From contig NZ_FOTD01000001.1 of assembly GCF_900114465.1 (NCBI RefSeq), positions 186,001 to 250,000 on the forward strand: a stretch of DNA of 64,000 nucleotides, written 5' to 3'. Of the stretch, positions 1-64,000 are shown piece after piece; position 1 is the first letter of the stretch; every line of letters begins with the position of its first letter. Under the pieces are notes generated by a model. The model searched no databases. It worked only from the letters and a program-made list of their open reading frames with translations, and was not told where the DNA came from. This stretch comes from Trichococcus palustris. GTDB taxonomy: Bacteria; Bacillota; Bacilli; Lactobacillales; Aerococcaceae. A program made the translations under genes and the position numbers.

Positions 1-72
1 ACCATTGCCTTTTTAAGGTGTACCCAAAAATGACACGGACAAGTATTTATTTTTTTGTATTCTTAGAGTAGA

Positions 73-309
73 TTATAAGTGTCTAATAATTACTGCCATC
101 ATCTCATCAAAAGAAAGGACTTGAGGGTTCTCATGGTGTTGCTTCATGGCGGCGTGGTAGAGTTCTAAGTCAGTTTCATCTTCAAATTTTTCCAATATTG
201 CATTCCTGATGAGAGTGGATATCGTAATATTTTTTGCCTTCGCATATTCTCTGATCAATTTTTCTTCCTCTTCATCCAGATGCAATAATATGTTACTCAT
301 TTTAACCAC
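73..309 (-). CDS. RelB/DUF6290-type ribbon-helix-helix antitoxin, orphan
   Basis: The 78-residue product begins with a short beta strand (SNILLHLDEEEEKLI) and two helices, the layout of ribbon-helix-helix antitoxins that bind DNA as dimers and neutralise a RelE-type toxin. The FEDETDLELYHAAMKQH and SFDEMM segments are typical of this family. Family members usually end in something like LGL and are followed at once by the toxin. This one ends in MAVIIRHL, and the remaining 72 bases to the window edge show no toxin start, so the C-terminus looks altered and the partner lost or displaced. The start has a strong site (AAAGGAG) and a good promoter. DNA binding is inferred from the family. Confidence 0.75.
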   Translation of the reverse strand: MVKMSNILLHLDEEEEKLIREYAKAKNITISTLIRNAILEKFEDETDLELYHAAMKQHHENPQVLSFDEMMAVIIRHL

Positions 310-323
310 TCCTTTATACGTAC

Positions 324-352
324 ATTGTATTGAAAATGCAACTATCGTTCAA
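324..352 (-). promoter_or_regulatory. Sigma-A promoter of the antitoxin gene
   Basis: On the minus strand TTGAAC (352-347) and TACAAT (329-324) are separated by 17 bases. AAAGGAG lies just before the ATG at 309. The nearby TACGTA is palindromic and could be an autoregulatory operator, but that is inference. Confidence 0.6.
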
Positions 353-564
353 ATGTTTTGGATGCCCTTTAGGGGTTATTTGCTTTCTTAATGAATAATC
401 CCAAATGAAACATAGGGTGCGATGATTCCATAAAGGAAAAAGCTCGGCTGGGACAAAAAAACTGACATATTCAAGTTCCTAGTGCCTATCAGAATATGCC
501 ACACCTTCTATTTTAATGAAAACGCTAAATAATTTATCTTGATTAAGTCGTTGATTATTGATAA
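353..564. other. Gene-free stretch containing one copy of a dispersed repeat
   Basis: No coding potential is evident. Positions 405-459 hold the first copy of a repeat also seen at 11121-11182. Shared blocks are CATAGGGTGC, GATTCCATAA, CTCGGC and GGGACAAAA. This copy lacks the perfect hairpin that ends the second copy. Confidence 0.5.
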
Positions 565-588
565 TATATACATGCGCATGCATGTATA
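565..588. promoter_or_regulatory. Putative MarR operator upstream of the MarR gene
   Basis: TACATGCGCATGCATGTA is an imperfect palindrome about 155 bases before the MarR start. It shares the 10-mer GCGCATGCAT with the site at 1151-1166. A candidate promoter (TTGTTC at 634-639, 18-base gap, TATACT at 658-663) lies between it and the gene. Confidence 0.5.
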
Positions 589-742
589 TGAACTTATTCA
601 GTAATGATATCAGTCTTTGTGATTGTTAATTATTTGTTCCAATCATTCTAATTAGGATATACTGACTCATATACGAAAATGTTATATCGAAGAGACTTGC
701 CTGTGAAATTTTTAGGCAGGGGATAACTATGGAGGACGTAAA

Positions 743-1111
743 ATGACCAGCTTAATTGAACGATGGATAGAATTCACGCGGATGCAAAGAAGTACTGCCG
801 AGGTTTTAGAAAACAAATTACTGGAAAGCAGTAAACTGACTTTGAATGAGTACTATGTGTTGTATTTTTTAAACAAAGCAAAGAATAAAAAAATGCGATT
901 AAATGATCTGCAAATTGAAATAGGCTTAAGTCAAAGTGCCATGTCACGGATGATTTCGCGTATGGAGGATAAAAATTGCGGGGTAATAGAACGCCATATC
1001 TGTTCGGACGATAAGCGCGGAGTCTATATCAGTCTTACTCAAAGCGGAATAAACATGCTTGAAAAAGGACAAATAATTGTGGATGATGTTTTACAAGATC
1101 TTTTAAAATAA
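743..1111 (+). CDS. MarR-family transcriptional regulator
   Basis: A 122-residue winged-helix protein. The recognition helix region (LNDLQIEIGLSQSAMSRM, about residues 54-71) and the wing with D-KRG (DDKRGVYISLT, near residue 93) are characteristic of MarR repressors. It is slightly short of the usual 140-150 residues but has both dimerisation ends. GGAGG lies 7 bases before the ATG. It is followed on the same strand by an old-yellow-enzyme gene whose promoter overlaps a palindrome of the same sequence family as one upstream of this gene. The simplest reading is a repressor of itself and of the reductase, released by an electrophile or aromatic ligand. The ligand is unknown. Confidence 0.9.
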   Translation: MTSLIERWIEFTRMQRSTAEVLENKLLESSKLTLNEYYVLYFLNKAKNKKMRLNDLQIEIGLSQSAMSRMISRMEDKNCGVIERHICSDDKRGVYISLTQSGINMLEKGQIIVDDVLQDLLK

Positions 1112-1124
1112 AACCTCCAATGAA

Positions 1125-1166
1125 TTGACGAAAAATTTCCCCCTTTATATATGCACGCGCATGCAT
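1125..1166 (+). promoter_or_regulatory. Promoter of the flavin reductase overlapped by a MarR-type operator
   Basis: TTGACG (1125-1130), 17 bases, TATATG (1148-1153). Directly following is ATGCACGCGCATGCAT (1151-1166), a palindrome broken at only one symmetric pair of positions. A protein bound there would cover the -10 and the start of transcription. The core GCGCATGCAT recurs at 574-583. Confidence 0.6.
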
Positions 1167-1262
1167 TCATTTAAGCAGGAGGACAAAAGGGCGTTAAGAG
1201 GCACAACGGGCAAACACCGCTATTTGAGGCAGTGAAAAAATTAAAATTAGAGGAGCGGCATA

Positions 1263-2366
1263 ATGAATAATATTGATGATAGATTAGTGTTTCGAAGAGG
1301 ATTAGCGCTAAAAAACCGCGTCGTAATGGCGCCGATGACGACTAAGATGAGCTTTTTTGATGGTGTGGTCACAACGGATGAGCTACAATACTATGCCTTA
1401 CGTTCTGGCGAAGTGGGAGCTGTTATTACGGCCGCAGCAAATGTACAAGCCAATGGCAAAGGTTGGGAAGGCGAGTTAGGAGTTTACGATGACAAATTTA
1501 TCCCGGGATTAAGTAAACTATCTTCCGCCATTAAAAAAAATGGGACAAAAGCGATTTTACAAATTTTCCATGGTGGCCGAATGACCAACTCAACAGTTCT
1601 TCGTGGTGAATCCACGGTCTCACCGAGTGCTATCCCCGCAGAACGTCCTGGTTCTGAAACGCCCAGAGAGCTCGCTGACTTCGAAATCGTAGAACTGATC
1701 GAAGATTTTAAGAAGGCCACGGAACGAGCGATAAAAGCCGGATTTGACGGCGTTGAACTTCATGGGGCAAATACCTATCTTATTCAACAATTCTTTTCAC
1801 CTCATTCGAATCGAAGAGAAGATGAATGGGGAGGCACAATGGAAAGACGCTTCAAATTCATTAATGACTTGGTGGATGGCGTGACAGAAATTGTCGATGA
1901 TTCAGAAGTTTCCAATTTTATCGTTGGTTATCGTTTTTCTCCAGAGGAATATGAAAATCCGGGGATCAGATTTGCTGACACTTTGTATCTGGTAGATAAA
2001 CTCGCCGACAAACCGCTGGATTATTTACACATTTCTTTGAATGATTTTAACCGTGTTTCTGTGAGCGATGACTTTAAAGAGCATTCCATGCTGAAATACG
2101 TTCATGAAAAAATCAACGGGCGTGTGCCTCTTATTGGTGTTGGGGACGTTCGCACAAGAACGGATGCGGAAGAAGTTTTAAAGAATGCAGAAATAGTGGC
2201 TGTTGGGCGCGCGCTTATAATAGATCCGCATTGGACGAACAAAGTATTAAGCGGTCAGGAGCAACTGATCAGAAGAGAGCTGTCACAATTCGACCGCGAA
2301 GAACTGATTATTGAAAATGGTCTTTGGGCTTTCTTAGAAGGAATGATGCCTGACAGATTGATCTAA
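1263..2366 (+). CDS. Old yellow enzyme family NADH:flavin oxidoreductase
   Basis: A 367-residue FMN-dependent TIM barrel of the OYE/NemA type. Visible family marks are KNRVVMAPMTT near residue 18, the LQIFHGGRM segment near residue 99, ELHGANTYLIQQFFSPHSNRR near residue 165 (the HGAN histidine/asparagine bind the substrate carbonyl or nitro group) and the phosphate-binding VGDVRTRTDAEEVL and VAVGRALIIDP near the end. Such enzymes reduce activated C=C bonds, quinones or nitro compounds with NAD(P)H. The length is normal for the short OYE class without the extra FeS domain. The upstream MarR gene and shared operator suggest induction by reactive electrophiles. The physiological substrate cannot be read from sequence. 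Confidence 0.9.
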   Translation: MNNIDDRLVFRRGLALKNRVVMAPMTTKMSFFDGVVTTDELQYYALRSGEVGAVITAAANVQANGKGWEGELGVYDDKFIPGLSKLSSAIKKNGTKAILQIFHGGRMTNSTVLRGESTVSPSAIPAERPGSETPRELADFEIVELIEDFKKATERAIKAGFDGVELHGANTYLIQQFFSPHSNRREDEWGGTMERRFKFINDLVDGVTEIVDDSEVSNFIVGYRFSPEEYENPGIRFADTLYLVDKLADKPLDYLHISLNDFNRVSVSDDFKEHSMLKYVHEKINGRVPLIGVGDVRTRTDAEEVLKNAEIVAVGRALIIDPHWTNKVLSGQEQLIRRELSQFDREELIIENGLWAFLEGMMPDRLI

Positions 2367-2495
2367 TAACTAGAAGACATCAAAAATAAATATTGAAAAA
2401 AGGAGGCTGTGGAACGGCACTTTCGTAAGCTTCTTCTTTCGTTTTTTTCGGGACTATGGTACTTTTAGGGTGACGAAGGAAAAGGAGGCATCTGG

Positions 2496-5372
2496 ATGAA
2501 ACGAATTGACCGAATCTACGAGTATATCAAAATCCGCTCACAGGAGTGGACAGAATCTGCCTTTGAGCAAGAGAACGAAGGCGTGACGACTCAGGAAGTC
2601 GTGATGCAGCTCGAGATCAAACGGCCCAATGCAAGCAGCGACTTAAATGAGCTCGTGCGTCAGGGAAAACTGATCAAATCTTCTGGACGGCCGGTCAGAT
2701 ATGCGGATCACTCTTTGAAATGGCATAAGCGACCACAAAATAAGATGAACTCGCAGAAAGTAGACCAACCCAAGCCAACAGTAAGGCCAAACCGCGAAAC
2801 ACGCGTGCCTGCTTCTGAAATTTCTCGTGTTCCCGCAACCCGGGAAGGAAATAATACGGGTATCCGTGAAAAAAATAATGAGGCATTTGCGAATGTAATC
2901 GGGTCAAATGACAGTATGCGGACTCAAGTTGATCAGGCAAAGGCGGCGATCCTCTATCCTCCTAAGGGGTTAAGCTGCCTGATCACTGGACCGACAGGAA
3001 GCGGGAAAACCTTTTTTGTTCATGCGATGTATCGTTTCGCGCAAGCAAATCAAGTTTTTGCAGCTGATAAGGAGCTGGTTGTGTTCAATTGTGCCGACTA
3101 TGCGCACAATCCCGAATTATTGATGGCTCATTTGTTCGGATATCGCAAGGGTGCTTTTACAGGAGCGACGGAAACGACGGACGGGTTGATCCAACGGGCA
3201 GACGGCGGCATGCTCTTTATGGACGAAGTGCACCGCCTGCCGCCTGAAGGACAAGAAATGATTTTTTATCTTCTGGATCACGGCACCTATAATCGTTTAG
3301 GCGAAACCGATAAAGCCAATAAAGTCAATGTCCGTCTTGTTTGTGCAACGACGGAAGATCCCGCTTCTAGTTTGCTGCAGACCTTTGTGCGACGCATCCC
3401 AATCGTCATTAAATTGCCGCAATTTTCGGAGCGTCCGATTGTGGAACAGGTGGATTTATTGAAGCGTATGGTCGCGATCGAAGCCAATCGAATCCAAAGA
3501 AGTATCCATGTGAAACAGGATGCAGTGAAGGCTTTGATCGGCAGCGTAACCTACGGAAATGTTGGGCAGCTGAAATCGAATGTCCAGCTTGTTTGTGCGC
3601 GGGCCTTTTTGAACTATATGAATTCCAGTGAAATATCGATTACGTTGGATGAGCTTACACCAGAGATCCAAAATGGGCTGCTCAATCTGGCGAATAATCA
3701 TCGCGAGCGCTTGAATGAACTCACTCGGATACTGGAGCCCGTGCTGACGTTGGTGCCGAATGAAGGAACGGAAAGCCCGCTGATAAGCGATTCCTATGAG
3801 CTTCCTTATAATTTATATGAAATTATTGGGAATAAGGCCGCGCTGCTGCGGGAAGAGGGTCTTGATAAGGAATCCATCAACCGTTATATTACGACCGACA
3901 TCAATGTCCATCTGAAGTCTTTTTATCGTGATACGGGTTTGACCTTTGACACGGAGAAAAAGCTTTCCGAAATCATTGATCAACGAATTATTCGCTTTGC
4001 AAAAAATATGTTTGAGTATGCGCAAGATCATTTGGATTATCACCTCCAACGGAATTTCGTCTATGCGATGAGTCTCCATATCAGTTCGTTTTTAAAGCGG
4101 ATTCAATTAGGGGAGAGCAGCCGGACACTCCATGCAAGCATCAAAAATATGGTGGAAGATTATCCCCAAGAGTTTACGGTCGCTAAATGGATGAAACAAG
4201 AGCTGCAAAAAGAATACAGCATTAAAATCCCGGAGGTAGAGACCTATTATCTGACTTTGCTGCTGGTTTCATTAAAGCAAGACAAGGTCACAGGGCGAGT
4301 GGGTGTTGTGATTGCAGCCCATGGCAGGAGTACAGCAACGAGCATGGCGGAGGTTGTGACGACATTGTTGGGGGTCGACAATATTCGCGCTGTAGATATG
4401 CCTCTTGAGATGAAGCCCCAAGTGGCCCTCGAAAAAATTATTCATTGTGTCCAAGAAATCGATCGAGGGAGTGGAGTCATTTTGTTGGTAGATATGGGCT
4501 CGCTGGCGACCTTTTCGGAAAAAATAACAGAAAAAACAGGAATTGAGGTCAAAACGATCGACATGGTCACGACCCCGATCGTTTTGGAGACGGTACGCAA
4601 GACGGATCTTGTTGATACGACACTTGATGAAATTTATAGATCGCTCCAATCTTTTCGTGGTTATGCAGGCAGCAACGTGACCACGAGAGAAGAGAACGGG
4701 CACACTTTAAAGCGCAAAAAGGCAATCATTGCGATCTGCGCTTCGGGAGAAGGAACAGCGCAAAAGATGAAAGAGATCATCGACAAGCATTTAGAGAAAT
4801 ATTTTGATGTGGAAATCGAGGTACTGCCGATTTCAGTGATCGAGATGGATGAGCAGCTAGCAAACTTACAACAGGAGTATGAAATCCTGGCGACAACAGG
4901 AATCGTCAGACCAAAAATCGATGCCGTTTACATTCCAATGGAACAGTTTTTCAATGGAGATGCCGAAAAAGTATTGGACTATTTAGTAGAAGAGTCCGAA
5001 TCCTATGATGATAGTGAATTGACATTGGAAAAGGCGAAGCAGATATGCGTGGAATACATGACGGAAAGCTTTACTTTCTTGAATCCGCAAAAGCTGATCG
5101 AACCTTTGTGGAAGTTTAGTCGTTCCTTATTGAAAAATGAAGAAAATTATTCCCAAATAATCAATATTTTGATGCACACCGCGGGAATGTTTGAGCGGTC
5201 CCTGCGCCAAGATACATTGATCGCACCGAAAGAAGAACTGGAAATGACTGAACAGACAGAAATATTTAAGCAGCTGGAACAGTCCTTAAATCTCCTGAGC
5301 CGCACCTTTAAAATTGAAATGCCGAAAGATGAAGTATACTATTTGCAGCAATTGTTGGCCTATCAAGATTAA
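2496..5372 (+). CDS. levR: LevR/ManR-type sigma-54-dependent PTS-regulated activator
   Basis: A 958-residue multidomain regulator. In order: N-terminal winged helix (about 1-75), AAA+ sigma-54 activator domain with Walker A GPTGSGKT near 165, the sigma-54-contacting loop as GAFTGA near 219 and Walker B GGMLFMDE near 237, a first PTS regulation domain (about 430-570), an EIIA-Man-like domain with active His609 (IAAHGRS), an EIIB-Gat-like domain with Cys748 (ICASGEG), and a second PRD at the C-terminus. PRDs and EII-like domains are phosphorylated by HPr and EIIB according to sugar supply, which tunes activator function. The mannose-family PTS operon behind a -24/-12 promoter starts 209 bases downstream and is the obvious target. 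The ribosome site AAAAGGAGG is strong. levR and manR are both used for this family, so the symbol is approximate. Confidence 0.95.
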   Translation: MKRIDRIYEYIKIRSQEWTESAFEQENEGVTTQEVVMQLEIKRPNASSDLNELVRQGKLIKSSGRPVRYADHSLKWHKRPQNKMNSQKVDQPKPTVRPNRETRVPASEISRVPATREGNNTGIREKNNEAFANVIGSNDSMRTQVDQAKAAILYPPKGLSCLITGPTGSGKTFFVHAMYRFAQANQVFAADKELVVFNCADYAHNPELLMAHLFGYRKGAFTGATETTDGLIQRADGGMLFMDEVHRLPPEGQEMIFYLLDHGTYNRLGETDKANKVNVRLVCATTEDPASSLLQTFVRRIPIVIKLPQFSERPIVEQVDLLKRMVAIEANRIQRSIHVKQDAVKALIGSVTYGNVGQLKSNVQLVCARAFLNYMNSSEISITLDELTPEIQNGLLNLANNHRERLNELTRILEPVLTLVPNEGTESPLISDSYELPYNLYEIIGNKAALLREEGLDKESINRYITTDINVHLKSFYRDTGLTFDTEKKLSEIIDQRIIRFAKNMFEYAQDHLDYHLQRNFVYAMSLHISSFLKRIQLGESSRTLHASIKNMVEDYPQEFTVAKWMKQELQKEYSIKIPEVETYYLTLLLVSLKQDKVTGRVGVVIAAHGRSTATSMAEVVTTLLGVDNIRAVDMPLEMKPQVALEKIIHCVQEIDRGSGVILLVDMGSLATFSEKITEKTGIEVKTIDMVTTPIVLETVRKTDLVDTTLDEIYRSLQSFRGYAGSNVTTREENGHTLKRKKAIIAICASGEGTAQKMKEIIDKHLEKYFDVEIEVLPISVIEMDEQLANLQQEYEILATTGIVRPKIDAVYIPMEQFFNGDAEKVLDYLVEESESYDDSELTLEKAKQICVEYMTESFTFLNPQKLIEPLWKFSRSLLKNEENYSQIINILMHTAGMFERSLRQDTLIAPKEELEMTEQTEIFKQLEQSLNLLSRTFKIEMPKDEVYYLQQLLAYQD

Positions 5373-5383
5373 CGATACAGTAC

Positions 5384-5447
5384 CCTATACACTAACGCCG
5401 AACAAGAAACAATACACTAAAACACTGCGGGTTTTAGTGTATTGTTT
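5384..5447 (+). promoter_or_regulatory. Activator-binding boxes; the inverted repeat may also terminate levR
   Basis: The box ATACACTAA recurs: direct at 5387-5395, then as a 17-bp perfect inverted repeat (5407-5423 paired with 5431-5447, 7-base loop), and again either side of the promoter. Sigma-54 activators bind inverted repeats about 100 bases upstream of their promoters, which matches this distance. The RNA hairpin is followed by a T-rich tract (TTTTTGCTTTTTTCT), so it could equally terminate levR transcription. Both uses can coexist; neither is proven. Confidence 0.7.
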
Positions 5448-5472
5448 TTGCTTTTTTCTCCAAGGTACTGAG

Positions 5473-5518
5473 CCATACACTAAGTTGGCACGCTTTTTGC
5501 ATATAGTTAAGTGTATGG
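5473..5518 (+). promoter_or_regulatory. Sigma-54 (-24/-12) promoter of the mannose-family PTS operon
   Basis: TTGGCACGCTTTTTGCA at 5485-5501 fits the sigma-54 consensus (TGGCACG, 4 bases, TTGC) exactly. It is flanked by CCATACACTAA (5473-5483) and the inverted TTAAGTGTATGG (5507-5518), the same box as in the upstream activator sites. The window also encodes RpoN at 19.7 kb and the matching activator immediately upstream. Confidence 0.92.
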
Positions 5519-5581
5519 AAAATGGCTTGCTAAGCTGTTTATCCAAACAGTCACAAAATACATTCAATAGGAGGTATACAA

Positions 5582-6568
5582 ATGGTAGGAATTATCCTAG
5601 CAAGTCATGGGAATTTCGCTGAAGGCATTATGCAATCTGCTTCGATGATTTTCGGCGAACAAGAAAATGTCAAAGCAGTGACTTTGGCGCCTAGCGAAGG
5701 ACCGGCCGATGTCAAAGCAAAAATGGAAGAGGCAATCGCATCCTTTGACAACCCAGAGGAAGTGTTGTTCTTAGTCGACTTATGGGGCGGAACACCGTTC
5801 AATCAAGCCAACAGCCTTTTTGAAGCGCATAAAGACACATGGGCAATTATCGCGGGAATGAACCTTCCAATGGTCATCGAAGCGTATGCTGCACGTCTGA
5901 GTATGGACTCAGCACAAAAAATTGCTGCACAAATTCTTCCAGCAGCGAAGGATGGCGTAAAAGCTAAGCCGGAAAGCCTTGAACCAATTAAAATGGAAGC
6001 GGCTTCTAAGGCTCAACAACCAAAAGGCAGCCTTCCTGTAGGGACAGTCGTGGGCGATGGCGAAATCAAGTTATCTTTAGTTCGTTTGGATTCACGATTG
6101 CTTCATGGTCAAGTGGCAACAACGTGGGCGAAAACAACCGGAACAAATCGAATTATTGTTGTTTCGGATGATGTCTCAAGAGATGAATTGCGGAAAAACC
6201 TCATCGTGCAAGCAGCTCCTCCAGGAGTCAAAGCCAATGTGGTTCCAATCAAAAAAATGATTGAAATTTCCAAGGATCCTCGTTTTGGGAACACCCATGC
6301 CCTCTTGCTTTTTGAAAACGTGCAAGATGTCGTTCGGGCAGTTGAAGGCGGCGTGAAGATTGAGGAATTGAATGTTGGGTCAATGGCTCACTCAATCGGC
6401 AAGGTTGTTGTGAATAAGGTCTTGTCAATGGGGCCTGAAGATGTGAAAGCATTTGAAACATTGAAAGAAAAAGGCATTAAATTTGATGTCCGGAAAGTTC
6501 CGAATGATTCATCGGAAAAAATGGATGGGTTGCTGAAAAAAGCTAAAGAAGAATTAGCAAAGGCATAA
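5582..6568 (+). CDS. manX: PTS mannose/fructose/sorbose-family EIIAB
   Basis: 328 residues. The EIIA domain (1-125) carries the phosphorylatable His9 in ASHGNFAEG and the DLWGGTPFNQA motif near residue 66. A flexible Ala/Lys/Pro linker follows to about 160. The EIIB domain (about 161-328) carries His175 in DSRLLHGQVATTW and QAAPPGVKANVVP. Phosphate passes from HPr to His9, then His175, then the sugar entering through EIIC/EIID. The fused IIAB arrangement is that of ManX/ManL of glucose/mannose PTS. The sugar is probably mannose and glucose or a close relative, but specificity lies in EIIC/EIID and cannot be fixed here. First gene after the -24/-12 promoter, with AGGAGG before the ATG. Confidence 0.95.
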   Translation: MVGIILASHGNFAEGIMQSASMIFGEQENVKAVTLAPSEGPADVKAKMEEAIASFDNPEEVLFLVDLWGGTPFNQANSLFEAHKDTWAIIAGMNLPMVIEAYAARLSMDSAQKIAAQILPAAKDGVKAKPESLEPIKMEAASKAQQPKGSLPVGTVVGDGEIKLSLVRLDSRLLHGQVATTWAKTTGTNRIIVVSDDVSRDELRKNLIVQAAPPGVKANVVPIKKMIEISKDPRFGNTHALLLFENVQDVVRAVEGGVKIEELNVGSMAHSIGKVVVNKVLSMGPEDVKAFETLKEKGIKFDVRKVPNDSSEKMDGLLKKAKEELAKA

Positions 6569-6589
6569 CAAGAAAAGAGGAGATATATT

Positions 6590-7390
6590 ATGTCAGTCGT
6601 TTCAATTATTCTGGTCCTCATCGTGGCATTCTTTGCTGGGATGGAAGGCATTTTGGATGAATTCCAATTCCATCAACCGCTCGTTGCATGTACACTGATC
6701 GGACTAGTCACAGGAAATCTTGAAGCTGGTATTATTCTTGGCGGATCATTACAAATGATCGCATTAGGTTGGGCAAATATCGGAGCCGCTGTAGCCCCTG
6801 ACGCAGCACTTGCTTCTGTTGCATCCGCAATTATTTTGGTATTAGGTGGTCAAGGCGTAAAAGGCGTATCTTCCGCTATCGCCATTGCGATTCCTCTGGC
6901 TGTAGCCGGATTAGTCTTGACGATGTTCGTTCGTACACTCGCTGTTCCCATCGTTCATTTGATGGACGCAGCTGCAGAAGAAGGAAATTATCGCAGAATT
7001 GAATTGCTTCAAATTGGCGCAATTTGCATGCAAGGTTTGCGAATCGCAATTCCTGCTGCATTGCTTCTATTCATCCCTGCAGACGCTGTCAGAACTGGGT
7101 TGGAATCAATGCCTGCTTGGCTGACCGGCGGAATGGCAGTCGGCGGCGGTATGGTCGTAGCCGTTGGGTATGCAATGGTCATTAATATGATGGCCAGCAA
7201 AGAAGTATGGCCATTCTTCATCATTGGTTTCGTTGTTGCTGCTGTATCTCAATTGACGTTGATCGCATTAGGAGCCCTAGGCGTTGCAATGGCCTTGATC
7301 TACTTGAACCTTTCTAAAATGGGCGGTTCTGGCACTGGCGGTTCTGGCAATACTGGCGATCCACTCGATCAGATTCTCAATGATTATTAG
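6590..7390 (+). CDS. manY: PTS mannose-family EIIC permease subunit
   Basis: 266 residues, strongly hydrophobic. It opens with VVSIILVLIVAFFAGMEGILDEFQFHQP, and the GxxTGNLEAGIILGGSLQMIALGWANIGAA region (about residues 38-68) is the signature of EIIC-Man, where substrate contacts lie. It ends in a Gly/Ser/Thr-rich tail from about residue 245, a common linker-like end in this family. It forms the membrane channel with the EIID protein encoded 17 bases downstream. A gene order of IIAB-IIC-IID is standard. Co-transcribed from the sigma-54 promoter. Confidence 0.95.
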   Translation: MSVVSIILVLIVAFFAGMEGILDEFQFHQPLVACTLIGLVTGNLEAGIILGGSLQMIALGWANIGAAVAPDAALASVASAIILVLGGQGVKGVSSAIAIAIPLAVAGLVLTMFVRTLAVPIVHLMDAAAEEGNYRRIELLQIGAICMQGLRIAIPAALLLFIPADAVRTGLESMPAWLTGGMAVGGGMVVAVGYAMVINMMASKEVWPFFIIGFVVAAVSQLTLIALGALGVAMALIYLNLSKMGGSGTGGSGNTGDPLDQILNDY

Positions 7391-7407
7391 GAAAGGAGAC
7401 TGCAAAC

Positions 7408-8334
7408 ATGGTACAAAATACGATAGATAAAAAATTCGTCTTAACTAAAAAAGATCGACTAGCAGTTGCTTGGCGGTCCACCTTCATTCAAGGATCATGG
7501 AACTATGAACGGATGCAAAACGGTGGCTGGGCTTTCGCAATGATTCCAGCAATCAAGAGACTTTATCCAGAAGAGGAAGATCGCATCCTAGCGTTGAAAC
7601 GTCACTTGGAATTCTTCAATACACACCCATATGTGGCCTCCCCAGTATTAGGGGTAACGCTAGCGTTGGAAGAAGAGCGGGCAAACGGTGCCCCAGTGGA
7701 TGACGTTACGATTCAAGGTGTAAAGGTCGGAATGATGGGACCTCTTGCCGGTGTTGGTGACCCCGTGTTCTGGTTTACAATCCGTCCAATTCTGGGGGCT
7801 TTAGGTGCCTCCCTAGCCTTAACAGGAAACATCTTAGGACCTATTCTTTTCTTTGTTGCATGGAACATTATCCGTTGGTCATTCATGTGGTATACCCAAG
7901 AATTCGGCTATAAGGCTGGATCAAAAATCACCGAAGATTTGTCTGGCGGAATACTTCAAGATTTGACAAAAGGAGCTTCCATTCTTGGAATGTTCGTATT
8001 GGCTGCCTTGGTGCAACGTTGGGTATCCATCTCGTTTGTTCCAATCGTTTCTTCTGTTAAGCTTTCAGAAGGCGCTTATATCAATTGGGCAAACCTGCCA
8101 TCAGGCTCTGACGGCATCAAGCAAGCATTGAGCCAATATACTTCAGGCATGTCACTGACTGATACAAAAGTTACGACCTTGCAAAACAACTTGGATCAAT
8201 TGATCCCTGGCTTGGCGGCTTTGCTGTTGACCTTCCTGTGCATGTGGTTGTTGAGGAAGAAAGTTTCTCCAATCGTGATCATTCTTGGCCTGTTCGTTGT
8301 TGGTATCGTCGGACGCTTGATCGGATTGCTATAA
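7408..8334 (+). CDS. manZ: PTS mannose-family EIID permease subunit
   Basis: 308 residues. The N-terminal half is soluble-looking (TKKDRLAVAWRSTFIQGSWNYERMQNGGWAFAMIPAIKRLYP, about 13-55), followed by the conserved GVKVGMMGPLAGVGDPVFWFTIRPI segment near residue 108 and several membrane helices to the C-terminus. EIID is found only in mannose-family PTS and forms the translocation unit with EIIC; it is also the classic receptor of class IIa bacteriocins together with EIIC. The central insert (about 205-260) lies in the extracellular-loop region seen in some family members. AAAGGAG precedes the ATG. A terminator follows at 8368. Confidence 0.95.
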   Translation: MVQNTIDKKFVLTKKDRLAVAWRSTFIQGSWNYERMQNGGWAFAMIPAIKRLYPEEEDRILALKRHLEFFNTHPYVASPVLGVTLALEEERANGAPVDDVTIQGVKVGMMGPLAGVGDPVFWFTIRPILGALGASLALTGNILGPILFFVAWNIIRWSFMWYTQEFGYKAGSKITEDLSGGILQDLTKGASILGMFVLAALVQRWVSISFVPIVSSVKLSEGAYINWANLPSGSDGIKQALSQYTSGMSLTDTKVTTLQNNLDQLIPGLAALLLTFLCMWLLRKKVSPIVIILGLFVVGIVGRLIGLL

Positions 8335-8367
8335 TTTTCAGATGCATCAAAAAAAATGACGAATATG

Positions 8368-8405
8368 AGGCTCAGGCAAACCTGCCTGAGCCTTTCTTTT
8401 TCTTG
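8368..8405 (+). terminator. Intrinsic terminator after the EIIABCD genes
   Basis: AGGCTCAGGC (8368-8377) pairs perfectly with GCCTGAGCCT (8384-8393) around a 6-base loop, followed by TTCTTTTTCTT. It ends the core PTS operon before the DUF956 gene, which has its own weak promoter (TTGTAA 8403-8408, TATACT 8427-8432). Confidence 0.9.
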
Positions 8406-8465
8406 TAAAAAGCAAAGGGTTTATATTATACTCAAAACAGACGAAAAGAGAGAGGGGCATATACA

Positions 8466-8846
8466 ATGGTTGAATCCCTGAATGCAAAGGTTGATATGGT
8501 AGTGGATGGTACTTCTTATATGGGGTTAACGGACTATGGCAAAATTATGATTGGAGATCAAGCGTTTGAATTTTATCATCATCGTGATCCACGAAAGTTC
8601 ATTCAGATTCCTTGGGAAGAGGTCGATTATGTCATGGCATCCGTGATGTTCAAAGGAAAATGGATTCCACGTTTTGCGCTTCAAACAAAGAAAGATGGTA
8701 CGTATACTTTTTCATCAAAAAATCCCAAGGACGTGTTACGTGCGATCCGCATCTATGTAAGACCAGATCATATGGTTCAATCATTGGGTTTCTTCGATGT
8801 TTTGAAGAATGCCTTCAAGCATTTGTTCAAAAAGAAAGTATCCTAA
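8466..8846 (+). CDS. manO: ManO-like DUF956 protein
   Basis: 126 residues of the DUF956 family, which sits next to mannose-family PTS operons in Lactobacillales and is called ManO. Visible conserved parts are MVVDGTSYMGLTDYGKIMIGDQAFEFYHHRD near the start and IQIPWEEVDYV near residue 46. It looks like a small beta-rich (PH-like) cytosolic protein with a basic C-terminus (FKHLFKKKVS). Its biochemical role is unknown; published work on related operons treats it as a modulator of man operon expression. It lies behind the man terminator, so it is expressed by read-through or from its own promoter. Confidence 0.88.
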   Translation: MVESLNAKVDMVVDGTSYMGLTDYGKIMIGDQAFEFYHHRDPRKFIQIPWEEVDYVMASVMFKGKWIPRFALQTKKDGTYTFSSKNPKDVLRAIRIYVRPDHMVQSLGFFDVLKNAFKHLFKKKVS

Positions 8847-8920
8847 ATTGCGGCGTGAAATGAAGATGCATACGGTTGGCGGTTGCTGGATGAGCGATTT
8901 AAGGAGGTTCTAAAGAGATA

Positions 8921-9412
8921 ATGGATATTCGATTAGTACGAATCGACGATCGTTTGATTCATGGACAGGTGGCAACCGTGTGGACAAAGCTAAGCAAAGC
9001 AGAGCGGATTCTTGTCATCAGTGATGAGGTGGCGCAGGATCATCTGCGTAAGACGCTCTTGCGTCAGGCCGCTCCACCAGGTGTAAAAGTCAATGTGATT
9101 CCAGTAGAAAAGTTTGTCGAAATTTACTTTGATGATACGCATAACCAATTCCGCGCGATGCTCTTGTTTACGAATCCTACCGATGTCGCACGAATCGTGC
9201 AAAGGGGCGTTCAAATTGATTTCGTCAATATAGGCAGTATGAGCTATTCAGATGGCAAGAAGATGATCACCAACGCAGTAGCGGTTGACAAACGCGATAT
9301 TCAGGCCTTTGAGTACTTGAACTATAAGGGCATCCACTTGGATATTCGGAAGGTCGTCGCTGACAATAAAGTAGACCTCATGCAAGTGCTAAAAAAAGAA
9401 GGATTAGTGTGA
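8921..9412 (+). CDS. Additional stand-alone mannose-family PTS EIIB
   Basis: 163 residues, a complete EIIB-Man domain with His15 in DDRLIHGQVATVW and QAAPPGVKVNVIP near residue 50. It is clearly related to the EIIB half of the EIIAB protein 3 kb upstream, but extra EIIC/EIID partners are absent. A free EIIB beside a PRD activator may act as a phosphorylation signal to the PRD, or it may exchange into the transport complex. This is inference from family precedent, not sequence. AAGGAGG precedes the ATG; spacing to manO is 74 bases, so probable co-transcription. Confidence 0.9.
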   Translation: MDIRLVRIDDRLIHGQVATVWTKLSKAERILVISDEVAQDHLRKTLLRQAAPPGVKVNVIPVEKFVEIYFDDTHNQFRAMLLFTNPTDVARIVQRGVQIDFVNIGSMSYSDGKKMITNAVAVDKRDIQAFEYLNYKGIHLDIRKVVADNKVDLMQVLKKEGLV

Positions 9413-9527
9413 GCGCCAAATAATCAGGCGGATTTCCAGCAAGGATAATTCCATTGATACTTCAGTTATAAGTAAGTAGATGCAGATCGAAACTGAACGG
9501 TTTCTGTGTATCACGGTATCGAAAAAT

Positions 9528-9590
9528 ACATCCCTCTTTCGTATGTGTTGTGTGGTAACTACATTTTATCAAAGAGAGGTGTCTTTTTGC
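9528..9590 (+). terminator. Possible terminator after the extra EIIB gene
   Basis: ACATCCCTCTTT (9528-9539) can pair with AAAGAGAGGTGT (9571-9582), allowing two non-Watson-Crick positions, across a 31-base loop, and is followed by CTTTTT. The long loop lowers confidence. Confidence 0.5.
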
Positions 9591-9710
9591 GGACATTTTT
9601 GATGGTTAAGACTTTAAAAATATTGATAGATCAAAGGGTTAAATAGATTTTGTAAGTGCGAAAGTTGAGCAATAATGATGAAAACGGTATAGTATCCATG
9701 AGGTGATAGA

Positions 9711-10343
9711 ATGCTAAAAGAAGCATGTGTAGAAAATTTTACGAACGTCCCAGGAGTCATCGCGCGCGGGGCTAAACGGATTGAACTGTGTGACAATTTA
9801 GCAGTAGGGGGAACAACGCCAAGCGTTGGCGTCATCAAAATCGCAACGGATTATTGTTCCGACAAAGCTGTACCCGTTATTGTGATACTGCGACCACGAG
9901 GCGGGGATTTTGTTTATTCTATTATGGAAAAAGCTATCATGATGCGAGATTTAGAAGAAATCATTGCCTTGCATTCCCATGGCATAGCGGTAGGTGCTTT
10001 AACCGCGGCTAACGAATTGGATAAACCATTTTTGGAAGAAATCACCAAGTTAGCCATCGATAATGGAATCGAACTTGTTTTCCATATGGCATTTGATCAC
10101 ATACCAGAGGATAAGCAAAGAGATGCATTATTGTGGCTCGGAAAAATTGGTTTTACACGGATTTTGACGCACGGCGGTCCAGCAGGAAATACGATTTTCG
10201 ATAACGCGGCGCACATTGCCGAACTTGCGAAAATCAGTCCAGACATGACGATCCTGCCAGGTGGCGGCATTACGAAAGACAATCTCGTAGAACTTGAAAA
10301 AGTTTTGGAATTCACCGAAGTACACGGGACACGAATTGTGTAA
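9711..10343 (+). CDS. cutC: CutC-family protein
   Basis: 210 residues, a TIM-barrel protein of the CutC family. The start MLKEACVENF, the segment GAKRIELCDNLAVGGTTPS (about 20-38), the PVIVILRPRGGDFVY segment (about 54-68), FHMAFDH near residue 124 and the closing GGGITKDN and EVHGT are typical. The family was named for copper homeostasis in E. coli, but a direct copper role is disputed and the reaction is unknown. It is somewhat shorter than the 240-250 residue E. coli protein. Neighbours offer no help: it is a single-gene unit ended by a good terminator. The preceding GAGGTGATAGAATG supports the start. Confidence 0.88.
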   Translation: MLKEACVENFTNVPGVIARGAKRIELCDNLAVGGTTPSVGVIKIATDYCSDKAVPVIVILRPRGGDFVYSIMEKAIMMRDLEEIIALHSHGIAVGALTAANELDKPFLEEITKLAIDNGIELVFHMAFDHIPEDKQRDALLWLGKIGFTRILTHGGPAGNTIFDNAAHIAELAKISPDMTILPGGGITKDNLVELEKVLEFTEVHGTRIV

Positions 10344-10349
10344 TAACCA

Positions 10350-10380
10350 AGAGAATCCAAAAATGGGTTCTCTTTTTTAT
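10350..10380 (+). terminator. Intrinsic terminator of cutC
   Basis: AGAGAATCC (10350-10358) pairs with GGGTTCTCT (10365-10373) with one G-U pair, then TTTTTT. Confidence 0.85.
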
Positions 10381-10426
10381 GTAAATACTCTAATCTGATG
10401 TGTGCTTTTTTCATTTCAATTATTTT

Positions 10427-10621
10427 TTACTCTTCAGGAATAAATAACTTATCGACGGTAGTATTTAAGTTTTTCGCTAAATCAAAAGCTAATTGCAGAG
10501 ACGGATCATATTTTTCATTCTCAATCGCATTGATGGTTTGACGAGTAACATTGCAACGGACCGCCAGATCTTGTTGCAAGATTTTTTTGGATTTACGGAG
10601 TTCTTTGATTTTATTTTTCAT
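10427..10621 (-). CDS. Small XRE-family HTH regulator
   Basis: 64 residues that are almost entirely one lambda-Cro-type helix-turn-helix: KNKIKELRKSKKILQQDLAVRCNVTRQTINAIE, with TRQTINAIENEKYDPSLQLAFDLAKNLN being the hallmark of the YgzD-like short regulators of Firmicutes. Its ATG overlaps the TGA of the upstream membrane-protein gene (TGATG), so translation is coupled. The pairing of a tiny XRE repressor with a small membrane protein is common in Lactobacillales. Autoregulation of the pair is likely but not shown. Confidence 0.9.
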   Translation of the reverse strand: MKNKIKELRKSKKILQQDLAVRCNVTRQTINAIENEKYDPSLQLAFDLAKNLNTTVDKLFIPEE

Positions 10622-10914
10622 CAGACTAAAAACGCTATTCCAAGTATAATGACTACAATAATCAGAGCCGCTACAATTACTTTGTTGAATGTATTATCTC
10701 CATTCGCTTTAGACAAGTAATACCGTTCCAGTAAAAGGATAAGGGAAACCGAAAGCGAAGCAATCACTAGAAGGATATTCATTCCCGTATCGTTTATATA
10801 ATATTCAATACCGCCTATAATAAACAGAGCTACTACAGTAACAAACCATGTAATTCTAGCAGCTTGATCAGCCATTTTTTGCTCCATTTCATCTTTTTTC
10901 CGCATGATATGCAC
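10621..10914 (-). CDS. Small membrane protein paired with the XRE regulator
   Basis: 97 residues with a charged N-terminus (RKKDEMEQKMADQAAR) and three predicted membrane helices: ITWFVTVVALFIIGGIEYYI (about 22-41), ILLVIASLSVSLILLL (about 47-62) and VIVAALIIVVIILGIAFLV (about 79-97). It resembles the DUF2178/DUF6442-like partner proteins of short XRE regulators, though the family is not assigned firmly. Function unknown. First gene of a two-gene operon. AAGGGG lies 7 bases before ATATG; a second in-frame ATG at codon 4 is possible. Confidence 0.75.
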   Translation of the reverse strand: MHIMRKKDEMEQKMADQAARITWFVTVVALFIIGGIEYYINDTGMNILLVIASLSVSLILLLERYYLSKANGDNTFNKVIVAALIIVVIILGIAFLV

Positions 10915-11032
10915 CCCTTTTTGTCAAATTCTTTTTACGTTATCATGGTATATAAAATAAACAAAAATGTCAAAAATATTTTACATTTTGAGCGGGGTGG
11001 GTGTTTGGCATTCCATCTTCATATAATAAGGA

Positions 11033-11199
11033 TTAGCTGCTGAGCGCAGCATAGAAACATTTGTGGTCAGTCGCAGAGATGGTAGCCCTAAGATTGCTGA
11101 ATCAAGCAGCTAAATTAAAAATGAACATAGGGTGCATAGAAAGACAGGAGATTCCATAACGAAAAACTCGGCCGGGACAAAATTCCCGGCCGAGTTTTT
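11033..11199. repeat. Second copy of a dispersed repeat, ending in a bidirectional terminator
   Basis: TTAGCTGCT (11033-11041) can pair with AGCAGCTAA (11105-11113), closing a structured segment. Then 11121-11182 matches the block at 405-459 (CATAGGGTGC, GATTCCATAA, CTCGGC, GGGACAAAA). The copy ends in a perfect 16-bp hairpin, AAAAACTCGGCCGGGA (11162-11177) with TCCCGGCCGAGTTTTT (11184-11199), that can terminate the minus-strand gene at 11211 and any rightward transcript. Confidence 0.7.
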
Positions 11200-11210
11200 A
11201 TTTATATCTC

Positions 11211-12458
11211 TTAGTAAGTATAATTGTTCGTTGCATTCCACAGCAGGAATTCGTTGACGCCGGAATCCTTCAATGCCTGTACTTGTGCGTCGACTTCAGC
11301 CTTGCCGTAGGTCATGTAGTTGCCGGAGCCCAAGTAGGATGCGGTGAAATCCTGCAGCCATGGACGGCTGATCGGCGGTGTATCCAGTGATTGCAGCAAC
11401 GGCGTTTCCAGTTTCATATATTCGCTGACCACTTGGTACGGGTGCAAATCAGGCGAATCGATACCGAAGTAAGATGTACCCCAGTGGCTAGGGTAGATCA
11501 TGGATGAGATGACATCGACATTTTCGGAAATTTGCGGGAAATTCTGGCCGATGCCCGGTGCTTCGATGACCGATGCAGTATAGCCGAAGATATCAACGGA
11601 AACATCAACACCGTAAGGCATCAATTTTTCCTTCGCATAAGCGGTGAAGTCGGTAATGGCTTTCACGCGTTTCTCAGTATCACTCATGTTCAGGTTAGCA
11701 TATTCGCCCATATCGTAATGCAAGTCTTTGCCCCAGACCTCAAATCCTTCCGGGAAGCGGACATAGTCGAATTGGATTTCTTTGAATCCGGCTTTTGCGG
11801 CTTCGATTCCGACATTGATTGCGTAATCCCAGGTCTGTTTCATGAAGGGATTGATGAAGGATTCGCCGTTCGAAGCTTTCCATACGGAACCGTCGCTGTT
11901 CGTGAACGACAACTGCGGTTGGTCTTGCGCCAGCAGGCTGTCCTTGAAGGTAACGATGCGCGCAATCGGATAGATTTGTTTCTCTTCCATCACAGCCATC
12001 AACGCTTTGATATCCGGTATGTATCCTTCCGTATTTTTCTGGATATGCTCGTCCTTGGAATTGAAGTCAGCCGTCACGACGCCCTTGTCATCCTTGATGT
12101 CGATGACCATAGCATTCAGATCGGTTGAATCGACATAGTCGACCAATTCGTTGAATTTTTTCTCATAGCCGACGGAATAGGCCGTCACATAGATGCCTTT
12201 GACGCCGTCAACCGGGTAGGCGATATCCACGCCGCTGTCATAGAAGAATTTTTTCGGCAATTCTTTGGCTGTAGGTGTCTTCAGCAACTGTCCTTGTCGC
12301 AGCGTCAAGGCACTGACTGTGCCTCCTGTTTGACCAGTGGCTGCCGCGCTTTCGGCAGTTGCGGAACTGTTTGTTTCGGTGGCCAAAACGATCTGTGCAC
12401 CGGCTAACAGGAATAATAGACTGGATACTGCTAGTGTTCGTTTCAATCCGTTCATCAT
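11211..12458 (-). CDS. Secreted putative glycoside hydrolase (DUF4015)
   Basis: 415 residues from ATGATG at 12458. An upstream in-frame extension is unlikely because AAGGAAGG precedes this start and a signal peptide (NGLKRTLAVSSLLFLLAGAQIVLA) follows directly. The mature part carries the DUF4015 TIM-barrel domain: KGIYVTAYSVGYEKKFNELVDYVDSTDLNAMVIDIKDD near residue 86, the FKEIQFDYVRFPE motif and VDVSVDIFGY, with acidic residues in the barrel strands. Family members are extracellular and thought to act on polysaccharides; the substrate is unknown. The ATG overlaps the TGA of the upstream deacetylase gene (ATGATGA context), so the two envelope proteins are translationally coupled. Confidence 0.88.
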   Translation of the reverse strand: MMNGLKRTLAVSSLLFLLAGAQIVLATETNSSATAESAAATGQTGGTVSALTLRQGQLLKTPTAKELPKKFFYDSGVDIAYPVDGVKGIYVTAYSVGYEKKFNELVDYVDSTDLNAMVIDIKDDKGVVTADFNSKDEHIQKNTEGYIPDIKALMAVMEEKQIYPIARIVTFKDSLLAQDQPQLSFTNSDGSVWKASNGESFINPFMKQTWDYAINVGIEAAKAGFKEIQFDYVRFPEGFEVWGKDLHYDMGEYANLNMSDTEKRVKAITDFTAYAKEKLMPYGVDVSVDIFGYTASVIEAPGIGQNFPQISENVDVISSMIYPSHWGTSYFGIDSPDLHPYQVVSEYMKLETPLLQSLDTPPISRPWLQDFTASYLGSGNYMTYGKAEVDAQVQALKDSGVNEFLLWNATNNYTY

Positions 12459-13843
12459 AGGGAGTCCTTCCTTTCTGGCGATGCGATCAGGGTCGGATCG
12501 ACGATGGTGAAGTTCTTCGCGCGCAAGCCGTCGATGATGGAACCAATCGCTTCGCTTGTCCAAGGGCGGTCATGCATCAGCAGATTGGCGCCGTCACCCA
12601 AATACTGGGAATTCACCATGACGTCAGCAAGGGCAGGGCCGTCCATATATTCTGCGACCCAGTCATAGCCATAGGTCCAGTTCATCATGGTCATGCCTTC
12701 CGCTGCGGCAATCGTAGCGGTATCGTCATTCCATTGTCCGTAGGGGGCGCGCAGGAAGCGAGGCCGTTTTCCGGTGACTGCTTCGATGGCATCGTTGGTT
12801 TTGCTGATTTCTGCCAATTGCTCATCATAGCTCATTTTAAGAAAATCCGGATGGGTATAGGAATGGTTCCCGATTTCGAAGCCCATGTCGCTGATCGTCT
12901 TCAAATCTTTCTTTGCCTGCTCGGACTCGAGGAACTGTCCCACTACAAAGAAAATGGCATTTGCGCCTTTTGCTTTCAGTGTTTCGGCGATCGCAACAGC
13001 GTGGCTGTCCGGCTGTTGCGGCGTGTCGTCGAAGGTCAGCAAGGCAACCTGCGTTTCGCCGTCTGCAGCAATCGGTTCGACGCTTGATATTTTAGGGTTG
13101 ATCTGATAGGTATAGGCAACCGGCTCCGCTTTTTTGACGGCATCTTTCACGGCTGCTTTTTCTGCTGTCGCGCTTGAGGAGTCCGTTGCAGCAGAAGACT
13201 CTGCTGCATCTTTTTTGTCGTCCAGGGATGCGATGGCTGTTTCCAGGGCGGCCAGCTGGTTCTCGACAGCAGTCAGGCCTGTGACGATCGCTTGCATATT
13301 CGCTTGATTGGCATCCGCGTCCGCGTTGATTGACGCTATGCCGGCATAGAAGGTGTCAAAGGTGGCATCATCCCCACCGAAGCCGGATAAAATTTCTTCT
13401 TCCTTATCCAGGCTCGTTTTATAGGCTTCGAGGTACGTTTTCGAGCTGTCATTCAATGCGTCGACCGTTGACCCGAATGCCTTGATGTCTTCCAAAGGCA
13501 GCGTTTTTTCATCCAAGGCGATCAGTTCGCCTTTTGTCTTGACCAAATCGGCCAAAGCGCTTTCAATTTTTTTGGCCGAATCGCGGCGTTCTGCTATGTT
13601 TTCGAATACCTTTGCAGAGCCGTCCTTGAACGTTGCGAGTTTTTCGTCTGCGGATAATGATTCTTCAAAGGAAGTTTGCAGTTCCGTTTCCAATTGTTGC
13701 ATGCCATTGAACTGTGCAACGATGTCTGTTTCTTCCGTTTTTATGGCGGTAAGTGTTTCTGTCGCATTTTTTACTTGATTTGAGCAAGCTGCCAATACCA
13801 GCGCACCGGTAAAAAGCAAAGCCAATTTCTTACTTTTCCACAT
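12455..13843 (-). CDS. Lipoprotein with YkyA-like N-domain and NodB polysaccharide deacetylase domain
   Basis: 462 residues from the ATG at 13843 (AAAGGAG 5-10 bases upstream; a longer reading frame lacks a site). Lipobox LVLAAC with Cys19 gives a lipoprotein. Residues about 25-220 are helical and coiled-coil-like, resembling the YkyA cell-wall-binding lipoprotein family. A Ser/Ala/Lys linker follows, then a NodB domain with all five motifs: LLTFDD, the zinc HxxxH in NHSYTH, RAPYG, DW and LLMHD. The expected activity is removal of acetyl groups from peptidoglycan or another envelope glycan, with zinc. Motif 1 reads TFDDTP where TFDDGP is usual. The promoter is TTGCGC, 18 bases, TATAAT (13918-13889, minus). 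Confidence 0.88.
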   Translation of the reverse strand: MWKSKKLALLFTGALVLAACSNQVKNATETLTAIKTEETDIVAQFNGMQQLETELQTSFEESLSADEKLATFKDGSAKVFENIAERRDSAKKIESALADLVKTKGELIALDEKTLPLEDIKAFGSTVDALNDSSKTYLEAYKTSLDKEEEILSGFGGDDATFDTFYAGIASINADADANQANMQAIVTGLTAVENQLAALETAIASLDDKKDAAESSAATDSSSATAEKAAVKDAVKKAEPVAYTYQINPKISSVEPIAADGETQVALLTFDDTPQQPDSHAVAIAETLKAKGANAIFFVVGQFLESEQAKKDLKTISDMGFEIGNHSYTHPDFLKMSYDEQLAEISKTNDAIEAVTGKRPRFLRAPYGQWNDDTATIAAAEGMTMMNWTYGYDWVAEYMDGPALADVMVNSQYLGDGANLLMHDRPWTSEAIGSIIDGLRAKNFTIVDPTLIASPERKDSL

Positions 13844-14112
13844 AACAAACTCCTTTTCCAATAAGTAATTTATAAGTATACAATCAACATTATACCGAAA
13901 ATCATAAATGGCGCGCAACCCCATTGGGGATATAAACCTGTTTCTCGGCAATATTCAGATGTTGGACACATTCCGGTTGTCCGTGCATTGAACTTTGTTT
14001 TCTCATAAAAAGGAAGAAGCACTATACAATTTTTGAATTTAGTTTACAATGGATAGAGGAAAATAGAATGACAAAGGTGTCTATTTCGATCTAGTGAGTG
14101 AGGTATCCGAGA

Positions 14113-14574
14113 ATGATTGTCTATTACATATTCGCCATTTTGTTGATCATCGTCGATCAGCTGACCAAATATGGCATTGTCCAAAATTTTAAGTTGCATG
14201 AAATGCGGGAGGTTATACCCGGTGTCCTTTCCTTGTTCTATATCCAAAACCAAGGGGCGGCCTGGGGGATTTTTGAAGGAAGAATGATTTTTTTCTTCCT
14301 CATTACGGTTGTGGTCGTCGGCGGAATGATATACAGTGTTCATAAGCAGGGGTTGCAGCACAAACTTGTGGGCATCAGTTTCTCATTTATCTTGAGCGGG
14401 GCGTTGGGGAATTTCATCGACCGCATGCGCTTGGGCTACGTAGTCGACATGTTCAAGTTGGATTTCATCAACTTCCCCATTTTCAATGTGGCTGACATGT
14501 GTTTGACGGTCGGTGTGATCTTGATGGTCATTTATATCATTTTTATTGAAGAAGACGAAAAAAAAATAAGCTAA
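14113..14574 (+). CDS. lspA: Lipoprotein signal peptidase
   Basis: 153 residues from the ATG at 14113 (GAGG 9 bases upstream; an in-frame GTG at 14098 is less likely). It has four membrane helices and the aspartic protease motifs: VDQLTKYGI near the start, NQGAAWG near residue 54, and the catalytic aspartates in GNFIDRMRLGYVVD and FNVADMCLT. It cleaves the signal peptide of prolipoproteins after diacylglyceryl transfer, in the cytoplasmic membrane. Substrates in this window include the NodB lipoprotein, OppA and the TrpX-like protein. It sits directly before rluD, the usual Firmicutes order lspA-rluD-pyrR. Confidence 0.95.
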   Translation: MIVYYIFAILLIIVDQLTKYGIVQNFKLHEMREVIPGVLSLFYIQNQGAAWGIFEGRMIFFFLITVVVVGGMIYSVHKQGLQHKLVGISFSFILSGALGNFIDRMRLGYVVDMFKLDFINFPIFNVADMCLTVGVILMVIYIIFIEEDEKKIS

Positions 14575-14592
14575 AGTAAAGTGGGATTAAGT

Positions 14593-15498
14593 ATGATTGA
14601 TGAATTAGAGTTTAAGATTGACTTACAGTCAGGCCGTATCGACAAGATATTGGCTGATTTTATGCCGAAAACAAGCCGTTCGCAGATCCAAGCATGGATC
14701 AAAGGCGGCAACTTATCCGTCAACGGTGAAGTTGTGAAGGCGAATTACAAAGTGCAGCTTGGGGATACGCTGAAACTGACGATTCCTGAAGCCGAAAAAA
14801 TCAACGTGACACCGGAAAATATTCCGTTGGACATCGTCTTTGAGGACGATGACTTGTTGGTGGTCAACAAACCTACCGGTATGGTTGTCCACCCATCAAA
14901 AGGCCATCTTACCGGCACGTTGGTCAATGGTTTGCTTTACCACGTGAACACCCTGTCTGAAGGGACAGCCTATGTCCGTCCTGGTATCGTTCACCGCATC
15001 GATATGGACACTTCCGGTCTGTTGGTGGTGGCGAAGACGAATGAAGCCCATCAAAAATTGGCGGAACAATTGGAAAACCACACGATGGAAAGAGAATACT
15101 ATGCTTTAGTGCATGGCGTCATTTCCCATGAGGACGGCACCATCGATGCGCCGATCGCGAGAATGCATATCGACCGCAAGAAACGCACGGTTGCGGAAGG
15201 CGGAAAACATGCCATAACCCATTTTGAAGTGGTGGAACGCTTCAAAAATTACACATTGGTGAAGTTGAACCTGGAAACAGGCCGCACCCACCAAATCCGC
15301 GTGCACATGAAATACATCGGCCATCCGGTCGTAGGCGATCCGATGTACGGACCATCAGAAACTATCACCGGCTTCGGCCAATTCCTGCATGCGGCAACGC
15401 TTGGCTTCGTTCATCCGACTACGAAAGAAACGATGCATTTCGAAGCGCCGCTGCCTGATTATTTTGCTGATAAATTAGCCGAATTGCGCAAAATCTGA
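14593..15498 (+). CDS. rluD: RluD-type large ribosomal subunit pseudouridine synthase
   Basis: About 301 residues from the ATG at 14593; a GTG at 14581 would add four residues and neither has a strong site. An S4 RNA-binding domain (about 12-75, RIDKILADFMPKTSRSQIQAWIKGGNLSVNG) precedes the RluA-family catalytic domain with VNKPTGMVVHP near residue 92 and the catalytic aspartate in HRIDMDTSGLL near residue 136, then GRTHQIRVHM. It isomerises uridines in 23S rRNA. The family also contains YlyB, which is the usual neighbour of lspA and pyrR in Firmicutes; the exact target uridine is therefore uncertain. Confidence 0.93.
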   Translation: MIDELEFKIDLQSGRIDKILADFMPKTSRSQIQAWIKGGNLSVNGEVVKANYKVQLGDTLKLTIPEAEKINVTPENIPLDIVFEDDDLLVVNKPTGMVVHPSKGHLTGTLVNGLLYHVNTLSEGTAYVRPGIVHRIDMDTSGLLVVAKTNEAHQKLAEQLENHTMEREYYALVHGVISHEDGTIDAPIARMHIDRKKRTVAEGGKHAITHFEVVERFKNYTLVKLNLETGRTHQIRVHMKYIGHPVVGDPMYGPSETITGFGQFLHAATLGFVHPTTKETMHFEAPLPDYFADKLAELRKI

Positions 15499-15527
15499 TT
15501 GACAGCAATGCCTGTTTTCGTTATGAT
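15499..15527 (+). promoter_or_regulatory. Sigma-A promoter of the pyrRKDFE operon
   Basis: TTGACA (15499-15504), exactly 17 bases, TATGAT (15522-15527). It begins at the stop codon of rluD and drives the attenuated pyr leader. Confidence 0.85.
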
Positions 15528-15547
15528 TACAGTAATTTAAGCAGTGA

Positions 15548-16215
<668 letters not shown>

Positions 16216-16331
16216 AGAAAAGCGGTGATTCTTTAAGTGCGTTCCGTGAAGCGCAGAAGAATGTGCTTTGAAGCTTGCTCCATAGCATTCTGAAGATCAC
16301 CTTATTTGATAGAATTTAAGGAGGACAAATC

Positions 16332-18737
<2,406 letters not shown>

Positions 18738-19370
18738 ATGACAACAGCAAAAGAAGTAGCAAAATCATTATTAGACATTAAAGCGGTGAGCTTAAGCCCG
18801 CAAGATCCATTCACTTGGGCATCAGGCCTACGCAGCCCTATCTACTGCGATAATCGCATCACGATGAGCTATCCAGCTGTCCGTAAACAAATCGCGCAAG
18901 GACTTGCCGACTTGATCAAAGAAAAATACCCGGATGCAGAAGTGATTGCCGGAACGGCAACTGCAGGCATCCCGCATGCTGCATGGGTAGCGGACATCTT
19001 GGACTTACCGATGGTTTACATCCGCAGCAAAGCGAAAGACCACGGCAAAGGCCGTAAAATCGAAGGAAAGATAGAAGAAGGCCAAAAAATGGTCGTCATC
19101 GAAGACCTTATCTCCACTGGCGGCAGCGTCATTGAAGCTTCAAAAGCTGCTGAATTGGAAGGCGCTAACGTTTTAGGTTGCGTAGCGATCTTCACTTACG
19201 AATTGGCTTCTGGCATCAAAAATTTTGCCGATGCCGGCTTGGCGATTGACACCATCTCCAATTACAGCACGTTGTTGGAAGTGGCACACGAAACTTCTTA
19301 CATCACAGAAGCTGAAATGGACTTGCTGAAAGACTGGAGCAAAGACCCAGAGCACTGGTTCAAAGGCTAA
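18738..19370 (+). CDS. pyrE: Orotate phosphoribosyltransferase
   Basis: 210 residues of the type I PRTase fold. The PRPP loop [17 protein letters not shown] (about residues 118-134), the [14 protein letters not shown] segment and [13 protein letters not shown] flexible loop (lysines contacting PRPP) are present. It joins orotate to PRPP to give OMP. Last gene of the pyrR-K-D-F-E operon; carbamoyl phosphate synthase genes are not in this window and pyrB-pyrC lie 15 kb away behind their own PyrR sites. Two strong hairpin terminators follow. Confidence 0.97.
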
Positions 19371-19391
19371 AAACGGCTAAAAGATGATCGC

Positions 19392-19429
19392 AAAACTCCG
19401 CTGACAGGCTAGTGTGTCAGCGGAGTTTT
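19392..19429 (+). terminator. Intrinsic terminator of the pyr operon
   Basis: AAAACTCCGCTGACA (19392-19406) and TGTCAGCGGAGTTTT (19415-19429) form a perfect 15-bp stem with an 8-base loop and T tail. Confidence 0.93.
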
Positions 19430-19454
19430 CATTGTATAAGGGATATAGAATTTT

Positions 19455-19497
19455 AAAGCCGTGAAACACTGTGGTAGTGAGTGTTTCACGGCTTTTT
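19455..19497. terminator. Second, adjacent terminator hairpin
   Basis: AAAGCCGTGAAACACT (19455-19470) and AGTGTTTCACGGCTTT (19480-19495) form a perfect 16-bp stem, then TT. It lies only 25 bases after the pyr terminator with no gene between, giving a double stop. Confidence 0.85.
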
Positions 19498-19635
19498 GGC
19501 TTTGGGGCGTTCCGCGGCAATAATGAAGCGAACGTCCTGAAGTTCCCGGCGAAAATCAGGTTCGGTCCCGCTTTTCCCAAAACATTCATAAGACGTTTCC
19601 TTTTTGTTAGCAAAATTTTAGAAAGAAAGCGCTCC

Positions 19636-19650
19636 AATGATGGTATACTA
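19636..19650 (+). promoter_or_regulatory. Extended -10 promoter of rpoN
   Basis: TGGTATACT (19641-19649) is an extended -10 (TG, one base, TATACT). No good -35 hexamer is seen 17 bases upstream. Confidence 0.5.
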
Positions 19651-19694
19651 CTTGTATTACTTGAATACAGGATAAAGTTTGGGGGTGAGTAGAC

Positions 19695-21020
19695 ATGGCG
19701 ATGCAGGAATTTCAGCTGAAACAAACGCAGCAACAATCGATCCGGATGACGCAGCAGATGCGACAGGCATTGCACATTTTGCAGATGCCCATGTCGGAAC
19801 TGTCCACCTATATAGAAGACAAGGCATTGGGGAATCCGTTGATGGAAATCAAAAAGCGGGAATCGGGAACGGGCAGCGTTGCTGTCTCCAATGTTTATAC
19901 GGCGGATAATCAAACGCCCTGGTATGACCGGATGGAAAGCAAGAATCAATCGCTCTATGATTTTTTGCATGAACAGATTTATTTGAACATGAAAAACACA
20001 CCGCTCAGACAGCTGGTGCTGTTCCTCAGCCGATATGTGACGGATGACGGCTATTTGGATATCAAACTGGACGAGGCTGCGGAGGCAACTGCGGCCGATG
20101 AAGCGGAAATGTTGGATGCCTTGACGCTGCTGCAACAGTTGGACCCGCCCGGTGTCGGCGCACGCAATCTGCAGGAATTTCTGATGCTGCAGACCGAAAG
20201 GGATGAACAGTCGCCGCCGCTGGCCTATTACATACTGGAAAATTATTTCAAGGAATTGTCGACCTATCGTTTGGAATCAATTACAGATACCGAGGAAATC
20301 GACCATGATGAGCTGATCGAAATCATCACCTATATGAGCAAGCTGAAGACGAAGCTGCAGTGGGAGTCCACATTCGAGGAGACGGTCTTCATTGAACCGG
20401 ATATCTATGTGACCATAGCCGAGGATGACACACTGGATGTTTCATTCAATCAAAGCGGTCTACCCTCGGTGGCTTTAAACCAAGACTATTACAGCGAATT
20501 GTTGGCGTTGGCGGATAAAGATATGAAACGTTATCTGGAAGAAAAGAAGAAAGAAATTTCCTGGATCCAGCAGTGTGTTCTCCAACGGACACAGAACGTC
20601 ATCAAAATAACGGAAGCCATCCTGCAGCTGCAGGCGGATTATTTCTTGGAAAAAGCCTCTTCGATGAAGCCTATGACGATGAAAAACATCGCCAAACTAA
20701 CGGACCTGAGTATTTCGACGGTGAGCCGGGTCGTGAACGACAAATACATGGCGACCCCGAAAGGCATCTTTGAATTGCGCTTTTTCTTCCGGAGCGGATT
20801 TTCCAAAAAAGATGAAGAGGATTCGGTAGAAATTTCTTCGTTGGTTATCGAAACCGAAATAAAGGAAATAATCGGCCGCGAAGAAAAGGCGAAGCCGGTT
20901 TCCGATCAGGTGATTGCCAATCATTTCACCGCGCAGGGAATCGACATCTCGCGCAGGACGGTGGCGAAATACCGCATGGGTTTGGGCATACCCTCCAGTT
21001 CGAAAAGAAAAAGGACATAA
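19695..21020 (+). CDS. rpoN: RNA polymerase sigma-54 factor
   Basis: 441 residues. Region I is Gln-rich (FQLKQTQQQSIRMTQQMRQALHILQMP, about 6-32) and contacts activators and core polymerase. The core-binding region follows (LDPPGVGARNLQEFL near residue 151), then the HTH region (MKNIAKLTDLSISTVSRVVNDKY near residue 330) and the RpoN box as ARRTVAKYR-like SRRTVAKYRMGLGIPSS at the C-terminus, which reads the -24 element. In Lactobacillales sigma-54 serves mostly sugar PTS operons controlled by LevR-type activators, and exactly such an activator and -24/-12 promoter occur at 2.5-5.5 kb. GGGGGTGAG precedes the ATG. Confidence 0.96.
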   Translation: MAMQEFQLKQTQQQSIRMTQQMRQALHILQMPMSELSTYIEDKALGNPLMEIKKRESGTGSVAVSNVYTADNQTPWYDRMESKNQSLYDFLHEQIYLNMKNTPLRQLVLFLSRYVTDDGYLDIKLDEAAEATAADEAEMLDALTLLQQLDPPGVGARNLQEFLMLQTERDEQSPPLAYYILENYFKELSTYRLESITDTEEIDHDELIEIITYMSKLKTKLQWESTFEETVFIEPDIYVTIAEDDTLDVSFNQSGLPSVALNQDYYSELLALADKDMKRYLEEKKKEISWIQQCVLQRTQNVIKITEAILQLQADYFLEKASSMKPMTMKNIAKLTDLSISTVSRVVNDKYMATPKGIFELRFFFRSGFSKKDEEDSVEISSLVIETEIKEIIGREEKAKPVSDQVIANHFTAQGIDISRRTVAKYRMGLGIPSSSKRKRT

Positions 21021-21260
21021 TTATGTCGATCGGTGTGACTGGTTAATAGGACAATCAATGGGGAAAAGTAGGGATTATGGGACCGTTGGCAAGGGTCTGC
21101 GATCCAGTTCCATCATCGGACCGCTGGTGTTCTTCCTGGGCTTCAACATCGTCGAAGTTTTTTCTTTGAAGTTTTGTACCGTTGGCCTTTTGGCGACGGC
21201 ATGAAGCAGCTTAGGAACCTGCGAAACACTTGTAATGAATGCTGATCAACAAAAGAAAAA

Positions 21261-21306
21261 GGGGCTGCATCCAACCAGAAATACGTATCTGGTTGGATGC
21301 AGCCCC
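21261..21306 (-). terminator. Terminator of the activase gene
   Basis: GGGGCTGCATCCAACCAG (21261-21278) pairs perfectly with CTGGTTGGATGCAGCCCC (21289-21306). On the minus strand it is followed by TTTTTCTTTTG, fitting the 1452-residue gene that ends at 21332. The preceding 240 bases after rpoN contain no gene. Confidence 0.9.
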
Positions 21307-21331
21307 TGCGTTCATTTCTATTGCTGCGCAA

Positions 21332-24300
21332 TCACTGATTATCCACTGGATTGCCGAAGGATGGTTTTGCTTTCGGCGCAAAACGTTTTTTCAATTCGGA
21401 AAGTTTGTCCGTCTCTTTGCCGTCGGATCGAGGATCCACCGTAACGTTCGGAAGGTTCTTTTGGGCAGTGGACAGCATCAAGCGGATACGGTTCAATTGG
21501 TTCACGGAAGAAACGCCCGGATCATAATCGATGGTTGTGATATTGGATGCGGGGTACTGGCTGCGCAATTCCTTCAGCACGCCTTTGCCGACGATGTGGT
21601 TAGGAAGGCAGCCAAACGGTTGCATGCAGATGATGTTGTTTGTGCCGCCTTTCAGCAATTCGATCATCTCGCCGGTAAGAAACCAACCTTCGCCGGTCTG
21701 GTTGCCGAGATTGAGGATTGTTGCAGCGCCATCAGCCAACTCGCGGATGCCGTTGATGCCATCGAAACGATTCGATGCGCGCAAGGCCTTGTCCATCGGC
21801 TTTTCGCACAATTCGATGGCTTTGATCATGAAGTCCCCCAACCATTTGCCGGATTTGGAGAAGCCCAGCTCCTCCGCCTTATATACCTGGTTGTAAAAGC
21901 TGTAGTTCATGAATCCGATCAGATCGGGAACGACGGCCTCTGCGCCTTCATCCTCCAGTATCTTGACAAGGTCGTTGTTGGCTGTCGCCGAGTATTTCAC
22001 CAGGATCTCACCGACGATGCCGACGCGTGGCCGTACTTCATTGCGGATTGGCAGAGTGTCGAAGTCATGGATGATGGCTTTCATGTTTTTGTTGAATGCA
22101 CGGAAGGAGCCGTTTTCGACGTTGCCTTTCACCCGTTTCAGCCATTGGGCATGCAGAGCGTCCGCACTGCCTTTGACGATTTCATAAGGTCTGGTGCGAT
22201 ACACGACCCGTTCAAACAAATCACCATACAGGACGGCGATCAGCATCCGCTGCAGCATAACCGGGGTAACCTTGAAGCCCGGACTTTGTTCGACGCCTTT
22301 GTTGCCCATCGAGAAGCTGAGCACCGGTATTTGCGGGAATCCTGCATCCACAAGCGCTTTTCTCAACAAAGGAATGTAATTGGTCGCCCGGCAGCCGCCG
22401 CCTGTCTGCGTCAGCAATACGGTCGTATTCTGCAAGTCGTATTTTCCACTTTCGAGAGCTTTCAGCATCTGCCCGATGGTGATGATGGCAGGGTAGCAGG
22501 CATCGTTATTGACGAACTTCAAGCCTTCGGAAATATCGTCCTGTCCCTCTTCTTGAAGGGGGCTGTTCAGTTGGACGATATTGTACCCCAAGCTGCTCAA
22601 CGCCACTTCAATCAATCCGTTTTGATGGATGGGGCTCATCATCGGCACCAAAATCGTATGGTTCTTGCGCATTTCCTTTGTGAAGATGATTTGCGGCGGC
22701 GTGTCATACAGTTTTTTCGGTTCAAAGTGTTCTTTGTCGCGCTCCACCATGGCCGCCTTCAGGGAACGGATACGGATGCGGATGGCGCCCAGGTTCTGGC
22801 CTTCGTCGATTTTCAGGACCGTATGGATTTTACCGTATTGCTTCAGTATCTCGCTGATCTGATCCGTCGTGACGGCATCGATGCCGCAGCCGAAGGAATT
22901 CAATTGGATCATCTCGAGGTTTTTGACCTTGGTGACGACGCGGGCTGCCGCATAGAGACGGGAATGGTAGGTCCATTGGTTCACGACCCGCAGATCGTCG
23001 ACATCCTCCAGATGGGAGATGCTGTCTTCCGTCAGGACGTGGAACCCGTACGCGGTGATGACTTCACTGATGCCATGATTGATTTCCGGATCGGAGTGGT
23101 ATGGACGCCCAGCCAGGACGATGCCTTTCTCGTTGTTCCGGATGATCTGTTCGAGGGCTTCTTCGCCTTTCCTTTGCATATCGGCTTTGTAGGCATCCAG
23201 TTCGTTGAACCCCTTCTCGACGGCGCTTGCCATCTCTTCGCGGGAAATGCCGCGATCGGCAAATGTCTTGGTCAAGGCCGCGATGACCTGGTCCTTATCA
23301 TCCAAGTTCAGGAAAGGATTCCGGTAATCCTGGGCACCGCTGCGGATGTCATCCAGGTTCATGCGGATGACGTCCGGATAGGATTGCACGATAGGACAGT
23401 TGAAATGATTTTCCGCATGCTGCGATTCGGCTCTTTCAAATACCACGCTCGGGTAGAAGAGCACATCCACCTTTTTGTTGATCAATTGCTGCACATGGCC
23501 ATGCACCATTTTGGCAGGGTAGCAGATGGTGTCGCTGGGAATCGTCTCGATTCCTGTTTCATACAGTTTTTTGGAGGAGCGGCCGGATAGTTCCACCCGG
23601 AAGCCCAATTCATTGAATACCGTGAACCATAAAGGATAGTTCTCGTACAGGTTCAACACACGGGGAATGCCGATTGTCCCTCTTGCCGCATCTTTTTTCT
23701 TCAGCGGCTTGTAGTCGAAAAGGCGTTTATATTTGTAGTCGACCAAGTTGATTTTTTCATCGTGCTTTTCGATTGTGATTTGTCCGCCTTTGTCGCAGCG
23801 GTTCCCGGTGACGAAACGCCGGCCATCCTTGAAGATCGTCACGGTCATCAGGCAGTTGTTTTCGCATAGGGTGCAGTGCGTTTGTTTCTTATCGGCTGTA
23901 AATCCCTTCATGCCGCCTGCATCGATGATTGCGGACACGTCACCGGCTTCGTAGCCTTCCATGGCGATCAGGGCGCAACCATACGCACCCATCAATCCGG
24001 CGATGTTCGGGCGGATGACTTCGCGTTTGCTGATCAGTTCGAAGGCGCGCAGGACTGATTCGTTGTAGAAGGTCCCGCCTTGGCAGACGATCTTTTCGCC
24101 CAGATCTTCCGGACGCTTGATTTTGATGACTTTATAGAGCGCGTTCTTGATGACCGAGATGGACAAGCCGGCGGAAATATCCGCAACCGTGGCGCCTTCT
24201 TTTTGTGCCTGCTTCACTTTGGAATTCATGAAGACCGTGCAGCGCGACCCCAGATCGACAGGATGCTCCGCCAGCAAGGCGATCTTCGCGAAATTTTTGA

Positions 24301-25690
24301 TGTCATATTTCAGGGTTTTCGAGAAGTTTTCCAGGAAAGAGCCGCAACCGGAAGAACAGGCTTCATTCAGCTGGATGGAGGAGAGGATGCCGTTGCCCAT
24401 AGTCATGGCCTTCATATCCTGTCCGCCGATATCCAAAATGAAGTCCACGTTCGGTTGGAATCTGCTCGCCGCTTTGTAGTGGGCAATGGTTTCGACTTCG
24501 CCCAAATCGACCGAAAGTGCGTTTTTGAGCAAAGCTTCGCCGTAACCGGTCACGCAGGCTTTGCCGATGTAGGCATTCTCCGGCATTTTCGCATACAGAT
24601 CCTTGAGGATATTCATGGTCACTTGCAAGGGTTCGCCTTCGTTGTTGCCGTAATAGGTGTACAGCAGCTCGCCTTCCGGATTGATCAGCGTCACTTTGGT
24701 CGTGGTCGAGCCGGCGTCTATCCCCAGAAAAGCGACGCCGTTATGTTCTTCCAAGGGTGAATGGCTGACTTCGGCTTGGGCATGGCGGGCCCGGAAGGCC
24801 GTCAACTCCGCTTCGTCTTTGAACAGGGGCGATAAGGTGATGTCAGGTGTGAGCGCTTGGTTGTTTTCGGCGTTCATCTGACGGAATAAGGCCGGGAAGT
24901 TTGTGGCTTCATTGCCTCCGGAAGCCAGCGCGGCACCGATTGCGACGAACAATTGGGGATTATCCGGGAAAACGACATCTTCAGGCGCAATTTTCAGCGT
25001 CTCGATGAACCGATTCCGTAGTTCGCTCATGAAATAGAGCGGTCCGCCCAGAAAGGCTACCTTGCCTTTTATCTTTCGGCCCGATGCCAAGCCGGCGATC
25101 GTCTGATTGACGACAGCCTGGAAGACGCTCGCTGCGATATCTTCCTTTCTGGCGCCGTCATTGATCAGCGGTTGGACATCGGTTTTGGCGAATACCCCGC
25201 AACGGGATGCAATCGGATAGATGGTTTGGTGACCTTTCGAAAGCTCGTTCAGACCGGTTGCGTCCGTTCTCAGCAGATCCGCCATCTGGTCGATGAAGGC
25301 GCCCGTTCCGCCGGCGCAGCTGCCGTTCATCCGTTGTTCCAAGGAACCTTCGAAAAAGGTGATTTTCGCATCTTCGCCGCCCAGCTCGATGGCGACATCC
25401 GTCTCGGGTATGAGCGTTTCGACTGTCTTGGTGCAGGCGATGACTTCCTGGATAAAGGGAATATCCAGCAATTCCGCTAAACCGATTCCGCCGCTTCCGG
25501 TAATGTCCAAGGTGAAGGGAATATCCCCCAATTTTTCATAGGCCTCTGTGAAAATCATTTTTGTTGCGTTTTTAATATCAGAATAATGGCGTTCGTATTT
25601 TGAAAATATCGCCTCGTTGTTTTCATTTAAAACGACAATTTTTATCGTCGTAGATCCAACGTCAATCCCAATCCGCATTGGCTTTTGCAT
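21332..25690 (-). CDS. Giant acyl-CoA dehydratase activase / DUF2229 / HgdB-like fusion
   Basis: 1452 residues. Two BcrA/BadF/HgdC-type ATPase domains come first. Domain 1 (about 5-265) opens with GIDVGSTTIK and has the cluster cysteines Cys125 (NGSCAGGTGAF) and Cys164 (SRCGVFAKT). Domain 2 (about 315-580) opens with GIDAGSTTTK and has ACSSGCGSFL and SRCTVFMNSK. A DUF2229 domain follows (RGTIGIPRVLNLYENYPLW near 670) and then a long region related to 2-hydroxyacyl-CoA dehydratase subunits. Homologues couple ATP hydrolysis to low-potential electron transfer into iron-sulfur dehydratases or double-cubane reductases. The substrate of this large fused class is not established. It stands alone, with no CoA-transferase or dehydratase genes nearby. 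The extended antisense reading frame is a codon-bias shadow. Confidence 0.9.
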   Translation of the reverse strand: MQKPMRIGIDVGSTTIKIVVLNENNEAIFSKYERHYSDIKNATKMIFTEAYEKLGDIPFTLDITGSGGIGLAELLDIPFIQEVIACTKTVETLIPETDVAIELGGEDAKITFFEGSLEQRMNGSCAGGTGAFIDQMADLLRTDATGLNELSKGHQTIYPIASRCGVFAKTDVQPLINDGARKEDIAASVFQAVVNQTIAGLASGRKIKGKVAFLGGPLYFMSELRNRFIETLKIAPEDVVFPDNPQLFVAIGAALASGGNEATNFPALFRQMNAENNQALTPDITLSPLFKDEAELTAFRARHAQAEVSHSPLEEHNGVAFLGIDAGSTTTKVTLINPEGELLYTYYGNNEGEPLQVTMNILKDLYAKMPENAYIGKACVTGYGEALLKNALSVDLGEVETIAHYKAASRFQPNVDFILDIGGQDMKAMTMGNGILSSIQLNEACSSGCGSFLENFSKTLKYDIKNFAKIALLAEHPVDLGSRCTVFMNSKVKQAQKEGATVADISAGLSISVIKNALYKVIKIKRPEDLGEKIVCQGGTFYNESVLRAFELISKREVIRPNIAGLMGAYGCALIAMEGYEAGDVSAIIDAGGMKGFTADKKQTHCTLCENNCLMTVTIFKDGRRFVTGNRCDKGGQITIEKHDEKINLVDYKYKRLFDYKPLKKKDAARGTIGIPRVLNLYENYPLWFTVFNELGFRVELSGRSSKKLYETGIETIPSDTICYPAKMVHGHVQQLINKKVDVLFYPSVVFERAESQHAENHFNCPIVQSYPDVIRMNLDDIRSGAQDYRNPFLNLDDKDQVIAALTKTFADRGISREEMASAVEKGFNELDAYKADMQRKGEEALEQIIRNNEKGIVLAGRPYHSDPEINHGISEVITAYGFHVLTEDSISHLEDVDDLRVVNQWTYHSRLYAAARVVTKVKNLEMIQLNSFGCGIDAVTTDQISEILKQYGKIHTVLKIDEGQNLGAIRIRIRSLKAAMVERDKEHFEPKKLYDTPPQIIFTKEMRKNHTILVPMMSPIHQNGLIEVALSSLGYNIVQLNSPLQEEGQDDISEGLKFVNNDACYPAIITIGQMLKALESGKYDLQNTTVLLTQTGGGCRATNYIPLLRKALVDAGFPQIPVLSFSMGNKGVEQSPGFKVTPVMLQRMLIAVLYGDLFERVVYRTRPYEIVKGSADALHAQWLKRVKGNVENGSFRAFNKNMKAIIHDFDTLPIRNEVRPRVGIVGEILVKYSATANNDLVKILEDEGAEAVVPDLIGFMNYSFYNQVYKAEELGFSKSGKWLGDFMIKAIELCEKPMDKALRASNRFDGINGIRELADGAATILNLGNQTGEGWFLTGEMIELLKGGTNNIICMQPFGCLPNHIVGKGVLKELRSQYPASNITTIDYDPGVSSVNQLNRIRLMLSTAQKNLPNVTVDPRSDGKETDKLSELKKRFAPKAKPSFGNPVDNQ

Positions 25691-26128
25691 AATAATTGTT
25701 CACTCCTGATGACAGTTTTAATGGTAATGAATAGTAATATTGAACATAATGAAAATTTGTTTATGGCTATTTTAGCTTTCTTCCCACTACACTATTATAT
25801 AGGAAACAATGAAAAATAGACAATGAAAAATGTTGGCCAAGACGACACGATCCGGAACATGCCGGTCATGAAAAAAGAATACCTATTTTGATTTCTTATC
25901 GCGAAACAAATAAAATCTGCGTTGGATGCGGACAAGCAAAATGAGCGCGGAAACGGCAATGTGACAGTTTCAGGAATCGATGTCCGCCTCTAATCACACG
26001 GTCGTGTGCAACAAGAAGATAATTCAAACGCATGAAAAGGCCCGAGAAATATCCATCGGGCCTTTTCATGCGTTTATGGAGAAGCTTTCTTTGATAAAAC
26101 AGTCAGGAACTACATTGCGTCATCTTAC
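25691..26128. other. Intergenic region with a 20-bp-stem hairpin
   Basis: No gene is visible. Near the left it holds the upstream region of the activase gene (AGGAGTG site). AAACGCATGAAAAGGCCCGA (26026-26045) pairs perfectly with 26056-26075 and probably terminates the minus-strand rqcH gene ending at 26131, although the T tail is poor. Confidence 0.6.
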
Positions 26129-26130
26129 TT

Positions 26131-27834
26131 TCAATCAGCCTTCAGCGTTCGGACCAGTTCCTTGTCCGGTGTCACATAAAGGGTTTTCTGTCCTTCGTAG
26201 ATGACAAATCCTGGTTTCGCGCCATTGGGTTTGCGGATGTGCTTAACCGCTACATAATCCACCGGCACATTCGAAGAATTTTGGAATTTCGAATAATAGG
26301 CAGCCAATGTCGCCGCCTCGAAAAGCGTCTCCTCGGAAGGGGAATTGCTTTCAATGATGACGTGCGATCCGGGTATGTTTTTCGCATGTAGCCAAATATC
26401 GGACTTCCTGGCTGTCTTCAGCGTCAACTGATCGTTCTGCACATTGTTCTTCCCGATCAGGATGGTCGTGCCATCCGAAGACAGGAATTTGTGTGGCTTG
26501 CTGCTTTTGTGCTTTTTCTGTTTACCTTTATACTTTTTCTTCAAATAACCGGATTCACGCAGCTCATCCTTGATTTCCTCCAAGTCCTGCGGATCAGAGA
26601 GTTGGATCAGCGTTTCGATGGACTCCAGATATTCGTTCTCCGCATGAGTCTGTTCGATCTGCTCATTCACATATTTGACTGCAGTGGTGAGCTTCTGGTA
26701 TTTAGAAAAGTATTTTTGGGCATTTTGGGAAGGCGTCAGCGCAGGGTTCAATGCGATCGTGATCGATTTTTCGTCATCGTAGAAATTGGCAAGCGTCACT
26801 TCCGTGTCGCCTTTTTGCATCTGGTAGAGATAGGCCGTCAGTATCTCTCCTTTGACCCGATAGACATCCGCTTTTTCGGTTTCGAGCAACGTCTGATCCA
26901 ATTTTTTCAGCTTCAGCTGGTTTTTCTTCCATTCGGTGTGGACGATATGGAGCAATTCGGAAGCGACTTGGTTGATGCGGTCCCGGGATGCCTTTTCATC
27001 GTAATAAGCATCCAACAATTCACTCAGGCTGGTATACGCCTTCTTCTCGCCGGGCAAGCTCCGGAACGCGAATGGAGTGAAGTGTTGCTTCTTAGCCGAT
27101 TCCTCCGTCAAAGTCGGGATGCCGGATTCAAGCTGCTGTCTGAAAGCGAGAATGGCATCGGCAACCGACAGACCATCCTGCTCCACTAAGTAGCTGATTT
27201 CCATTGCGGAATCGCTGCCCAAGCCCTGGAAGGCTCCCTGCAAGGATTTGAATAACGGCAACTCAGCGCTGAAAGTGGCCGCGATGGCTTCCAGTTCAAC
27301 CTTTTCCAACGCAAAAGGATTCGCTTTATCCTGGTGGGGTGGCAATTGATAAGGGACCCCTGGATGCAAAGGGCGGAAACTGTTTTGGTAAAACGGTACA
27401 TGTTTCAAGCAATCGATGATCAGTCTGGTTTGCTTATCGATCAGGAAGACATTGCTGTGGCGTCCCATCAGCTCGATGATCAACTCCATTTGGCGCTGGT
27501 CACCGATTTCATCGAAATTCCGGAACGAGAAGATGATGATCCGGTCGTTACCCAGTTGTTGGATATCTTCAATGTAGGCACCTTCCAGATTCTTGCGCAG
27601 CACCATACAGAAATTGGGCGCTGAATCGGGATTGGATAGGTTATCGTTGATTACTTGTATCCGAGCGTAGGATGGGTGAGCAGATAGCAAAACCCGTTTA
27701 TTTTTCCGGTTGGCTCGTATGGTAAGAATAATTTCGTGCTGGAACGGCTGATAGACTTTGCTGATTCGGCCGTTTTCCAAGTCGCGGTTCAGTTCCTTGA
27801 CCATAGCACGGGTAAAAACACCATCAAAAGACAT
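26131..27834 (-). CDS. rqcH: RqcH, NFACT-family ribosome quality control factor
   Basis: 567 residues with the NFACT layout: NFACT-N domain from MSFDGVFTRAMVKELNRDL (the DGVFTRAMV start is diagnostic), a helix-hairpin-helix region, a long coiled coil (about residues 290-430) and the C-terminal NFACT-R/DUF814 domain with DIWLHAKNIPGSHVII. Older annotations call it fibronectin-binding protein (FbpA/PavA). In Bacillus RqcH binds obstructed 50S subunits and recruits tRNA-Ala to add alanine tails that mark stalled chains for degradation. AGGAGGTG precedes the ATG and an extended -10 (TGCTATAAT, minus, near 27872-27880) lies upstream. Confidence 0.94.
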   Translation of the reverse strand: MSFDGVFTRAMVKELNRDLENGRISKVYQPFQHEIILTIRANRKNKRVLLSAHPSYARIQVINDNLSNPDSAPNFCMVLRKNLEGAYIEDIQQLGNDRIIIFSFRNFDEIGDQRQMELIIELMGRHSNVFLIDKQTRLIIDCLKHVPFYQNSFRPLHPGVPYQLPPHQDKANPFALEKVELEAIAATFSAELPLFKSLQGAFQGLGSDSAMEISYLVEQDGLSVADAILAFRQQLESGIPTLTEESAKKQHFTPFAFRSLPGEKKAYTSLSELLDAYYDEKASRDRINQVASELLHIVHTEWKKNQLKLKKLDQTLLETEKADVYRVKGEILTAYLYQMQKGDTEVTLANFYDDEKSITIALNPALTPSQNAQKYFSKYQKLTTAVKYVNEQIEQTHAENEYLESIETLIQLSDPQDLEEIKDELRESGYLKKKYKGKQKKHKSSKPHKFLSSDGTTILIGKNNVQNDQLTLKTARKSDIWLHAKNIPGSHVIIESNSPSEETLFEAATLAAYYSKFQNSSNVPVDYVAVKHIRKPNGAKPGFVIYEGQKTLYVTPDKELVRTLKAD

Positions 27835-27880
27835 GAAAACACCTCCTAGTACATGTCAATATACGCTTATCATTATAGCA

Positions 27881-28365
27881 TATCTTCAGGCGTGAAATCC
27901 TTCGAGCTTCATCATTTATATGAATGCGCAGCAGTTCTTTGGACGCGTGCCCAAGAAAGACACAGATGGAGAATCCGAAAAAGAACATTATGCAAGTGCA
28001 CCCGGGAGATATTTTTTTGATTTCTCTTGAACGGAAAAATTAAAAGGTATTCCTGGATACAAAGGGGGGAATGTGCGCCTCTTTTGTATTGCAATGGAAG
28101 TGAATTTCAAATAAAGATGAAAACGATAAAATTATAACAAAGCAATAAAGCGATGTTGTTAAAAATAATTAGTTTGAAAGATTTGGGCAGGGACCTCTAA
28201 AAAGAGGAATATGCAAAAAAAAAAATCGGGTTATTACTTTTAGAAAACATGAACAATCAGAAAAAAACATAAACAGATGTTTAAAAAATTCGTTAATGCG
28301 AAAATGACGATACCCGTTATTCTTGTTTTAAAGAGAAATATATTATACCATTTAAAGAATACATA
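27881..28365. other. Gene-free AT-rich stretch
   Basis: I see no ribosome site with a credible reading frame, no recognisable protein remnant and no strong hairpin with T tail here. Confidence 0.5.
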
Positions 28366-28829
28366 TTGCGCATAATGTCAAAATCCTTTATAATGGACAG
28401 GTAATCGAATATAGATTCTACGTGCAGAACGTTAACTTGGTTAATAAAAGGATGTTCCATCCACACGGACTATAAAATATTTACATTATTTTTTAGAAGC
28501 ATTCTCAGAGCCCGACAGGCACAGATTGGGAATGACTGAATCTGATTAACTTCAGTTTAAACACTCCATCTTAGTGATTTATAGTACAAAAATACAGGAT
28601 GCTATCGTAAAGAATGAATAGCCGACATTCTATTTAAAAATCCGTTGCTGCCGATTATTCGGAGGGGACCGTCTGGATGCAGGATCCCTGTTTCGTTGCA
28701 ACGGATTTAATGTCTTGGGGGGGTTGATAGCGCTTTTATGCCGTGGGTGGGATCTGTTTCCAGCCACATGGACGCATAGGGGAGTTGGATTGATTCAGAA
28801 GCAATCTAATAGGATCTATTGATTTTTTT
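28366..28829 (+). ncRNA. Candidate structured non-coding RNA
   Basis: A consensus-like promoter (TTGCGC 28366-28371, 17 bases, TATAAT 28389-28394) is followed by no convincing gene. An 11-bp helix AAATCCGTTGC (28638-28648) with GCAACGGATTT (28698-28708) encloses smaller hairpins. A possible terminator is AATCTAATAG (28803-28812) with CTATTGATT (28816-28824), one bulge, then seven Ts. That would give a transcript of about 430 bases. I do not recognise RNase P RNA, tmRNA, 6S, SRP RNA or a known riboswitch in it. Confidence 0.35.
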
Positions 28830-29051
28830 CGGTAGCATATCTCCGAACTGGAGCAAACATCAAGCAGAAACCTTTATTGGTACTTCGATTACATCAAAAA
28901 GTTTTCGATGCAGGAGACATGTTTTCCAAAACTTTTGGATGCTCGCCCTTAACCGGTCATCGGTGGGGTGGGTTTTTTTGTCGCTCTTTTTCGGAAGCGG
29001 CAAGATATTTGGAATTTCATTAAAATATCTCATTTTTCTCTAATGCCCATC
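28830..29051. other. Gene-free stretch before the TrpXYZ leader
   Basis: AAAAGTTTT (28897-28905) can pair with AAAACTTTT (28928-28936), and a G-rich segment precedes a seven-T run near 28972. Nothing else is recognised. Confidence 0.4.
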
Positions 29052-29080
29052 TTGACATTGTTTTTAACATTGGGTACTAT
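29052..29080 (+). promoter_or_regulatory. Sigma-A promoter of the trpXYZ-type leader
   Basis: TTGACA (29052-29057), exactly 17 bases, TACTAT (29075-29080). Transcription would start near 29087, about 315 bases before the first transporter gene. Confidence 0.8.
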
Positions 29081-29111
29081 TGATTTATCAGCAGATAAAG
29101 GAGCAGTTATT

Positions 29112-29174
29112 ATGAGAAAATTTACTTGCGTTTCTAAACCAAATAGATTCGATTGGCAAAGCCGCGTAGAGTAG
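29112..29174 (+). CDS. Putative 20-residue leader peptide of the transporter operon
   Basis: AAAGGAG (29097-29103) lies 8 bases before an ATG that opens a 21-codon frame ending at TAG (29172-29174). The peptide is MRKFTCVSKPNRFDWQSRVE. It contains one Trp codon, at codon 15, five codons before the stop, and no run of any amino acid. Its position between a consensus promoter and a set of competing hairpins that ends in a terminator is that of an attenuation leader. A ribosome paused with the Trp codon in the A site should leave the base-pairing segment just after the stop (29173-29179) free, while one at the stop codon would cover it. Translation and function are inferred. Confidence 0.55.
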   Translation: MRKFTCVSKPNRFDWQSRVE

Positions 29175-29304
29175 GTTGTTCTTTGTGACGTAATGACTGT
29201 CCATAGATACAACCTCAGATGAACCGTCTGAACGAGTATCTATGTGGATTACTAAAGATATTTTATCGCCACATAGACAATAAGGGTCTGTGTGGCGTTT
29301 TCTG
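29173..29304 (+). promoter_or_regulatory. Transcription attenuator with four competing segments
   Basis: Segment 1 AGGTTGT (29173-29179) pairs with ACAACCT (29209-29215). Segment 2 CCATAGATAC (29201-29210) pairs with GTATCTATGTGG (29236-29247). Segment 3 TCTATGTGG (29239-29247) can instead pair with CCACATAGA (29269-29277). That last segment is also the left arm of the terminator: CGCCACATAGAC (29267-29278) with GTCTGTGTGGCG (29286-29297), one G-U pair, followed by TTTTCTGTTTT. So 1:2 frees segment 3 to act as antiterminator, and 2:3 allows termination. Confidence 0.6.
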
Positions 29305-29310
29305 TTTTAA

Positions 29311-29347
29311 AGCTGCCATACACAGTTCAGATGGCGGCTATTTTTTA
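29311..29347 (+). terminator. Second terminator hairpin in the leader
   Basis: AGCTGCCAT (29311-29319) pairs with ATGGCGGCT (29331-29339), one G-U pair, followed by ATTTTTTAT. It stands between the attenuator and the first gene, so read-through must pass it too; its loop (ACACAG) can pair with CTGTGT in the first terminator. Confidence 0.6.
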
Positions 29348-29402
29348 TCATTTATAAATGAAACAAAAAAATAAAAACTAGAAAATATTGGAGGAATTCG
29401 AC

Positions 29403-30449
29403 ATGAATAAATTTTTAAAAGTAGGATCAACGCTGTTAACACTTTTGGCAATAACCTTTTTGGTCGCTTGCGGAAACACGGGCTCGAACGGTGGAACTAC
29501 TTCATCGGATGGGTCTGCCTCAAGCTCTTCAACGGCAGCTTCTGATAGCGATCTTCCTTATATCGGTATCATGCAATTGACGACTCACCCTGCATTGGAC
29601 TTGATCACTGAAGGCATCATCGATCAACTGGCTGCTGCGGGTTATGTTGATGGCAAAACCGCCACAATCGATTTCCAGAATGCCCAAGGTGACCAATCGA
29701 ACATGCAGTCCATAGCAGAACGCTTCGTTTCCAACCACGCGGACATCATGATCGGGATTGCGACGCCGGCAGCACAAGCCTTGGCGAACGCTTCTAAGGA
29801 CATCCCAATCATCATGGGTGCGATAACCGATCCTGTAGCGGCCAAATTGGTGGCATCGATGGAGGCACCCGGCGGAAACATCACAGGCGTCAGCGACAAG
29901 ACACCGACACGCGATCAATTTGTTTTGATTCAACAATTGATGCCTCAAGCCAAGAAAATCGGTATCCTGTACTCTTCGGCCGAAGATAACTCCATCAGTT
30001 CCGGAAAAGAAGCCGAAGAAGTGGCTAAATCTTTAGGGCTTGAAACGGTCACGAAAACGGTCACTTCCACAAACGACATTGCCCAAGTAGCCGAAAGTTT
30101 GGCAAATCAAGTGGATGCCATCTATGTTCCTACGGATAACACGATTGCAAGCGGGATGGGTACGTTGATTCCCATCACTGATTCTTACAACATCCCTGTT
30201 TTCCCGGCAGTAGATACGATGGTCAAAGAAGGCGGTTTAGCGACAATCGGGCTGAACCAATATGCTTTGGGAACCCAAACCGGTGCCGTGGCAGCCGACA
30301 TCTTGGCAGGTGCGGATCCTGCAACCTATCCCGTTCAGTATGCAAGCGGGATCGAATTGGTCATCAATCAAGAAAAAGCCGATCAATTGGGGATCAAGAT
30401 TCCTGATGACATCGCACAAAATGCAGTTTATGTAAAACAAGGGGAGTAA
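29403..30449 (+). CDS. trpX: ABC transporter substrate-binding lipoprotein, TrpX-like
   Basis: 348 residues from the ATG at 29403 (GGAGG 8 bases upstream). The signal peptide ends in a lipobox, FLVAC with Cys22 or so, followed by a Gly/Ser/Thr linker. The mature part is of the PF04392/COG2984 ABC substrate-binding family: YIGIMQLTTHPALDLITEGIIDQL, the NAQGDQSNMQSIAERFVSN segment, GIATPAAQALANA, PIIMGAITDPVAAKLV and YVPTDNTIASGM. In Firmicutes this family with COG4120 and COG1101 partners is predicted to take up tryptophan or another aromatic amino acid. The symbol rests on that prediction. Expression is probably controlled by the leader described just upstream. Confidence 0.85.
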   Translation: MNKFLKVGSTLLTLLAITFLVACGNTGSNGGTTSSDGSASSSSTAASDSDLPYIGIMQLTTHPALDLITEGIIDQLAAAGYVDGKTATIDFQNAQGDQSNMQSIAERFVSNHADIMIGIATPAAQALANASKDIPIIMGAITDPVAAKLVASMEAPGGNITGVSDKTPTRDQFVLIQQLMPQAKKIGILYSSAEDNSISSGKEAEEVAKSLGLETVTKTVTSTNDIAQVAESLANQVDAIYVPTDNTIASGMGTLIPITDSYNIPVFPAVDTMVKEGGLATIGLNQYALGTQTGAVAADILAGADPATYPVQYASGIELVINQEKADQLGIKIPDDIAQNAVYVKQGE

Positions 30450-30454
30450 TAACT

Positions 30455-31351
30455 ATGAACATGATCATCTCTGCCGTTTCCCAAGGCTTGCTTTGGAGTA
30501 TATTGGCACTGGGCTTATTTGTAAGTTTTAGGATTTTGGATTTAGCGGACATGACGACCGAGGGGGCTTTTCCCCTCGGCGCTGCCGTTGCTGTACAAGC
30601 GATAACATTAGGGGTCAATCCTTATCTTGCCATTATTTTTGCGATCATCGCCGGTTGTGCAGCAGGATTGATCACTGGCTTTTTGATTACAAAATTGCAG
30701 ATCCCCAGCTTGCTGGCCGGGATTTTGACGATGACCGGTCTCTATTCCATCAATCTGCGCGTGATGGGCCGGGCCAACATCAGTCTGTTAGGGAAGAAAA
30801 CGGTCTTCACCGCTCTTCAAAATATGAATTTACCGCGCCATTTTGACACCATCTTTTTCGGCCTGGTTGTAGTGCTGTTGATTATCTTCCTTTACACCAT
30901 CTTTTTCAAAACAGAATTCGGTCAAGCCTTGATCGCAACCGGTGATAACGAAGCGATGGCAAGATCATTGGGTATTTCGACCAATACGATGAAAATCATC
31001 GGTTTGATGCTTTCCAACGGTATCGTGGCTTTGGCCGGTTCCATCATTGCGCAGGACAACGGCTATGCGGACATCAGCATGGGTATCGGTACAATCGTTA
31101 TCGGACTTGCATCTATCATCATCGGTGAAGTGCTGTTCACAAATGTTTCCTTCAAATTGCGCCTGGTTTGTCTGATCATCGGATCGGTGCTGTACAGATT
31201 GATTATGGTATTGGTATTGGAAGCCGGCATGAATCCAAACGACTTCAAGCTGATTTCCGCCATCCTCTTGACATTCTTCCTGGCGTTGCCGAAAATCAAG
31301 GAAACTTACTACCTATATCAATTAAGAAAGAAGGTGAGACGCAATGGCTAA
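30455..31351 (+). CDS. trpY: ABC transporter permease, TrpY-like
   Basis: 298 residues with about eight to nine membrane helices, of the branched-chain-type permease superfamily (COG4120). It opens with MIISAVSQGLLWSILALGLFVSFRILDLADMTTEGAFPLGAA. The EFGQALIATGDNEAMARSLGIS segment (about 150-171) is the ATPase-contact loop of this permease class. It begins 5 bases after the binding-protein gene, and its last 8 bases overlap the ATPase gene. Substrate inferred from the cassette, likely an aromatic amino acid. Confidence 0.88.
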   Translation: MNMIISAVSQGLLWSILALGLFVSFRILDLADMTTEGAFPLGAAVAVQAITLGVNPYLAIIFAIIAGCAAGLITGFLITKLQIPSLLAGILTMTGLYSINLRVMGRANISLLGKKTVFTALQNMNLPRHFDTIFFGLVVVLLIIFLYTIFFKTEFGQALIATGDNEAMARSLGISTNTMKIIGLMLSNGIVALAGSIIAQDNGYADISMGIGTIVIGLASIIIGEVLFTNVSFKLRLVCLIIGSVLYRLIMVLVLEAGMNPNDFKLISAILLTFFLALPKIKETYYLYQLRKKVRRNG

Positions 31352-32138
31352 TCAAGAAGCGATGTTGACGATGACCAACGTCTCAAAAACGTTCTACCCC
31401 GGTTCACCCAATCAGGTGAATGCTTTGCAAGACGTTAATCTGACGGTCAATAAAGGGGATTTCATCACTTTAGTCGGTGGAAACGGCGCCGGGAAGTCCA
31501 CTTTGCTGAATGCCATTTCCGGCAATTTCCTTCCCGATACCGGCGACATCGTCGTAAACGGAAACAATGTGACTTACCTGAAGGAAGATAAACGCGCACC
31601 GTATATCAGCCGTGTTTTCCAGGACCCTAAGATGGGAACCGCGCCAAGAATGACCGTACAAGAAAATCTGTCCTTGGCTTATCGCCGCGGCGACAAAAGA
31701 ACGCTGCGTTTCGGCACTTCAACCATCGAAAAGGCCTTCTTCAAGGAAGAATTGAAAAAATTGGGCTTGGGCCTTGAGAACAGGATGGAAGCCGAAATCG
31801 GCCTGCTATCCGGCGGACAAAGACAATCCATCGCCTTGTTGATGGCGACCTTGAAGAAACCGGATATCTTATTGCTGGATGAACATACGGCGGCACTCGA
31901 TCCGAAAACGGCAAAGCTTGTCTTGGAATTGACCGATCAGCAAGTAACCGAAAATAATCTGACCAGCATCATGATCACGCACAACCTACAGGATGCCATC
32001 CAATACGGCAACCGTATGCTCGTTCTGCATCACGGCCAAATCGTGAAGGATTACGATGCCGAAGCGAAGAAAGCTTTGACGCCGGAAGCCATTTTCGCGG
32101 AACTTCAGGCTTTGTCCATCCAGGATATTTTGATATAA
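31344..32138 (+). CDS. trpZ: ABC transporter ATPase, TrpZ-like
   Basis: 264 residues with all nucleotide-binding motifs: Walker A GGNGAGKST near residue 45, Q-loop at VFQDPKMGT, signature LLSGGQRQS near residue 153, Walker B ILLLDEHTAALDP and the switch histidine in MITHNLQDA. The glutamate after Walker B is present, so ATP hydrolysis should be intact. COG1101 type. It completes a binding protein-permease-ATPase cassette. It overlaps the permease end by 8 bases, and AAGGTGAGACGCA precedes the ATG. Confidence 0.9.
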   Translation: MANQEAMLTMTNVSKTFYPGSPNQVNALQDVNLTVNKGDFITLVGGNGAGKSTLLNAISGNFLPDTGDIVVNGNNVTYLKEDKRAPYISRVFQDPKMGTAPRMTVQENLSLAYRRGDKRTLRFGTSTIEKAFFKEELKKLGLGLENRMEAEIGLLSGGQRQSIALLMATLKKPDILLLDEHTAALDPKTAKLVLELTDQQVTENNLTSIMITHNLQDAIQYGNRMLVLHHGQIVKDYDAEAKKALTPEAIFAELQALSIQDILI

Positions 32139-32154
32139 AACAGGAGGGTTCGCC

Positions 32155-33015
32155 GTGTTGCTGAAAAAAGGGGATGCCGTCGGGCTTATCAGCTGCTCAA
32201 ACGGCCTGAAGAATACCGAGGCTGCTCATGCTCTCGTTTCGACGTTCACGCAATTTTTGGAGCGGGAATATGGTCTGGTTGTCGTATGCACCGCTGCCGT
32301 GTTTGTGGATGCAGAAACGGAAAGGACGCATCCTCCGGCTTTCCGCGCTGCCTGTCTGCAGGAACTCTATCTGAACGATGGCATCAAAGCGATCTTCGAT
32401 CTGTCCGGCGGCGACCTTGCCAACGAAATCCTGCCTTTTCTTAATTTTGATTCCATCAAAGTGTATCCCAAACCGTATTTTGGCTATAGCGATAATACGG
32501 TGATCGTCAACGCGCTGCAGCAAAGGACGGGCATACGAAATTATCTGTATAATCCGAAGGTGTTGGTCAGCAGCGAGTCGCTGTTTCAAAAAGTCGCATT
32601 CGATGGGATGCTTGGCTCCAGTTCGGTGGACATGTCGGCATATTTGGAGCTGGATGGGCCACCAGGCTGCGAGCCACCGAATGATGCCTGCTATGTGGGC
32701 GGAAACATCCGGTGCTTGTTGAAATTGGCCGGAACCGCGCATTGGCCGGATTTCCGGAAGAAAATAGTCGTTCTGGAATCGGCCGGCGGTCAGTATGAGC
32801 AGATGTGCAGCGGATTGGCCCAATTGGAACAGATAGGCGTATTCGCGCAAGTACAAGGTGTGATACTTGGTCAGTTCATGGCACTTTCGAATAACAACCA
32901 AAGAGACGCTCTCATCCAGGTCTGCAAAAAGGTTGCCGATGCATACGCTGTCCCGCTGTGGACAACAGCTTTTATCGGCCATGATGATTTATCCAAACCG
33001 ATACCCATCGGTTAA
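32155..33015 (+). CDS. S66-family LD-carboxypeptidase / MccF-like peptidase with short C-terminus
   Basis: 286 residues starting at GTG (AGGAGG upstream), 16 bases after the ATPase gene. S66 marks are GDAVGLISCSNG at the start, the nucleophile serine in GYSDNT near residue 104 and the acidic/His part of the triad as VLESAGG and a final FIGHDDLSKPIPIG. Enzymes of this family cut L,D-peptide bonds of muropeptides or inactivate microcin C-like compounds. Family members normally continue 15-30 residues beyond PIG with a closing beta strand. Here the frame stops at once, four bases before a long inverted repeat, so the end may have been lost. Activity is uncertain. Confidence 0.8.
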   Translation: MLLKKGDAVGLISCSNGLKNTEAAHALVSTFTQFLEREYGLVVVCTAAVFVDAETERTHPPAFRAACLQELYLNDGIKAIFDLSGGDLANEILPFLNFDSIKVYPKPYFGYSDNTVIVNALQQRTGIRNYLYNPKVLVSSESLFQKVAFDGMLGSSSVDMSAYLELDGPPGCEPPNDACYVGGNIRCLLKLAGTAHWPDFRKKIVVLESAGGQYEQMCSGLAQLEQIGVFAQVQGVILGQFMALSNNNQRDALIQVCKKVADAYAVPLWTTAFIGHDDLSKPIPIG

Positions 33016-33019
33016 GAAA

Positions 33020-33131
33020 AGCGGTCCAAGCCGCTCTGCCTCGACAGAAATTTAGGAAATTTGGCCCTGAATGAGCATACTGCGCAATGGGTCAGATTTA
33101 TCTAATTTCCGAGAGGCAGGCTTGGACCGCT
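33020..33131. repeat. Long imperfect inverted repeat next to the S66 gene end
   Basis: AGCGGTCCAAGCC (33020-33032) is perfectly inverted at 33119-33131. Inner arms TGCCTC (33037-33042) with GAGGCA (33113-33118), and GGAAATT (33055-33061) with AATTTCC (33104-33110), continue the stem. The 112-base unit looks like a small palindromic element. No target duplication is obvious. Confidence 0.6.
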
Positions 33132-33222
33132 AGACATCATGTGATGGCACGAAAAGAAACCTTTAAAAAACTGCTGTGATGCACTTCTTATATCAAAAAA
33201 ATAATTTTCTTGCTGTTAACAA

Positions 33223-33263
33223 AAAAAGCTCCTGCTTGCGAATATCGCGAGCAGGAGCTTTTT
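33223..33263. terminator. Bidirectional terminator
   Basis: AAAAAGCTCCTGCT (33223-33236) pairs perfectly with AGCAGGAGCTTTTT (33250-33263), with GCG/CGC continuing inside. A and T tracts on both sides allow use by the minus-strand gene ending at 33296. Confidence 0.9.
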
Positions 33264-33295
33264 GGTGTATAGGGACTATATTTTTCAGTAACGGA

Positions 33296-34270
33296 TTACA
33301 GCAATTCTTTGCGGAGTTCTTCCCCTGATTTTTCGGATAGGTAAGCGACAGGGATGTCCAATACCGTGAAGGCTCCGGATTTGCCGTCTTTCACCAAACG
33401 TGCGGCTGCGCGTGCATAAGCGACCAATACGGACGAAGTGAATTCTGGATTGCTACCCAATTCCAGATTGAACTCAATCTTTTGTTTGTTTTGGCCGGAA
33501 TTGCCTGTGCGGATGACGAAGCCGCCGTGCGGCATCGTTGTATGTTCCGCATCGAAGGTTGCATCATCGATGAAGGTAACCGTCGTATTGTATGGTTCGA
33601 AATAGTTGGGCATCGACTTGATTTCCTTTTCGATTTTTGCCTTATCGGCGCCTTCATGGACGACGACAAAGCATTCGCGCGTATGTTTTTCCCGAGTCTT
33701 CAATGTTGGGTTGGAACCGGAACGGACCGCCTTCAGCGCATCTTCGACAGGGACCGTATATTGAACGGCTTTCTTGACGCCTTCGATACGGCGCAATGCA
33801 TCGGAATGGCCTTGGCTTAATCCTTTGCCCCAGAAAGTATAATTTTCCCCTTGCGGCAACACGCTCTCAGCCAAGACGCGGTTCAAGGAGAACAGGCCTG
33901 GATCCCAGCCGACCGATATGACGCTGACATGGTTGTTCGTTTTTGCAGCCGCATCAACTGCGGCAAAGTATTTCGGTATCTCGTTATGATTGTCGTAGCT
34001 GTCGATTGTATTGAAATGCTCGGCATAGGCCGGGCCTTGTACCGGCAGATCTGTTGCAGAACCGCCGCAAAGCAGCAACACATCTATCTTATCTTTAAAA
34101 TCCAGGATAGTATCGATGGCATAAGCAGGGATGGTAGTCACCAAGGTTGCCGGATCTCTTCTGGTGAATACCGCAACAACTTCCACATCCGGGAACAACG
34201 GCAACGCGAGTTCTACGCCTTTCCCTAAATTGCCGTACCCAACCAAACCTATCTTTATTTTTTCGCTCAA
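33296..34270 (-). CDS. ddh: meso-Diaminopimelate D-dehydrogenase
   Basis: 324 residues from a TTG at 34270, which has GGGAG 8 bases upstream. A GTG at 34279 overlaps that site and is less likely. Rossmann motif IGLVGYGNLGKGVE at the N-terminus binds NADPH; VAVFTRRDP, LLLCGGSATDLPVQGP, FNTIDSYDNHNEIP and SVGWDPGLFSLNR are hallmarks of DAP dehydrogenase (EC 1.4.1.16). It reductively aminates tetrahydrodipicolinate directly to meso-DAP, a one-step shortcut for lysine and, in DAP-type walls, peptidoglycan. No other lysine genes are adjacent. Single-gene unit facing the pyrB leader. Confidence 0.94.
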   Translation of the reverse strand: MSEKIKIGLVGYGNLGKGVELALPLFPDVEVVAVFTRRDPATLVTTIPAYAIDTILDFKDKIDVLLLCGGSATDLPVQGPAYAEHFNTIDSYDNHNEIPKYFAAVDAAAKTNNHVSVISVGWDPGLFSLNRVLAESVLPQGENYTFWGKGLSQGHSDALRRIEGVKKAVQYTVPVEDALKAVRSGSNPTLKTREKHTRECFVVVHEGADKAKIEKEIKSMPNYFEPYNTTVTFIDDATFDAEHTTMPHGGFVIRTGNSGQNKQKIEFNLELGSNPEFTSSVLVAYARAAARLVKDGKSGAFTVLDIPVAYLSEKSGEELRKELL

Positions 34271-34412
34271 TTTGTCCACTCCCTACAATCAAATTTTGTA
34301 CCCTCATTATAATTTAGCAAAATACTGAATGCAATTATTTTGACAGAACGATGCCAACAACCTGATCAGCCAAATGGATGACGATAATAGACGGGTATTC
34401 CAGTAGCTTTGG

Positions 34413-34441
34413 TTGACAAAAAACGCTCGTAGCGTTATTAT
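34413..34441 (+). promoter_or_regulatory. Sigma-A promoter of pyrBC with a palindrome in the spacer
   Basis: TTGACA (34413-34418), 17 bases, TATTAT (34436-34441). The spacer holds AACGCT-CGT-AGCGTT (34422-34436), a perfect palindrome that might bind a regulator. Confidence 0.8.
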
Positions 34442-34462
34442 TTTAACAACAACAGAATGAAT

Positions 34463-34558
34463 TTCCTTTAACGAAAGTCCAGAGAGACTGCTAAGGAGCA
34501 AAAAAGTATATTTTATATACCGACCTTATGCCCATTGTCTCTTTGATTATGGGCTTTT
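34463..34558 (+). promoter_or_regulatory. First PyrR attenuator of the pyrB leader
   Basis: AAGTCCAGAGAGACTG (34475-34490) matches the PyrR-binding loop consensus. GCCCAT (34530-34535) pairs with ATGGGC (34549-34554), followed by TTTTATT, as a moderate terminator. Confidence 0.75.
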
Positions 34559-34608
34559 ATTATGCAAATTTATCTTATTTGAACAATTTCATATCGAATG
34601 TGAGACTT

Positions 34609-34722
34609 TAAGGGGGTCCAGTGAGGCCCGCAAGGTCACTACAAGGCAGCTTTATACCCAAAAAGTGTAAAGCTTGCTGGCCTAGAACCTGGAGAACTTA
34701 CAAATTCTTTGGGTTCTTTTTG
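34609..34722 (+). promoter_or_regulatory. Second PyrR attenuator of the pyrB leader
   Basis: GTCCAGTGAGGCC (34616-34628) is a second PyrR loop of the GUGAGG variant. AGAACC (34684-34689) pairs with GGTTCT (34712-34717), with inner GAGAA/TTCTT pairing and a T run to 34721. Two sites in tandem before one gene would give double control. Confidence 0.7.
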
Positions 34723-34759
34723 CCTCCGTTCACAAAAAAATTATCTGGAGGGCTAAAAA

Positions 34760-35707
34760 ATGATGCAAACAACGAATCAAATCGCATTGCAAAACTTTGT
34801 CACTGTTGAGGAACTTACAAACTTGGAAGTCATGTCCCTGATTTTACGTGCTTCAGAATTCAAACATGGTGCTCTTCCTGATAAAGAACTGACAAACGGA
34901 ATATATGCTTCTAATCTGTTTTTTGAAAACAGCACCCGTACACACAAGAGTTTTGAGATGGCTGAAAACAAACTGGGAATGGGCGTCATCCATTTTGATA
35001 CATCAACCAGCAGCATCCGCAAAGGAGAATCCCTTTATGACACCGTCTTGACTTTATCGGCAATCGGTGTCGACGTTGTCGTCATCCGTCACAGCGCAGA
35101 GGCCTATTACAAAGAATTGATCAGCAGCCCTACCATAACGGCATCCGTCATCAACGGCGGCGATGGCGCAGGCCAGCATCCAAGCCAATGCCTGCTGGAT
35201 TTGGTTACGATCTATGAAGAATTCCATTATTTCAGCGGCTTGAAAATCGCCATCTGCGGGGATTTGACCCACTCGCGTGTAGCCAAATCAAATATGCAGA
35301 TGTTGCAACGTTTGGGAGCCACCCTGTATTTTTCCGGCCCATCCGAGTGGTACGATGAATCGTTCAATGCATACGGCACTTATGTCGCCATCGACGACAT
35401 CGTCTCCGAAGTAGATGTGATGATGCTGTTGCGTGTGCAAAATGAGCGCCACGAAAACGATGATAAGAGCTACTCCAAAGAAGAATATCTGCAACAATTC
35501 GGGCTGACGGTTGAAAGAGAACGTATGATGAAGGACAGCGCCATCATCATGCATCCAGCTCCGGTCAACCGCGATGTGGAATTGGCTGACAGCCTGGTGG
35601 AATGCGGCCGTTCCCGCATCGTAACGCAAATGACGAACGGTGTCTTCGCAAGGATGGCAATCCTGGAAGCAGTGCTGAACGGAAGAAATGAGCAAAAGAA
35701 CCGTTAA
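34760..35707 (+). CDS. pyrB: Aspartate carbamoyltransferase catalytic chain
   Basis: 315 residues from ATGATG (CTGGAGGG upstream). The carbamoyl-phosphate motif [13 protein letters not shown] is near residue 56, [12 protein letters not shown] near 80 (the mobile 80s loop), and HPSQCLLDL near 136. No regulatory chain (pyrI) follows, so this is the unregulated Firmicutes type controlled at transcription by PyrR. It makes carbamoyl-aspartate from aspartate and carbamoyl phosphate, the first committed step of pyrimidine synthesis. pyrC follows after 33 bases. Confidence 0.97.
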
Positions 35708-35740
35708 TGACGGATACAAATACATACTTGGAGGTACAAC

Positions 35741-37018
35741 ATGTCAGTTTGGATCAAGAATGCAAAGATGTTAAGTCAGAAAGAGGAGTTAATCCCGGTA
35801 GAAGTATTTGTCAAAGGTAATAAAATTGCTGCCATCGGTAATAATTTGAATATCGCCGGGGATGACGTTACCGTCATCGACGCAAAAGGCGGCTTGATCA
35901 CACCTGGTTTGGTGGATGTCCATGTCCATTTGAGAGAACCGGGGTTTGAATATAAAGAAACAATCGAAACCGGTTCAAAAGCGGCGGCTCGCGGCGGATT
36001 CACGACTGTCTGCGCCATGCCTAACCTTAATCCCGTACCGGATACAGTGGAAAAATTCCAAGCCATCCAGCAATTGATCAAGGATACGGCGGTTGTGCAT
36101 GTTCTTCAATATGCCCCGATTACAGAAGGCTTACGCAGTGATGTTTTGAGTGACCAACCAGGTTTGTTGGCAGCCGGCGCTTTCGCTTTCACGAATGATG
36201 GTGTAGGTGTCCAAACGGCAGGGACCATGTATCTGGCGATGCAGGAAGCTGCTAAAAACAACGCGACTCTTGTTGCCCATACAGAGGATGATTCGCTATT
36301 ATTCGGCGGCGTCATGCACGAAGGCACCCGTTCGAAGGAATTGAACCTGCCTGGCATTTTAAGCGTGACGGAATCTTCGCAAATCGCACGGGATATCCTT
36401 TTGGCTGAAGCGACAGGCTGCCATTATCATGTCTGCCACGTTTCCACCAAGGAAAGCGTCCGGGTCATCCGCGACGCGAAACGCGCCGGTATCCACGTGA
36501 CTGCCGAAGTGGCTCCGCATCACTTGATACTGATCGACGGATCGATCCCGAGCGACACAGCCGTTTATAAAATGAATCCACCCCTTCGCGGAGCAGCAGA
36601 CCGTGCTGCTTTGATCGAAGGCTTGTTGGATGGCACGATCGACTGCATCGCAACGGACCACGCACCGCACAGCGCAGAGGAAAAAAATGGCGGCATGGTC
36701 GGTGCGCCATTCGGCATCGTCGGCAGCGAAACTGCCTTTCAACTGTTGTACACGAATTTTGTTCAAGGCGGTGTATTCACCCTGAAACAATTGGTGGATT
36801 GGCTGACGATCAAGCCGGCATCCGTTTTCGGAATGGATTGCGGAACGCTTGACATCGGCGCTCCAGCGGATATCGCCATTTTTGATCTGGACGACGAGTA
36901 TGAAATCCGCAGCGAAGATTTCCAATCCAAGTCCACGAATACACCATTCATCGGCTGGAAAGTCAAAGGCGAAACCCTATATACATTGGTTGATGGTAAA
37001 ATCGTCTATTCTAAATAA
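35741..37018 (+). CDS. pyrC: Dihydroorotase
   Basis: 425 residues of the type I (AllB-like) dihydroorotase family. Zinc ligands are visible as VDVHVHLREPG near residue 58, AHTEDDS, HYHVCHVST, and the catalytic aspartate in CIATDHAPHS near residue 304. It cyclises carbamoyl-aspartate to dihydroorotate, which PyrDK encoded at 16-18 kb oxidises. GGAGG before ATG. Second and last gene of the pyrBC operon. Confidence 0.97.
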   Translation: MSVWIKNAKMLSQKEELIPVEVFVKGNKIAAIGNNLNIAGDDVTVIDAKGGLITPGLVDVHVHLREPGFEYKETIETGSKAAARGGFTTVCAMPNLNPVPDTVEKFQAIQQLIKDTAVVHVLQYAPITEGLRSDVLSDQPGLLAAGAFAFTNDGVGVQTAGTMYLAMQEAAKNNATLVAHTEDDSLLFGGVMHEGTRSKELNLPGILSVTESSQIARDILLAEATGCHYHVCHVSTKESVRVIRDAKRAGIHVTAEVAPHHLILIDGSIPSDTAVYKMNPPLRGAADRAALIEGLLDGTIDCIATDHAPHSAEEKNGGMVGAPFGIVGSETAFQLLYTNFVQGGVFTLKQLVDWLTIKPASVFGMDCGTLDIGAPADIAIFDLDDEYEIRSEDFQSKSTNTPFIGWKVKGETLYTLVDGKIVYSK

Positions 37019-37126
37019 TGATCGTTTAAATCATCGATGATTTACCGGTAATAGGGATACAGACGGAATCGAAAAACTTCTGTCTTGAACGAAATAAAGC
37101 AAAAAAATAAAAATAATATTGAACAT

Positions 37127-37169
37127 AAAGAAAGCAGCAATGGCATTGAAAAGCATTGCTGCTTTCTTT
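37127..37169 (+). terminator. Terminator of pyrBC
   Basis: AAAGAAAGCAGCAATG (37127-37142) and CATTGCTGCTTTCTTT (37154-37169) form a perfect 16-bp stem with an 11-base loop. Confidence 0.9.
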
Positions 37170-37190
37170 ATAATGACAAGGTCATTATAA
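37146..37190 (+). promoter_or_regulatory. Promoter embedded in the pyrC terminator, with a perfect palindrome over the -10
   Basis: TTGAAA (37146-37151) lies in the terminator loop; 17 bases later is TATAAT (37169-37174). The -10 is part of TTATAATGAC-AAG-GTCATTATAA (37168-37177 and 37181-37190), a perfect 10-bp inverted repeat suited to a dimeric repressor. Confidence 0.65.
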
Positions 37191-37210
37191 AAAGGATAAT
37201 AGGTGAACAG

Positions 37211-37864
37211 ATGTCAAAACATATCAAAAGCATGATCTTGGTTATTGTTTCAGTGATGATTACAGCAATCGGCGCCAGCATCATGGTAAAGGCAAACGTC
37301 GGAGTCGGCGCATACGATGCGCTAAGTGCCAGCATGAGTCATATCACCGGTATAAAGATAGGCACTCTAGGAATCATATTAAATATCACTTGTGTTTTCA
37401 TTCAATGGTTTCTATTGAAAAAGGATTTTCCAGCCAGACAATTCTTTCAAATAGCCGTTTCGATTATTTTAGGACAAGTCGTCAATGTGATGCTCTACAC
37501 GATATTCGCCGGCCTCACAATTGATCATTATTTTGTCAGAGTGTTGATGGTTCTTAGTGGCGGCATCATTTGTTCAATCGGTGTCGGGTTTGTGATGGCG
37601 CTCAACTACATCAGCATGCCTCTGGAAGGGGCCTGCATGGCGGTCAGCGAGAAATGCAACATGAATTTCGGGAAAGTCCGTCAAACGGTCGACGTACTGC
37701 TGATTGTCGCAGCCCTTTCGTTAGCCTTCTTCAGCGGCACGAACATCACGATCCGAGAGGGCACGATGCTTACGATGCTGATTTTCCCCGCAAGCATGAA
37801 TTTTGTTTACGAAAAGATGAAAGCAACTTCCTTACTCCAAAAGCTTTCCACCGAAGTCGATTAG
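37211..37864 (+). CDS. YczE/YitT-type integral membrane protein
   Basis: 217 residues from the ATG at 37211 (AGGTGA upstream); the longer open frame runs back through the terminator and is not used. About five membrane helices: MILVIVSVMITAIGASIMVKANVG, IGTLGIILNITCVFIQWFLL, FFQIAVSIILGQVVNVMLYTIF, VLMVLSGGIICSIGVGFVMAL and VLLIVAALSLAFFSG. The VGVGAYDALSASMSHITGIKIGT and MPLEGACMAVSEK segments mark the YczE/YyaS family, whose role is unknown. Solo gene with its own promoter and an operator-like palindrome. Confidence 0.8.
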   Translation: MSKHIKSMILVIVSVMITAIGASIMVKANVGVGAYDALSASMSHITGIKIGTLGIILNITCVFIQWFLLKKDFPARQFFQIAVSIILGQVVNVMLYTIFAGLTIDHYFVRVLMVLSGGIICSIGVGFVMALNYISMPLEGACMAVSEKCNMNFGKVRQTVDVLLIVAALSLAFFSGTNITIREGTMLTMLIFPASMNFVYEKMKATSLLQKLSTEVD

Positions 37865-37979
37865 GAATCACAACATATAGTTTGTATTCAAAAGAAAACT
37901 ACTGTATGATGTATTCATCAAGATTTAAAATGAAACAAGCCTGAGAAGCATCGTTGTTTCGTCATTGGAGGGTACCGTC

Positions 37980-38219
37980 ATGTCAAATAAAAATATCGTC
38001 GTCTACACAAAGCCGAATTGTATGCAATGCAACTTCACCAAGAAATTCTTGGATGATAACAATATCAGCTACATAATAAAAGATGTCCATGCATCGGAAG
38101 AAGCATTGGCGGAAGTGAAGAATCTCGGATTCCAATCCTTGCCGGTAGTCGTTTTTGAAGGAACGGAACCCTTTTTCGGGTTCAGACCAGATTTACTGGA
38201 AGAATTGATCACAGCATAA
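37980..38219 (+). CDS. nrdH: NrdH-like glutaredoxin
   Basis: 79 residues from the ATG at 37980 (GGAGGG 8 bases before). Thioredoxin-fold redoxin with the active site CMQC at residues 14-17, the GFQSLPVVV cis-proline region and FFGFRPDLLEEL at the end. The C-x-Q-C active site and the FxGFRPDxL end are those of NrdH, which reduces class Ib ribonucleotide reductase and is itself reduced by thioredoxin reductase. No nrdEF genes are nearby in this window. Confidence 0.87.
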   Translation: MSNKNIVVYTKPNCMQCNFTKKFLDDNNISYIIKDVHASEEALAEVKNLGFQSLPVVVFEGTEPFFGFRPDLLEELITA

Positions 38220-38232
38220 TCGTTTCAATGAG

Positions 38233-38263
38233 GACTTGGGCATGCCGCTCAGGTCTTTTTTTG
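38233..38263 (+). terminator. Terminator of the NrdH-like gene
   Basis: GACTTGGGC (38233-38241) pairs with GCTCAGGTC (38247-38255) with two G-U pairs, followed by TTTTTTT. Confidence 0.8.
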
Positions 38264-38374
38264 TCGTGGTTATTTTCAGAAAAAGGCCGGTGGTTATATA
38301 TTCCGCTTTCATACGATATTCTCAAGTTTGTTAAAACATGATAAGATAGAGGAAGCATAAAAAAGGAGAGGCCT

Positions 38375-38950
38375 ATGAAAAATTTGGAAAACAGGATAGT
38401 GGAAGACGGTATTGTATTAGAAAATAACATACTGGACGTAGATTCTTTCTTAAATCACCAAATCGATCCGGTTTTGATGCAGGACATCGGAAAAGAATTC
38501 GCCAGACTGTTTCGGGATGAAGACATCACGAAGGTATTGACGGTGGAATCTTCCGGGATTGCACCGGCCGTATTCACTGGACTTTATTTGGAGGTTCCGG
38601 TCGTATTTGCAAGGAAAAACAAAAGCGTCACACTGAGAGACAACGTGTATGTGACGGACGTCTACTCCTATACGAAGGAAACCACGACTGAAATGTCGGC
38701 ATCAAAATTATTTTTGTCAAACCAAGATAAAGTTTTGATCATAGATGATTTTTTGGCAAACGGCCAAGCGGTTTCCGGCTTGCTTGCGCTGTGCAGACAG
38801 GCAGGGGCTTCGGTGGCAGGCGTCGGCATTGTCATCGAAAAATCTTTTCAAAAAGGCAGGATACTGCTGGAAGGGTCCGGGATAAGACTGGAGTCCCTTG
38901 CCCGAATCGAAAAAATGGATCCTGACAGCATAACCTTTATCAATCATTAA
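38375..38950 (+). CDS. xpt: Xanthine phosphoribosyltransferase
   Basis: 191 residues of the type I PRTase fold with the PRPP motif [17 protein letters not shown] near residue 125 and the Firmicutes Xpt end. It converts xanthine and PRPP to XMP in purine salvage. In many Firmicutes xpt is preceded by a guanine riboswitch; the short leader here (about 110 bases) contains no purine-riboswitch core. A weak promoter (TTCTCA 38319-38324, TAAGAT 38342-38347) and AAAGGAGAGG are seen. No permease gene follows. Confidence 0.93.
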
Positions 38951-38967
38951 TTCAGGGGGCGGACGAA

Positions 38968-39384
38968 ATGACAGAAAGCTTATACCATACAGAAATTATC
39001 AACGATGAAGGATTGAACGGGACGGCATACGTGAAAGATGGCATAGCCGTTGTGACTTCCGATCCTTTGGCTGACACGCCGGGGACGAATCCAGAACAGC
39101 TATTCGGGCTTTCCTGGGCGACCTGCTTGAACGCAACCGTTGCGGCTCTTTTAAAAGGCCGAGGGATGGAAGCAAAATGCAAAGTCGAAGTCCACGTTGA
39201 TTATCATAGAGAAGAAAGCGGAAGAGGCTATTACTTCGATTTAAAAGCGATCATCGCAATCGAAGGACTGGAGTTGGAATTAGCAGAAAAGATTGCCCAA
39301 TCAGCCCATAAAAGATGTCCCGTATCGAAGATCATCGGTCCGTACGAGCACGTCAGCATCGCCGTCGTGCCTTATGTAGCATAA
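38968..39384 (+). CDS. OsmC/Ohr-family hydroperoxide reductase
   Basis: 138 residues. The two peroxidatic/resolving cysteines are in GLSWATCLNATV near residue 50 and KRCPVSK near residue 114. The protein LYHTEIINDEGLNGTAYVKDG start and ADTPGTNPEQLF segment fit the OsmC/Ohr superfamily. These dimers reduce organic hydroperoxides with dithiols such as dihydrolipoamide. It is closer to the small Ohr-like OsmC proteins; the exact subgroup is not resolved. It follows xpt by 17 bases, so the two may be co-transcribed. Confidence 0.88.
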   Translation: MTESLYHTEIINDEGLNGTAYVKDGIAVVTSDPLADTPGTNPEQLFGLSWATCLNATVAALLKGRGMEAKCKVEVHVDYHREESGRGYYFDLKAIIAIEGLELELAEKIAQSAHKRCPVSKIIGPYEHVSIAVVPYVA

Positions 39385-39464
39385 CGGGCTCCTTGTTGTT
39401 TGCGCTTTCTTGATGTTCTTGGGATATGTTAAAATGGAAGAAAATGAAAAGGGTGGCGTGGAAT

Positions 39465-40925
39465 ATGCTGAAAAACTTTGATTTTAATGCCGTTGATACA
39501 ACCTTTGCCGACCGGAAAAGATCTGAATTGGGCGCCGAACTGGCAGCTTTGCAGAGGAAACTGCTGAACAGCGACTCTTCACTGCTGATCATTGTCGATG
39601 GCTGGGAATCCTCCGGCAAAGGGTACATGTTAAAGGAGTTTACGCGTGAACTTGATCCGCGTTATTTTGAAGTGAGTCTCTACGATGAGCCGACCGACGA
39701 GGAAAAGGCACATCCTTTCCTGTGGCGTTTTTCACGGGACTTGCCGGCGAAAGGGCGCATTGCGCTTTTTGACAGGAGCTTCTATTTTGAATTGATGAGC
39801 GAATTGAAGCTTTCCGATAAGAAGCTGAATCACCAATTGACGGACGTCAGTTTTCTGGAGCGGATGTTGACTGCGGATAATACGCTGGTCATCAAGTTTT
39901 TCCTGCATCAGAAAGAAAAAACGATGGTAAAAAGAATCGAAAATCTAAAAAAAGATCCCTACCGCGAATTACTGATTACGGCTGAAGACGAGTTGCAGAT
40001 CAAGAAATACAGCAAATACCTGAACCATTTTGACGAAGTGTTGGAAAGAACGAATTTCGAAGGATCCCCATGGCATATCATCTCCACGGAAGACTTAAAA
40101 AATGCCTCCAGAGAGGCTTTAGGGATCACCATAAGGGCATTGAAAGAACATTTGGAAAAACCGTCTGGGGAAGAAGCAGATGTCCCTCGTCCTGCGTCGG
40201 CCATAAAGCCATTGGCAAAAATCGACTTATCGAAAACAATCACCGAACAGGAATATGAAGCGCAGCTGGAAAAGCTCCAAAAGGAAGCCGGCGAAATCGT
40301 CTATGAATTATGGATCAAAAAAATTCCCTGCATTCTTGTCTTCGAAGGGACGGATGCGGCAGGGAAAGGGGGAGCGATCAGCCGTTTGACCCGGATGATG
40401 GATCCCAGGAGCTTTGACGTCGCCACAACAGCGGCACCGACTGAGCAGGAAAGGCAGTACAATTACCTGTGGCGTTTCTACCAGACTTTCCCAAGCAGAG
40501 GCAAACTGACCATTTATGACAGAAGCTGGTACGGACGGGTATTGGTGGAACGCGTGGAAGGGTTCACGCCTGAATACCGCTGGGCTGCGGCTTATGATGA
40601 AATCAACGAAATGGAACACAACCTCGTCCATGATGGCAATCTCATTATCAAATTCCTGCTCGTCATCGACAAAGAAGAACAAGAAAAACGGTTTAAAGAA
40701 CGCGAAGCGGACCCGGAAAAGATCTATAAGCTGACCGAAGACGACTGGCGCAATCATGAAAAATTTGACGTATATGAAGAAGCGATGAACGAAATGCTTG
40801 TTCGTACAAACACAATTGACGCACCATGGATCATTGTCGAAGGAAAACAAAAAGAATTCGCCAGAATAAAGGTGCTGAAGGAGTTCATCGGACGGGCAAA
40901 AGCATTCATCAAAAAAAATAGCTAA
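39465..40925 (+). CDS. Tandem-domain PPK2-type polyphosphate kinase / polyphosphate:AMP phosphotransferase
   Basis: 486 residues from the ATG at 39465 (GGGTGG upstream); earlier ATGs lack a site. Two PPK2 domains follow each other. Domain 1 has a Walker-like loop GWESSGKG near residue 43 and FDRSFYFE; domain 2 has EGTDAAGKGGAI near residue 290 and YDRSWYGRVLVERVEGF. The lid-module arginines and RRMWRR-type patterns are better kept in domain 2 (PSRGKLTIYDRSWYG). Two-domain PPK2 enzymes transfer phosphate from polyphosphate to AMP giving ADP (class II), with the C-terminal domain usually the catalytic one. The direct precursor or donor use here is inferred. Confidence 0.87.
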   Translation: MLKNFDFNAVDTTFADRKRSELGAELAALQRKLLNSDSSLLIIVDGWESSGKGYMLKEFTRELDPRYFEVSLYDEPTDEEKAHPFLWRFSRDLPAKGRIALFDRSFYFELMSELKLSDKKLNHQLTDVSFLERMLTADNTLVIKFFLHQKEKTMVKRIENLKKDPYRELLITAEDELQIKKYSKYLNHFDEVLERTNFEGSPWHIISTEDLKNASREALGITIRALKEHLEKPSGEEADVPRPASAIKPLAKIDLSKTITEQEYEAQLEKLQKEAGEIVYELWIKKIPCILVFEGTDAAGKGGAISRLTRMMDPRSFDVATTAAPTEQERQYNYLWRFYQTFPSRGKLTIYDRSWYGRVLVERVEGFTPEYRWAAAYDEINEMEHNLVHDGNLIIKFLLVIDKEEQEKRFKEREADPEKIYKLTEDDWRNHEKFDVYEEAMNEMLVRTNTIDAPWIIVEGKQKEFARIKVLKEFIGRAKAFIKKNS

Positions 40926-40946
40926 AATATGAGCGGGGCGTGCAAA

Positions 40947-42152
40947 TTGTTAACAAATAAGAGAATAACCGTATATGTAACCGGAGGAATTGCTGTATAT
41001 AAGGCAGCGGACCTTGTCAGAAAATTGATCAAGGCTGGAGCTGATGTGAAGGTCGCCATGACTGCATCCGCTCAGGAGTTCGTCACGCCGTTGACCTTTC
41101 AAGTATTGAGCAAGCATGATGTATCCACAGATACCTTCAACGAAAGGGAGGCGCAATTCGTCAACCATATCCATTTGGCCGATTGGACCGAGCTTGCCAT
41201 CGTTGCGCCGGCAACAGCAAATGTCATCGCCAAGATGGCTAACGGAATCGCCGATGACTTTGTGTCGACGGCTTTATTGGCGACAACCGCACCAAAACTG
41301 ATTGTGCCGGCGATGAATCAACATATGCTGGAAAATCCGGCTACAGTCCGCAATCTGGCCAGCCTGAAGGAATATGGTTATGAGGTCATGGAACCGGCAA
41401 CTGGATTCCTTGCTGAAGGATACGAAGGGAAGGGGCGCATGCCGGAACCTGATCAGATTGTCGAGGCAGCCCAACATTTTCTGGTGCAGCAGACTAAGGA
41501 TTTGCCGCTAAAAGGAAAATCCGTCATCATCACAGCTGGGGGAACAAAAGAACGGATTGACCCGGTGCGTTTCATCACAAATGATTCATCCGGAAAAATG
41601 GGCTACAGCTTAGCCAAAGCCGCCCGCAATCTCGGTGCTCAGGTGACACTGATATCTACGACCAATCAATTGCCAATTCCATTCGGAGTTGCATTCGTTC
41701 CGGTGCAATCTGCGGCAGAAATGGAAAAAGCGGTCTTCGCTAAATTTAACGATAGTGATATCGTGATCATGGCTGCAGCCGTATCGGATTACAGGCCGAA
41801 AACGGAAGCTGCCTATAAGATCAAGAAAACGAACGAGGACTTAACCTTGATTCTTGAAAAGACAACAGATATCTTAGCAAGGCTTGGAAAAGAAAAAAAA
41901 CACCAATTTTTGATCGGTTTTGCAGCTGAAACAAATGATGTGGAAACGTACGCAAAAGACAAACTGGCGCGTAAGAATGCCAACATGATTGTAGCAAACG
42001 ACGTATCTCAAGCAAATGCAGGCTTCAACAAGGATACGAATGAAGTGATTATTTATCAACCACAATTGGATCCGATCCATATATCGGTCCGATCCAAGGA
42101 CGCAGTCGCTGAAGAAATTCTGCATGCAGCGATCAACACACTGAATCTCTGA
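40947..42152 (+). CDS. coaBC: Bifunctional phosphopantothenoylcysteine decarboxylase / synthetase CoaBC
   Basis: 401 residues from a TTG at 40947 preceded by GCGGGGCG; an ATG at 40929 adds six unlikely residues with no site. CoaC part (about 1-175): KRITVYVTGGIAVYKA, the catalytic histidine in FVNHIHLADW, APATANVIAKMANGIADD and PAMNQHM. CoaB part: GKSVIITAGGTKERIDPVRFITNDSSGKMGY near residue 190, AAAVSDYRPK and the KKTNEDLTLIL lysine region. It makes 4'-phosphopantetheine from phosphopantothenate and cysteine in CoA synthesis. It follows the PPK2 gene by 21 bases. Confidence 0.95.
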   Translation: MLTNKRITVYVTGGIAVYKAADLVRKLIKAGADVKVAMTASAQEFVTPLTFQVLSKHDVSTDTFNEREAQFVNHIHLADWTELAIVAPATANVIAKMANGIADDFVSTALLATTAPKLIVPAMNQHMLENPATVRNLASLKEYGYEVMEPATGFLAEGYEGKGRMPEPDQIVEAAQHFLVQQTKDLPLKGKSVIITAGGTKERIDPVRFITNDSSGKMGYSLAKAARNLGAQVTLISTTNQLPIPFGVAFVPVQSAAEMEKAVFAKFNDSDIVIMAAAVSDYRPKTEAAYKIKKTNEDLTLILEKTTDILARLGKEKKHQFLIGFAAETNDVETYAKDKLARKNANMIVANDVSQANAGFNKDTNEVIIYQPQLDPIHISVRSKDAVAEEILHAAINTLNL

Positions 42153-42219
42153 AAAGAATGAGACTGGTTGGAATGAAAAAAGATTAAAAAGCTTTTAAAA
42201 ATAAAATTTTAGTTACACT

Positions 42220-42267
42220 ATAGCAAAATTGCGAACGTATTTAAAATAACGCAATTTTGCTATTTTA
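42220..42267 (+). terminator. Terminator of coaBC
   Basis: ATAGCAAAATTGCG (42220-42233) and CGCAATTTTGCTAT (42250-42263) form a perfect 14-bp stem followed by TTTT. Confidence 0.88.
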
Positions 42268-42328
42268 ATGTATTCGAAGAGAGCTCATTTAGATAAACCG
42301 TACTATCCATTCAATCTCTATATAACTT

Positions 42329-42728
42329 GGTATAATATATATTATGTAAACTAGAATATATATTTTTATGGATGGCTATATAAATAGCGATCCTCCCCCT
42401 GTTCCATAAGGATTTCCAGGTCAATAATCATTTCAAAATAAATGAGCGTTCAAAAAGGATATTTTTTATTTGTTATGCGCATTTTTCTGCCTAAAGCTGA
42501 ACGGATTAGCTGTCAGGAAATTATTTTTCTAAAGTTTCCATAGATAAACCAGAAAACATGCCCGTTTAAGCAGCGACAGCAAAAAGATTGAATCGGTGCG
42601 TTTGCATCGGAATGAAGTTCCCAGCAAGAAGAGTGGATTTGCGTATGATTGTCCGAAAAATGCTATCAGAGGTCGGCAGTTCTCTTTATAAGTGAATCAG
42701 CGAAGATTGCTTAAAACTGATTTTTTTT
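42329..42728 (+). ncRNA. Possible small transcription unit without a gene
   Basis: TGGTATAAT (42328-42336) is an extended -10. Downstream, TTATGGA (42366-42372) pairs with TCCATAA (42403-42409) around an inner hairpin, and AATCAG (42695-42700) pairs with CTGATT (42717-42722) before an eight-T run. No coding frame is evident. A roughly 390-base RNA is possible but not of a class I recognise. Confidence 0.28.
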
Positions 42729-43322
42729 GCCTGATTACATATTGCCATCGTAAGGATTGAATAAGCTGAATGCGACAACTAGATGAATGAAGCAGCTAGA
42801 CAGCTGATACACCGTTAAGATGGATTTAACCGAATGTCAAAGCATCTACTGTCAAAAAGGTTTGTTTAAAAAGTGCAACAAACCTTTGCTGAATATCAGT
42901 CGTCGTTGATAACCGTCGGATCCAAATATAATCACAAATAATCCATTGATCAATTAACTAAAATAATAAATTTCTGATCATCAGGAATTTATTATATGGA
43001 GTAAATCAGTAAATTTTTTTTGCATTCATTATTTTTCATGTCTGCATTAATTATCATGCCAGTGTATTTTAAAGGATTCGCTGCCGGCGAAGATGCTTAT
43101 GGAGTGGATTTGATTACTCCTAGCAGCGAACATTACTGACTCGAATGCCCGGATAGTAATGGCGGTGTTGACCTGTGAAATAAAGTCATCTCTATACGCC
43201 CCACTCGTACATAGCCAAACAGGATAGGGCGAGCGGCTGCAGACTACATCTCCCCTTTTTTATTTGTTCTTTACCCTACGCGGGGAATGATTCCCCGACT
43301 ACTTCAGCAGGCCCGTTATCAC
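42729..43322. other. Gene-free stretch with several isolated hairpins
   Basis: Hairpins: AAAGGTTTGTT (42856-42866) with 42877-42887; a 14-bp stem TAATAAATTTCTGA (42964-42977) with 42981-42994, one G-U; and nested TTCGCTGC/GCAGCGAA (43077-43084, 43123-43130) around GGAGT/ACTCC. I see no protein remnant. Confidence 0.4.
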
Positions 43323-43323
43323 A

Positions 43324-43352
43324 CCAAAAAGGAGCCATTATCTAGAATGACT
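43324..43352 (-). terminator. Terminator of the second S66 peptidase gene
   Basis: On the minus strand GGAGTCATT (43352-43344) pairs with AATGGCTCC (43337-43329), one G-U, followed by TTTTT. Confidence 0.75.
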
Positions 43353-43387
43353 CCCCTGTCTCGCCCTATTCTTCTCTTAAGTGCCGT

Positions 43388-44416
43388 CTACTCCACACGG
43401 ATGATTTTGATATCCGTGTCGAAGCTGAGTGTTCCGCCGATAGGCAAAACACAATGCGGCGTCGTATGCCCAAAATCAACATTTGCCATTATTGGAACGC
43501 CCTTCAGCGCGGCTTTCCGGCTTATTATCGCCCTTAGCTCGTCCATAGATAAGTTTGATTTCTTTTGGAATCGACCAAAAAGGACCCCCTTCACTTCATA
43601 CGGATCCACCGCCTGCAGCAATGATTCCAGATTTCTGTCGAATTCTTCCGCGAATGTCAGGTCATCATCTTCGAGAATCAAAATAGCATTCGCCAATTCC
43701 GGCATATAAGCAGTCCCCTGCAACAAGTTCAAAGTACATAAGTTCCCGCCTATCGCTGTACCCTTTGCTTGGCCTGCTTGGATCACCTCGTAGCCTTCGT
43801 TTGCCAGGAATATCCGATTTTCTTGGTCCAGATACCATTCGTCATCGCTCCATTGCTCAGAGGGAACGATTTCGAACGGTCCATCTGTAAGAAACATACT
43901 TTCGAATTTTTGGACGGTGTAAGATATGCCCTTCTTCATGCCGAAAGTCGAGAAATGAGGTCCGTAGTAGGTAATCAACCCTGTTTTCTTATAAATCGCA
44001 TTCGTCAACGCCGTGATGTCCGAATAGCCGCAAATAATTTTTGGGTTTTGCGCAATCAGATCATAGTCGATATACGGCAGCAGTTGATTGGAATTGAAGC
44101 CGCCGATAACGGTCAGGATTGCCTTCACGTTTTTATTTGAGAAAGCATCATGCAAATCCGCGAGCCTGTTCTCTATGGAAGCCGAGTTATGCAAATCATT
44201 TTCGTGTACATGCTTGCCGAACGTAACTCTGAGTCCCCTATCCTCTAGACAAGCAATAGCTCTTTGGATGGTGTCGTCACTGAGGATGCACGTAGAGCGC
44301 GCCGGTGCAATAACCCGTATTTCGTCCCCTCTTTTTAGTTTGTCCGGTTTGATATCCAACTTTCCCTTATCCATATTCTTCATCGCATCCATTCGCATCG
44401 ATTTATTTATTATCAC
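43388..44416 (-). CDS. S66-family LD-carboxypeptidase / MccF-like peptidase
   Basis: Up to 342 residues. The start is unclear: a GTG at 44416 and ATGs at 44398, 44392, 44383 and 44374 are all in frame and none has a clean site; the domain itself begins at LKRGDEIRVIAPARS. The nucleophile serine is in ICGYSDITAL near residue 132, the catalytic glutamate region in ILILEDDDLTFAEEFDRNL and the histidine in NVDFGHTTPHCVLPIGGTLSFD. The C-terminus after PIGG is complete, unlike the other S66 protein at 32 kb. Likely cuts L,D-peptides or detoxifies aminoacyl-nucleotide compounds. Single-gene unit. Confidence 0.87.
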   Translation of the reverse strand: MIINKSMRMDAMKNMDKGKLDIKPDKLKRGDEIRVIAPARSTCILSDDTIQRAIACLEDRGLRVTFGKHVHENDLHNSASIENRLADLHDAFSNKNVKAILTVIGGFNSNQLLPYIDYDLIAQNPKIICGYSDITALTNAIYKKTGLITYYGPHFSTFGMKKGISYTVQKFESMFLTDGPFEIVPSEQWSDDEWYLDQENRIFLANEGYEVIQAGQAKGTAIGGNLCTLNLLQGTAYMPELANAILILEDDDLTFAEEFDRNLESLLQAVDPYEVKGVLFGRFQKKSNLSMDELRAIISRKAALKGVPIMANVDFGHTTPHCVLPIGGTLSFDTDIKIIRVE

Positions 44417-44745
44417 ATCCCTAGTTGCTCGCTACTTAGTTGAGCATCCCTTCCCGAACCACACACGGTTGCTGAGAAAATCATTGAACATCTCCAACCA
44501 TTCCCTACGCGAAAATAATGTGACGCGCCATAACTTCAAACCCGTGCCGTTACAGTAGTCATTTTGTGATAATTCATAGTTTCATCTTATCACCCACTCC
44601 AGATGTATTCCAATCATTATCGAAGCTTTCAACTTTTTTTGATTATAGCAGACTAAACCAATCATAATTTTTGATAACCTTAACAGCAGCGGTATAATTA
44701 AGGGAAAGAAATGGTGCGAGCGCTATGTTAAAGGGGAAAGACGAA
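44417..44745. other. Intergenic region
   Basis: Divergent upstream regions of the S66 gene and the zinc-ribbon gene. No strong promoter or operator was recognised beyond AT-rich tracts. Confidence 0.4.
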
Positions 44746-44922
44746 ATGATAAATAAATTCCATGAAAATACTTTCCATTTTGAATGTCCGAATTGTGGTT
44801 ATCCTTTCAAACCACCCGTACATCTCTTGTTGTTTACTTTCCATATAGGGTTTAACGTATTTCTAGTGTGTCCGCATTGCGGTTATAGAGGTTTGATGCC
44901 TGTGATAAAGGATGATAAGTGA
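44746..44922 (+). CDS. Small zinc-ribbon membrane-associated protein
   Basis: 58 residues from the ATG at 44746, with AAAGGGGAAAG upstream; a longer frame from 44725 lacks a site. Two CxxC knuckles, CPNCGY near residue 14 and CPHCGYRG near residue 43, form a zinc ribbon. The stretch between them (VHLLLFTFHIGFNVFLV) is hydrophobic enough to be a membrane hairpin or buried core. Function unknown; similar short proteins are common hypothetical genes in Firmicutes. Confidence 0.65.
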   Translation: MINKFHENTFHFECPNCGYPFKPPVHLLLFTFHIGFNVFLVCPHCGYRGLMPVIKDDK

Positions 44923-45091
44923 ACTGCACCCACTCAGATAAAACTTGCGGGTTTGCGCTTGAACATGAAGCTTCCTAGCAACAGGGTCTACTTGCCGGGC
45001 GTATGACTTCATTCACAGTAACCAGTTCCTTTCCCATACCCCAGACTGTCTCGGTCATTCCGATAGTAGACTTATTTCCATAAAATAAAAA

Positions 45092-45127
45092 AAGGGAACC
45101 TTTCAGTTATAGATGAAAGGTTCCCTT
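45092..45127 (-). terminator. Terminator of the DUF2087 regulator
   Basis: AAGGGAACCTTTCA (45092-45105) and TGAAAGGTTCCCTT (45114-45127) pair perfectly; the minus strand continues TTTTTTATTTTA. Confidence 0.9.
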
Positions 45128-45144
45128 AAAGTCTTATTATGACG

Positions 45145-45888
45145 TTATTTCGTTTCTTTGAGCCAATAGGTCGAACCGTCTTTGTTTCGATCCATGTAGC
45201 CGAGTTCAATCAAATAACGACGGAGCATGACATAGTCAGTATAGACAGTCTTCAAGATTTCGTTCACTTCTTTCTCGGTGTATAACGCACCCGGCGAAAA
45301 ACGATTGAGTGCGTGCTTCAGGATGATGACTTTCCGCTTCTCTTTGCTTGGGAACGTCTCGATGGCACCATCCAACCCATTCGTGAAATACGTTGCCAAT
45401 ACTTTTTCTTGTTCTTTTTCCGTGATCATATATTTTGCATCCACAATTTTGTCCTCCTTACGAACCTGTTCATATGCTTGTTCCTTGGCCAGGGTATGCA
45501 TTATTGCCATGAATACTTTGGCCTGTTTCTCTTTTTCTTTCAGTTTAAACCGGTGCTGCCGGATCGTGGAAACGCTGTTCGCATTCGTCCGGTTCACTAT
45601 CTCCTTATCGGTCAACCCATTATAGAAGAGCTTTAATAATTCCGATTGGACTTCAGACAGTCCGGTGTGCTTTTTATCTAATTGCAGCAACGCTTCGAAT
45701 ACCGAGCCGTGGCTATCCCCCAAGTGCAGAGAAACCGTCCGTTCCGCATTGAAGAAACGATCTTCTATCTGGAATATTTCATCACTGTCAAATCGTTCAC
45801 CGCAAAAGAGGCATTCGTACATACCCTCTTTTCCCAACAATCTGTACCCCTTGATTAATTCATCCAGAGTTACTTCCTCTAAATCCAT
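45145..45888 (-). CDS. Transcriptional regulator with LuxR-like HTH and DUF2087 domain
   Basis: 247 residues from the ATG at 45888, preceded by GGAGGTGACAGACTG. The N-terminus has a CxxC pair (YECLFCGERFDSDEIF, about residues 24-40), perhaps a metal or redox site. The middle has a LuxR-type helix-turn-helix (LSEVQSELLKLFYNGLTDKEIVNRTNANSVSTIRQHRFKLKEK). The C-terminal DUF2087 domain spans about 175-245 (FPSKEKRKVIILKHALNRFSPGALYTEKEVNEIL). Proteins of this build occur in Firmicutes as uncharacterised regulators. Targets are unknown; an ABC ATPase gene follows upstream on the same strand but is separate. Confidence 0.85.
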   Translation of the reverse strand: MDLEEVTLDELIKGYRLLGKEGMYECLFCGERFDSDEIFQIEDRFFNAERTVSLHLGDSHGSVFEALLQLDKKHTGLSEVQSELLKLFYNGLTDKEIVNRTNANSVSTIRQHRFKLKEKEKQAKVFMAIMHTLAKEQAYEQVRKEDKIVDAKYMITEKEQEKVLATYFTNGLDGAIETFPSKEKRKVIILKHALNRFSPGALYTEKEVNEILKTVYTDYVMLRRYLIELGYMDRNKDGSTYWLKETK

Positions 45889-45985
45889 CAGTCTGTCACC
45901 TCCTTCTTTATTCATAAACAATTATACTATTTGTTTACGAATAAGTAAACAAATGACGTTAGAAGATTATTTTCTCGCCAAGAAA

Positions 45986-46025
45986 ATAGCCACCGCAGTT
46001 TTCCTGCAAAAACTGCGGTGGCTAT
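45986..46025 (-). terminator. Terminator of the ABC ATPase gene
   Basis: ATAGCCACCGCAGTTT (45986-46001) and AAACTGCGGTGGCTAT (46010-46025) form a perfect 16-bp stem; the minus strand continues TTTCTT. Confidence 0.85.
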
Positions 46026-46055
46026 CTGTTCAGATGATTATTTCGTATAAAGCAT

Positions 46056-46829
46056 TTATTTCGGGAATACTGCCAACCGATTTTGGGACATGCGGAGTGT
46101 CTGCACAGGCTTCTCATAGAAGCCATTCAGTATTTCCTCATTCAATAGTTCGGCGGTCTTGCCGGTCTTATAGATTCGGCCGTCTTTCAAGAGCAAAAGG
46201 TTCTTGAAGCATGGCAAGATTTCTTCCGTATGGTGGCTGACATAGATCATAGTGGGTCCGGAAGGGGCATCCGCGATATGTTGGATGTCTTCCAATAATT
46301 TTTCTTTGGCGAAAAGATCCAGTCCATTGCAGGGTTCATCCAGAATCAATATTTCCGGTTCCGCCATCAAAGCACGCGCAATCAGGATAATTTGCTGCTG
46401 GCCTTGGGATAGAATGCCGTAGCGCTTGCCTATGAGCTCTTTGCCCCCGCATTTGACCAGCAATTCCTTGGCTTTCTCTTTTTCGGCTTCTGTCGTTAGG
46501 GCCCAGACGCCGATGGTCGCAAACTTTCCACTTAACACAATACTTTCGGCGATATCATTCGGACTGATCTGTTGCTGCAAAGCGGAACTTACCCAGCCGA
46601 TCCTTTTCCGTAACGCAGGGATTTCCGTTTTGCCGAACGTTTCCCCGAGAACGATCAAGGTACCGCTGCTCGGCCAAATATATCCATTCAATAATTGCAG
46701 AAGGGTCGTTTTGCCGGATCCGTTCAAGCCCAGGATCGCCCAATGCTCTCCTTTTATGACATGCCAATTGATGTCATTCAGAATCTTCCGATTATCGCGT
46801 ACCACATTTACATGATCAAATCTGATCAT
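46056..46829 (-). CDS. ABC transporter ATP-binding protein, YlmA-like
   Basis: 257 residues from the ATG at 46829 (GGGGTG 6 bases upstream; ATG at 46835 and GTG at 46838 are alternatives). Walker A GLNGSGKTT near residue 35, signature LSQGQQQ near 141 (non-canonical LSQGQ in place of LSGGQ), Walker B ILILDEPCNGLD near 161 and the switch histidine in YVSHHTEE. No permease gene is adjacent. The layout, with LSQGQ and a stand-alone gene, matches the YlmA/ModF-like ATPases of Firmicutes whose transport partner is unknown. Confidence 0.87.
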   Translation of the reverse strand: MIRFDHVNVVRDNRKILNDINWHVIKGEHWAILGLNGSGKTTLLQLLNGYIWPSSGTLIVLGETFGKTEIPALRKRIGWVSSALQQQISPNDIAESIVLSGKFATIGVWALTTEAEKEKAKELLVKCGGKELIGKRYGILSQGQQQIILIARALMAEPEILILDEPCNGLDLFAKEKLLEDIQHIADAPSGPTMIYVSHHTEEILPCFKNLLLLKDGRIYKTGKTAELLNEEILNGFYEKPVQTLRMSQNRLAVFPK

Positions 46830-47124
46830 TCCCATCACCCCGCCTAATATTCTGTGCAGCCATCGTTTCTATTGAAAATATAACATAACTGAATTGTAAA
46901 TTAAAGTTTCCGTTTGATCGGCTCTGCTGCATCCAAATAGGCACCCATGGAGAAACGACACCTCGTTTGTAAGGGGACAACGACTGGAAAATGAGATAAA
47001 ATATTCGCAATCGCTCCCGATCATCTGACATCGGAAGAATCGGGAGAAATGTTCAGCGATTAGAAAGCTAGTATGGTTACGCTGCACACATCCCCTCCAT
47101 TCGGCTTTTTTTCCGAACAATTAG

Positions 47125-47139
47125 AATTTAATGAAAATA
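47125..47139 (+). promoter_or_regulatory. CodY-like box before the ilv promoter
   Basis: AATTTAATGAAAATA differs from the CodY consensus AATTTTCWGAAAATT at three positions and lies 16 bases before the -35. CodY control of ilv genes by branched-chain amino acids is usual in Firmicutes. Confidence 0.4.
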
Positions 47140-47154
47140 AAATGAAATAAATTG

Positions 47155-47183
47155 TTGACACTCTCATGTAAATCTTATATGAT
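47155..47183 (+). promoter_or_regulatory. Sigma-A promoter of the ilv operon
   Basis: TTGACA (47155-47160), exactly 17 bases, TATGAT (47178-47183). Confidence 0.88.
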
Positions 47184-47239
47184 TATATCAATCACTAACC
47201 AATACAATTAAAAAATAAAACAGAGATCAGGTATCCCAT

Positions 47240-47287
47240 ATGAAAAAGTCGAAACCACTTAACATTATTATTGTCTTAATAATCTAG
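47240..47287 (+). CDS. ilv leader peptide
   Basis: A 15-residue peptide, MKKSKPLNIIIVLII, followed by TAG. Eight of the last nine residues are Leu, Ile or Val, read by eight consecutive or near-consecutive branched-chain codons. This is the hallmark of ribosome-mediated attenuation of branched-chain amino acid operons. It lies about 50 bases after the promoter and before a set of alternative hairpins. The ribosome site is weak (CAGG 7 bases upstream). The same strategy is known for the leu-ilv cluster of Lactococcus. Confidence 0.85.
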   Translation: MKKSKPLNIIIVLII

Positions 47288-47290
47288 GAG

Positions 47291-47386
47291 TTAAACACTG
47301 TAGAATTTATGCAGATTGTTTAAGTCCTATTTGTGGTAATCAAATGGGATGAAGCATCCCATCATATAGATGAGGATGCTTTTTTT
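47291..47386 (+). promoter_or_regulatory. ilv attenuator with alternative hairpins
   Basis: TTAAACA (47291-47297) pairs with TGTTTAA (47317-47323), with CTG/CAG inside. TCCTATTTG (47325-47333) pairs with CAAATGGGA (47341-47349). ATGGGATG (47344-47351) pairs with CATCCCAT (47355-47362). The terminator is AGCATCCCATC (47353-47363) with GATGAGGATGCT (47369-47380), one bulge, then seven Ts. The last three overlap and exclude one another, so ribosome position over the leader peptide decides read-through. Confidence 0.82.
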
Positions 47387-47438
47387 ATAACCTTGGTCCT
47401 AAAGGAATGCCGAATAAACGAGAAATGGGGAGATTATT

Positions 47439-49139
47439 ATGGAACCAGAAATGAAAACTAAAACAAAACTAGGCGTTACCCTTCTTGTTGAAGCCTTAAA
47501 AAAAGAAGGCGTCGAAGTATTATTCGGTTACCCCGGTGGTGCCGTACTTCATATTTATGATGAATTCTTCAAAACCGAGGCCAATCACATCCTGACGAGA
47601 CATGAACAAGGCGCTGTCCATGCTGCCGACGGTTATGCCAGAGCAACAGGAAAACCGGGTGTCTGCATCGTTACCAGCGGACCAGGGGCCACAAATGCAT
47701 TGACCGGTATCGCTACAGCTCAGATGGACTCCATCCCGCTGATTGTCATCACGGGCCAAGTGGCTGAAGACGGAATCGGAAAAGATGCTTTCCAAGAAAC
47801 CGACATGATCGGTATGACGACACCCGTCACAAAATATAACTATCAAGTACGCAATGCCAAAGACATCCCTCGCATCGTCCATGAAGCTTTCTATCTGGCG
47901 AATACAGGAAGAAAAGGCCCTGTTGTTATCGATATTCCAAAAAACATCGGCGTGCAGGAGGTTGCCTACGAAGAATATGCCAGCCAAAAAATGAATCTGC
48001 CGGGATACAATCCAAACGTCTTCCCTGTTCCTGGACAGATTGAAAAAGTGAACGAAGCATTGGCAGTCAGCAAAAAACCGGTTATTTTGGCTGGACAAGG
48101 CATCATCCATGCCCAGGCAGAAAAAGAATTGTTGGCATTCGCTGAATACTACGGCATCCCGGTTGTAAATACCTTGCTTGGTCTGGGAAGTTTCCCAGTT
48201 CAACACGAACTGGCCTTAGGTATGGGTGGCATGCATGGCTCTTACGCATCCAACATGGCCTTGATGGAATGTGACCTGTTGCTGAACTTCGGTTCACGTT
48301 TCGATGACCGTCTTGCCAGTAATCCTAACAATTTTGCGCCAAACGCAGTCATTGTCCATGTCGACATCGATAATGCTGAAATCGGCAAAATCATGCATAC
48401 GGATATCCCCGTTTTATCGGACGCCAGATTGGCGCTTGTGCTGTTGAACGACACAAAACTGGAAAACCCTGCCGATATCTCGGAATGGTTCAACCATGTG
48501 ATGGAAAACAAGAAGAAACATCCGTTCCACTATGAATCATCGGAAGAATTCATCAAACCGCAGCACGTCATTGAATATGTCGGCAAACTTACGAATGGGG
48601 AAGCAATCGTCGTAACAGACGTTGGCCAGCATCAAATGTGGACGGCGCAGTATTATCCATTCAAGCATGGGAAACAGCTATTGACCAGCGGCGGTTTGGG
48701 AACGATGGGCTTCGGCATTCCTGCCGCAATCGGCGCACAGATGGCCTATCCAGATAAGACCGTTGTCTGCTTCGTCGGAGACGGCGGATTCCAAATGACG
48801 ACCCAGGAATTGGCGATCTTGAATTCAAACAACCTGAACGTGAAATACTTCCTCCTAAACAATGAAGTGTTGGGCATGGTTCATCAATGGCAAAACAAAT
48901 TCTATGACAGCCGTTTCTCTCACTCCGAAATTCCCGATTCACCGGATTTCGTAAAACTTTCCGAAGCTTACGGTGTTGCCAGCGCACGCGTTTCCGACCC
49001 TAAAAAAGTTGACAAGGCGATTGAAACAGCGTTGAATTATCCTGGAGCCTATGTACTGGAAATCATGATTTCAAAAGATGAATTGGTATTGCCGTTTGTC
49101 ATTACCGGAAGATCAAATAACGAAATGGAAGGTGTGTAG
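47439..49139 (+). CDS. ilvB: Acetolactate synthase large subunit
   Basis: 566 residues. Thiamine-diphosphate enzyme with N-terminal LFGYPGGAVLHIYDEF, the catalytic glutamate in TRHEQGAVHAADGYARATGKPGV near residue 53, the FAD/regulatory middle domain (GMGGMHGSYASNMALMECDLLLNFGSRFDDR) and the ThDP/Mg motif VGDGGFQMTTQELAILNSNNLNVKYFLLNN near residue 446. With IlvN it condenses two pyruvates to acetolactate, or pyruvate with 2-oxobutyrate, opening valine, leucine and isoleucine synthesis. The presence of ilvN and the leader peptide supports the biosynthetic rather than the butanediol (AlsS) role. GGGGAG before ATG. Confidence 0.96.
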   Translation: MEPEMKTKTKLGVTLLVEALKKEGVEVLFGYPGGAVLHIYDEFFKTEANHILTRHEQGAVHAADGYARATGKPGVCIVTSGPGATNALTGIATAQMDSIPLIVITGQVAEDGIGKDAFQETDMIGMTTPVTKYNYQVRNAKDIPRIVHEAFYLANTGRKGPVVIDIPKNIGVQEVAYEEYASQKMNLPGYNPNVFPVPGQIEKVNEALAVSKKPVILAGQGIIHAQAEKELLAFAEYYGIPVVNTLLGLGSFPVQHELALGMGGMHGSYASNMALMECDLLLNFGSRFDDRLASNPNNFAPNAVIVHVDIDNAEIGKIMHTDIPVLSDARLALVLLNDTKLENPADISEWFNHVMENKKKHPFHYESSEEFIKPQHVIEYVGKLTNGEAIVVTDVGQHQMWTAQYYPFKHGKQLLTSGGLGTMGFGIPAAIGAQMAYPDKTVVCFVGDGGFQMTTQELAILNSNNLNVKYFLLNNEVLGMVHQWQNKFYDSRFSHSEIPDSPDFVKLSEAYGVASARVSDPKKVDKAIETALNYPGAYVLEIMISKDELVLPFVITGRSNNEMEGV

Positions 49140-49142
49140 CCG

Positions 49143-49400
49143 ATGTTAAGATTAATCCAAACTAAAGTTGTGAATAAACCAGGCGTGTTGAACCGTATCA
49201 CACAGGTTATTTTAAAACCGCAATACAATATCGATACATTGACCCTTACCGGTACCGAAGATTACGATGTTTCCATGATTACGGTCGGAATCAGTTTTCA
49301 AAATTTGGCGGAAGCCGAACTTTTGACGAAGCAGCTTGAAAAACAAGTCGACGTCATCAGCGCGACCGATATAACGGAAAAACGATTCGGTAAGTATTGA
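49143..49400 (+). CDS. ilvN: Acetolactate synthase small (regulatory) subunit
   Basis: 85 residues, one ACT domain: RLIQTKVVNKPGVLNRITQVILKPQYNIDTLTL. It binds valine and adjusts IlvB activity. It is about half the length of the usual 160-residue IlvH/IlvN, lacking the C-terminal domain, as seen for short small subunits. Starts 3 bases after the ilvB stop. Confidence 0.93.
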   Translation: MLRLIQTKVVNKPGVLNRITQVILKPQYNIDTLTLTGTEDYDVSMITVGISFQNLAEAELLTKQLEKQVDVISATDITEKRFGKY

Positions 49401-50489
<1,089 letters not shown>

Positions 50490-50571
50490 TTCGTTTGATC
50501 AGTTGAGAGCACCCTTATTTTTAAGCCTTCTCTCTTCATCATTGAATTTATAAAGATAAGGAGCAGATAGA

Positions 50572-51834
50572 ATGACGGATGATTTAGTGAGCAAAGAAGA
50601 CGTACTAAAAGCGTATAAAGTACTTCGCACGGTTGTCAACCAGACACCCATGCAGCATGACGCGTATTTATCTCAAAAATACCATGCCAATATTTTTTTG
50701 AAGCGTGAGGATTTACAGATAGTGCGATCGTTCAAATTAAGAGGTGCCTATTACGCCATTTCACAGCTAAGCGAAGCAGAAACAGAAAACGGGGTCAGCT
50801 GTGCTTCGGCTGGAAATCATGCGCAAGGCGTAGCCTACACTTGTCATCGCTTAGGCATACAAGCAACCATCTTTATGCCTACAACAACACCGGCTCAAAA
50901 AATTGATCAAGTCCGTTACTTCGGTAACGGTAATGTGGAAATTAAATTAGTCGGTGATACCTTTGATGAGTCCAATGCTGCGGCGCATGTTTATTCAGTG
51001 GAAAACAATTTGACATTCATTGAGCCCTTTAATGACAGAAACGTAATTGCTGGACAAGGTACGATTGCTGTGGAAATTCATCAGGACCTCGTTGCTGAAG
51101 GTGAAACGGCCGATATGGTCTTCGCTGCAATCGGTGGCGGTGGTTTGATTTCCGGTGTCAGCAGTTACATCAAAGAAGCAATGCCTGAAACAAAAGTCAT
51201 CGGCGTTGAATCGCTGGGGGCACCATCCATGAAGGTTTCTCTCGAAGCAGGTGAAGTTACGACTTTGACCGATATTGATAAATTCTGCGATGGTACGGCC
51301 GTTGCTACAGTAGGCAGCCTTACCTTCAAACATTGCCAAAAGAATGTCGATGACATCATCATCGTTCCGGAAGGTCAAGTTTGTGGGACCATCATAGATT
51401 TATACACTAAACAAGCCATTGTGGCAGAACCTTCCGGTGCACTCTCTGTATCTGCTTTAGAACAATACAAAGATGAAATAAAAGGAAAAACGGTGGTCTG
51501 TATCGTCAGCGGAGGAAACAATGACATCAATCGGATGGCTGAAATTGATGAACGCTCCCTGCTTTATCAAGGCATGAAGCACTATTTCATCGTCAATTTC
51601 CCTCAAAGAGCCGGCGCTCTACGTGAATTCGTAAACGATATTCTAGGCCCGGATGATGATATCACCAAGTTTGAATATACCAAAAAGGTGAACCGCAGCG
51701 AAGGACCGGTATTGATCGGCGTTCTTTTGAAGAACAGTTATGATATCGAAGGTCTGCTGTCTCGATTAGAGAAATTTGACCCTCACTATATAGCTGTCAA
51801 TGAGAATTCTAAGCTATACGCCTTCTTGGTCTAA
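50572..51834 (+). CDS. ilvA: Threonine dehydratase
   Basis: 420 residues. The PLP lysine is K55 in [12 protein letters not shown], the phosphate-binding loop is GGGGLISG near residue 185 ([11 protein letters not shown]), and [10 protein letters not shown] is the substrate serine/asparagine loop. A single C-terminal regulatory ACT-like domain ([23 protein letters not shown], about 340-420) is of the short Firmicutes type. It makes 2-oxobutyrate from threonine, which with IlvB/N/C leads to isoleucine. AAGGAGCAG before ATG. Last gene of ilvB-N-C-A; ilvD and leu genes are not present in the window. Confidence 0.96.
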
Positions 51835-51854
51835 TGTGATCCTGATTGAAAAAT

Positions 51855-51895
51855 AAAAGGCTTCAGAGCGCCAAAATGACGCTCTGAAGCCTTTT
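51855..51895 (+). terminator. Terminator of the ilv operon
   Basis: AAAAGGCTTCAGAGCG (51855-51870) and CGCTCTGAAGCCTTTT (51880-51895) form a perfect 16-bp stem, then TT. Confidence 0.93.
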
Positions 51896-51932
51896 TTAAT
51901 CCATCCGCAAAGAGGAGATTGTTTAACTCCAA

Positions 51933-51969
51933 AAAAAAACCGGAAAGGGCAGCCCTTTCCGGTTTTTTT
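51933..51969. terminator. Terminator of the oppA gene (bidirectional)
   Basis: AAAAAAACCGGAAAGGG (51933-51949) and CCCTTTCCGGTTTTTTT (51953-51969) form a perfect 17-bp stem with a 3-base loop; both strands end in T runs. Confidence 0.92.
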
Positions 51970-51979
51970 GGTTTATCTT

Positions 51980-53623
51980 TTATTTTTCGAAATAAGCTCT
52001 GCTTAAATCAAATTCATTCCCAACGGAGTGGAAAAGGATTCCTTTTAATTTAGGGTTGCGCAATTGTGTTTCAGCTTCTTGATATAACGGAATGACTGCG
52101 GAATCTTCCATTATTAATTTGTGTGCAGCCATTAAGTCTGCCCAACGTGCTTCAGGGTTGTTTGCATCTGTTGTTTTGGATAGATCGATCAATGCGTCGA
52201 ACGCAGCGTTTTTGTATTGGCCTTCGTTATAAGCGGATGTGCTGTACAACAAGTCCATATAATTGATGGCATCAGCAAAGTCAGCGCCCCAACCAGTTTG
52301 CAATAGGTCAAATTCATCTTGATTCGCTAACTCTAACCGGTTTTTCTTAGGTACGTTGCGTAATTCCACGGTAATGCCTTCCAAGTTGTTTTGGATTTGG
52401 CCTTGGATGTATTGGCTGATTTTCTTGTTCTTTTCATCGTCATCCCCGACAAGAGAGAACTTGATTTTATCGACGCCCAATTCAGCTTTTGCTTCCGCCC
52501 ATAATGTTTTGGCAGTTTCGACGTCATAACCCAAGGATGAACCAGCTTCTGCTGCGAAATCTTCCCCGGTTGTCGGATCGCTGACAAAATCAGCAGGCAG
52601 GAAGCCGCCGATTGCAGTGGAACCATCGCCGATTACATTGTTTACCAATTCATCACGGTTGATGACCATAGCTAAAGCCGTTCTTAATTTCTTGTTTTGT
52701 AGGTACGGATTATCATGGTTGAATTCAATGTAGGCTGTACGTGCTTTCTTTTGAACAACGACATTAGGGTCGTCTTTGAATTGTTTAACCATTTCGCCGG
52801 TTACTTGGGCGTTATCAACTGCTCCCGATTGGAACAAGTTTACAGCAGTGCTTGTTTCTTTGATTACTTGAACCTTGATTTCATCGATGACAACTTCGTC
52901 AGCGGCATAGTAATCTTTGTTTTTAACAAGATCCCATGTTAAGCCAGTACCATCCCAGTTTTCGATTGTGAATGGTCCGTTAGCTAAAATAGCTTCGCTG
53001 CTGGTCCCGTATTTATCGCCTTGTTCTGTAACAAAAGCTTCATTTTGAGGGTAGAACGCTGTGAAAGCCAATAATGATTCAAAATAAGGCGTGGGTTGTG
53101 ACAATTCAATTTTGATTTCATAATCGCTGACAGCCGTTACGCCCAATTCAGAAGGAGCTTTTTCCCCTGCCATGATTTCTTTGGCATTTTTGATTGTTTC
53201 TGCCAGATAAGCATAAGATGCACCAGATTTCGGATCCACTAATCTTTGCCATGCAAAGACAAAATCTTTTGCTGTTACAGGCTCGCCGTTTGACCATTTC
53301 ACGTCTTCACGAAGTTTGTAGGTATAAGTCAAACCGTCTTCAGAGATGGTTCCGGCTTCTGCAGCGATTGCAGGAACGGCTTTCCCTTCGGCATCGATCT
53401 TCAATAACCCTTCAATTATATGGCTGATATAGTTCGAGCTGTTGATATCTGTCATTAAAGTTGTATCCAACGTCGACAATTCTGTCGGTGCCGTGTAGTT
53501 TATTACTTGTCCGCCACCTGTTGTACCAGTGCTTGCTGAGCTATCATTCGTGGCATTTCCTCCACATGCCGCTAAAACAAGAGCTGTTGTAGCTAAAATT
53601 AAAGAACTTTTCCATTTTCTCAT
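51980..53623 (-). CDS. oppA: Oligopeptide ABC transporter substrate-binding lipoprotein
   Basis: 547 residues. Signal peptide with lipobox VLAACG (Cys20), a short Ser/Thr/Gly linker, then the SBP family 5 fold: ELSTLDTTLMTDINSSNYISHIIEGLL, WSNGEPVTAKDFVFAWQRLVDPKSGA, NGPFTIENW and IEFNHDNPYLQNKKLRTALAMVINRD are characteristic of OppA. It captures peptides for the Opp permease, supplying amino acids or signals. No oppBCDF genes accompany it, so it is an orphan binding protein feeding a permease encoded elsewhere. AAGGAGAGAAGT before ATG; -10 TATAAT (53662-53657, minus). Confidence 0.95.
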   Translation of the reverse strand: MRKWKSSLILATTALVLAACGGNATNDSSASTGTTGGGQVINYTAPTELSTLDTTLMTDINSSNYISHIIEGLLKIDAEGKAVPAIAAEAGTISEDGLTYTYKLREDVKWSNGEPVTAKDFVFAWQRLVDPKSGASYAYLAETIKNAKEIMAGEKAPSELGVTAVSDYEIKIELSQPTPYFESLLAFTAFYPQNEAFVTEQGDKYGTSSEAILANGPFTIENWDGTGLTWDLVKNKDYYAADEVVIDEIKVQVIKETSTAVNLFQSGAVDNAQVTGEMVKQFKDDPNVVVQKKARTAYIEFNHDNPYLQNKKLRTALAMVINRDELVNNVIGDGSTAIGGFLPADFVSDPTTGEDFAAEAGSSLGYDVETAKTLWAEAKAELGVDKIKFSLVGDDDEKNKKISQYIQGQIQNNLEGITVELRNVPKKNRLELANQDEFDLLQTGWGADFADAINYMDLLYSTSAYNEGQYKNAAFDALIDLSKTTDANNPEARWADLMAAHKLIMEDSAVIPLYQEAETQLRNPKLKGILFHSVGNEFDLSRAYFEK

Positions 53624-53874
53624 ATACTTCTCTCCTTTTTATATTGCGATTTTAACATTATACTATATTTTCTAATCTAATTCTACAAAATGAGGGTAAA
53701 ATGAGGAGGTAAATTGTGAAAAAATGATAAATTGACGCTATTTTTGTGATTATTAAAAATTCGGGATAATAAACTCAGTCCTTAGAGGTCCTGACCCTCA
53801 TTATGTATTGGGTTGGAGCCTCTTATTCATGTATCTTTCCCGTTCATTAATGAGCGAATTAAGTCATAAAAAAG

Positions 53875-53903
53875 CATCCAACCAAACGGCTGGATGCTTT
53901 TTC
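53875..53903. terminator. Hairpin with T run between oppA and the HD pseudogene
   Basis: AAAGCATCCA (about 53869-53879) pairs with TGGATGCTTT (53891-53900), followed by TTCC. It may terminate leftover transcription from the pseudogene or a rightward transcript. The 250 bases to its left, upstream of oppA, hold only promoter sequence. Confidence 0.55.
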
Positions 53904-54125
53904 CGACAAGTATTCGATTGCTTCCCGGTACTTCTCGGCCCTGTCCTTATCCTTTTTTCATAATCTTTACCAAACGCCTCTCATCTGAATGATGAGCCAA
54001 ATCCGCCGACTTAACAGTCGTGGCCAGTTTGTTCATTTATACGCCGGCAAAACACGGCTTCGACAACTGTTTTCGGAAGTCCTTTTGCCAATAATTAACT
54101 GTCTGTCATGTTTCAGACATCTCTG
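53901..54125 (-). pseudogene. Decayed HD-domain protein gene, paralog of the gene at 62.1-62.5 kb
   Basis: The strand-matched sequence follows the 3' half of the intact HD gene closely. Shared blocks include TATTCGATTGC, GATGAGCCAAATCCGCC against GAGATCCGCCAATTT, GTGGCCAG, GTTCATTTTTACGCC, GCTTCGACAAC and CTGTCATG. It carries an internal deletion of about 45 bases (after the ACGCCGGC block) plus small indels, and no open frame remains. It is the C-terminal part only; the metal-binding HD motif region is missing. Confidence 0.75.
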
Positions 54126-54557
54126 CTATTGATTCAAAATATCCTCTGTTGTCCCGAGTCCAATCTGCCAGGTTACCCCATATTTATCCGTCACGATGCC
54201 GAAGTGCTTCGTATAGAACGTTTCATGAAGCGGCAACTCAACGATTCCATCTACTTTGAGTGCATCAAAGTAGGTATGCAGCAACAAAAGATCTTCGATC
54301 ACCATCGATAGGCTGATATTTTTCCCGGGAACAAATTTTGTTCCTAATGGGATATCCGCAAACATGATGATACTGTCTGCAATCTGCAACTTCGTATAGA
54401 TGACTCGGTTATTGGCTGCTTCAGATTGCGGGCTGTTCGGATCCTGCGGAACATCACCATATGTCTGGAATTTCGGTTTCTCAATGCCAAAAACTTCTGC
54501 ATAGAATCCCACAGCTTCTCTGCAGTCCCCATTAAAATTTATGAACGGATAAATCAT
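54126..54557 (-). CDS. VOC-family (PhnB/glyoxalase-like) protein
   Basis: 143 residues from the ATG at 54557 (GGAGTGATTGGTT upstream; a TTG at 54563 is an alternative). Paired beta-alpha-beta-beta-beta units of the vicinal oxygen chelate fold with PFINFNGDCREAVGFYAEVFG at the N-terminus and FGIVTDKYGVTWQIG at the C-terminus, the PhnB/DUF1338-like 3-demethylubiquinone-9 type signature. Such proteins include many uncharacterised enzymes and resistance proteins. The catalytic metal ligands are not clear, so activity is unassigned. Stand-alone gene. Confidence 0.85.
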   Translation of the reverse strand: MIYPFINFNGDCREAVGFYAEVFGIEKPKFQTYGDVPQDPNSPQSEAANNRVIYTKLQIADSIIMFADIPLGTKFVPGKNISLSMVIEDLLLLHTYFDALKVDGIVELPLHETFYTKHFGIVTDKYGVTWQIGLGTTEDILNQ

Positions 54558-54890
54558 AACCAATCACTCCTTATTTTTTTCTAATCGAATCATCCATTTA
54601 CAGCAGCTACTTGCCTCTGGTCTAAAGTATCTTTTGCATGACAGGAAAGGATGGGATATGCCGAAATAGTTGTTTTCACAAAGTGCGCTGTCATCATAAC
54701 TTTTCTATTACAAGTCAAGTATAGCGATTGCGAAAACGCTTTACAAATTTTAACGGCGAAAAACGTACGGAGTGATTAATGGAACGGTTCTTGGCGAATA
54801 ACCAACAGGAATTCCTTTTGTTTCCCAGGCTATCAACCAAGCTTATCCACCCAAACGTTAAGCTGCAGTATAAGCACTGTTACGACTACA
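54558..54890. other. Gene-free region upstream of the VOC gene
   Basis: Nothing coding is seen. CGAAAACGCTTTAC at 54731-54744 resembles a cre site with three mismatches but has no promoter or gene placed to use it. Confidence 0.4.
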
Positions 54891-54891
54891 G

Positions 54892-54943
54892 AAATAAACC
54901 GCCTTTCGCTTCAAAAAATCTGAAAGCGATAGGCGGTTTATTT
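54892..54943. terminator. Terminator of the putative glycosyltransferase gene
   Basis: AAATAAACCGCC (54892-54903) pairs with GGCGGTTTATTT (54932-54943), and TCGCTTTC-like inner arms continue the stem. It serves the minus-strand gene ending at 54971. Confidence 0.8.
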
Positions 54944-54970
54944 GATGAAGCGATGAGGTGGATTTGCACA

Positions 54971-56215
54971 TCAGGAAAAATGTTCCATGATTTTTGCCCA
55001 GTTTTTTTGTGTCTCAGCAAATTCATGGTAGTGTTTCTTGGCATTTTTATCGTATTTATCCAATTCCTTTAAAATGTTCATGAATTTGGGTTCATCAAAA
55101 TAAGCGCAGATTTCCGGAAGCGTCTTGATCAACTGTTCCCGCATCTCCATGATTTTTTGATCATATTCATCCCTCTGGGTAATGAAAAGCAGCAGCGGTT
55201 TATAGCGAATCCAGCCAATACAGGCTTTGTAAAAACGATTGACCACATGCTCATCATCGGCTGATATGAATTTCAACTGGATGGGCAAAACCCCCTCCAG
55301 AATGTTCTTGTAGGTGGAAAAGCCATCATGGAAGGCATAACAAGGTATGCGCAACACTTTACGGTCCGTCAGCAAAGTGCTTAAAAAGGTATCCTCACCT
55401 CGCGCTCCAGGCGGATTGTAAAACGGAAATACCCGACTCGGGTTGGTCAAATTGATGCACAGATTAGCTCCCGTAATGAACTTCGCGTGGTTCGTTTCCG
55501 GTACCTCGACAGCGATTTCGCTGGTCAAAATATCCGTATCAGCGTAGGTTACGCCCCCTCTTTCCATCGTTGCCTTGATCGAATCCCAATTGATGACATC
55601 ATTGCTGATGGCCTCAATGAAGAAACGGAAATGCTCCTCCGGCAATGTCTCATTGAACTTGATATAGGGGATGGGGGATATGTAACCGCAGTGGTAACCA
55701 TTCGTTATGTCCGCTTGAGCAATATGTTTCAAATGTTCCGTCAGGACGGATTGACCTCCCCAAATGGCTGTCTTCCGCGTTTTTGTAACGGCGACAGGAT
55801 ACTCATCATCATCCAGAAAAATCAGATAATCCATCCCTTGTTTAATGGCAAAATAAGAGATAGCATTCCGCTGGCCGGCATACCCTTTCCCAAAAATCCT
55901 TCGCGCCTCTTCATCATTCAGAACATTATTATGAACCAAACGTTCCGTCTCTTCCGTAATATCTTTAGCGCCAATGAATTGGGCGCTATCCAGTTGTTCC
56001 GCCAAATCCGGGCGGATGTTGGTGTAGTCCCGGACGTTTGTTTTATTATACGTGAGATCGTATGCCACAAACAGATTCAGACTGATTTCCTTATCATCCA
56101 CTAACCCGGATTCTTCCCAGGTATGTATAAATGTTCTCAAGATCTTTTGAAAGCTTTTCCTCCCGGTTGCAAAACCGATCCCAACCTTTATTAATTTTTT
56201 TTCTGACAATGTCAT
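54971..56215 (-). CDS. Putative GT-A-type glycosyltransferase
   Basis: 414 residues, no signal peptide. The GT-A marks are a Rossmann-like beginning (IKVGIGFATGRKSFQKILRTFIHTW), a D-x-D pocket in YLIFLDDDEYP near residue 134 for a metal-nucleotide-sugar, and PPGARGEDTFLSTLLTD near residue 275, comparable to the ED motif of family 2 enzymes. The remaining parts (FPFYNPPGARGEDTFLSTLL, CYAFHDGFSTYKN) are not ones I can tie to a named family. It stands alone between a terminator and the glgB-remnant region. A transferase acting on a soluble or membrane acceptor is likely; donor and acceptor are unknown. Confidence 0.6.
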   Translation of the reverse strand: MTLSEKKLIKVGIGFATGRKSFQKILRTFIHTWEESGLVDDKEISLNLFVAYDLTYNKTNVRDYTNIRPDLAEQLDSAQFIGAKDITEETERLVHNNVLNDEEARRIFGKGYAGQRNAISYFAIKQGMDYLIFLDDDEYPVAVTKTRKTAIWGGQSVLTEHLKHIAQADITNGYHCGYISPIPYIKFNETLPEEHFRFFIEAISNDVINWDSIKATMERGGVTYADTDILTSEIAVEVPETNHAKFITGANLCINLTNPSRVFPFYNPPGARGEDTFLSTLLTDRKVLRIPCYAFHDGFSTYKNILEGVLPIQLKFISADDEHVVNRFYKACIGWIRYKPLLLFITQRDEYDQKIMEMREQLIKTLPEICAYFDEPKFMNILKELDKYDKNAKKHYHEFAETQKNWAKIMEHFS

Positions 56216-56408
56216 CGCTACCTCTCATCAAACCTGTTGCAATTGCAGTTGTGTTCCCGATTGGCTTAATTTATTGGTTTCCATACATGCTCTTGCTTCC
56301 ATTGTAACACATCCAACAAAGGGCCTCAGAAGCCTTGGGGGAGGTTTACCCGATGTATTCCTGCAGTATCAAGAAGTAAGGCTCTCGTCGTCTTTTTGCG
56401 AAGCTAAA
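56216..56408. other. Upstream region of the glycosyltransferase gene
   Basis: No gene seen. Marks the left edge of the scarred region. Confidence 0.4.
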
Positions 56409-56496
56409 TTAACCGATTGACATTTCTGAAACCTTACGCGCAGAATTCTTCCGCAAAAAATCTCCGGAGAGTGGTTTCCCTGGAGATTTTTTCTTA

Positions 56497-56594
56497 TATA
56501 ATTTTTTCAAAAAGCTAGCGGTTCCGTTTGGTGAATAGACGGAAATTACCATTGTCTCCGAAGCCGTATTCAATGGATGGGCTTTATATAGAAG
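56497..56594 (-). pseudogene. Displaced duplicate of the 3' end of glgB
   Basis: Read on the minus strand it gives KAHPLNTASETMVISVYSP and NGTASFLKKL, matching HPLDMDPNVKGISVYSP and SRTAIVLKKL at the C-terminus of the intact branching enzyme ending at 57750. The DNA pairs too: TATAATTTTTTCAA at 56497 and 57751, AGCGGT, GAATAGACGGA, CAATGGATGG. The stop codon has changed (TAT for TAG), so the frame runs on to 56409. About 94 bases are shared at roughly 70 percent. Confidence 0.8.
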
Positions 56595-56770
56595 GGGAAT
56601 AACTGAGACGCATTCTGAGACGTTTTCGAGTGCTGCCGCGGGTATTCCATCACGGAACAACGCCAAAACGCGTTATTTTAATCCCGCTGAAAATGACCGC
56701 GATATCCGGACGATCTTTGCGTATTTCATGGAAAGCCGCCCATTTTGTTTTCCTCATCCAAACAGATTCA

Positions 56771-57322
56771 TCAGAATCCGAAGTCGATTTTCTTGTAGAC
56801 GTTATTGATATTTTCTTGCGTGATATCGATGTACCGTAAGGTGACGGCTTGCGAAGAATGTTGGAAAATCATCTGGAGCAAGGAAATGTCGATGCCTTGT
56901 TTATAGGAATGATAGCCAAAGCTCTTTCGCAAGGAGTGGGCGCTCAGCGTGATGCCGATCATATCCCCAGCATTCGCGATGATGCGATGGGCCTGCGTCC
57001 GCTTGATATGCGATTTTTTGTTCATGTTCGAATAGAACAGATAATCGTCCGGATGCAACCCTTCTTTTTTAACATAATCGGCAATCGATTTTTTTAAACG
57101 GTCATGGATCGCCAATTCCTTCTTTTTCCCAGTCTTCTTCTCTATAACTTCATAGGAGTCTTTCCCTAAAACTTGTTTTACTTTTACGTTCAGAATATCG
57201 CTGATACGCAATCCTGTCCGGATCGCATATTCCAGCAACAGCCGGTTTTTCGAATCGGTTGGATAAACGTCCATCAAATCTTGCATTTTGCTCAAATCTT
57301 TAATCGCATGTGTGGTATTCAA
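56771..57322 (-). CDS. Short tyrosine recombinase/integrase
   Basis: 183 residues that comprise essentially only the catalytic domain. The active residues are visible: Arg39 in RTGLRISDIL, the HxxR pair in SAHSLRKSFG, His in FQHSSQAVTLRYID and the Tyr nucleophile in TLRYI near the end. The N-terminal SAM-like core-binding domain of full-length integrases is absent; this short class occurs as lone genes in Lactobacillales and may be intact. It sits between a duplicated glgB 3' end and the intact glgB, the position expected of the integrase of an element inserted at the glgB 3' end. Confidence 0.85.
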   Translation of the reverse strand: MNTTHAIKDLSKMQDLMDVYPTDSKNRLLLEYAIRTGLRISDILNVKVKQVLGKDSYEVIEKKTGKKKELAIHDRLKKSIADYVKKEGLHPDDYLFYSNMNKKSHIKRTQAHRIIANAGDMIGITLSAHSLRKSFGYHSYKQGIDISLLQMIFQHSSQAVTLRYIDITQENINNVYKKIDFGF

Positions 57323-57749
57323 GAATTTGCCCTCTTTTTCTTAATTTTTTAACCCCTTTTTTATGCCTTTTTCGCTAAAAAAAGCATACCATTTTGCCCT
57401 TGATATGACAACCTTTTTAGGGGAACACAACTATACATGTGTTCCTCTTTTTCAGGGCGAAAATCAGCGGATTATGCGGAAATGCATTGCATTCTGACGC
57501 GATTTCGCGAAAGGTCGTGACCGTTCCCCCACGAAACTCCCTCAGAATGCGCGAAAATGGAGAGTCGGAAAAACGATGCAGCATATTAGGATTTTTGTTT
57601 ACCATTCGATTTCCTTCGTCATCTGGATGCGAAGTTTACCCTCCCCCGGTTTTTACGATTCGGCTTGCGGACAGACGACATAAAAAAACCACCCTATCGC
57701 ATCCAGAAAAATCCGGAAATCGATAAGATGGTGTTTTGATAAGTATCTA
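57323..57749. other. Region between recombinase and glgB
   Basis: Holds a hairpin at 57417-57449 (GGGAACACA with TGTGTTCCT, then CTTTTTC) and the glgB terminator. A 62-codon minus-strand frame (57605-57417) with an AAGGA before its ATG is possible but resembles nothing I know. Confidence 0.4.
57682..57737 (-). terminator. Terminator of glgB
   Basis: On the minus strand CACCATCTTATCG (57733-57721) pairs imperfectly with CGATAGGGTGG (57699-57689), followed by TTTTTTT. Confidence 0.7.
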
Positions 57750-59789
57750 CTATAATTTTTTCAATACAATAGCGGTGCGGCTTGGAGAATAGACGGAGAT
57801 TCCCTTTACGTTCGGATCCATATCCAATGGATGGACTTCATATTTTATGTCATGGGCGATACGATTAAAACCGCCGAATTTCTCTTCATCCGTATCCAGC
57901 ACAACCTTGTACTTGCCGTCCCTATGGATCGGTATTTCCAGATTTGCATAGGATTCGGTCGGATGGAAGTTGAAGATGAAAATATGATCTTTCTTCCTGA
58001 AGGCGATGATTTTACGGTTTTCGTCCAGCCACAGTTGCTCAGGAGCCACGCCCATCATGCCTTTCCTGTCCATGAATTGGACCATGGCGCCGTCGAAGTG
58101 TTTCAGGTCTTCATAGCGCAACAATGGATTGTCTGAAATGCTCCACTGTCTGCGGCAATACTTGTAGCTCCAGCCGTTTCCTTCCCTAGGGAAATCGACC
58201 CACTCTGGATGCCCGAATTCATTCCCCATGAAGGTCAGATAGCCTTCGGTACCCATTGAGATGGTGATGAAACGGATCATCTTATGCAATGCGACGGCGC
58301 GGTCAATGGCCATATTTTGGCTTTCCTTGTCCATATGCCAATACATTTCCTTGTCCGCCATGCTGAAGATAAGCGTCTTGTCGCCGACCAAAGCTTGGTC
58401 ATGGGATTCGACATAGCCGATGCGCTTCTCTCCTGGACGGCCGGCACTTAATTCTTTCCAAAGCGTCTGCATGCTCCAATCGTGGTCATTTACCTTGAGC
58501 ATTTTGAACCAATAGTCCGGCATACCCATTGACAGGCGATAATCGAAACCTATTCCGCCGTCTTCGATCGGCAGGCACATGCCCGGCATTCCGCTCATAT
58601 CCTCAGCTACGCTGAGCGCTTCAGGTTTGATTTCCTTAATCAGCTCATTGGCAAATTGCAGGTAGGTGACGGCTTCGACATCCGTGTTCAAGCTGAAGTA
58701 TTTGGCGTAGTTATCGAAAGCTGTCCCCAGCCCGTGGTCATGGTAAAGCATGGAGGTTACGCCGTCGAATCTGAAACCATCCAAATGGTACTCTTCCATC
58801 CAGTATTTTACATTGGACAGCAAAAAGTGGATAACCTCGCGCTTCCCGTAATTGAACAGTTTCGAGTCCCAAGCGCTGTGGGTTCCCTTCTCTCCGGAGT
58901 GGAAGAACTGGTAATCGGTACCGTCGAATTCATTGATGCCTTCATATATGTTTTTGACGGCATGGGACTGCACGATATCCATCAGCACTCTGATCCCCAT
59001 GTCGTGCGCCTTGTCCACGAGCGACTTCAGCTCATCCGGGGTCCCGAAGCGGGAGGAGGCAGCAAAAAAGTTGGATACGTGGTAGCCGAAAGAACCGTAG
59101 TAAGGGTGTTCCATCAGGGCCATGAATTGGATGGTATTGTAACCCAATTCCTTGATCCTTGGCAGAATATTTTCCTCGAATTCCTTGTAGGTTCCGATGG
59201 CTTCCTTTTCCTGCGCCATACCGATATGCGCTTCATAGATGATCGGCTCTTTAGACTTGTCGCCTTGGAAACCCGCATCTTGCCATTTGTAATTTCTGTA
59301 AGGCTTCCAGATTTGACCGCAGAAGTCGTATGTTTCGGGATCCTGTACTGCTCTGGTGACGTACAAAGGAACACGGTCCTTACCTTGGCCATCGTGCACG
59401 ACATGGACCTTCACGCGCGATTGATGCTTCAACGTCCCCTTGCCAGGAATGAATATTTCCCAAATGCCGTTTTCTTTTTTGGTCATTTCATGGGTTGTCC
59501 TATCCCAATCATTGAAATCGCCGATCAAAAATAGCGCATCCGCGGCTGGAGCCCATTCCCGGTAAAACCACCCCGTATTCGTACGATGAAAACCGAAATA
59601 GTCGTGCCCGTTGGCGAAATCTTTGAAGCTCTTGTTTTCGCCCAACAGTTCTTTTTTGACTCCTTCATACCGGCTCATCCGCATTTCAAGATCGCCCTTA
59701 TAAGGCTCTAACCAAGGATCGATTTCCAGTATCCGGAGTCCTTTTTCATCTACCATAACCTCTTTATTAACTGCTTCCTTATTTCGCAT
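57750..59789 (-). CDS. glgB: 1,4-alpha-glucan branching enzyme, GH13_8 (eukaryote-like) type
   Basis: 679 residues. A CBM48 domain (about 60-160, [36 protein letters not shown]) precedes the GH13 barrel. The catalytic nucleophile aspartate is in [15 protein letters not shown] near residue 345, the acid glutamate in [11 protein letters not shown] and the third carboxylate in YVESHDQAL. The size and the GFDGF/[13 protein letters not shown] pattern place it in the GH13_8 group with plant and animal enzymes, rather than the longer GH13_9 bacterial GlgB. It forms alpha-1,6 branches in glycogen. No glgC, glgD, glgA or glgP genes are nearby. The 3' end is duplicated 1.25 kb downstream. Confidence 0.94.
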   Translation of the reverse strand: [679 protein letters not shown]

Positions 59790-60125
59790 TTACACTTCAC
59801 TCGCTTTACCATTAGTATTTTAATTTGAATCTTAACCATGTTAGCTTGTCATCCGGCTTTGCCGTTCCAACGCTTCTACCGGTTTATCCATGATACTCTC
59901 TTAAAAAGTAAATAATGTGACTATTGCTCGCCCAAATGACGGGTCTTATCCTTATTATATTCTAATTTCACTGTTTCTGAAACAAAATTTTATTCCAACA
60001 AAGATACATGATATTCCAAAATTGATTTCTGAGGAATAAAGTAATAAGGTTTACTTCAGTAAAATAAGGTATAATATATTTGTTGAAGAGATTCTCTTTA
60101 AGGACAAGAAAAGTAGGTGAACAAA
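59790..60125. other. Divergent intergenic region between glgB and a small gene
   Basis: Contains TATAAT (60070-60075) with a poor -35 before the small plus-strand gene at 60126. No clear glgB promoter was recognised. Confidence 0.4.
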
Positions 60126-60263
60126 GTGGGGAAATATCAATTGGATTACAAAGGTCAGGCAGCTGTGACGAAGTTTCATGAAAAACAGACGCCTGCCAAA
60201 TTTGATAAAAAGCAACAACTTGAAAAAATACGTGCGGAGTATTTGAAAAAGAAGCAAAAATAA
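60126..60263 (+). CDS. Small basic hypothetical protein
   Basis: 45 residues from GTG, with AGGTGA 9 bases upstream and TATAAT at 60070-60075. The product is MGKYQLDYKGQAAVTKFHEK followed by QTPAKFDKKQQLEKIRAEYL and KKKQK: soluble, strongly basic, likely helical at the C-terminus. A GTG start and good upstream signals support it. Similar short basic proteins are common in this order, but I cannot name a function. An IS200/IS605 remnant begins just after its stop. Confidence 0.6.
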   Translation: MGKYQLDYKGQAAVTKFHEKQTPAKFDKKQQLEKIRAEYLKKKQK

Positions 60264-60267
60264 ACAG

Positions 60268-60351
60268 GTGAACTACATCGGCACTGAAGTACCGAGCTTC
60301 TGGGAACACCCATAACTTGTCTAGCGAGCGTTTCAGCTCCAGGACAGCGGT
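60268..60351 (-). other. IS200/IS605 right end with omega-RNA-like tail
   Basis: Downstream of the tnpB stop lies the kind of structured 3' end seen in these elements: the hairpin CGGTAC-TTCA-GTGCCG-like at 60274-60292 (minus strand) and a TTCAC end near 60268. In active elements this region forms the guide RNA of TnpB and the transposase recognition hairpin. Confidence 0.45.
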
Positions 60352-60954
60352 TTAGGCTGGTTTTACCAAGGTTTGTCCCAAACCAATCGAGAGAATATTT
60401 TTTGCGGCGTTTACGTCGCGGTCGTGATGCGCGTGGCAGTTTGGACAGTCCCATTCGCGGATATCCAAGGCGTGCTTGCCGTCATCAAAGCCACAACTGG
60501 AGCAGATTTGAGAGGTCTTGTATGGGTTGACCACAATTAATTCCTTGCCGTATTTGACGCATTTGTACGCCAATTGGCTACGGATTTCACGCCAGAATTG
60601 TGCAGCTATGCTTCGGGCTAGTTGATGATTTTTCATAAGATTGGCCGTTTGTAAATCCTCCAAAACGATAACATCAAAGTCACGAACCAACTTCGTCGTC
60701 AGCTTATGCAGGCGGTCTTGCCGTTGGTTCTTTTCTTTTTGGTAGATACGCGCGCGTTGCTCTTTGGCCCGCTGATAGTTTTCGGCTTCCGTCAGCGTGG
60801 TGCCGTTTTGTTTGGCTTTTCGCGCACGACGGGCCACGCGTCTTTCCCAATATAATCGTTTCGGTGCGAGCTGTTCATGGGAACGAACGGTTTTGATTTT
60901 ATCGCCCGTAGACAAGACCATAAGGTCTGACTCACCCATATCAATTCCGACCAT
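60352..60954 (-). pseudogene. tnpB: tnpB, 5'-truncated RNA-guided nuclease of an IS200/IS605 element
   Basis: 200 residues, about the C-terminal half of a TnpB. All three RuvC carboxylates remain: GIDMG at the start, VLEDLQT near residue 97, and DRDVNAAKNI near residue 179, with the zinc ribbon CSSCG and CPNC between. The N-terminal wedge/REC part is missing; the frame opens directly at the RuvC I motif, and the upstream DNA belongs to the truncated tnpA. Intact TnpB cuts DNA guided by an RNA from its own 3' end; this copy is presumably inactive. Confidence 0.85.
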
Positions 60955-60956
60955 CT

Positions 60957-61274
60957 GATGCGTTTAATGAAATTACCATCATCGAAATGGAAGTGGTGGA
61001 CGACCACACCCACATGGTTGTGTCATTTCCGCCGCACAACTCCATTAGTTCCGTCATGAAAGCGCTGAAAGGTCCTTCTGCACGGGAATGGTTTAAGCAG
61101 TTCCCTGCAACGAAGCAACTCTTGTGGGGCGGCCCATTATGGTCGGGCAGTTACTTTGCTAGTACCGTAGGGGACGTATCCCAAGCGGTTGTACTGCAAT
61201 ATGTGCAAAACCAACTGACGCCCTTTATAAAGCGGAGCAAAACGCGTCAAAAAACCTTGGAAACGGAACGATGA
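60957..61274 (+). pseudogene. tnpA: tnpA, 5'-truncated Y1 transposase of the same IS200/IS605 element
   Basis: About 105 codons of the C-terminal part. The HUH histidine motif is in DDHTHMVVSF and the catalytic tyrosine in SGSYFASTVGD; the KGPSAREWFK segment is typical. The first third is missing. The two genes diverge and both lack their 5' ends at the same junction near 60955-60960, so one deletion removed both starts. Coding from the internal ATG at 60987 is unlikely to give an active enzyme. Confidence 0.85.
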
Positions 61275-61420
61275 CGTGGGAGATACCCTTAGACCCATTT
61301 TGGATAACTATATATGAATTGAATTAATTTTTTCAATATAAGAAGATTATCCGAATTCACTGTACTAGTCGTTGTATATCCATTATAATTTTCATATCAC
61401 ATATTTAATGGAGGGTTAAG

Positions 61421-61891
61421 ATGAAAATAGCATTTTCCAGTGACCACGCAGGCTTTGCATTGAAGGAAGAAATCAAAACGTTACTTGCTAAAGAAGGCCA
61501 CGAAATTATTGACTTTGGACCGTATAACGAAGAACCTTGTGACTTATCAGACTATGTATACCCTGCTTCCCTTGCGGTAGCTGAAGAAAAAGCGGACAGA
61601 GGCATATTTGTCGATGGCGTTGGCTACGGAAGCGCTATGATCGCCAACAAAATATACGGCGTCTATGCAGCCGTCTGCCAGGATCCGTTTTGCGCTAAAC
61701 TAGCACGTTCCCATTCCAATACGAATGTTTTATGCCTTGGAGGGAAGATCATCGGTTCTGGAATCGCCCTTGAAATAGTGAATGTTTGGATGAGCACGGA
61801 TTATCTCAGTCATGTTGAGCGGTATACCAACAGGGTAGATAAGGTAAAACAGATTGCTGAAAAACATTTAAAAAGGTTGGATGAAGTTTAA
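61421..61891 (+). CDS. RpiB/LacA/LacB-family sugar-phosphate isomerase-like protein, atypical
   Basis: 156 residues of the RpiB/LacAB fold: AFSSDHAGFALKEEIKTLLAKEGHEIIDFGPYNEEPCDLSDYVYPA at the start and RSHSNTNVLCLGGKIIGSGIALEIVNVWM later. RpiB uses a catalytic cysteine in a CGTG loop. Here the same position reads FVDGVGYGSAMIANK, with Asp and Val in place of Cys and Thr. It may act on a different sugar phosphate or be a non-catalytic relative, a variation known among RpiB-like proteins of polyol pathways. Stand-alone; GGAGG before ATG. Confidence 0.82.
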   Translation: MKIAFSSDHAGFALKEEIKTLLAKEGHEIIDFGPYNEEPCDLSDYVYPASLAVAEEKADRGIFVDGVGYGSAMIANKIYGVYAAVCQDPFCAKLARSHSNTNVLCLGGKIIGSGIALEIVNVWMSTDYLSHVERYTNRVDKVKQIAEKHLKRLDEV

Positions 61892-62105
61892 AAAATGAAG
61901 ATCACCGCTTTCAGCAACCAATGGTAGCACATTTTTCCCATTAAATGAGATATCTAAAATCATTATTGCATGCAAAAGCATCGAAGTTTCTTTTTAATAG
62001 GAAAATTCGATGCTTTTTGATTTTGCTTCCAGGTAAATCAATCGAAAGGGATAAAAACGAAACAGACCTGACTGCTCCCCACAGCTGTAGCAAGAGACTG
62101 GATGC
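61892..62105. other. Gene-free spacer
   Basis: GCATCGAAGTTT and a nearby AAATTCGATGC form an imperfect hairpin (61977-62015) with T run, a plausible terminator of the RpiB-like gene. Confidence 0.5.
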
Positions 62106-62522
62106 TCATTCCAACAGATATTCGATTGCCTTGCGGTATTTTTCAGCCCGATCCCGATCCTTTTGGGTTATCTGCTCCAAACGGCTCAAATCCGAATTGT
62201 GCTTGAGATCCGCCAATTTTACGGCAGTGGCCAGTCGGTTCATTTTTACGCCTGCTAAATACTCCGCATAGGTTTGGTTGTGCTTTTTGGTCAATGCTTC
62301 AACGGCTTCGACAACCGCAACCGGCAGCCCCTTGGCCAATAGCCCGCTGGCTGTCATGTCCGTGTCCTCGATGATATCATGCAGCATGGCGACAGCCTTT
62401 TCTTCATCTGTCGTCACCATTGAAGCCACTTGCAGCGGATGCAGGATGTAATCCGCCCCGGCCTTATCCTTTTGTCCGGCATGCGCCTCTTTCGCAATTT
62501 CAAACGCCAATTTCTTTAACAT
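62106..62522 (-). CDS. Stand-alone HD-domain protein (SpoT-hydrolase-like)
   Basis: 138 residues from the ATG at 62522, preceded by AGGGGAGGCGCAACC; a start at 62546 is less likely. KEAHAGQKDKAGADYILHPLQVA and AVAMLHDIIEDTD (HD metal motif near residue 48) followed by HNSDLSRL match the N-terminal hydrolase half of RelA/SpoT, as in small alarmone hydrolases of the MESH1 type. Likely a (p)ppGpp or other nucleotide pyrophosphohydrolase; not proven. A decayed relative exists at 53.9 kb. Confidence 0.85.
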   Translation of the reverse strand: MLKKLAFEIAKEAHAGQKDKAGADYILHPLQVASMVTTDEEKAVAMLHDIIEDTDMTASGLLAKGLPVAVVEAVEALTKKHNQTYAEYLAGVKMNRLATAVKLADLKHNSDLSRLEQITQKDRDRAEKYRKAIEYLLE

Positions 62523-62685
62523 GGTTGCGCCTCCCCTTTTGTTCATTATAATCGATAATCGATATTAATTTCTCTACTTCCTGATCAGACAGAACAGAAA
62601 ATATTTCTTCAATGTTTTTAGCGTGTAATAGAAATATTCTGTCCATCAACTCACGCCCGTTATCTGTAATTGCTGTAAAAATCAC
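62500..62685 (-). pseudogene. C-terminal remnant of a MarR regulator
   Basis: The frame reads FTAITDNGRELMDRIF and LLHAKNIEEIFSVLSDQEVE, the wing end and dimerisation helix of a MarR protein. The N-terminal HTH half is missing: upstream codons run into a stop 9 codons before (about 62700). The frame also overlaps the start of the HD gene by 23 bases. A broken gene. Confidence 0.65.
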
Positions 62686-62700
62686 ATGTCGTTCGAATCA

Positions 62701-62891
62701 TTGAAGATTAAGACGAGGGTGATTTATCGGACGGACAATCCGATGCTGCGCAGCATCGAAGAATGCCTACAATTAATCACAGATAAAACAAAATGTAGCC
62801 GCCTTGCTCTTGGGGGGTGCCCGCAAATAAGGCCCCATGAAGTTAGTGTTATAACCTTTTTCGTTTTCCAATTCCAGAAATCGGAAAACAA
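62701..62891. other. Gene-free region before the PTS promoter
   Basis: A GATGCTGCGCAGCATC palindrome (62741-62756) and a G run near 62810 are the only structures seen. Confidence 0.4.
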
Positions 62892-62920
62892 TTGAACTAA
62901 TCTGTAAGCGGTTTTATAAT
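62892..62920 (+). promoter_or_regulatory. Sigma-A promoter with a cre site over the -10
   Basis: TTGAAC (62892-62897), 17 bases, TATAAT (62915-62920). TGTAAGCGGTTTTA (62903-62916) fits the CcpA consensus TGWNANCGNTNWCA at all but one position and covers the spacer and -10, the placement of a repressing cre. Confidence 0.75.
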
Positions 62921-62959
62921 TTTGTGTATACCCGGGGAATACATAAAAGGAGAATCATT

Positions 62960-64000
62960 ATGAATCATACAGAAACCGCAAAAGAAATCATTCAAATAAT
63001 CGGTGCAGATAACGTCACTTATTTAACGCATTGCGCAACCCGCCTCCGTTTCAATGTTAAGGACATTTCCATCGTTAACATGGAGAAATTGGATAGAGTC
63101 GAAGGGGTCATCAAATCCCAATATAAAAATGGACAACTACAAGTGATCATCGGCGCAAAAGTTGGTGGAGTCTTTGAAGAAATGCAGAAGATGATAAACT
63201 TGAGCGAAGATGTCATCGTGCAGAAGACCGAAACGAAGAAAAATGTGCTTTCACAAATTATCGAAACGATATCAGGAGTTTTTGGACCAGTGATTCCAGT
63301 CTTGATCGGCTGCGGGATGATAAAATCCGTTACCGCTGTTTTGACCACTTTTTCCCTTATATCAACTGAAAGCAGCACGTTTGCCATTTTTAATATGATC
63401 GGTGATCTATTGTTTTATTTCTTTCCTTTCTTTCTGGCTGTCAGTTCGGCAAAAAAGTTCAAGACCAATGAGTTTTTGGCAATAGCTCTTGCCGGCGCAT
63501 TGATGTATCCCACGATTCAGAATGGTGCTTTGCAGGCTGCAGAGACTGGCGTGAAAGCTTTGTCTTTTATGGGACTGCCGATTTTATTAGTGAATTATAA
63601 ATCTACAATCATTCCCATCATCATCAGTGTCTGGATTATGTCTTATGTGTATCGGTTCATCAACAAACTAATCCCTGACACTTTTAAAGTGCTTTTTGTC
63701 CCGATGCTTGTGCTTTTCATCATGGTTCCGCTTGAATTGATAGCGATTGGACCGTTCGGCTCATACATCGGCCAAAGCGTGGCGCAGTTCGTCACGTGGC
63801 TATACAACGTCAATGGTGTTCTCGGCGCCTTCTTGTTCGGAACTTTCCGTCCATTACTGATAATCCTGGGGATGCACTATGCAATCACTCCAATCAATAC
63901 GCAATTGATTGCAGAATACGGCTTTTCCGTCATCTCTCCGGCCAATCTGACCGGCAATTTGGCTCAAGCGGGTGCAACGTTGGCCGTATTCTTCCTGCTA
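62960..64000 (+). CDS. PTS beta-glucoside/sucrose-family EIIBC, partial at window end
   Basis: 347 codons are visible and the frame is open at the edge. The EIIB domain (about 1-90) has the phosphocysteine Cys25 in LTHCATRLRFNVKD. The EIIC domain starts near residue 105 with SGVFGPVIPVLIGCGMIKS and includes FFPFFLAVSSAKKFKTNEFLAIALAGALMYP and RPLLIILGMHYAITP, all typical of the glucose-glucoside (Glc) superfamily, beta-glucoside branch. Whether an EIIA domain follows cannot be seen. The substrate is likely a beta-glucoside, trehalose or sucrose. AAAGGAG before ATG; promoter with a CcpA site upstream. Confidence 0.9.
   Translation, partial: MNHTETAKEIIQIIGADNVTYLTHCATRLRFNVKDISIVNMEKLDRVEGVIKSQYKNGQLQVIIGAKVGGVFEEMQKMINLSEDVIVQKTETKKNVLSQIIETISGVFGPVIPVLIGCGMIKSVTAVLTTFSLISTESSTFAIFNMIGDLLFYFFPFFLAVSSAKKFKTNEFLAIALAGALMYPTIQNGALQAAETGVKALSFMGLPILLVNYKSTIIPIIISVWIMSYVYRFINKLIPDTFKVLFVPMLVLFIMVPLELIAIGPFGSYIGQSVAQFVTWLYNVNGVLGAFLFGTFRPLLIILGMHYAITPINTQLIAEYGFSVISPANLTGNLAQAGATLAVFFLL

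Follow-up and report, generated by a model that had tools for sequence, protein, structure and literature searches.

The leader of a trpXYZ-type operon of Trichococcus palustris is very probably a ribosome-mediated transcription attenuator, which would sense slow decoding of a Trp codon, and therefore a shortage of charged tRNA-Trp, and control a tryptophan importer. The leader (positions 29052–29402, + strand) lies in a window of 64,000 nt, the whole stretch of DNA that was analysed. It comprises an SD-led short ORF with a cognate regulatory codon, together with conserved, mutually exclusive pairings that include an intrinsic terminator, two of the features by which an attenuator is recognized. 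The assignment draws on sequence, conservation, covariation, and the match between leader codons and the binding pocket of the downstream protein; translation of the ORF, stalling, the kinetics of the switch, and the response to tryptophan are predicted from these.

Organization of the leader

The leader contains the following elements, all on the + strand.

29052–29080, +, sigma-70-type promoter TTGACA-17-TACTAT (TTGACA 29052–29057, TACTAT 29075–29080), a consensus match only (10/12)
29097–29103, +, ribosome site AAAGGAG, 8 nt 5' of the leader ATG
29103–29109, +, 5' arm of a stem with 29194–29200, overlapping the ribosome site (from an alignment of 24 Trichococcus and Jeotgalibaca sequences)
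29112–29174, +, leader ORF MRKFTCVSKPNRFDWQSRVE, 20 residues with a single Trp codon (ATG 29112, TAG at 29174)
29154–29156, +, putative regulatory Trp codon; predicted 3:4 pairing peaks across the family with this codon in the A site
29160–29169, +, segment 0, which resembles segment 4 and is able to pair with segment 3
29173–29179, +, segment 1, AGGTTGT, which overlaps the leader stop codon and pairs with segment 2
29194–29200, +, 3' arm of the ribosome-site-region stem, partner of 29103–29109
29202–29215, +, segment 2, CATAGATACAACCT, at the start of the RF04312 match (29200–29307)
29224–29233, +, segment L, CCGTCTGAAC, long-range pairing with segment 5 (29325–29334)
29236–29247, +, segment 3, GTATCTATGTGG, common to helices 2:3, 3:4, and 0:3
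29267–29278, +, segment 4, CGCCACATAGAC, 5' arm of terminator 1
29286–29302, +, segment 4', GTCTGTGTGGCG, with a T-rich tail, 3' arm of terminator 1 (4' itself 29286–29297)
29311–29346, +, second terminator-like hairpin with a T-run, read from the sequence and containing segment 5 (29325–29334)

The promoter, the ribosome site, and the 20-residue ORF with one Trp codon are found where a preliminary description had placed them, and so are pairings 1:2, 2:3, 3:4, and 4:4' (the last a terminator) and the second terminator. The elements and the logic of that description stand, but it was incomplete, missing segment 0, the ribosome-site stem, pairing L:5, the match to RF04312, and the Phe/Tyr class of leaders.

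A consensus scan gives four promoter-like sites in the leader region, compared with a shuffle mean of 1.7. Terminator 1 (4:4') has a 12-bp stem with 7 GC pairs, followed by TTTT. It is the only terminator listed by the terminator scan, because the 11-nt loop of the second hairpin exceeds the limits of the scan. By eye, a hairpin like the second terminator is present in Jeotgalibaca and, in Trichococcus, before the first operon but not in the second copy. The RNA from 29080 to 29402 has a folding energy of −93 kcal/mol, compared with −64.8 ± 4.5 for 100 dinucleotide shuffles (z −6.2).

Relation to the trpB motif and other RNA families

At gathering score, an Rfam scan assigns no family to the leader, and the whole-window result is a PyrR site only (PyrR-binding attenuator RF00515 at 15544–15643, 55.7 bits).

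The homologous trpXYZ operon of Streptococcus suis has an experimentally tested Trp T-box (PMC9382623), and control by uncharged tRNA-Trp through a T-box would be the analogous explanation here. A T-box is found neither in the whole-window scan at gathering score nor in a scan of 29000–29420 that admits E values up to 5, which bears out the earlier remark that the leader has no T-box motif. In addition, the conserved blocks of the leader are the ORF and the four segments. We regard T-box control as having practically no chance of being correct.

A permissive Rfam scan of 29000–29420 returns RF04312, the "trpB ncRNA motif", at 29200–29307 (51.3 bits, E 1.9e-6). The alignment is full-length (model positions 1–107) and runs from segment 2 to segment 4', including hairpin 2:3, the terminator stem 4:4', and the U-run. 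Since 51.3 bits is below the gathering score of 59, the window leader is a below-threshold relative of RF04312 and no formal member. The gene context of RF04312 is like that of the window (an ABC transporter, sometimes trpB), whereas the Rfam model, unlike the window leader, includes neither the ORF nor segment 0 or 1.

RF04312 was described in 2024 as SRC-39-1 and listed among strong riboswitch candidates (PMC11109978). According to the same report, it has more than 900 representatives, mostly before an uncharacterized ABC transporter and now and then before trpB, and it also occurs in Fusobacteria (PMC11109978). Leaders of the RF04312 type could accordingly be metabolite riboswitches, with tryptophan or a related small molecule as the ligand of the RNA and no role for the ORF. 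The ranking by the discoverers speaks for this, as do the two conserved hairpins and the conserved unpaired GGCU 3' of segment 3. However, the discoverers themselves leave a classic attenuator possible (PMC11109978), and the evidence given below from the ORF, from helix 0:3, and from the leader codons argues against it.

Among 395 Lactobacillales genomes, RF04312 matches are present in 210 at E ≤ 0.001 and in 59 above the gathering cut-off. In a 249-genome sample of the phylum, matches at E ≤ 1e-5 are confined to its two Lactobacillales genomes. In the open-licence literature on the trpB motif and on leader-peptide attenuation in Lactobacillales, we find no identification of the motif as an attenuator. 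Panina and others (2003) reportedly treated aromatic amino acid regulation in this group, and may already mention such leaders.

The leader ORF and its Trp codon in Lactobacillales

The RF04312 model begins at segment 2, 3' of the ORF, and carries no information on the ORF. We read 140 of the better-scoring RF04312 matches from Lactobacillales and dropped one, which has no element and adjoins a tRNA gene (L201). The remaining 139 elements were thus gathered by a model blind to the ORF. In 138 of them, TGG occurs in an upstream ORF, the exception being L212; the picker favoured Trp-containing ORFs. The conservation of the short ORF and its Trp codon in relatives, which the preliminary description had called for, is thus found. 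TGG lies 20 or 21 nt 5' of the GUUG of segment 1 in 118/138 elements. The start codon is ATG in 137 of the 139 elements, GTG in one, and ATT in one (L183, whose leader ORF, IKNVTILFQISHQSWQSWQG, apparently starts at ATT).

A Trp-blind rule finds an SD-ATG ORF in 135/139 elements, and the first such ORF holds Trp in 132. Applied to shuffled upstream regions, the same rule finds an ORF in 143/2780, with Trp in 31. An ORF that is present in 135/139 elements by an unbiased rule argues against its being incidental to a riboswitch. Matches to model R1 are no evidence for Trp codons, because each sequence used to build R1 begins with TGG; the RF04312 matches are such evidence.

There are two Trp codons in 99 of 138 leaders, one in 37, and three in two, with WQNWRR or WQSWRR as the typical sequence. 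The window leader has a single Trp codon, whereas 101/138 relatives have two or three. TnaC is an arrest peptide, a nascent chain that senses tryptophan within the ribosome. A TnaC-like peptide in the present leader would sense free tryptophan, hold the ribosome at the stop codon, and mask segments 0 and 1, leading to termination. Such a peptide predicts the same direction of control as slow decoding, and the residues that follow Trp are conserved (Gln in 117/138, followed by Asn or Ser in 114 and next by Trp in 101). The number of codons between Trp and stop is not fixed, however, but ranges from 2 to 10 across 138 leaders. Moreover, the codons themselves are frozen (Gln as CAA in 117/117, Arg at +4 as CG[TC] in 88/89, Arg at +5 as AG[AG] in 93/93), and L022 keeps the GCCACAT block in a different reading frame. 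With synonymous positions frozen and the frame shifted in L022, the constraint 3' of Trp looks like one on the RNA, not on the peptide. Finally, the Phe/Tyr class described below would require a new arrest peptide. We consider an arrest peptide very unlikely, and favour sensing of slow Trp decoding.

Covariation of the pairings

Alignment A3 contains 89 Trp-class sequences, hand-picked for spread from 120 non-redundant ones, and alignment A4 contains 24 Trichococcus and Jeotgalibaca sequences. Counted over sequences that share ancestry, and hence not as independent events, the changes in A3 support each of three helix sets. In the terminating set, 2:3 with 4:4', 95.3% of cells pair and 152 show double changes (shuffle mean 36.3). 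The antiterminating set, 1:2 with 3:4, is 88.8% paired, with 118 double-change cells (shuffle mean 35.7), and the nested set, 0:3 with 1:2, is 81.6% paired, with 143 (shuffle mean 44.5). The observed values are reached by 0/500 shuffles, and slid controls are less than 51% paired. Helix 1:2 alone is 86.5% paired, and at one of its pairs A-U occurs 37 times, G-C 34 times, and C-G 7 times. Compensatory changes, proposed earlier as a check of the four stems 1:2, 2:3, 3:4, and 4:4', are found in all of them.

For helix 0:3 alone, 76.9% of cells are paired, and double changes occur at 8/13 pairs. This pairing accounts for the unpaired GGCU, which otherwise speaks for a riboswitch.

In A4, 92.3% of the cells of the ribosome-site stem are paired, with G-C/A-U and C-G/U-A exchanges at two pairs. 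Pairing L:5, with 8/10 pairs tested, is 98.4% paired, with exchanges of A-U (13) for G-C (11) and of U-A (16) for C-G (7). Taken together, these two helices do not exceed shuffles in two of five measures, namely double-change pairs (4, shuffles 3.5) and pair types (10, shuffles 12.8).

Among eleven elements of the Phe/Tyr class, the automatic consensus is itself 0:3 with 1:2 and 4:4'. In this structure, 98.0% of cells are paired, with modest covariation, and pair types are not above shuffles (18 vs 18.2).

Folding with the ribosome in place

To represent the decision point, the RNA outside the ribosome is folded up to segment 4, with the leading edge of the ribosome 14 nt (Trp) or 13 nt (stop) from the A-site codon. 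With the ribosome at the Trp codon of the window leader, 3:4 has a probability of 0.85 and 2:3 of 0.00. With the ribosome at the stop codon, the values are 0.18 for 3:4 and 0.75 for 2:3; they depend on the footprint, a 14-nt edge giving 0.36 and 0.70. Across 89 elements, 3:4 exceeds 0.5 in 93% with the ribosome at Trp, and 2:3 exceeds 0.5 in 98% at stop. Decision-point folding thus agrees with the polarity proposed in the preliminary description, in which a stall at Trp favours 1:2 and 3:4, and a ribosome at the stop codon favours 2:3 and 4:4'.

With the 14-nt edge, the family mean of 3:4 is 0.80 at Trp; one and two codons upstream it falls to 0.72 and 0.50, and from the third codon on it is 0.34–0.47. 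Past the Trp codon, it is 0.79 after one codon, 0.72 after two, 0.26 after five, and 0.16 after six. Edges of 12 and 16 nt leave the peak unchanged within a codon. The upstream drop in 3:4 in the family, with 1:2 intact and 2:3 rare, is the effect that segment 0 would cause. In the window leader itself, stalls 5' of Trp also favour 3:4 (0.58–0.85), so that the upstream drop is small.

In the ribosome-free RNA of the window, 2:3 has a probability of 0.65, 3:4 still 0.42, and 0:3 0.00; the family means are 0.66 for 2:3 and 0.13 for 0:3. The last value (with 0.00 in the window) speaks against 0:3 as the dominant pairing of the free RNA. Pairing 2:3 prevails, and both pairings end in termination.

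For the Phe/Tyr class, 33/59 loci are usable for folding; 26 are skipped because their segments were not all found by regular expressions, and one further locus (L259) lies outside the 59. The number of 3:4 pairs is about 2 for stalls at least three codons upstream of the Phe/Tyr block, 9.5–10.3 while the A site lies anywhere between the codon preceding the block and the fourth codon of the block, and 4.3 at stop.

When segment 4' is included in an equilibrium fold, the terminator prevails whatever the ribosome state (family means 0.95–0.97, window 1.0), and the ribosome states are not discriminated. Because the terminator always wins at equilibrium, the switch must be kinetic, with the choice made during transcription.

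Proposed mechanism

In the proposed mechanism, a ribosome would translate the leader ORF behind RNA polymerase. A stall with the Trp codon in the A site would leave segment 0 covered and segment 1 free to form 1:2, and segment 3 would be released to form 3:4. Formation of 3:4 would block terminator 1 (4:4'), terminator 2 would be blocked through L:5, and transcription would read through. When the ribosome reaches the stop codon, segments 0 and 1 would be covered, allowing 2:3 to form and transcription to terminate at 4:4'. With no ribosome, or with a stall further upstream, segment 3 would be withheld from segment 4 either by segment 0 (with 1:2) or by the ribosome-site stem (with 2:3). The default would therefore be termination. 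The parts that segment 0, the ribosome-site stem, and L:5 play in switching are those that we infer from the pairings.

Downstream genes and the binding pocket

The leader is followed by three genes.

29403–30449, +, trpX, substrate-binding lipoprotein (NF041285, 424.9 bits against an equivalog cut-off of 390; PF04392), Gln-286 at the Trp-contacting position
30455–31351, +, trpY, permease (PF02653)
31344–32138, +, trpZ, ATPase (PF00005)

The binding protein scores above the TrpX equivalog cut-off and has the Trp-contacting Gln, in agreement with the earlier prediction of a tryptophan transporter downstream. The closest named relatives of the TrpX protein are from Trichococcus species (80–83% identity) and Jeotgalibaca caeni (66%). 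The gene behind the 140 RF04312 matches is a TrpX homologue in 126 cases and another gene in nine; none is found in five. Six of the nine other genes begin like tryptophan synthase beta, and one of them was checked with Pfam (PF00291).

Two Trp-class leaders have unusual neighbours. The neighbour downstream of L043 (genome G132) resembles a group II intron reverse transcriptase and not trpX. L160 precedes an oligopeptide-binding-like protein and is a second element in its genome (G043), besides L127.

In the Trp-binding protein SP1069, a Gln contacts indole, and Tyr is at the same place in Tyr- and Phe-binding relatives (PMC6816091, the CD0873 paper). The best solved relative is 3lft (SP1069) for the window TrpX and 6hni (CD0873) for the protein behind L212. 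Aligned to Gln-286 of the window, the pocket position is Gln in 124/124 readable binding proteins behind Trp leaders (one of 125 is truncated). Behind Phe/Tyr leaders, it is Tyr in 8/8 proteins of the RF04312-found set, and Tyr in 41, Phe in 3, and Gln in none of the 44 proteins of the R2 set, which overlaps the former. The identity of the leader codons and the predicted specificity of the binding protein are therefore matched, an agreement that is an association of lineages and not of independent events, because the proteins within each class are related. Both leader classes are matched in the genome of the window and in 4/10 other Trichococcus genomes.

The CD0873 paper describes a second selectivity residue, Glu in the Tyr binder (PMC6816091). 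Phe and Tyr specificity are indistinguishable here, because this residue is mostly Ser in the Phe/Tyr set (35/44).

The shift of leader codons from Trp to Phe/Tyr along with the downstream pocket or pathway is a further argument against a riboswitch, to which, all evidence considered, we attach only a slight probability. An attenuator that reads its leader codons remains the favoured explanation.

A Phe/Tyr class of leaders

L212, the only element without Trp among the 139, has the leader MSTNKRHTAQLNHFYFSYFRYSL, with Phe/Tyr codons at the corresponding place. Weaker RF04312 matches in the family of L212 yield eleven Phe/Tyr elements, L212 included. The 22 weaker places read in family f6 are 11 Phe/Tyr elements, 2 Trp elements (L227, L229), 8 spurious matches, and 1 unreadable match, which begins at base 12 of its contig (L230). 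L227 and L259 are both cut off at contig ends. The former has a Trp leader (MTHTDTIQLNSWQSH) with a TrpX-like protein behind it, and the latter a Phe/Tyr leader (MLKPMQQLNNNFYFSYFRYCL) with a family-3-like binding protein.

Model R2 was built from the eleven Phe/Tyr elements, with sequences beginning at the Phe/Tyr codons. It has matches at E ≤ 0.001 in 250/395 genomes of the order, an upper bound for the Phe/Tyr class, because R2 weakly finds Trp elements too (six coinciding places, E 1.7e-8 to 1.5e-4). By a hand count of the table, the best E is ≤ 1e-10 in about 190 genomes. The block [x][FY]FS[YF]FR, or something close to it (for instance YFYSYFR or YYFSYLR), is present in all 60 R2 loci read, a count that is not independent on its own because R2 contains these codons. 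In L260 and L261, the rule detects no SD-led start codon. The genome of the window has one R2 match (L268, G000:C50:35305-35458, minus strand), with the leader MQTQRNIHNHINSFDFSFFRCCL; the second TrpX-family protein of this genome, whose pocket residue is Phe, is encoded behind it.

Behind the 60 Phe/Tyr leaders are 44 genes for TrpX-family proteins and 16 others. As judged by sequence, the latter comprise ten aroE genes, a single DAHP synthase gene, four genes for family-3-like binding proteins, and a transposase-like gene. One each of the aroE, DAHP synthase, and family-3-like binding protein kinds was checked with Pfam.

The Phe/Tyr class has a counterpart in Rfam. RF02863 (sRNA_2410) matches 7/7 of the Phe/Tyr leaders tried at E ≤ 0.01, and is above its cut-off of 61 in three of them (L260, 72.9 bits; L274, 70.7 bits; L273, 67.4 bits). 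On L268, it scores 56.5 bits, below the cut-off, and on the Trp leader of the window (29000–29420) it has no match at E up to 5. In Enterococcus faecium, sRNA_2410 is 195 nt long and gives two transcripts on Northern blots; the available part of that report presents it as a small RNA, without a stated cis role (PMC5593968). The length and the two-transcript pattern are as expected for terminated leaders.

On balance, we favour the view that RF04312 and RF02863 are the Trp and Phe/Tyr specifier classes of one order-wide attenuator of Lactobacillales. In this attenuator, segment 0 would act as a band-pass. With no ribosome, or one stalled further 5', it would pair with segment 3, leaving a stall at the specifier as the one event that opens the operon; this role is that of the family average, and is clearer in the Phe/Tyr class than in the window. 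The specifier would be rewritten together with the transporter pocket. The treatment of an orphan riboswitch candidate and a catalogued sRNA as two putative classes of one attenuator with an added masking segment appears to be new. If it is correct, RF04312, a family without a known ligand and with more than 900 members reported, ceases to be an orphan riboswitch candidate, and what E. faecium makes as an "sRNA" is a terminated leader. With leader codons (Trp or Phe/Tyr) and one pocket residue (Gln or Tyr/Phe) changing as a pair, leaders would predict the cargo of uncharacterized ABC binding proteins, and the arrangement would offer attenuation a way of ignoring stalls at other codons.

In three Phe/Tyr elements (L231, L238, L240), hairpin 4:4' has no U-run, and a further hairpin with a U-run lies downstream. 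The alternating chain of these elements looks two steps longer, because the 5' arm of the further hairpin can, by eye, pair with 4'.

Comparison with known attenuators

The trp leader of Escherichia coli has a short ORF with tandem WW, mutually exclusive RNA pairings, and an intrinsic terminator. The window leader is alike in its short ORF with regulatory Trp codon(s), its exclusive pairings, and its intrinsic terminator. It differs in that it has one more alternating step, so that a stall favours 1:2 and 3:4, not 2:3. In addition, leaders of the window type have segment 0, which is expected to penalize stalls elsewhere, have single or WxxW codons instead of tandem WW, and mostly control transporters.

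Candidate leader-peptide attenuators of Firmicutes include the His leaders of the Bacillus cereus group, Eubacteriales, and Erysipelotrichales (PMC9413887). As described in the available part of that report, they differ from the present leaders in their consecutive His codons, in the taxa, and in preceding histidine biosynthesis operons.

Sequences 3' of the operon

A gene for an LD-carboxypeptidase (peptidase S66) lies directly 3' of trpZ (32155–33015) and possibly belongs to the same operon. Just 3' of this gene is a repeat (33016–33135) with 13-nt perfect inverted ends (33020–33032 and 33119–33131). The repeat has 44 matching places in its own genome, of which three, itself included, are full length at more than 90% identity, and it looks like a short non-coding mobile repeat.
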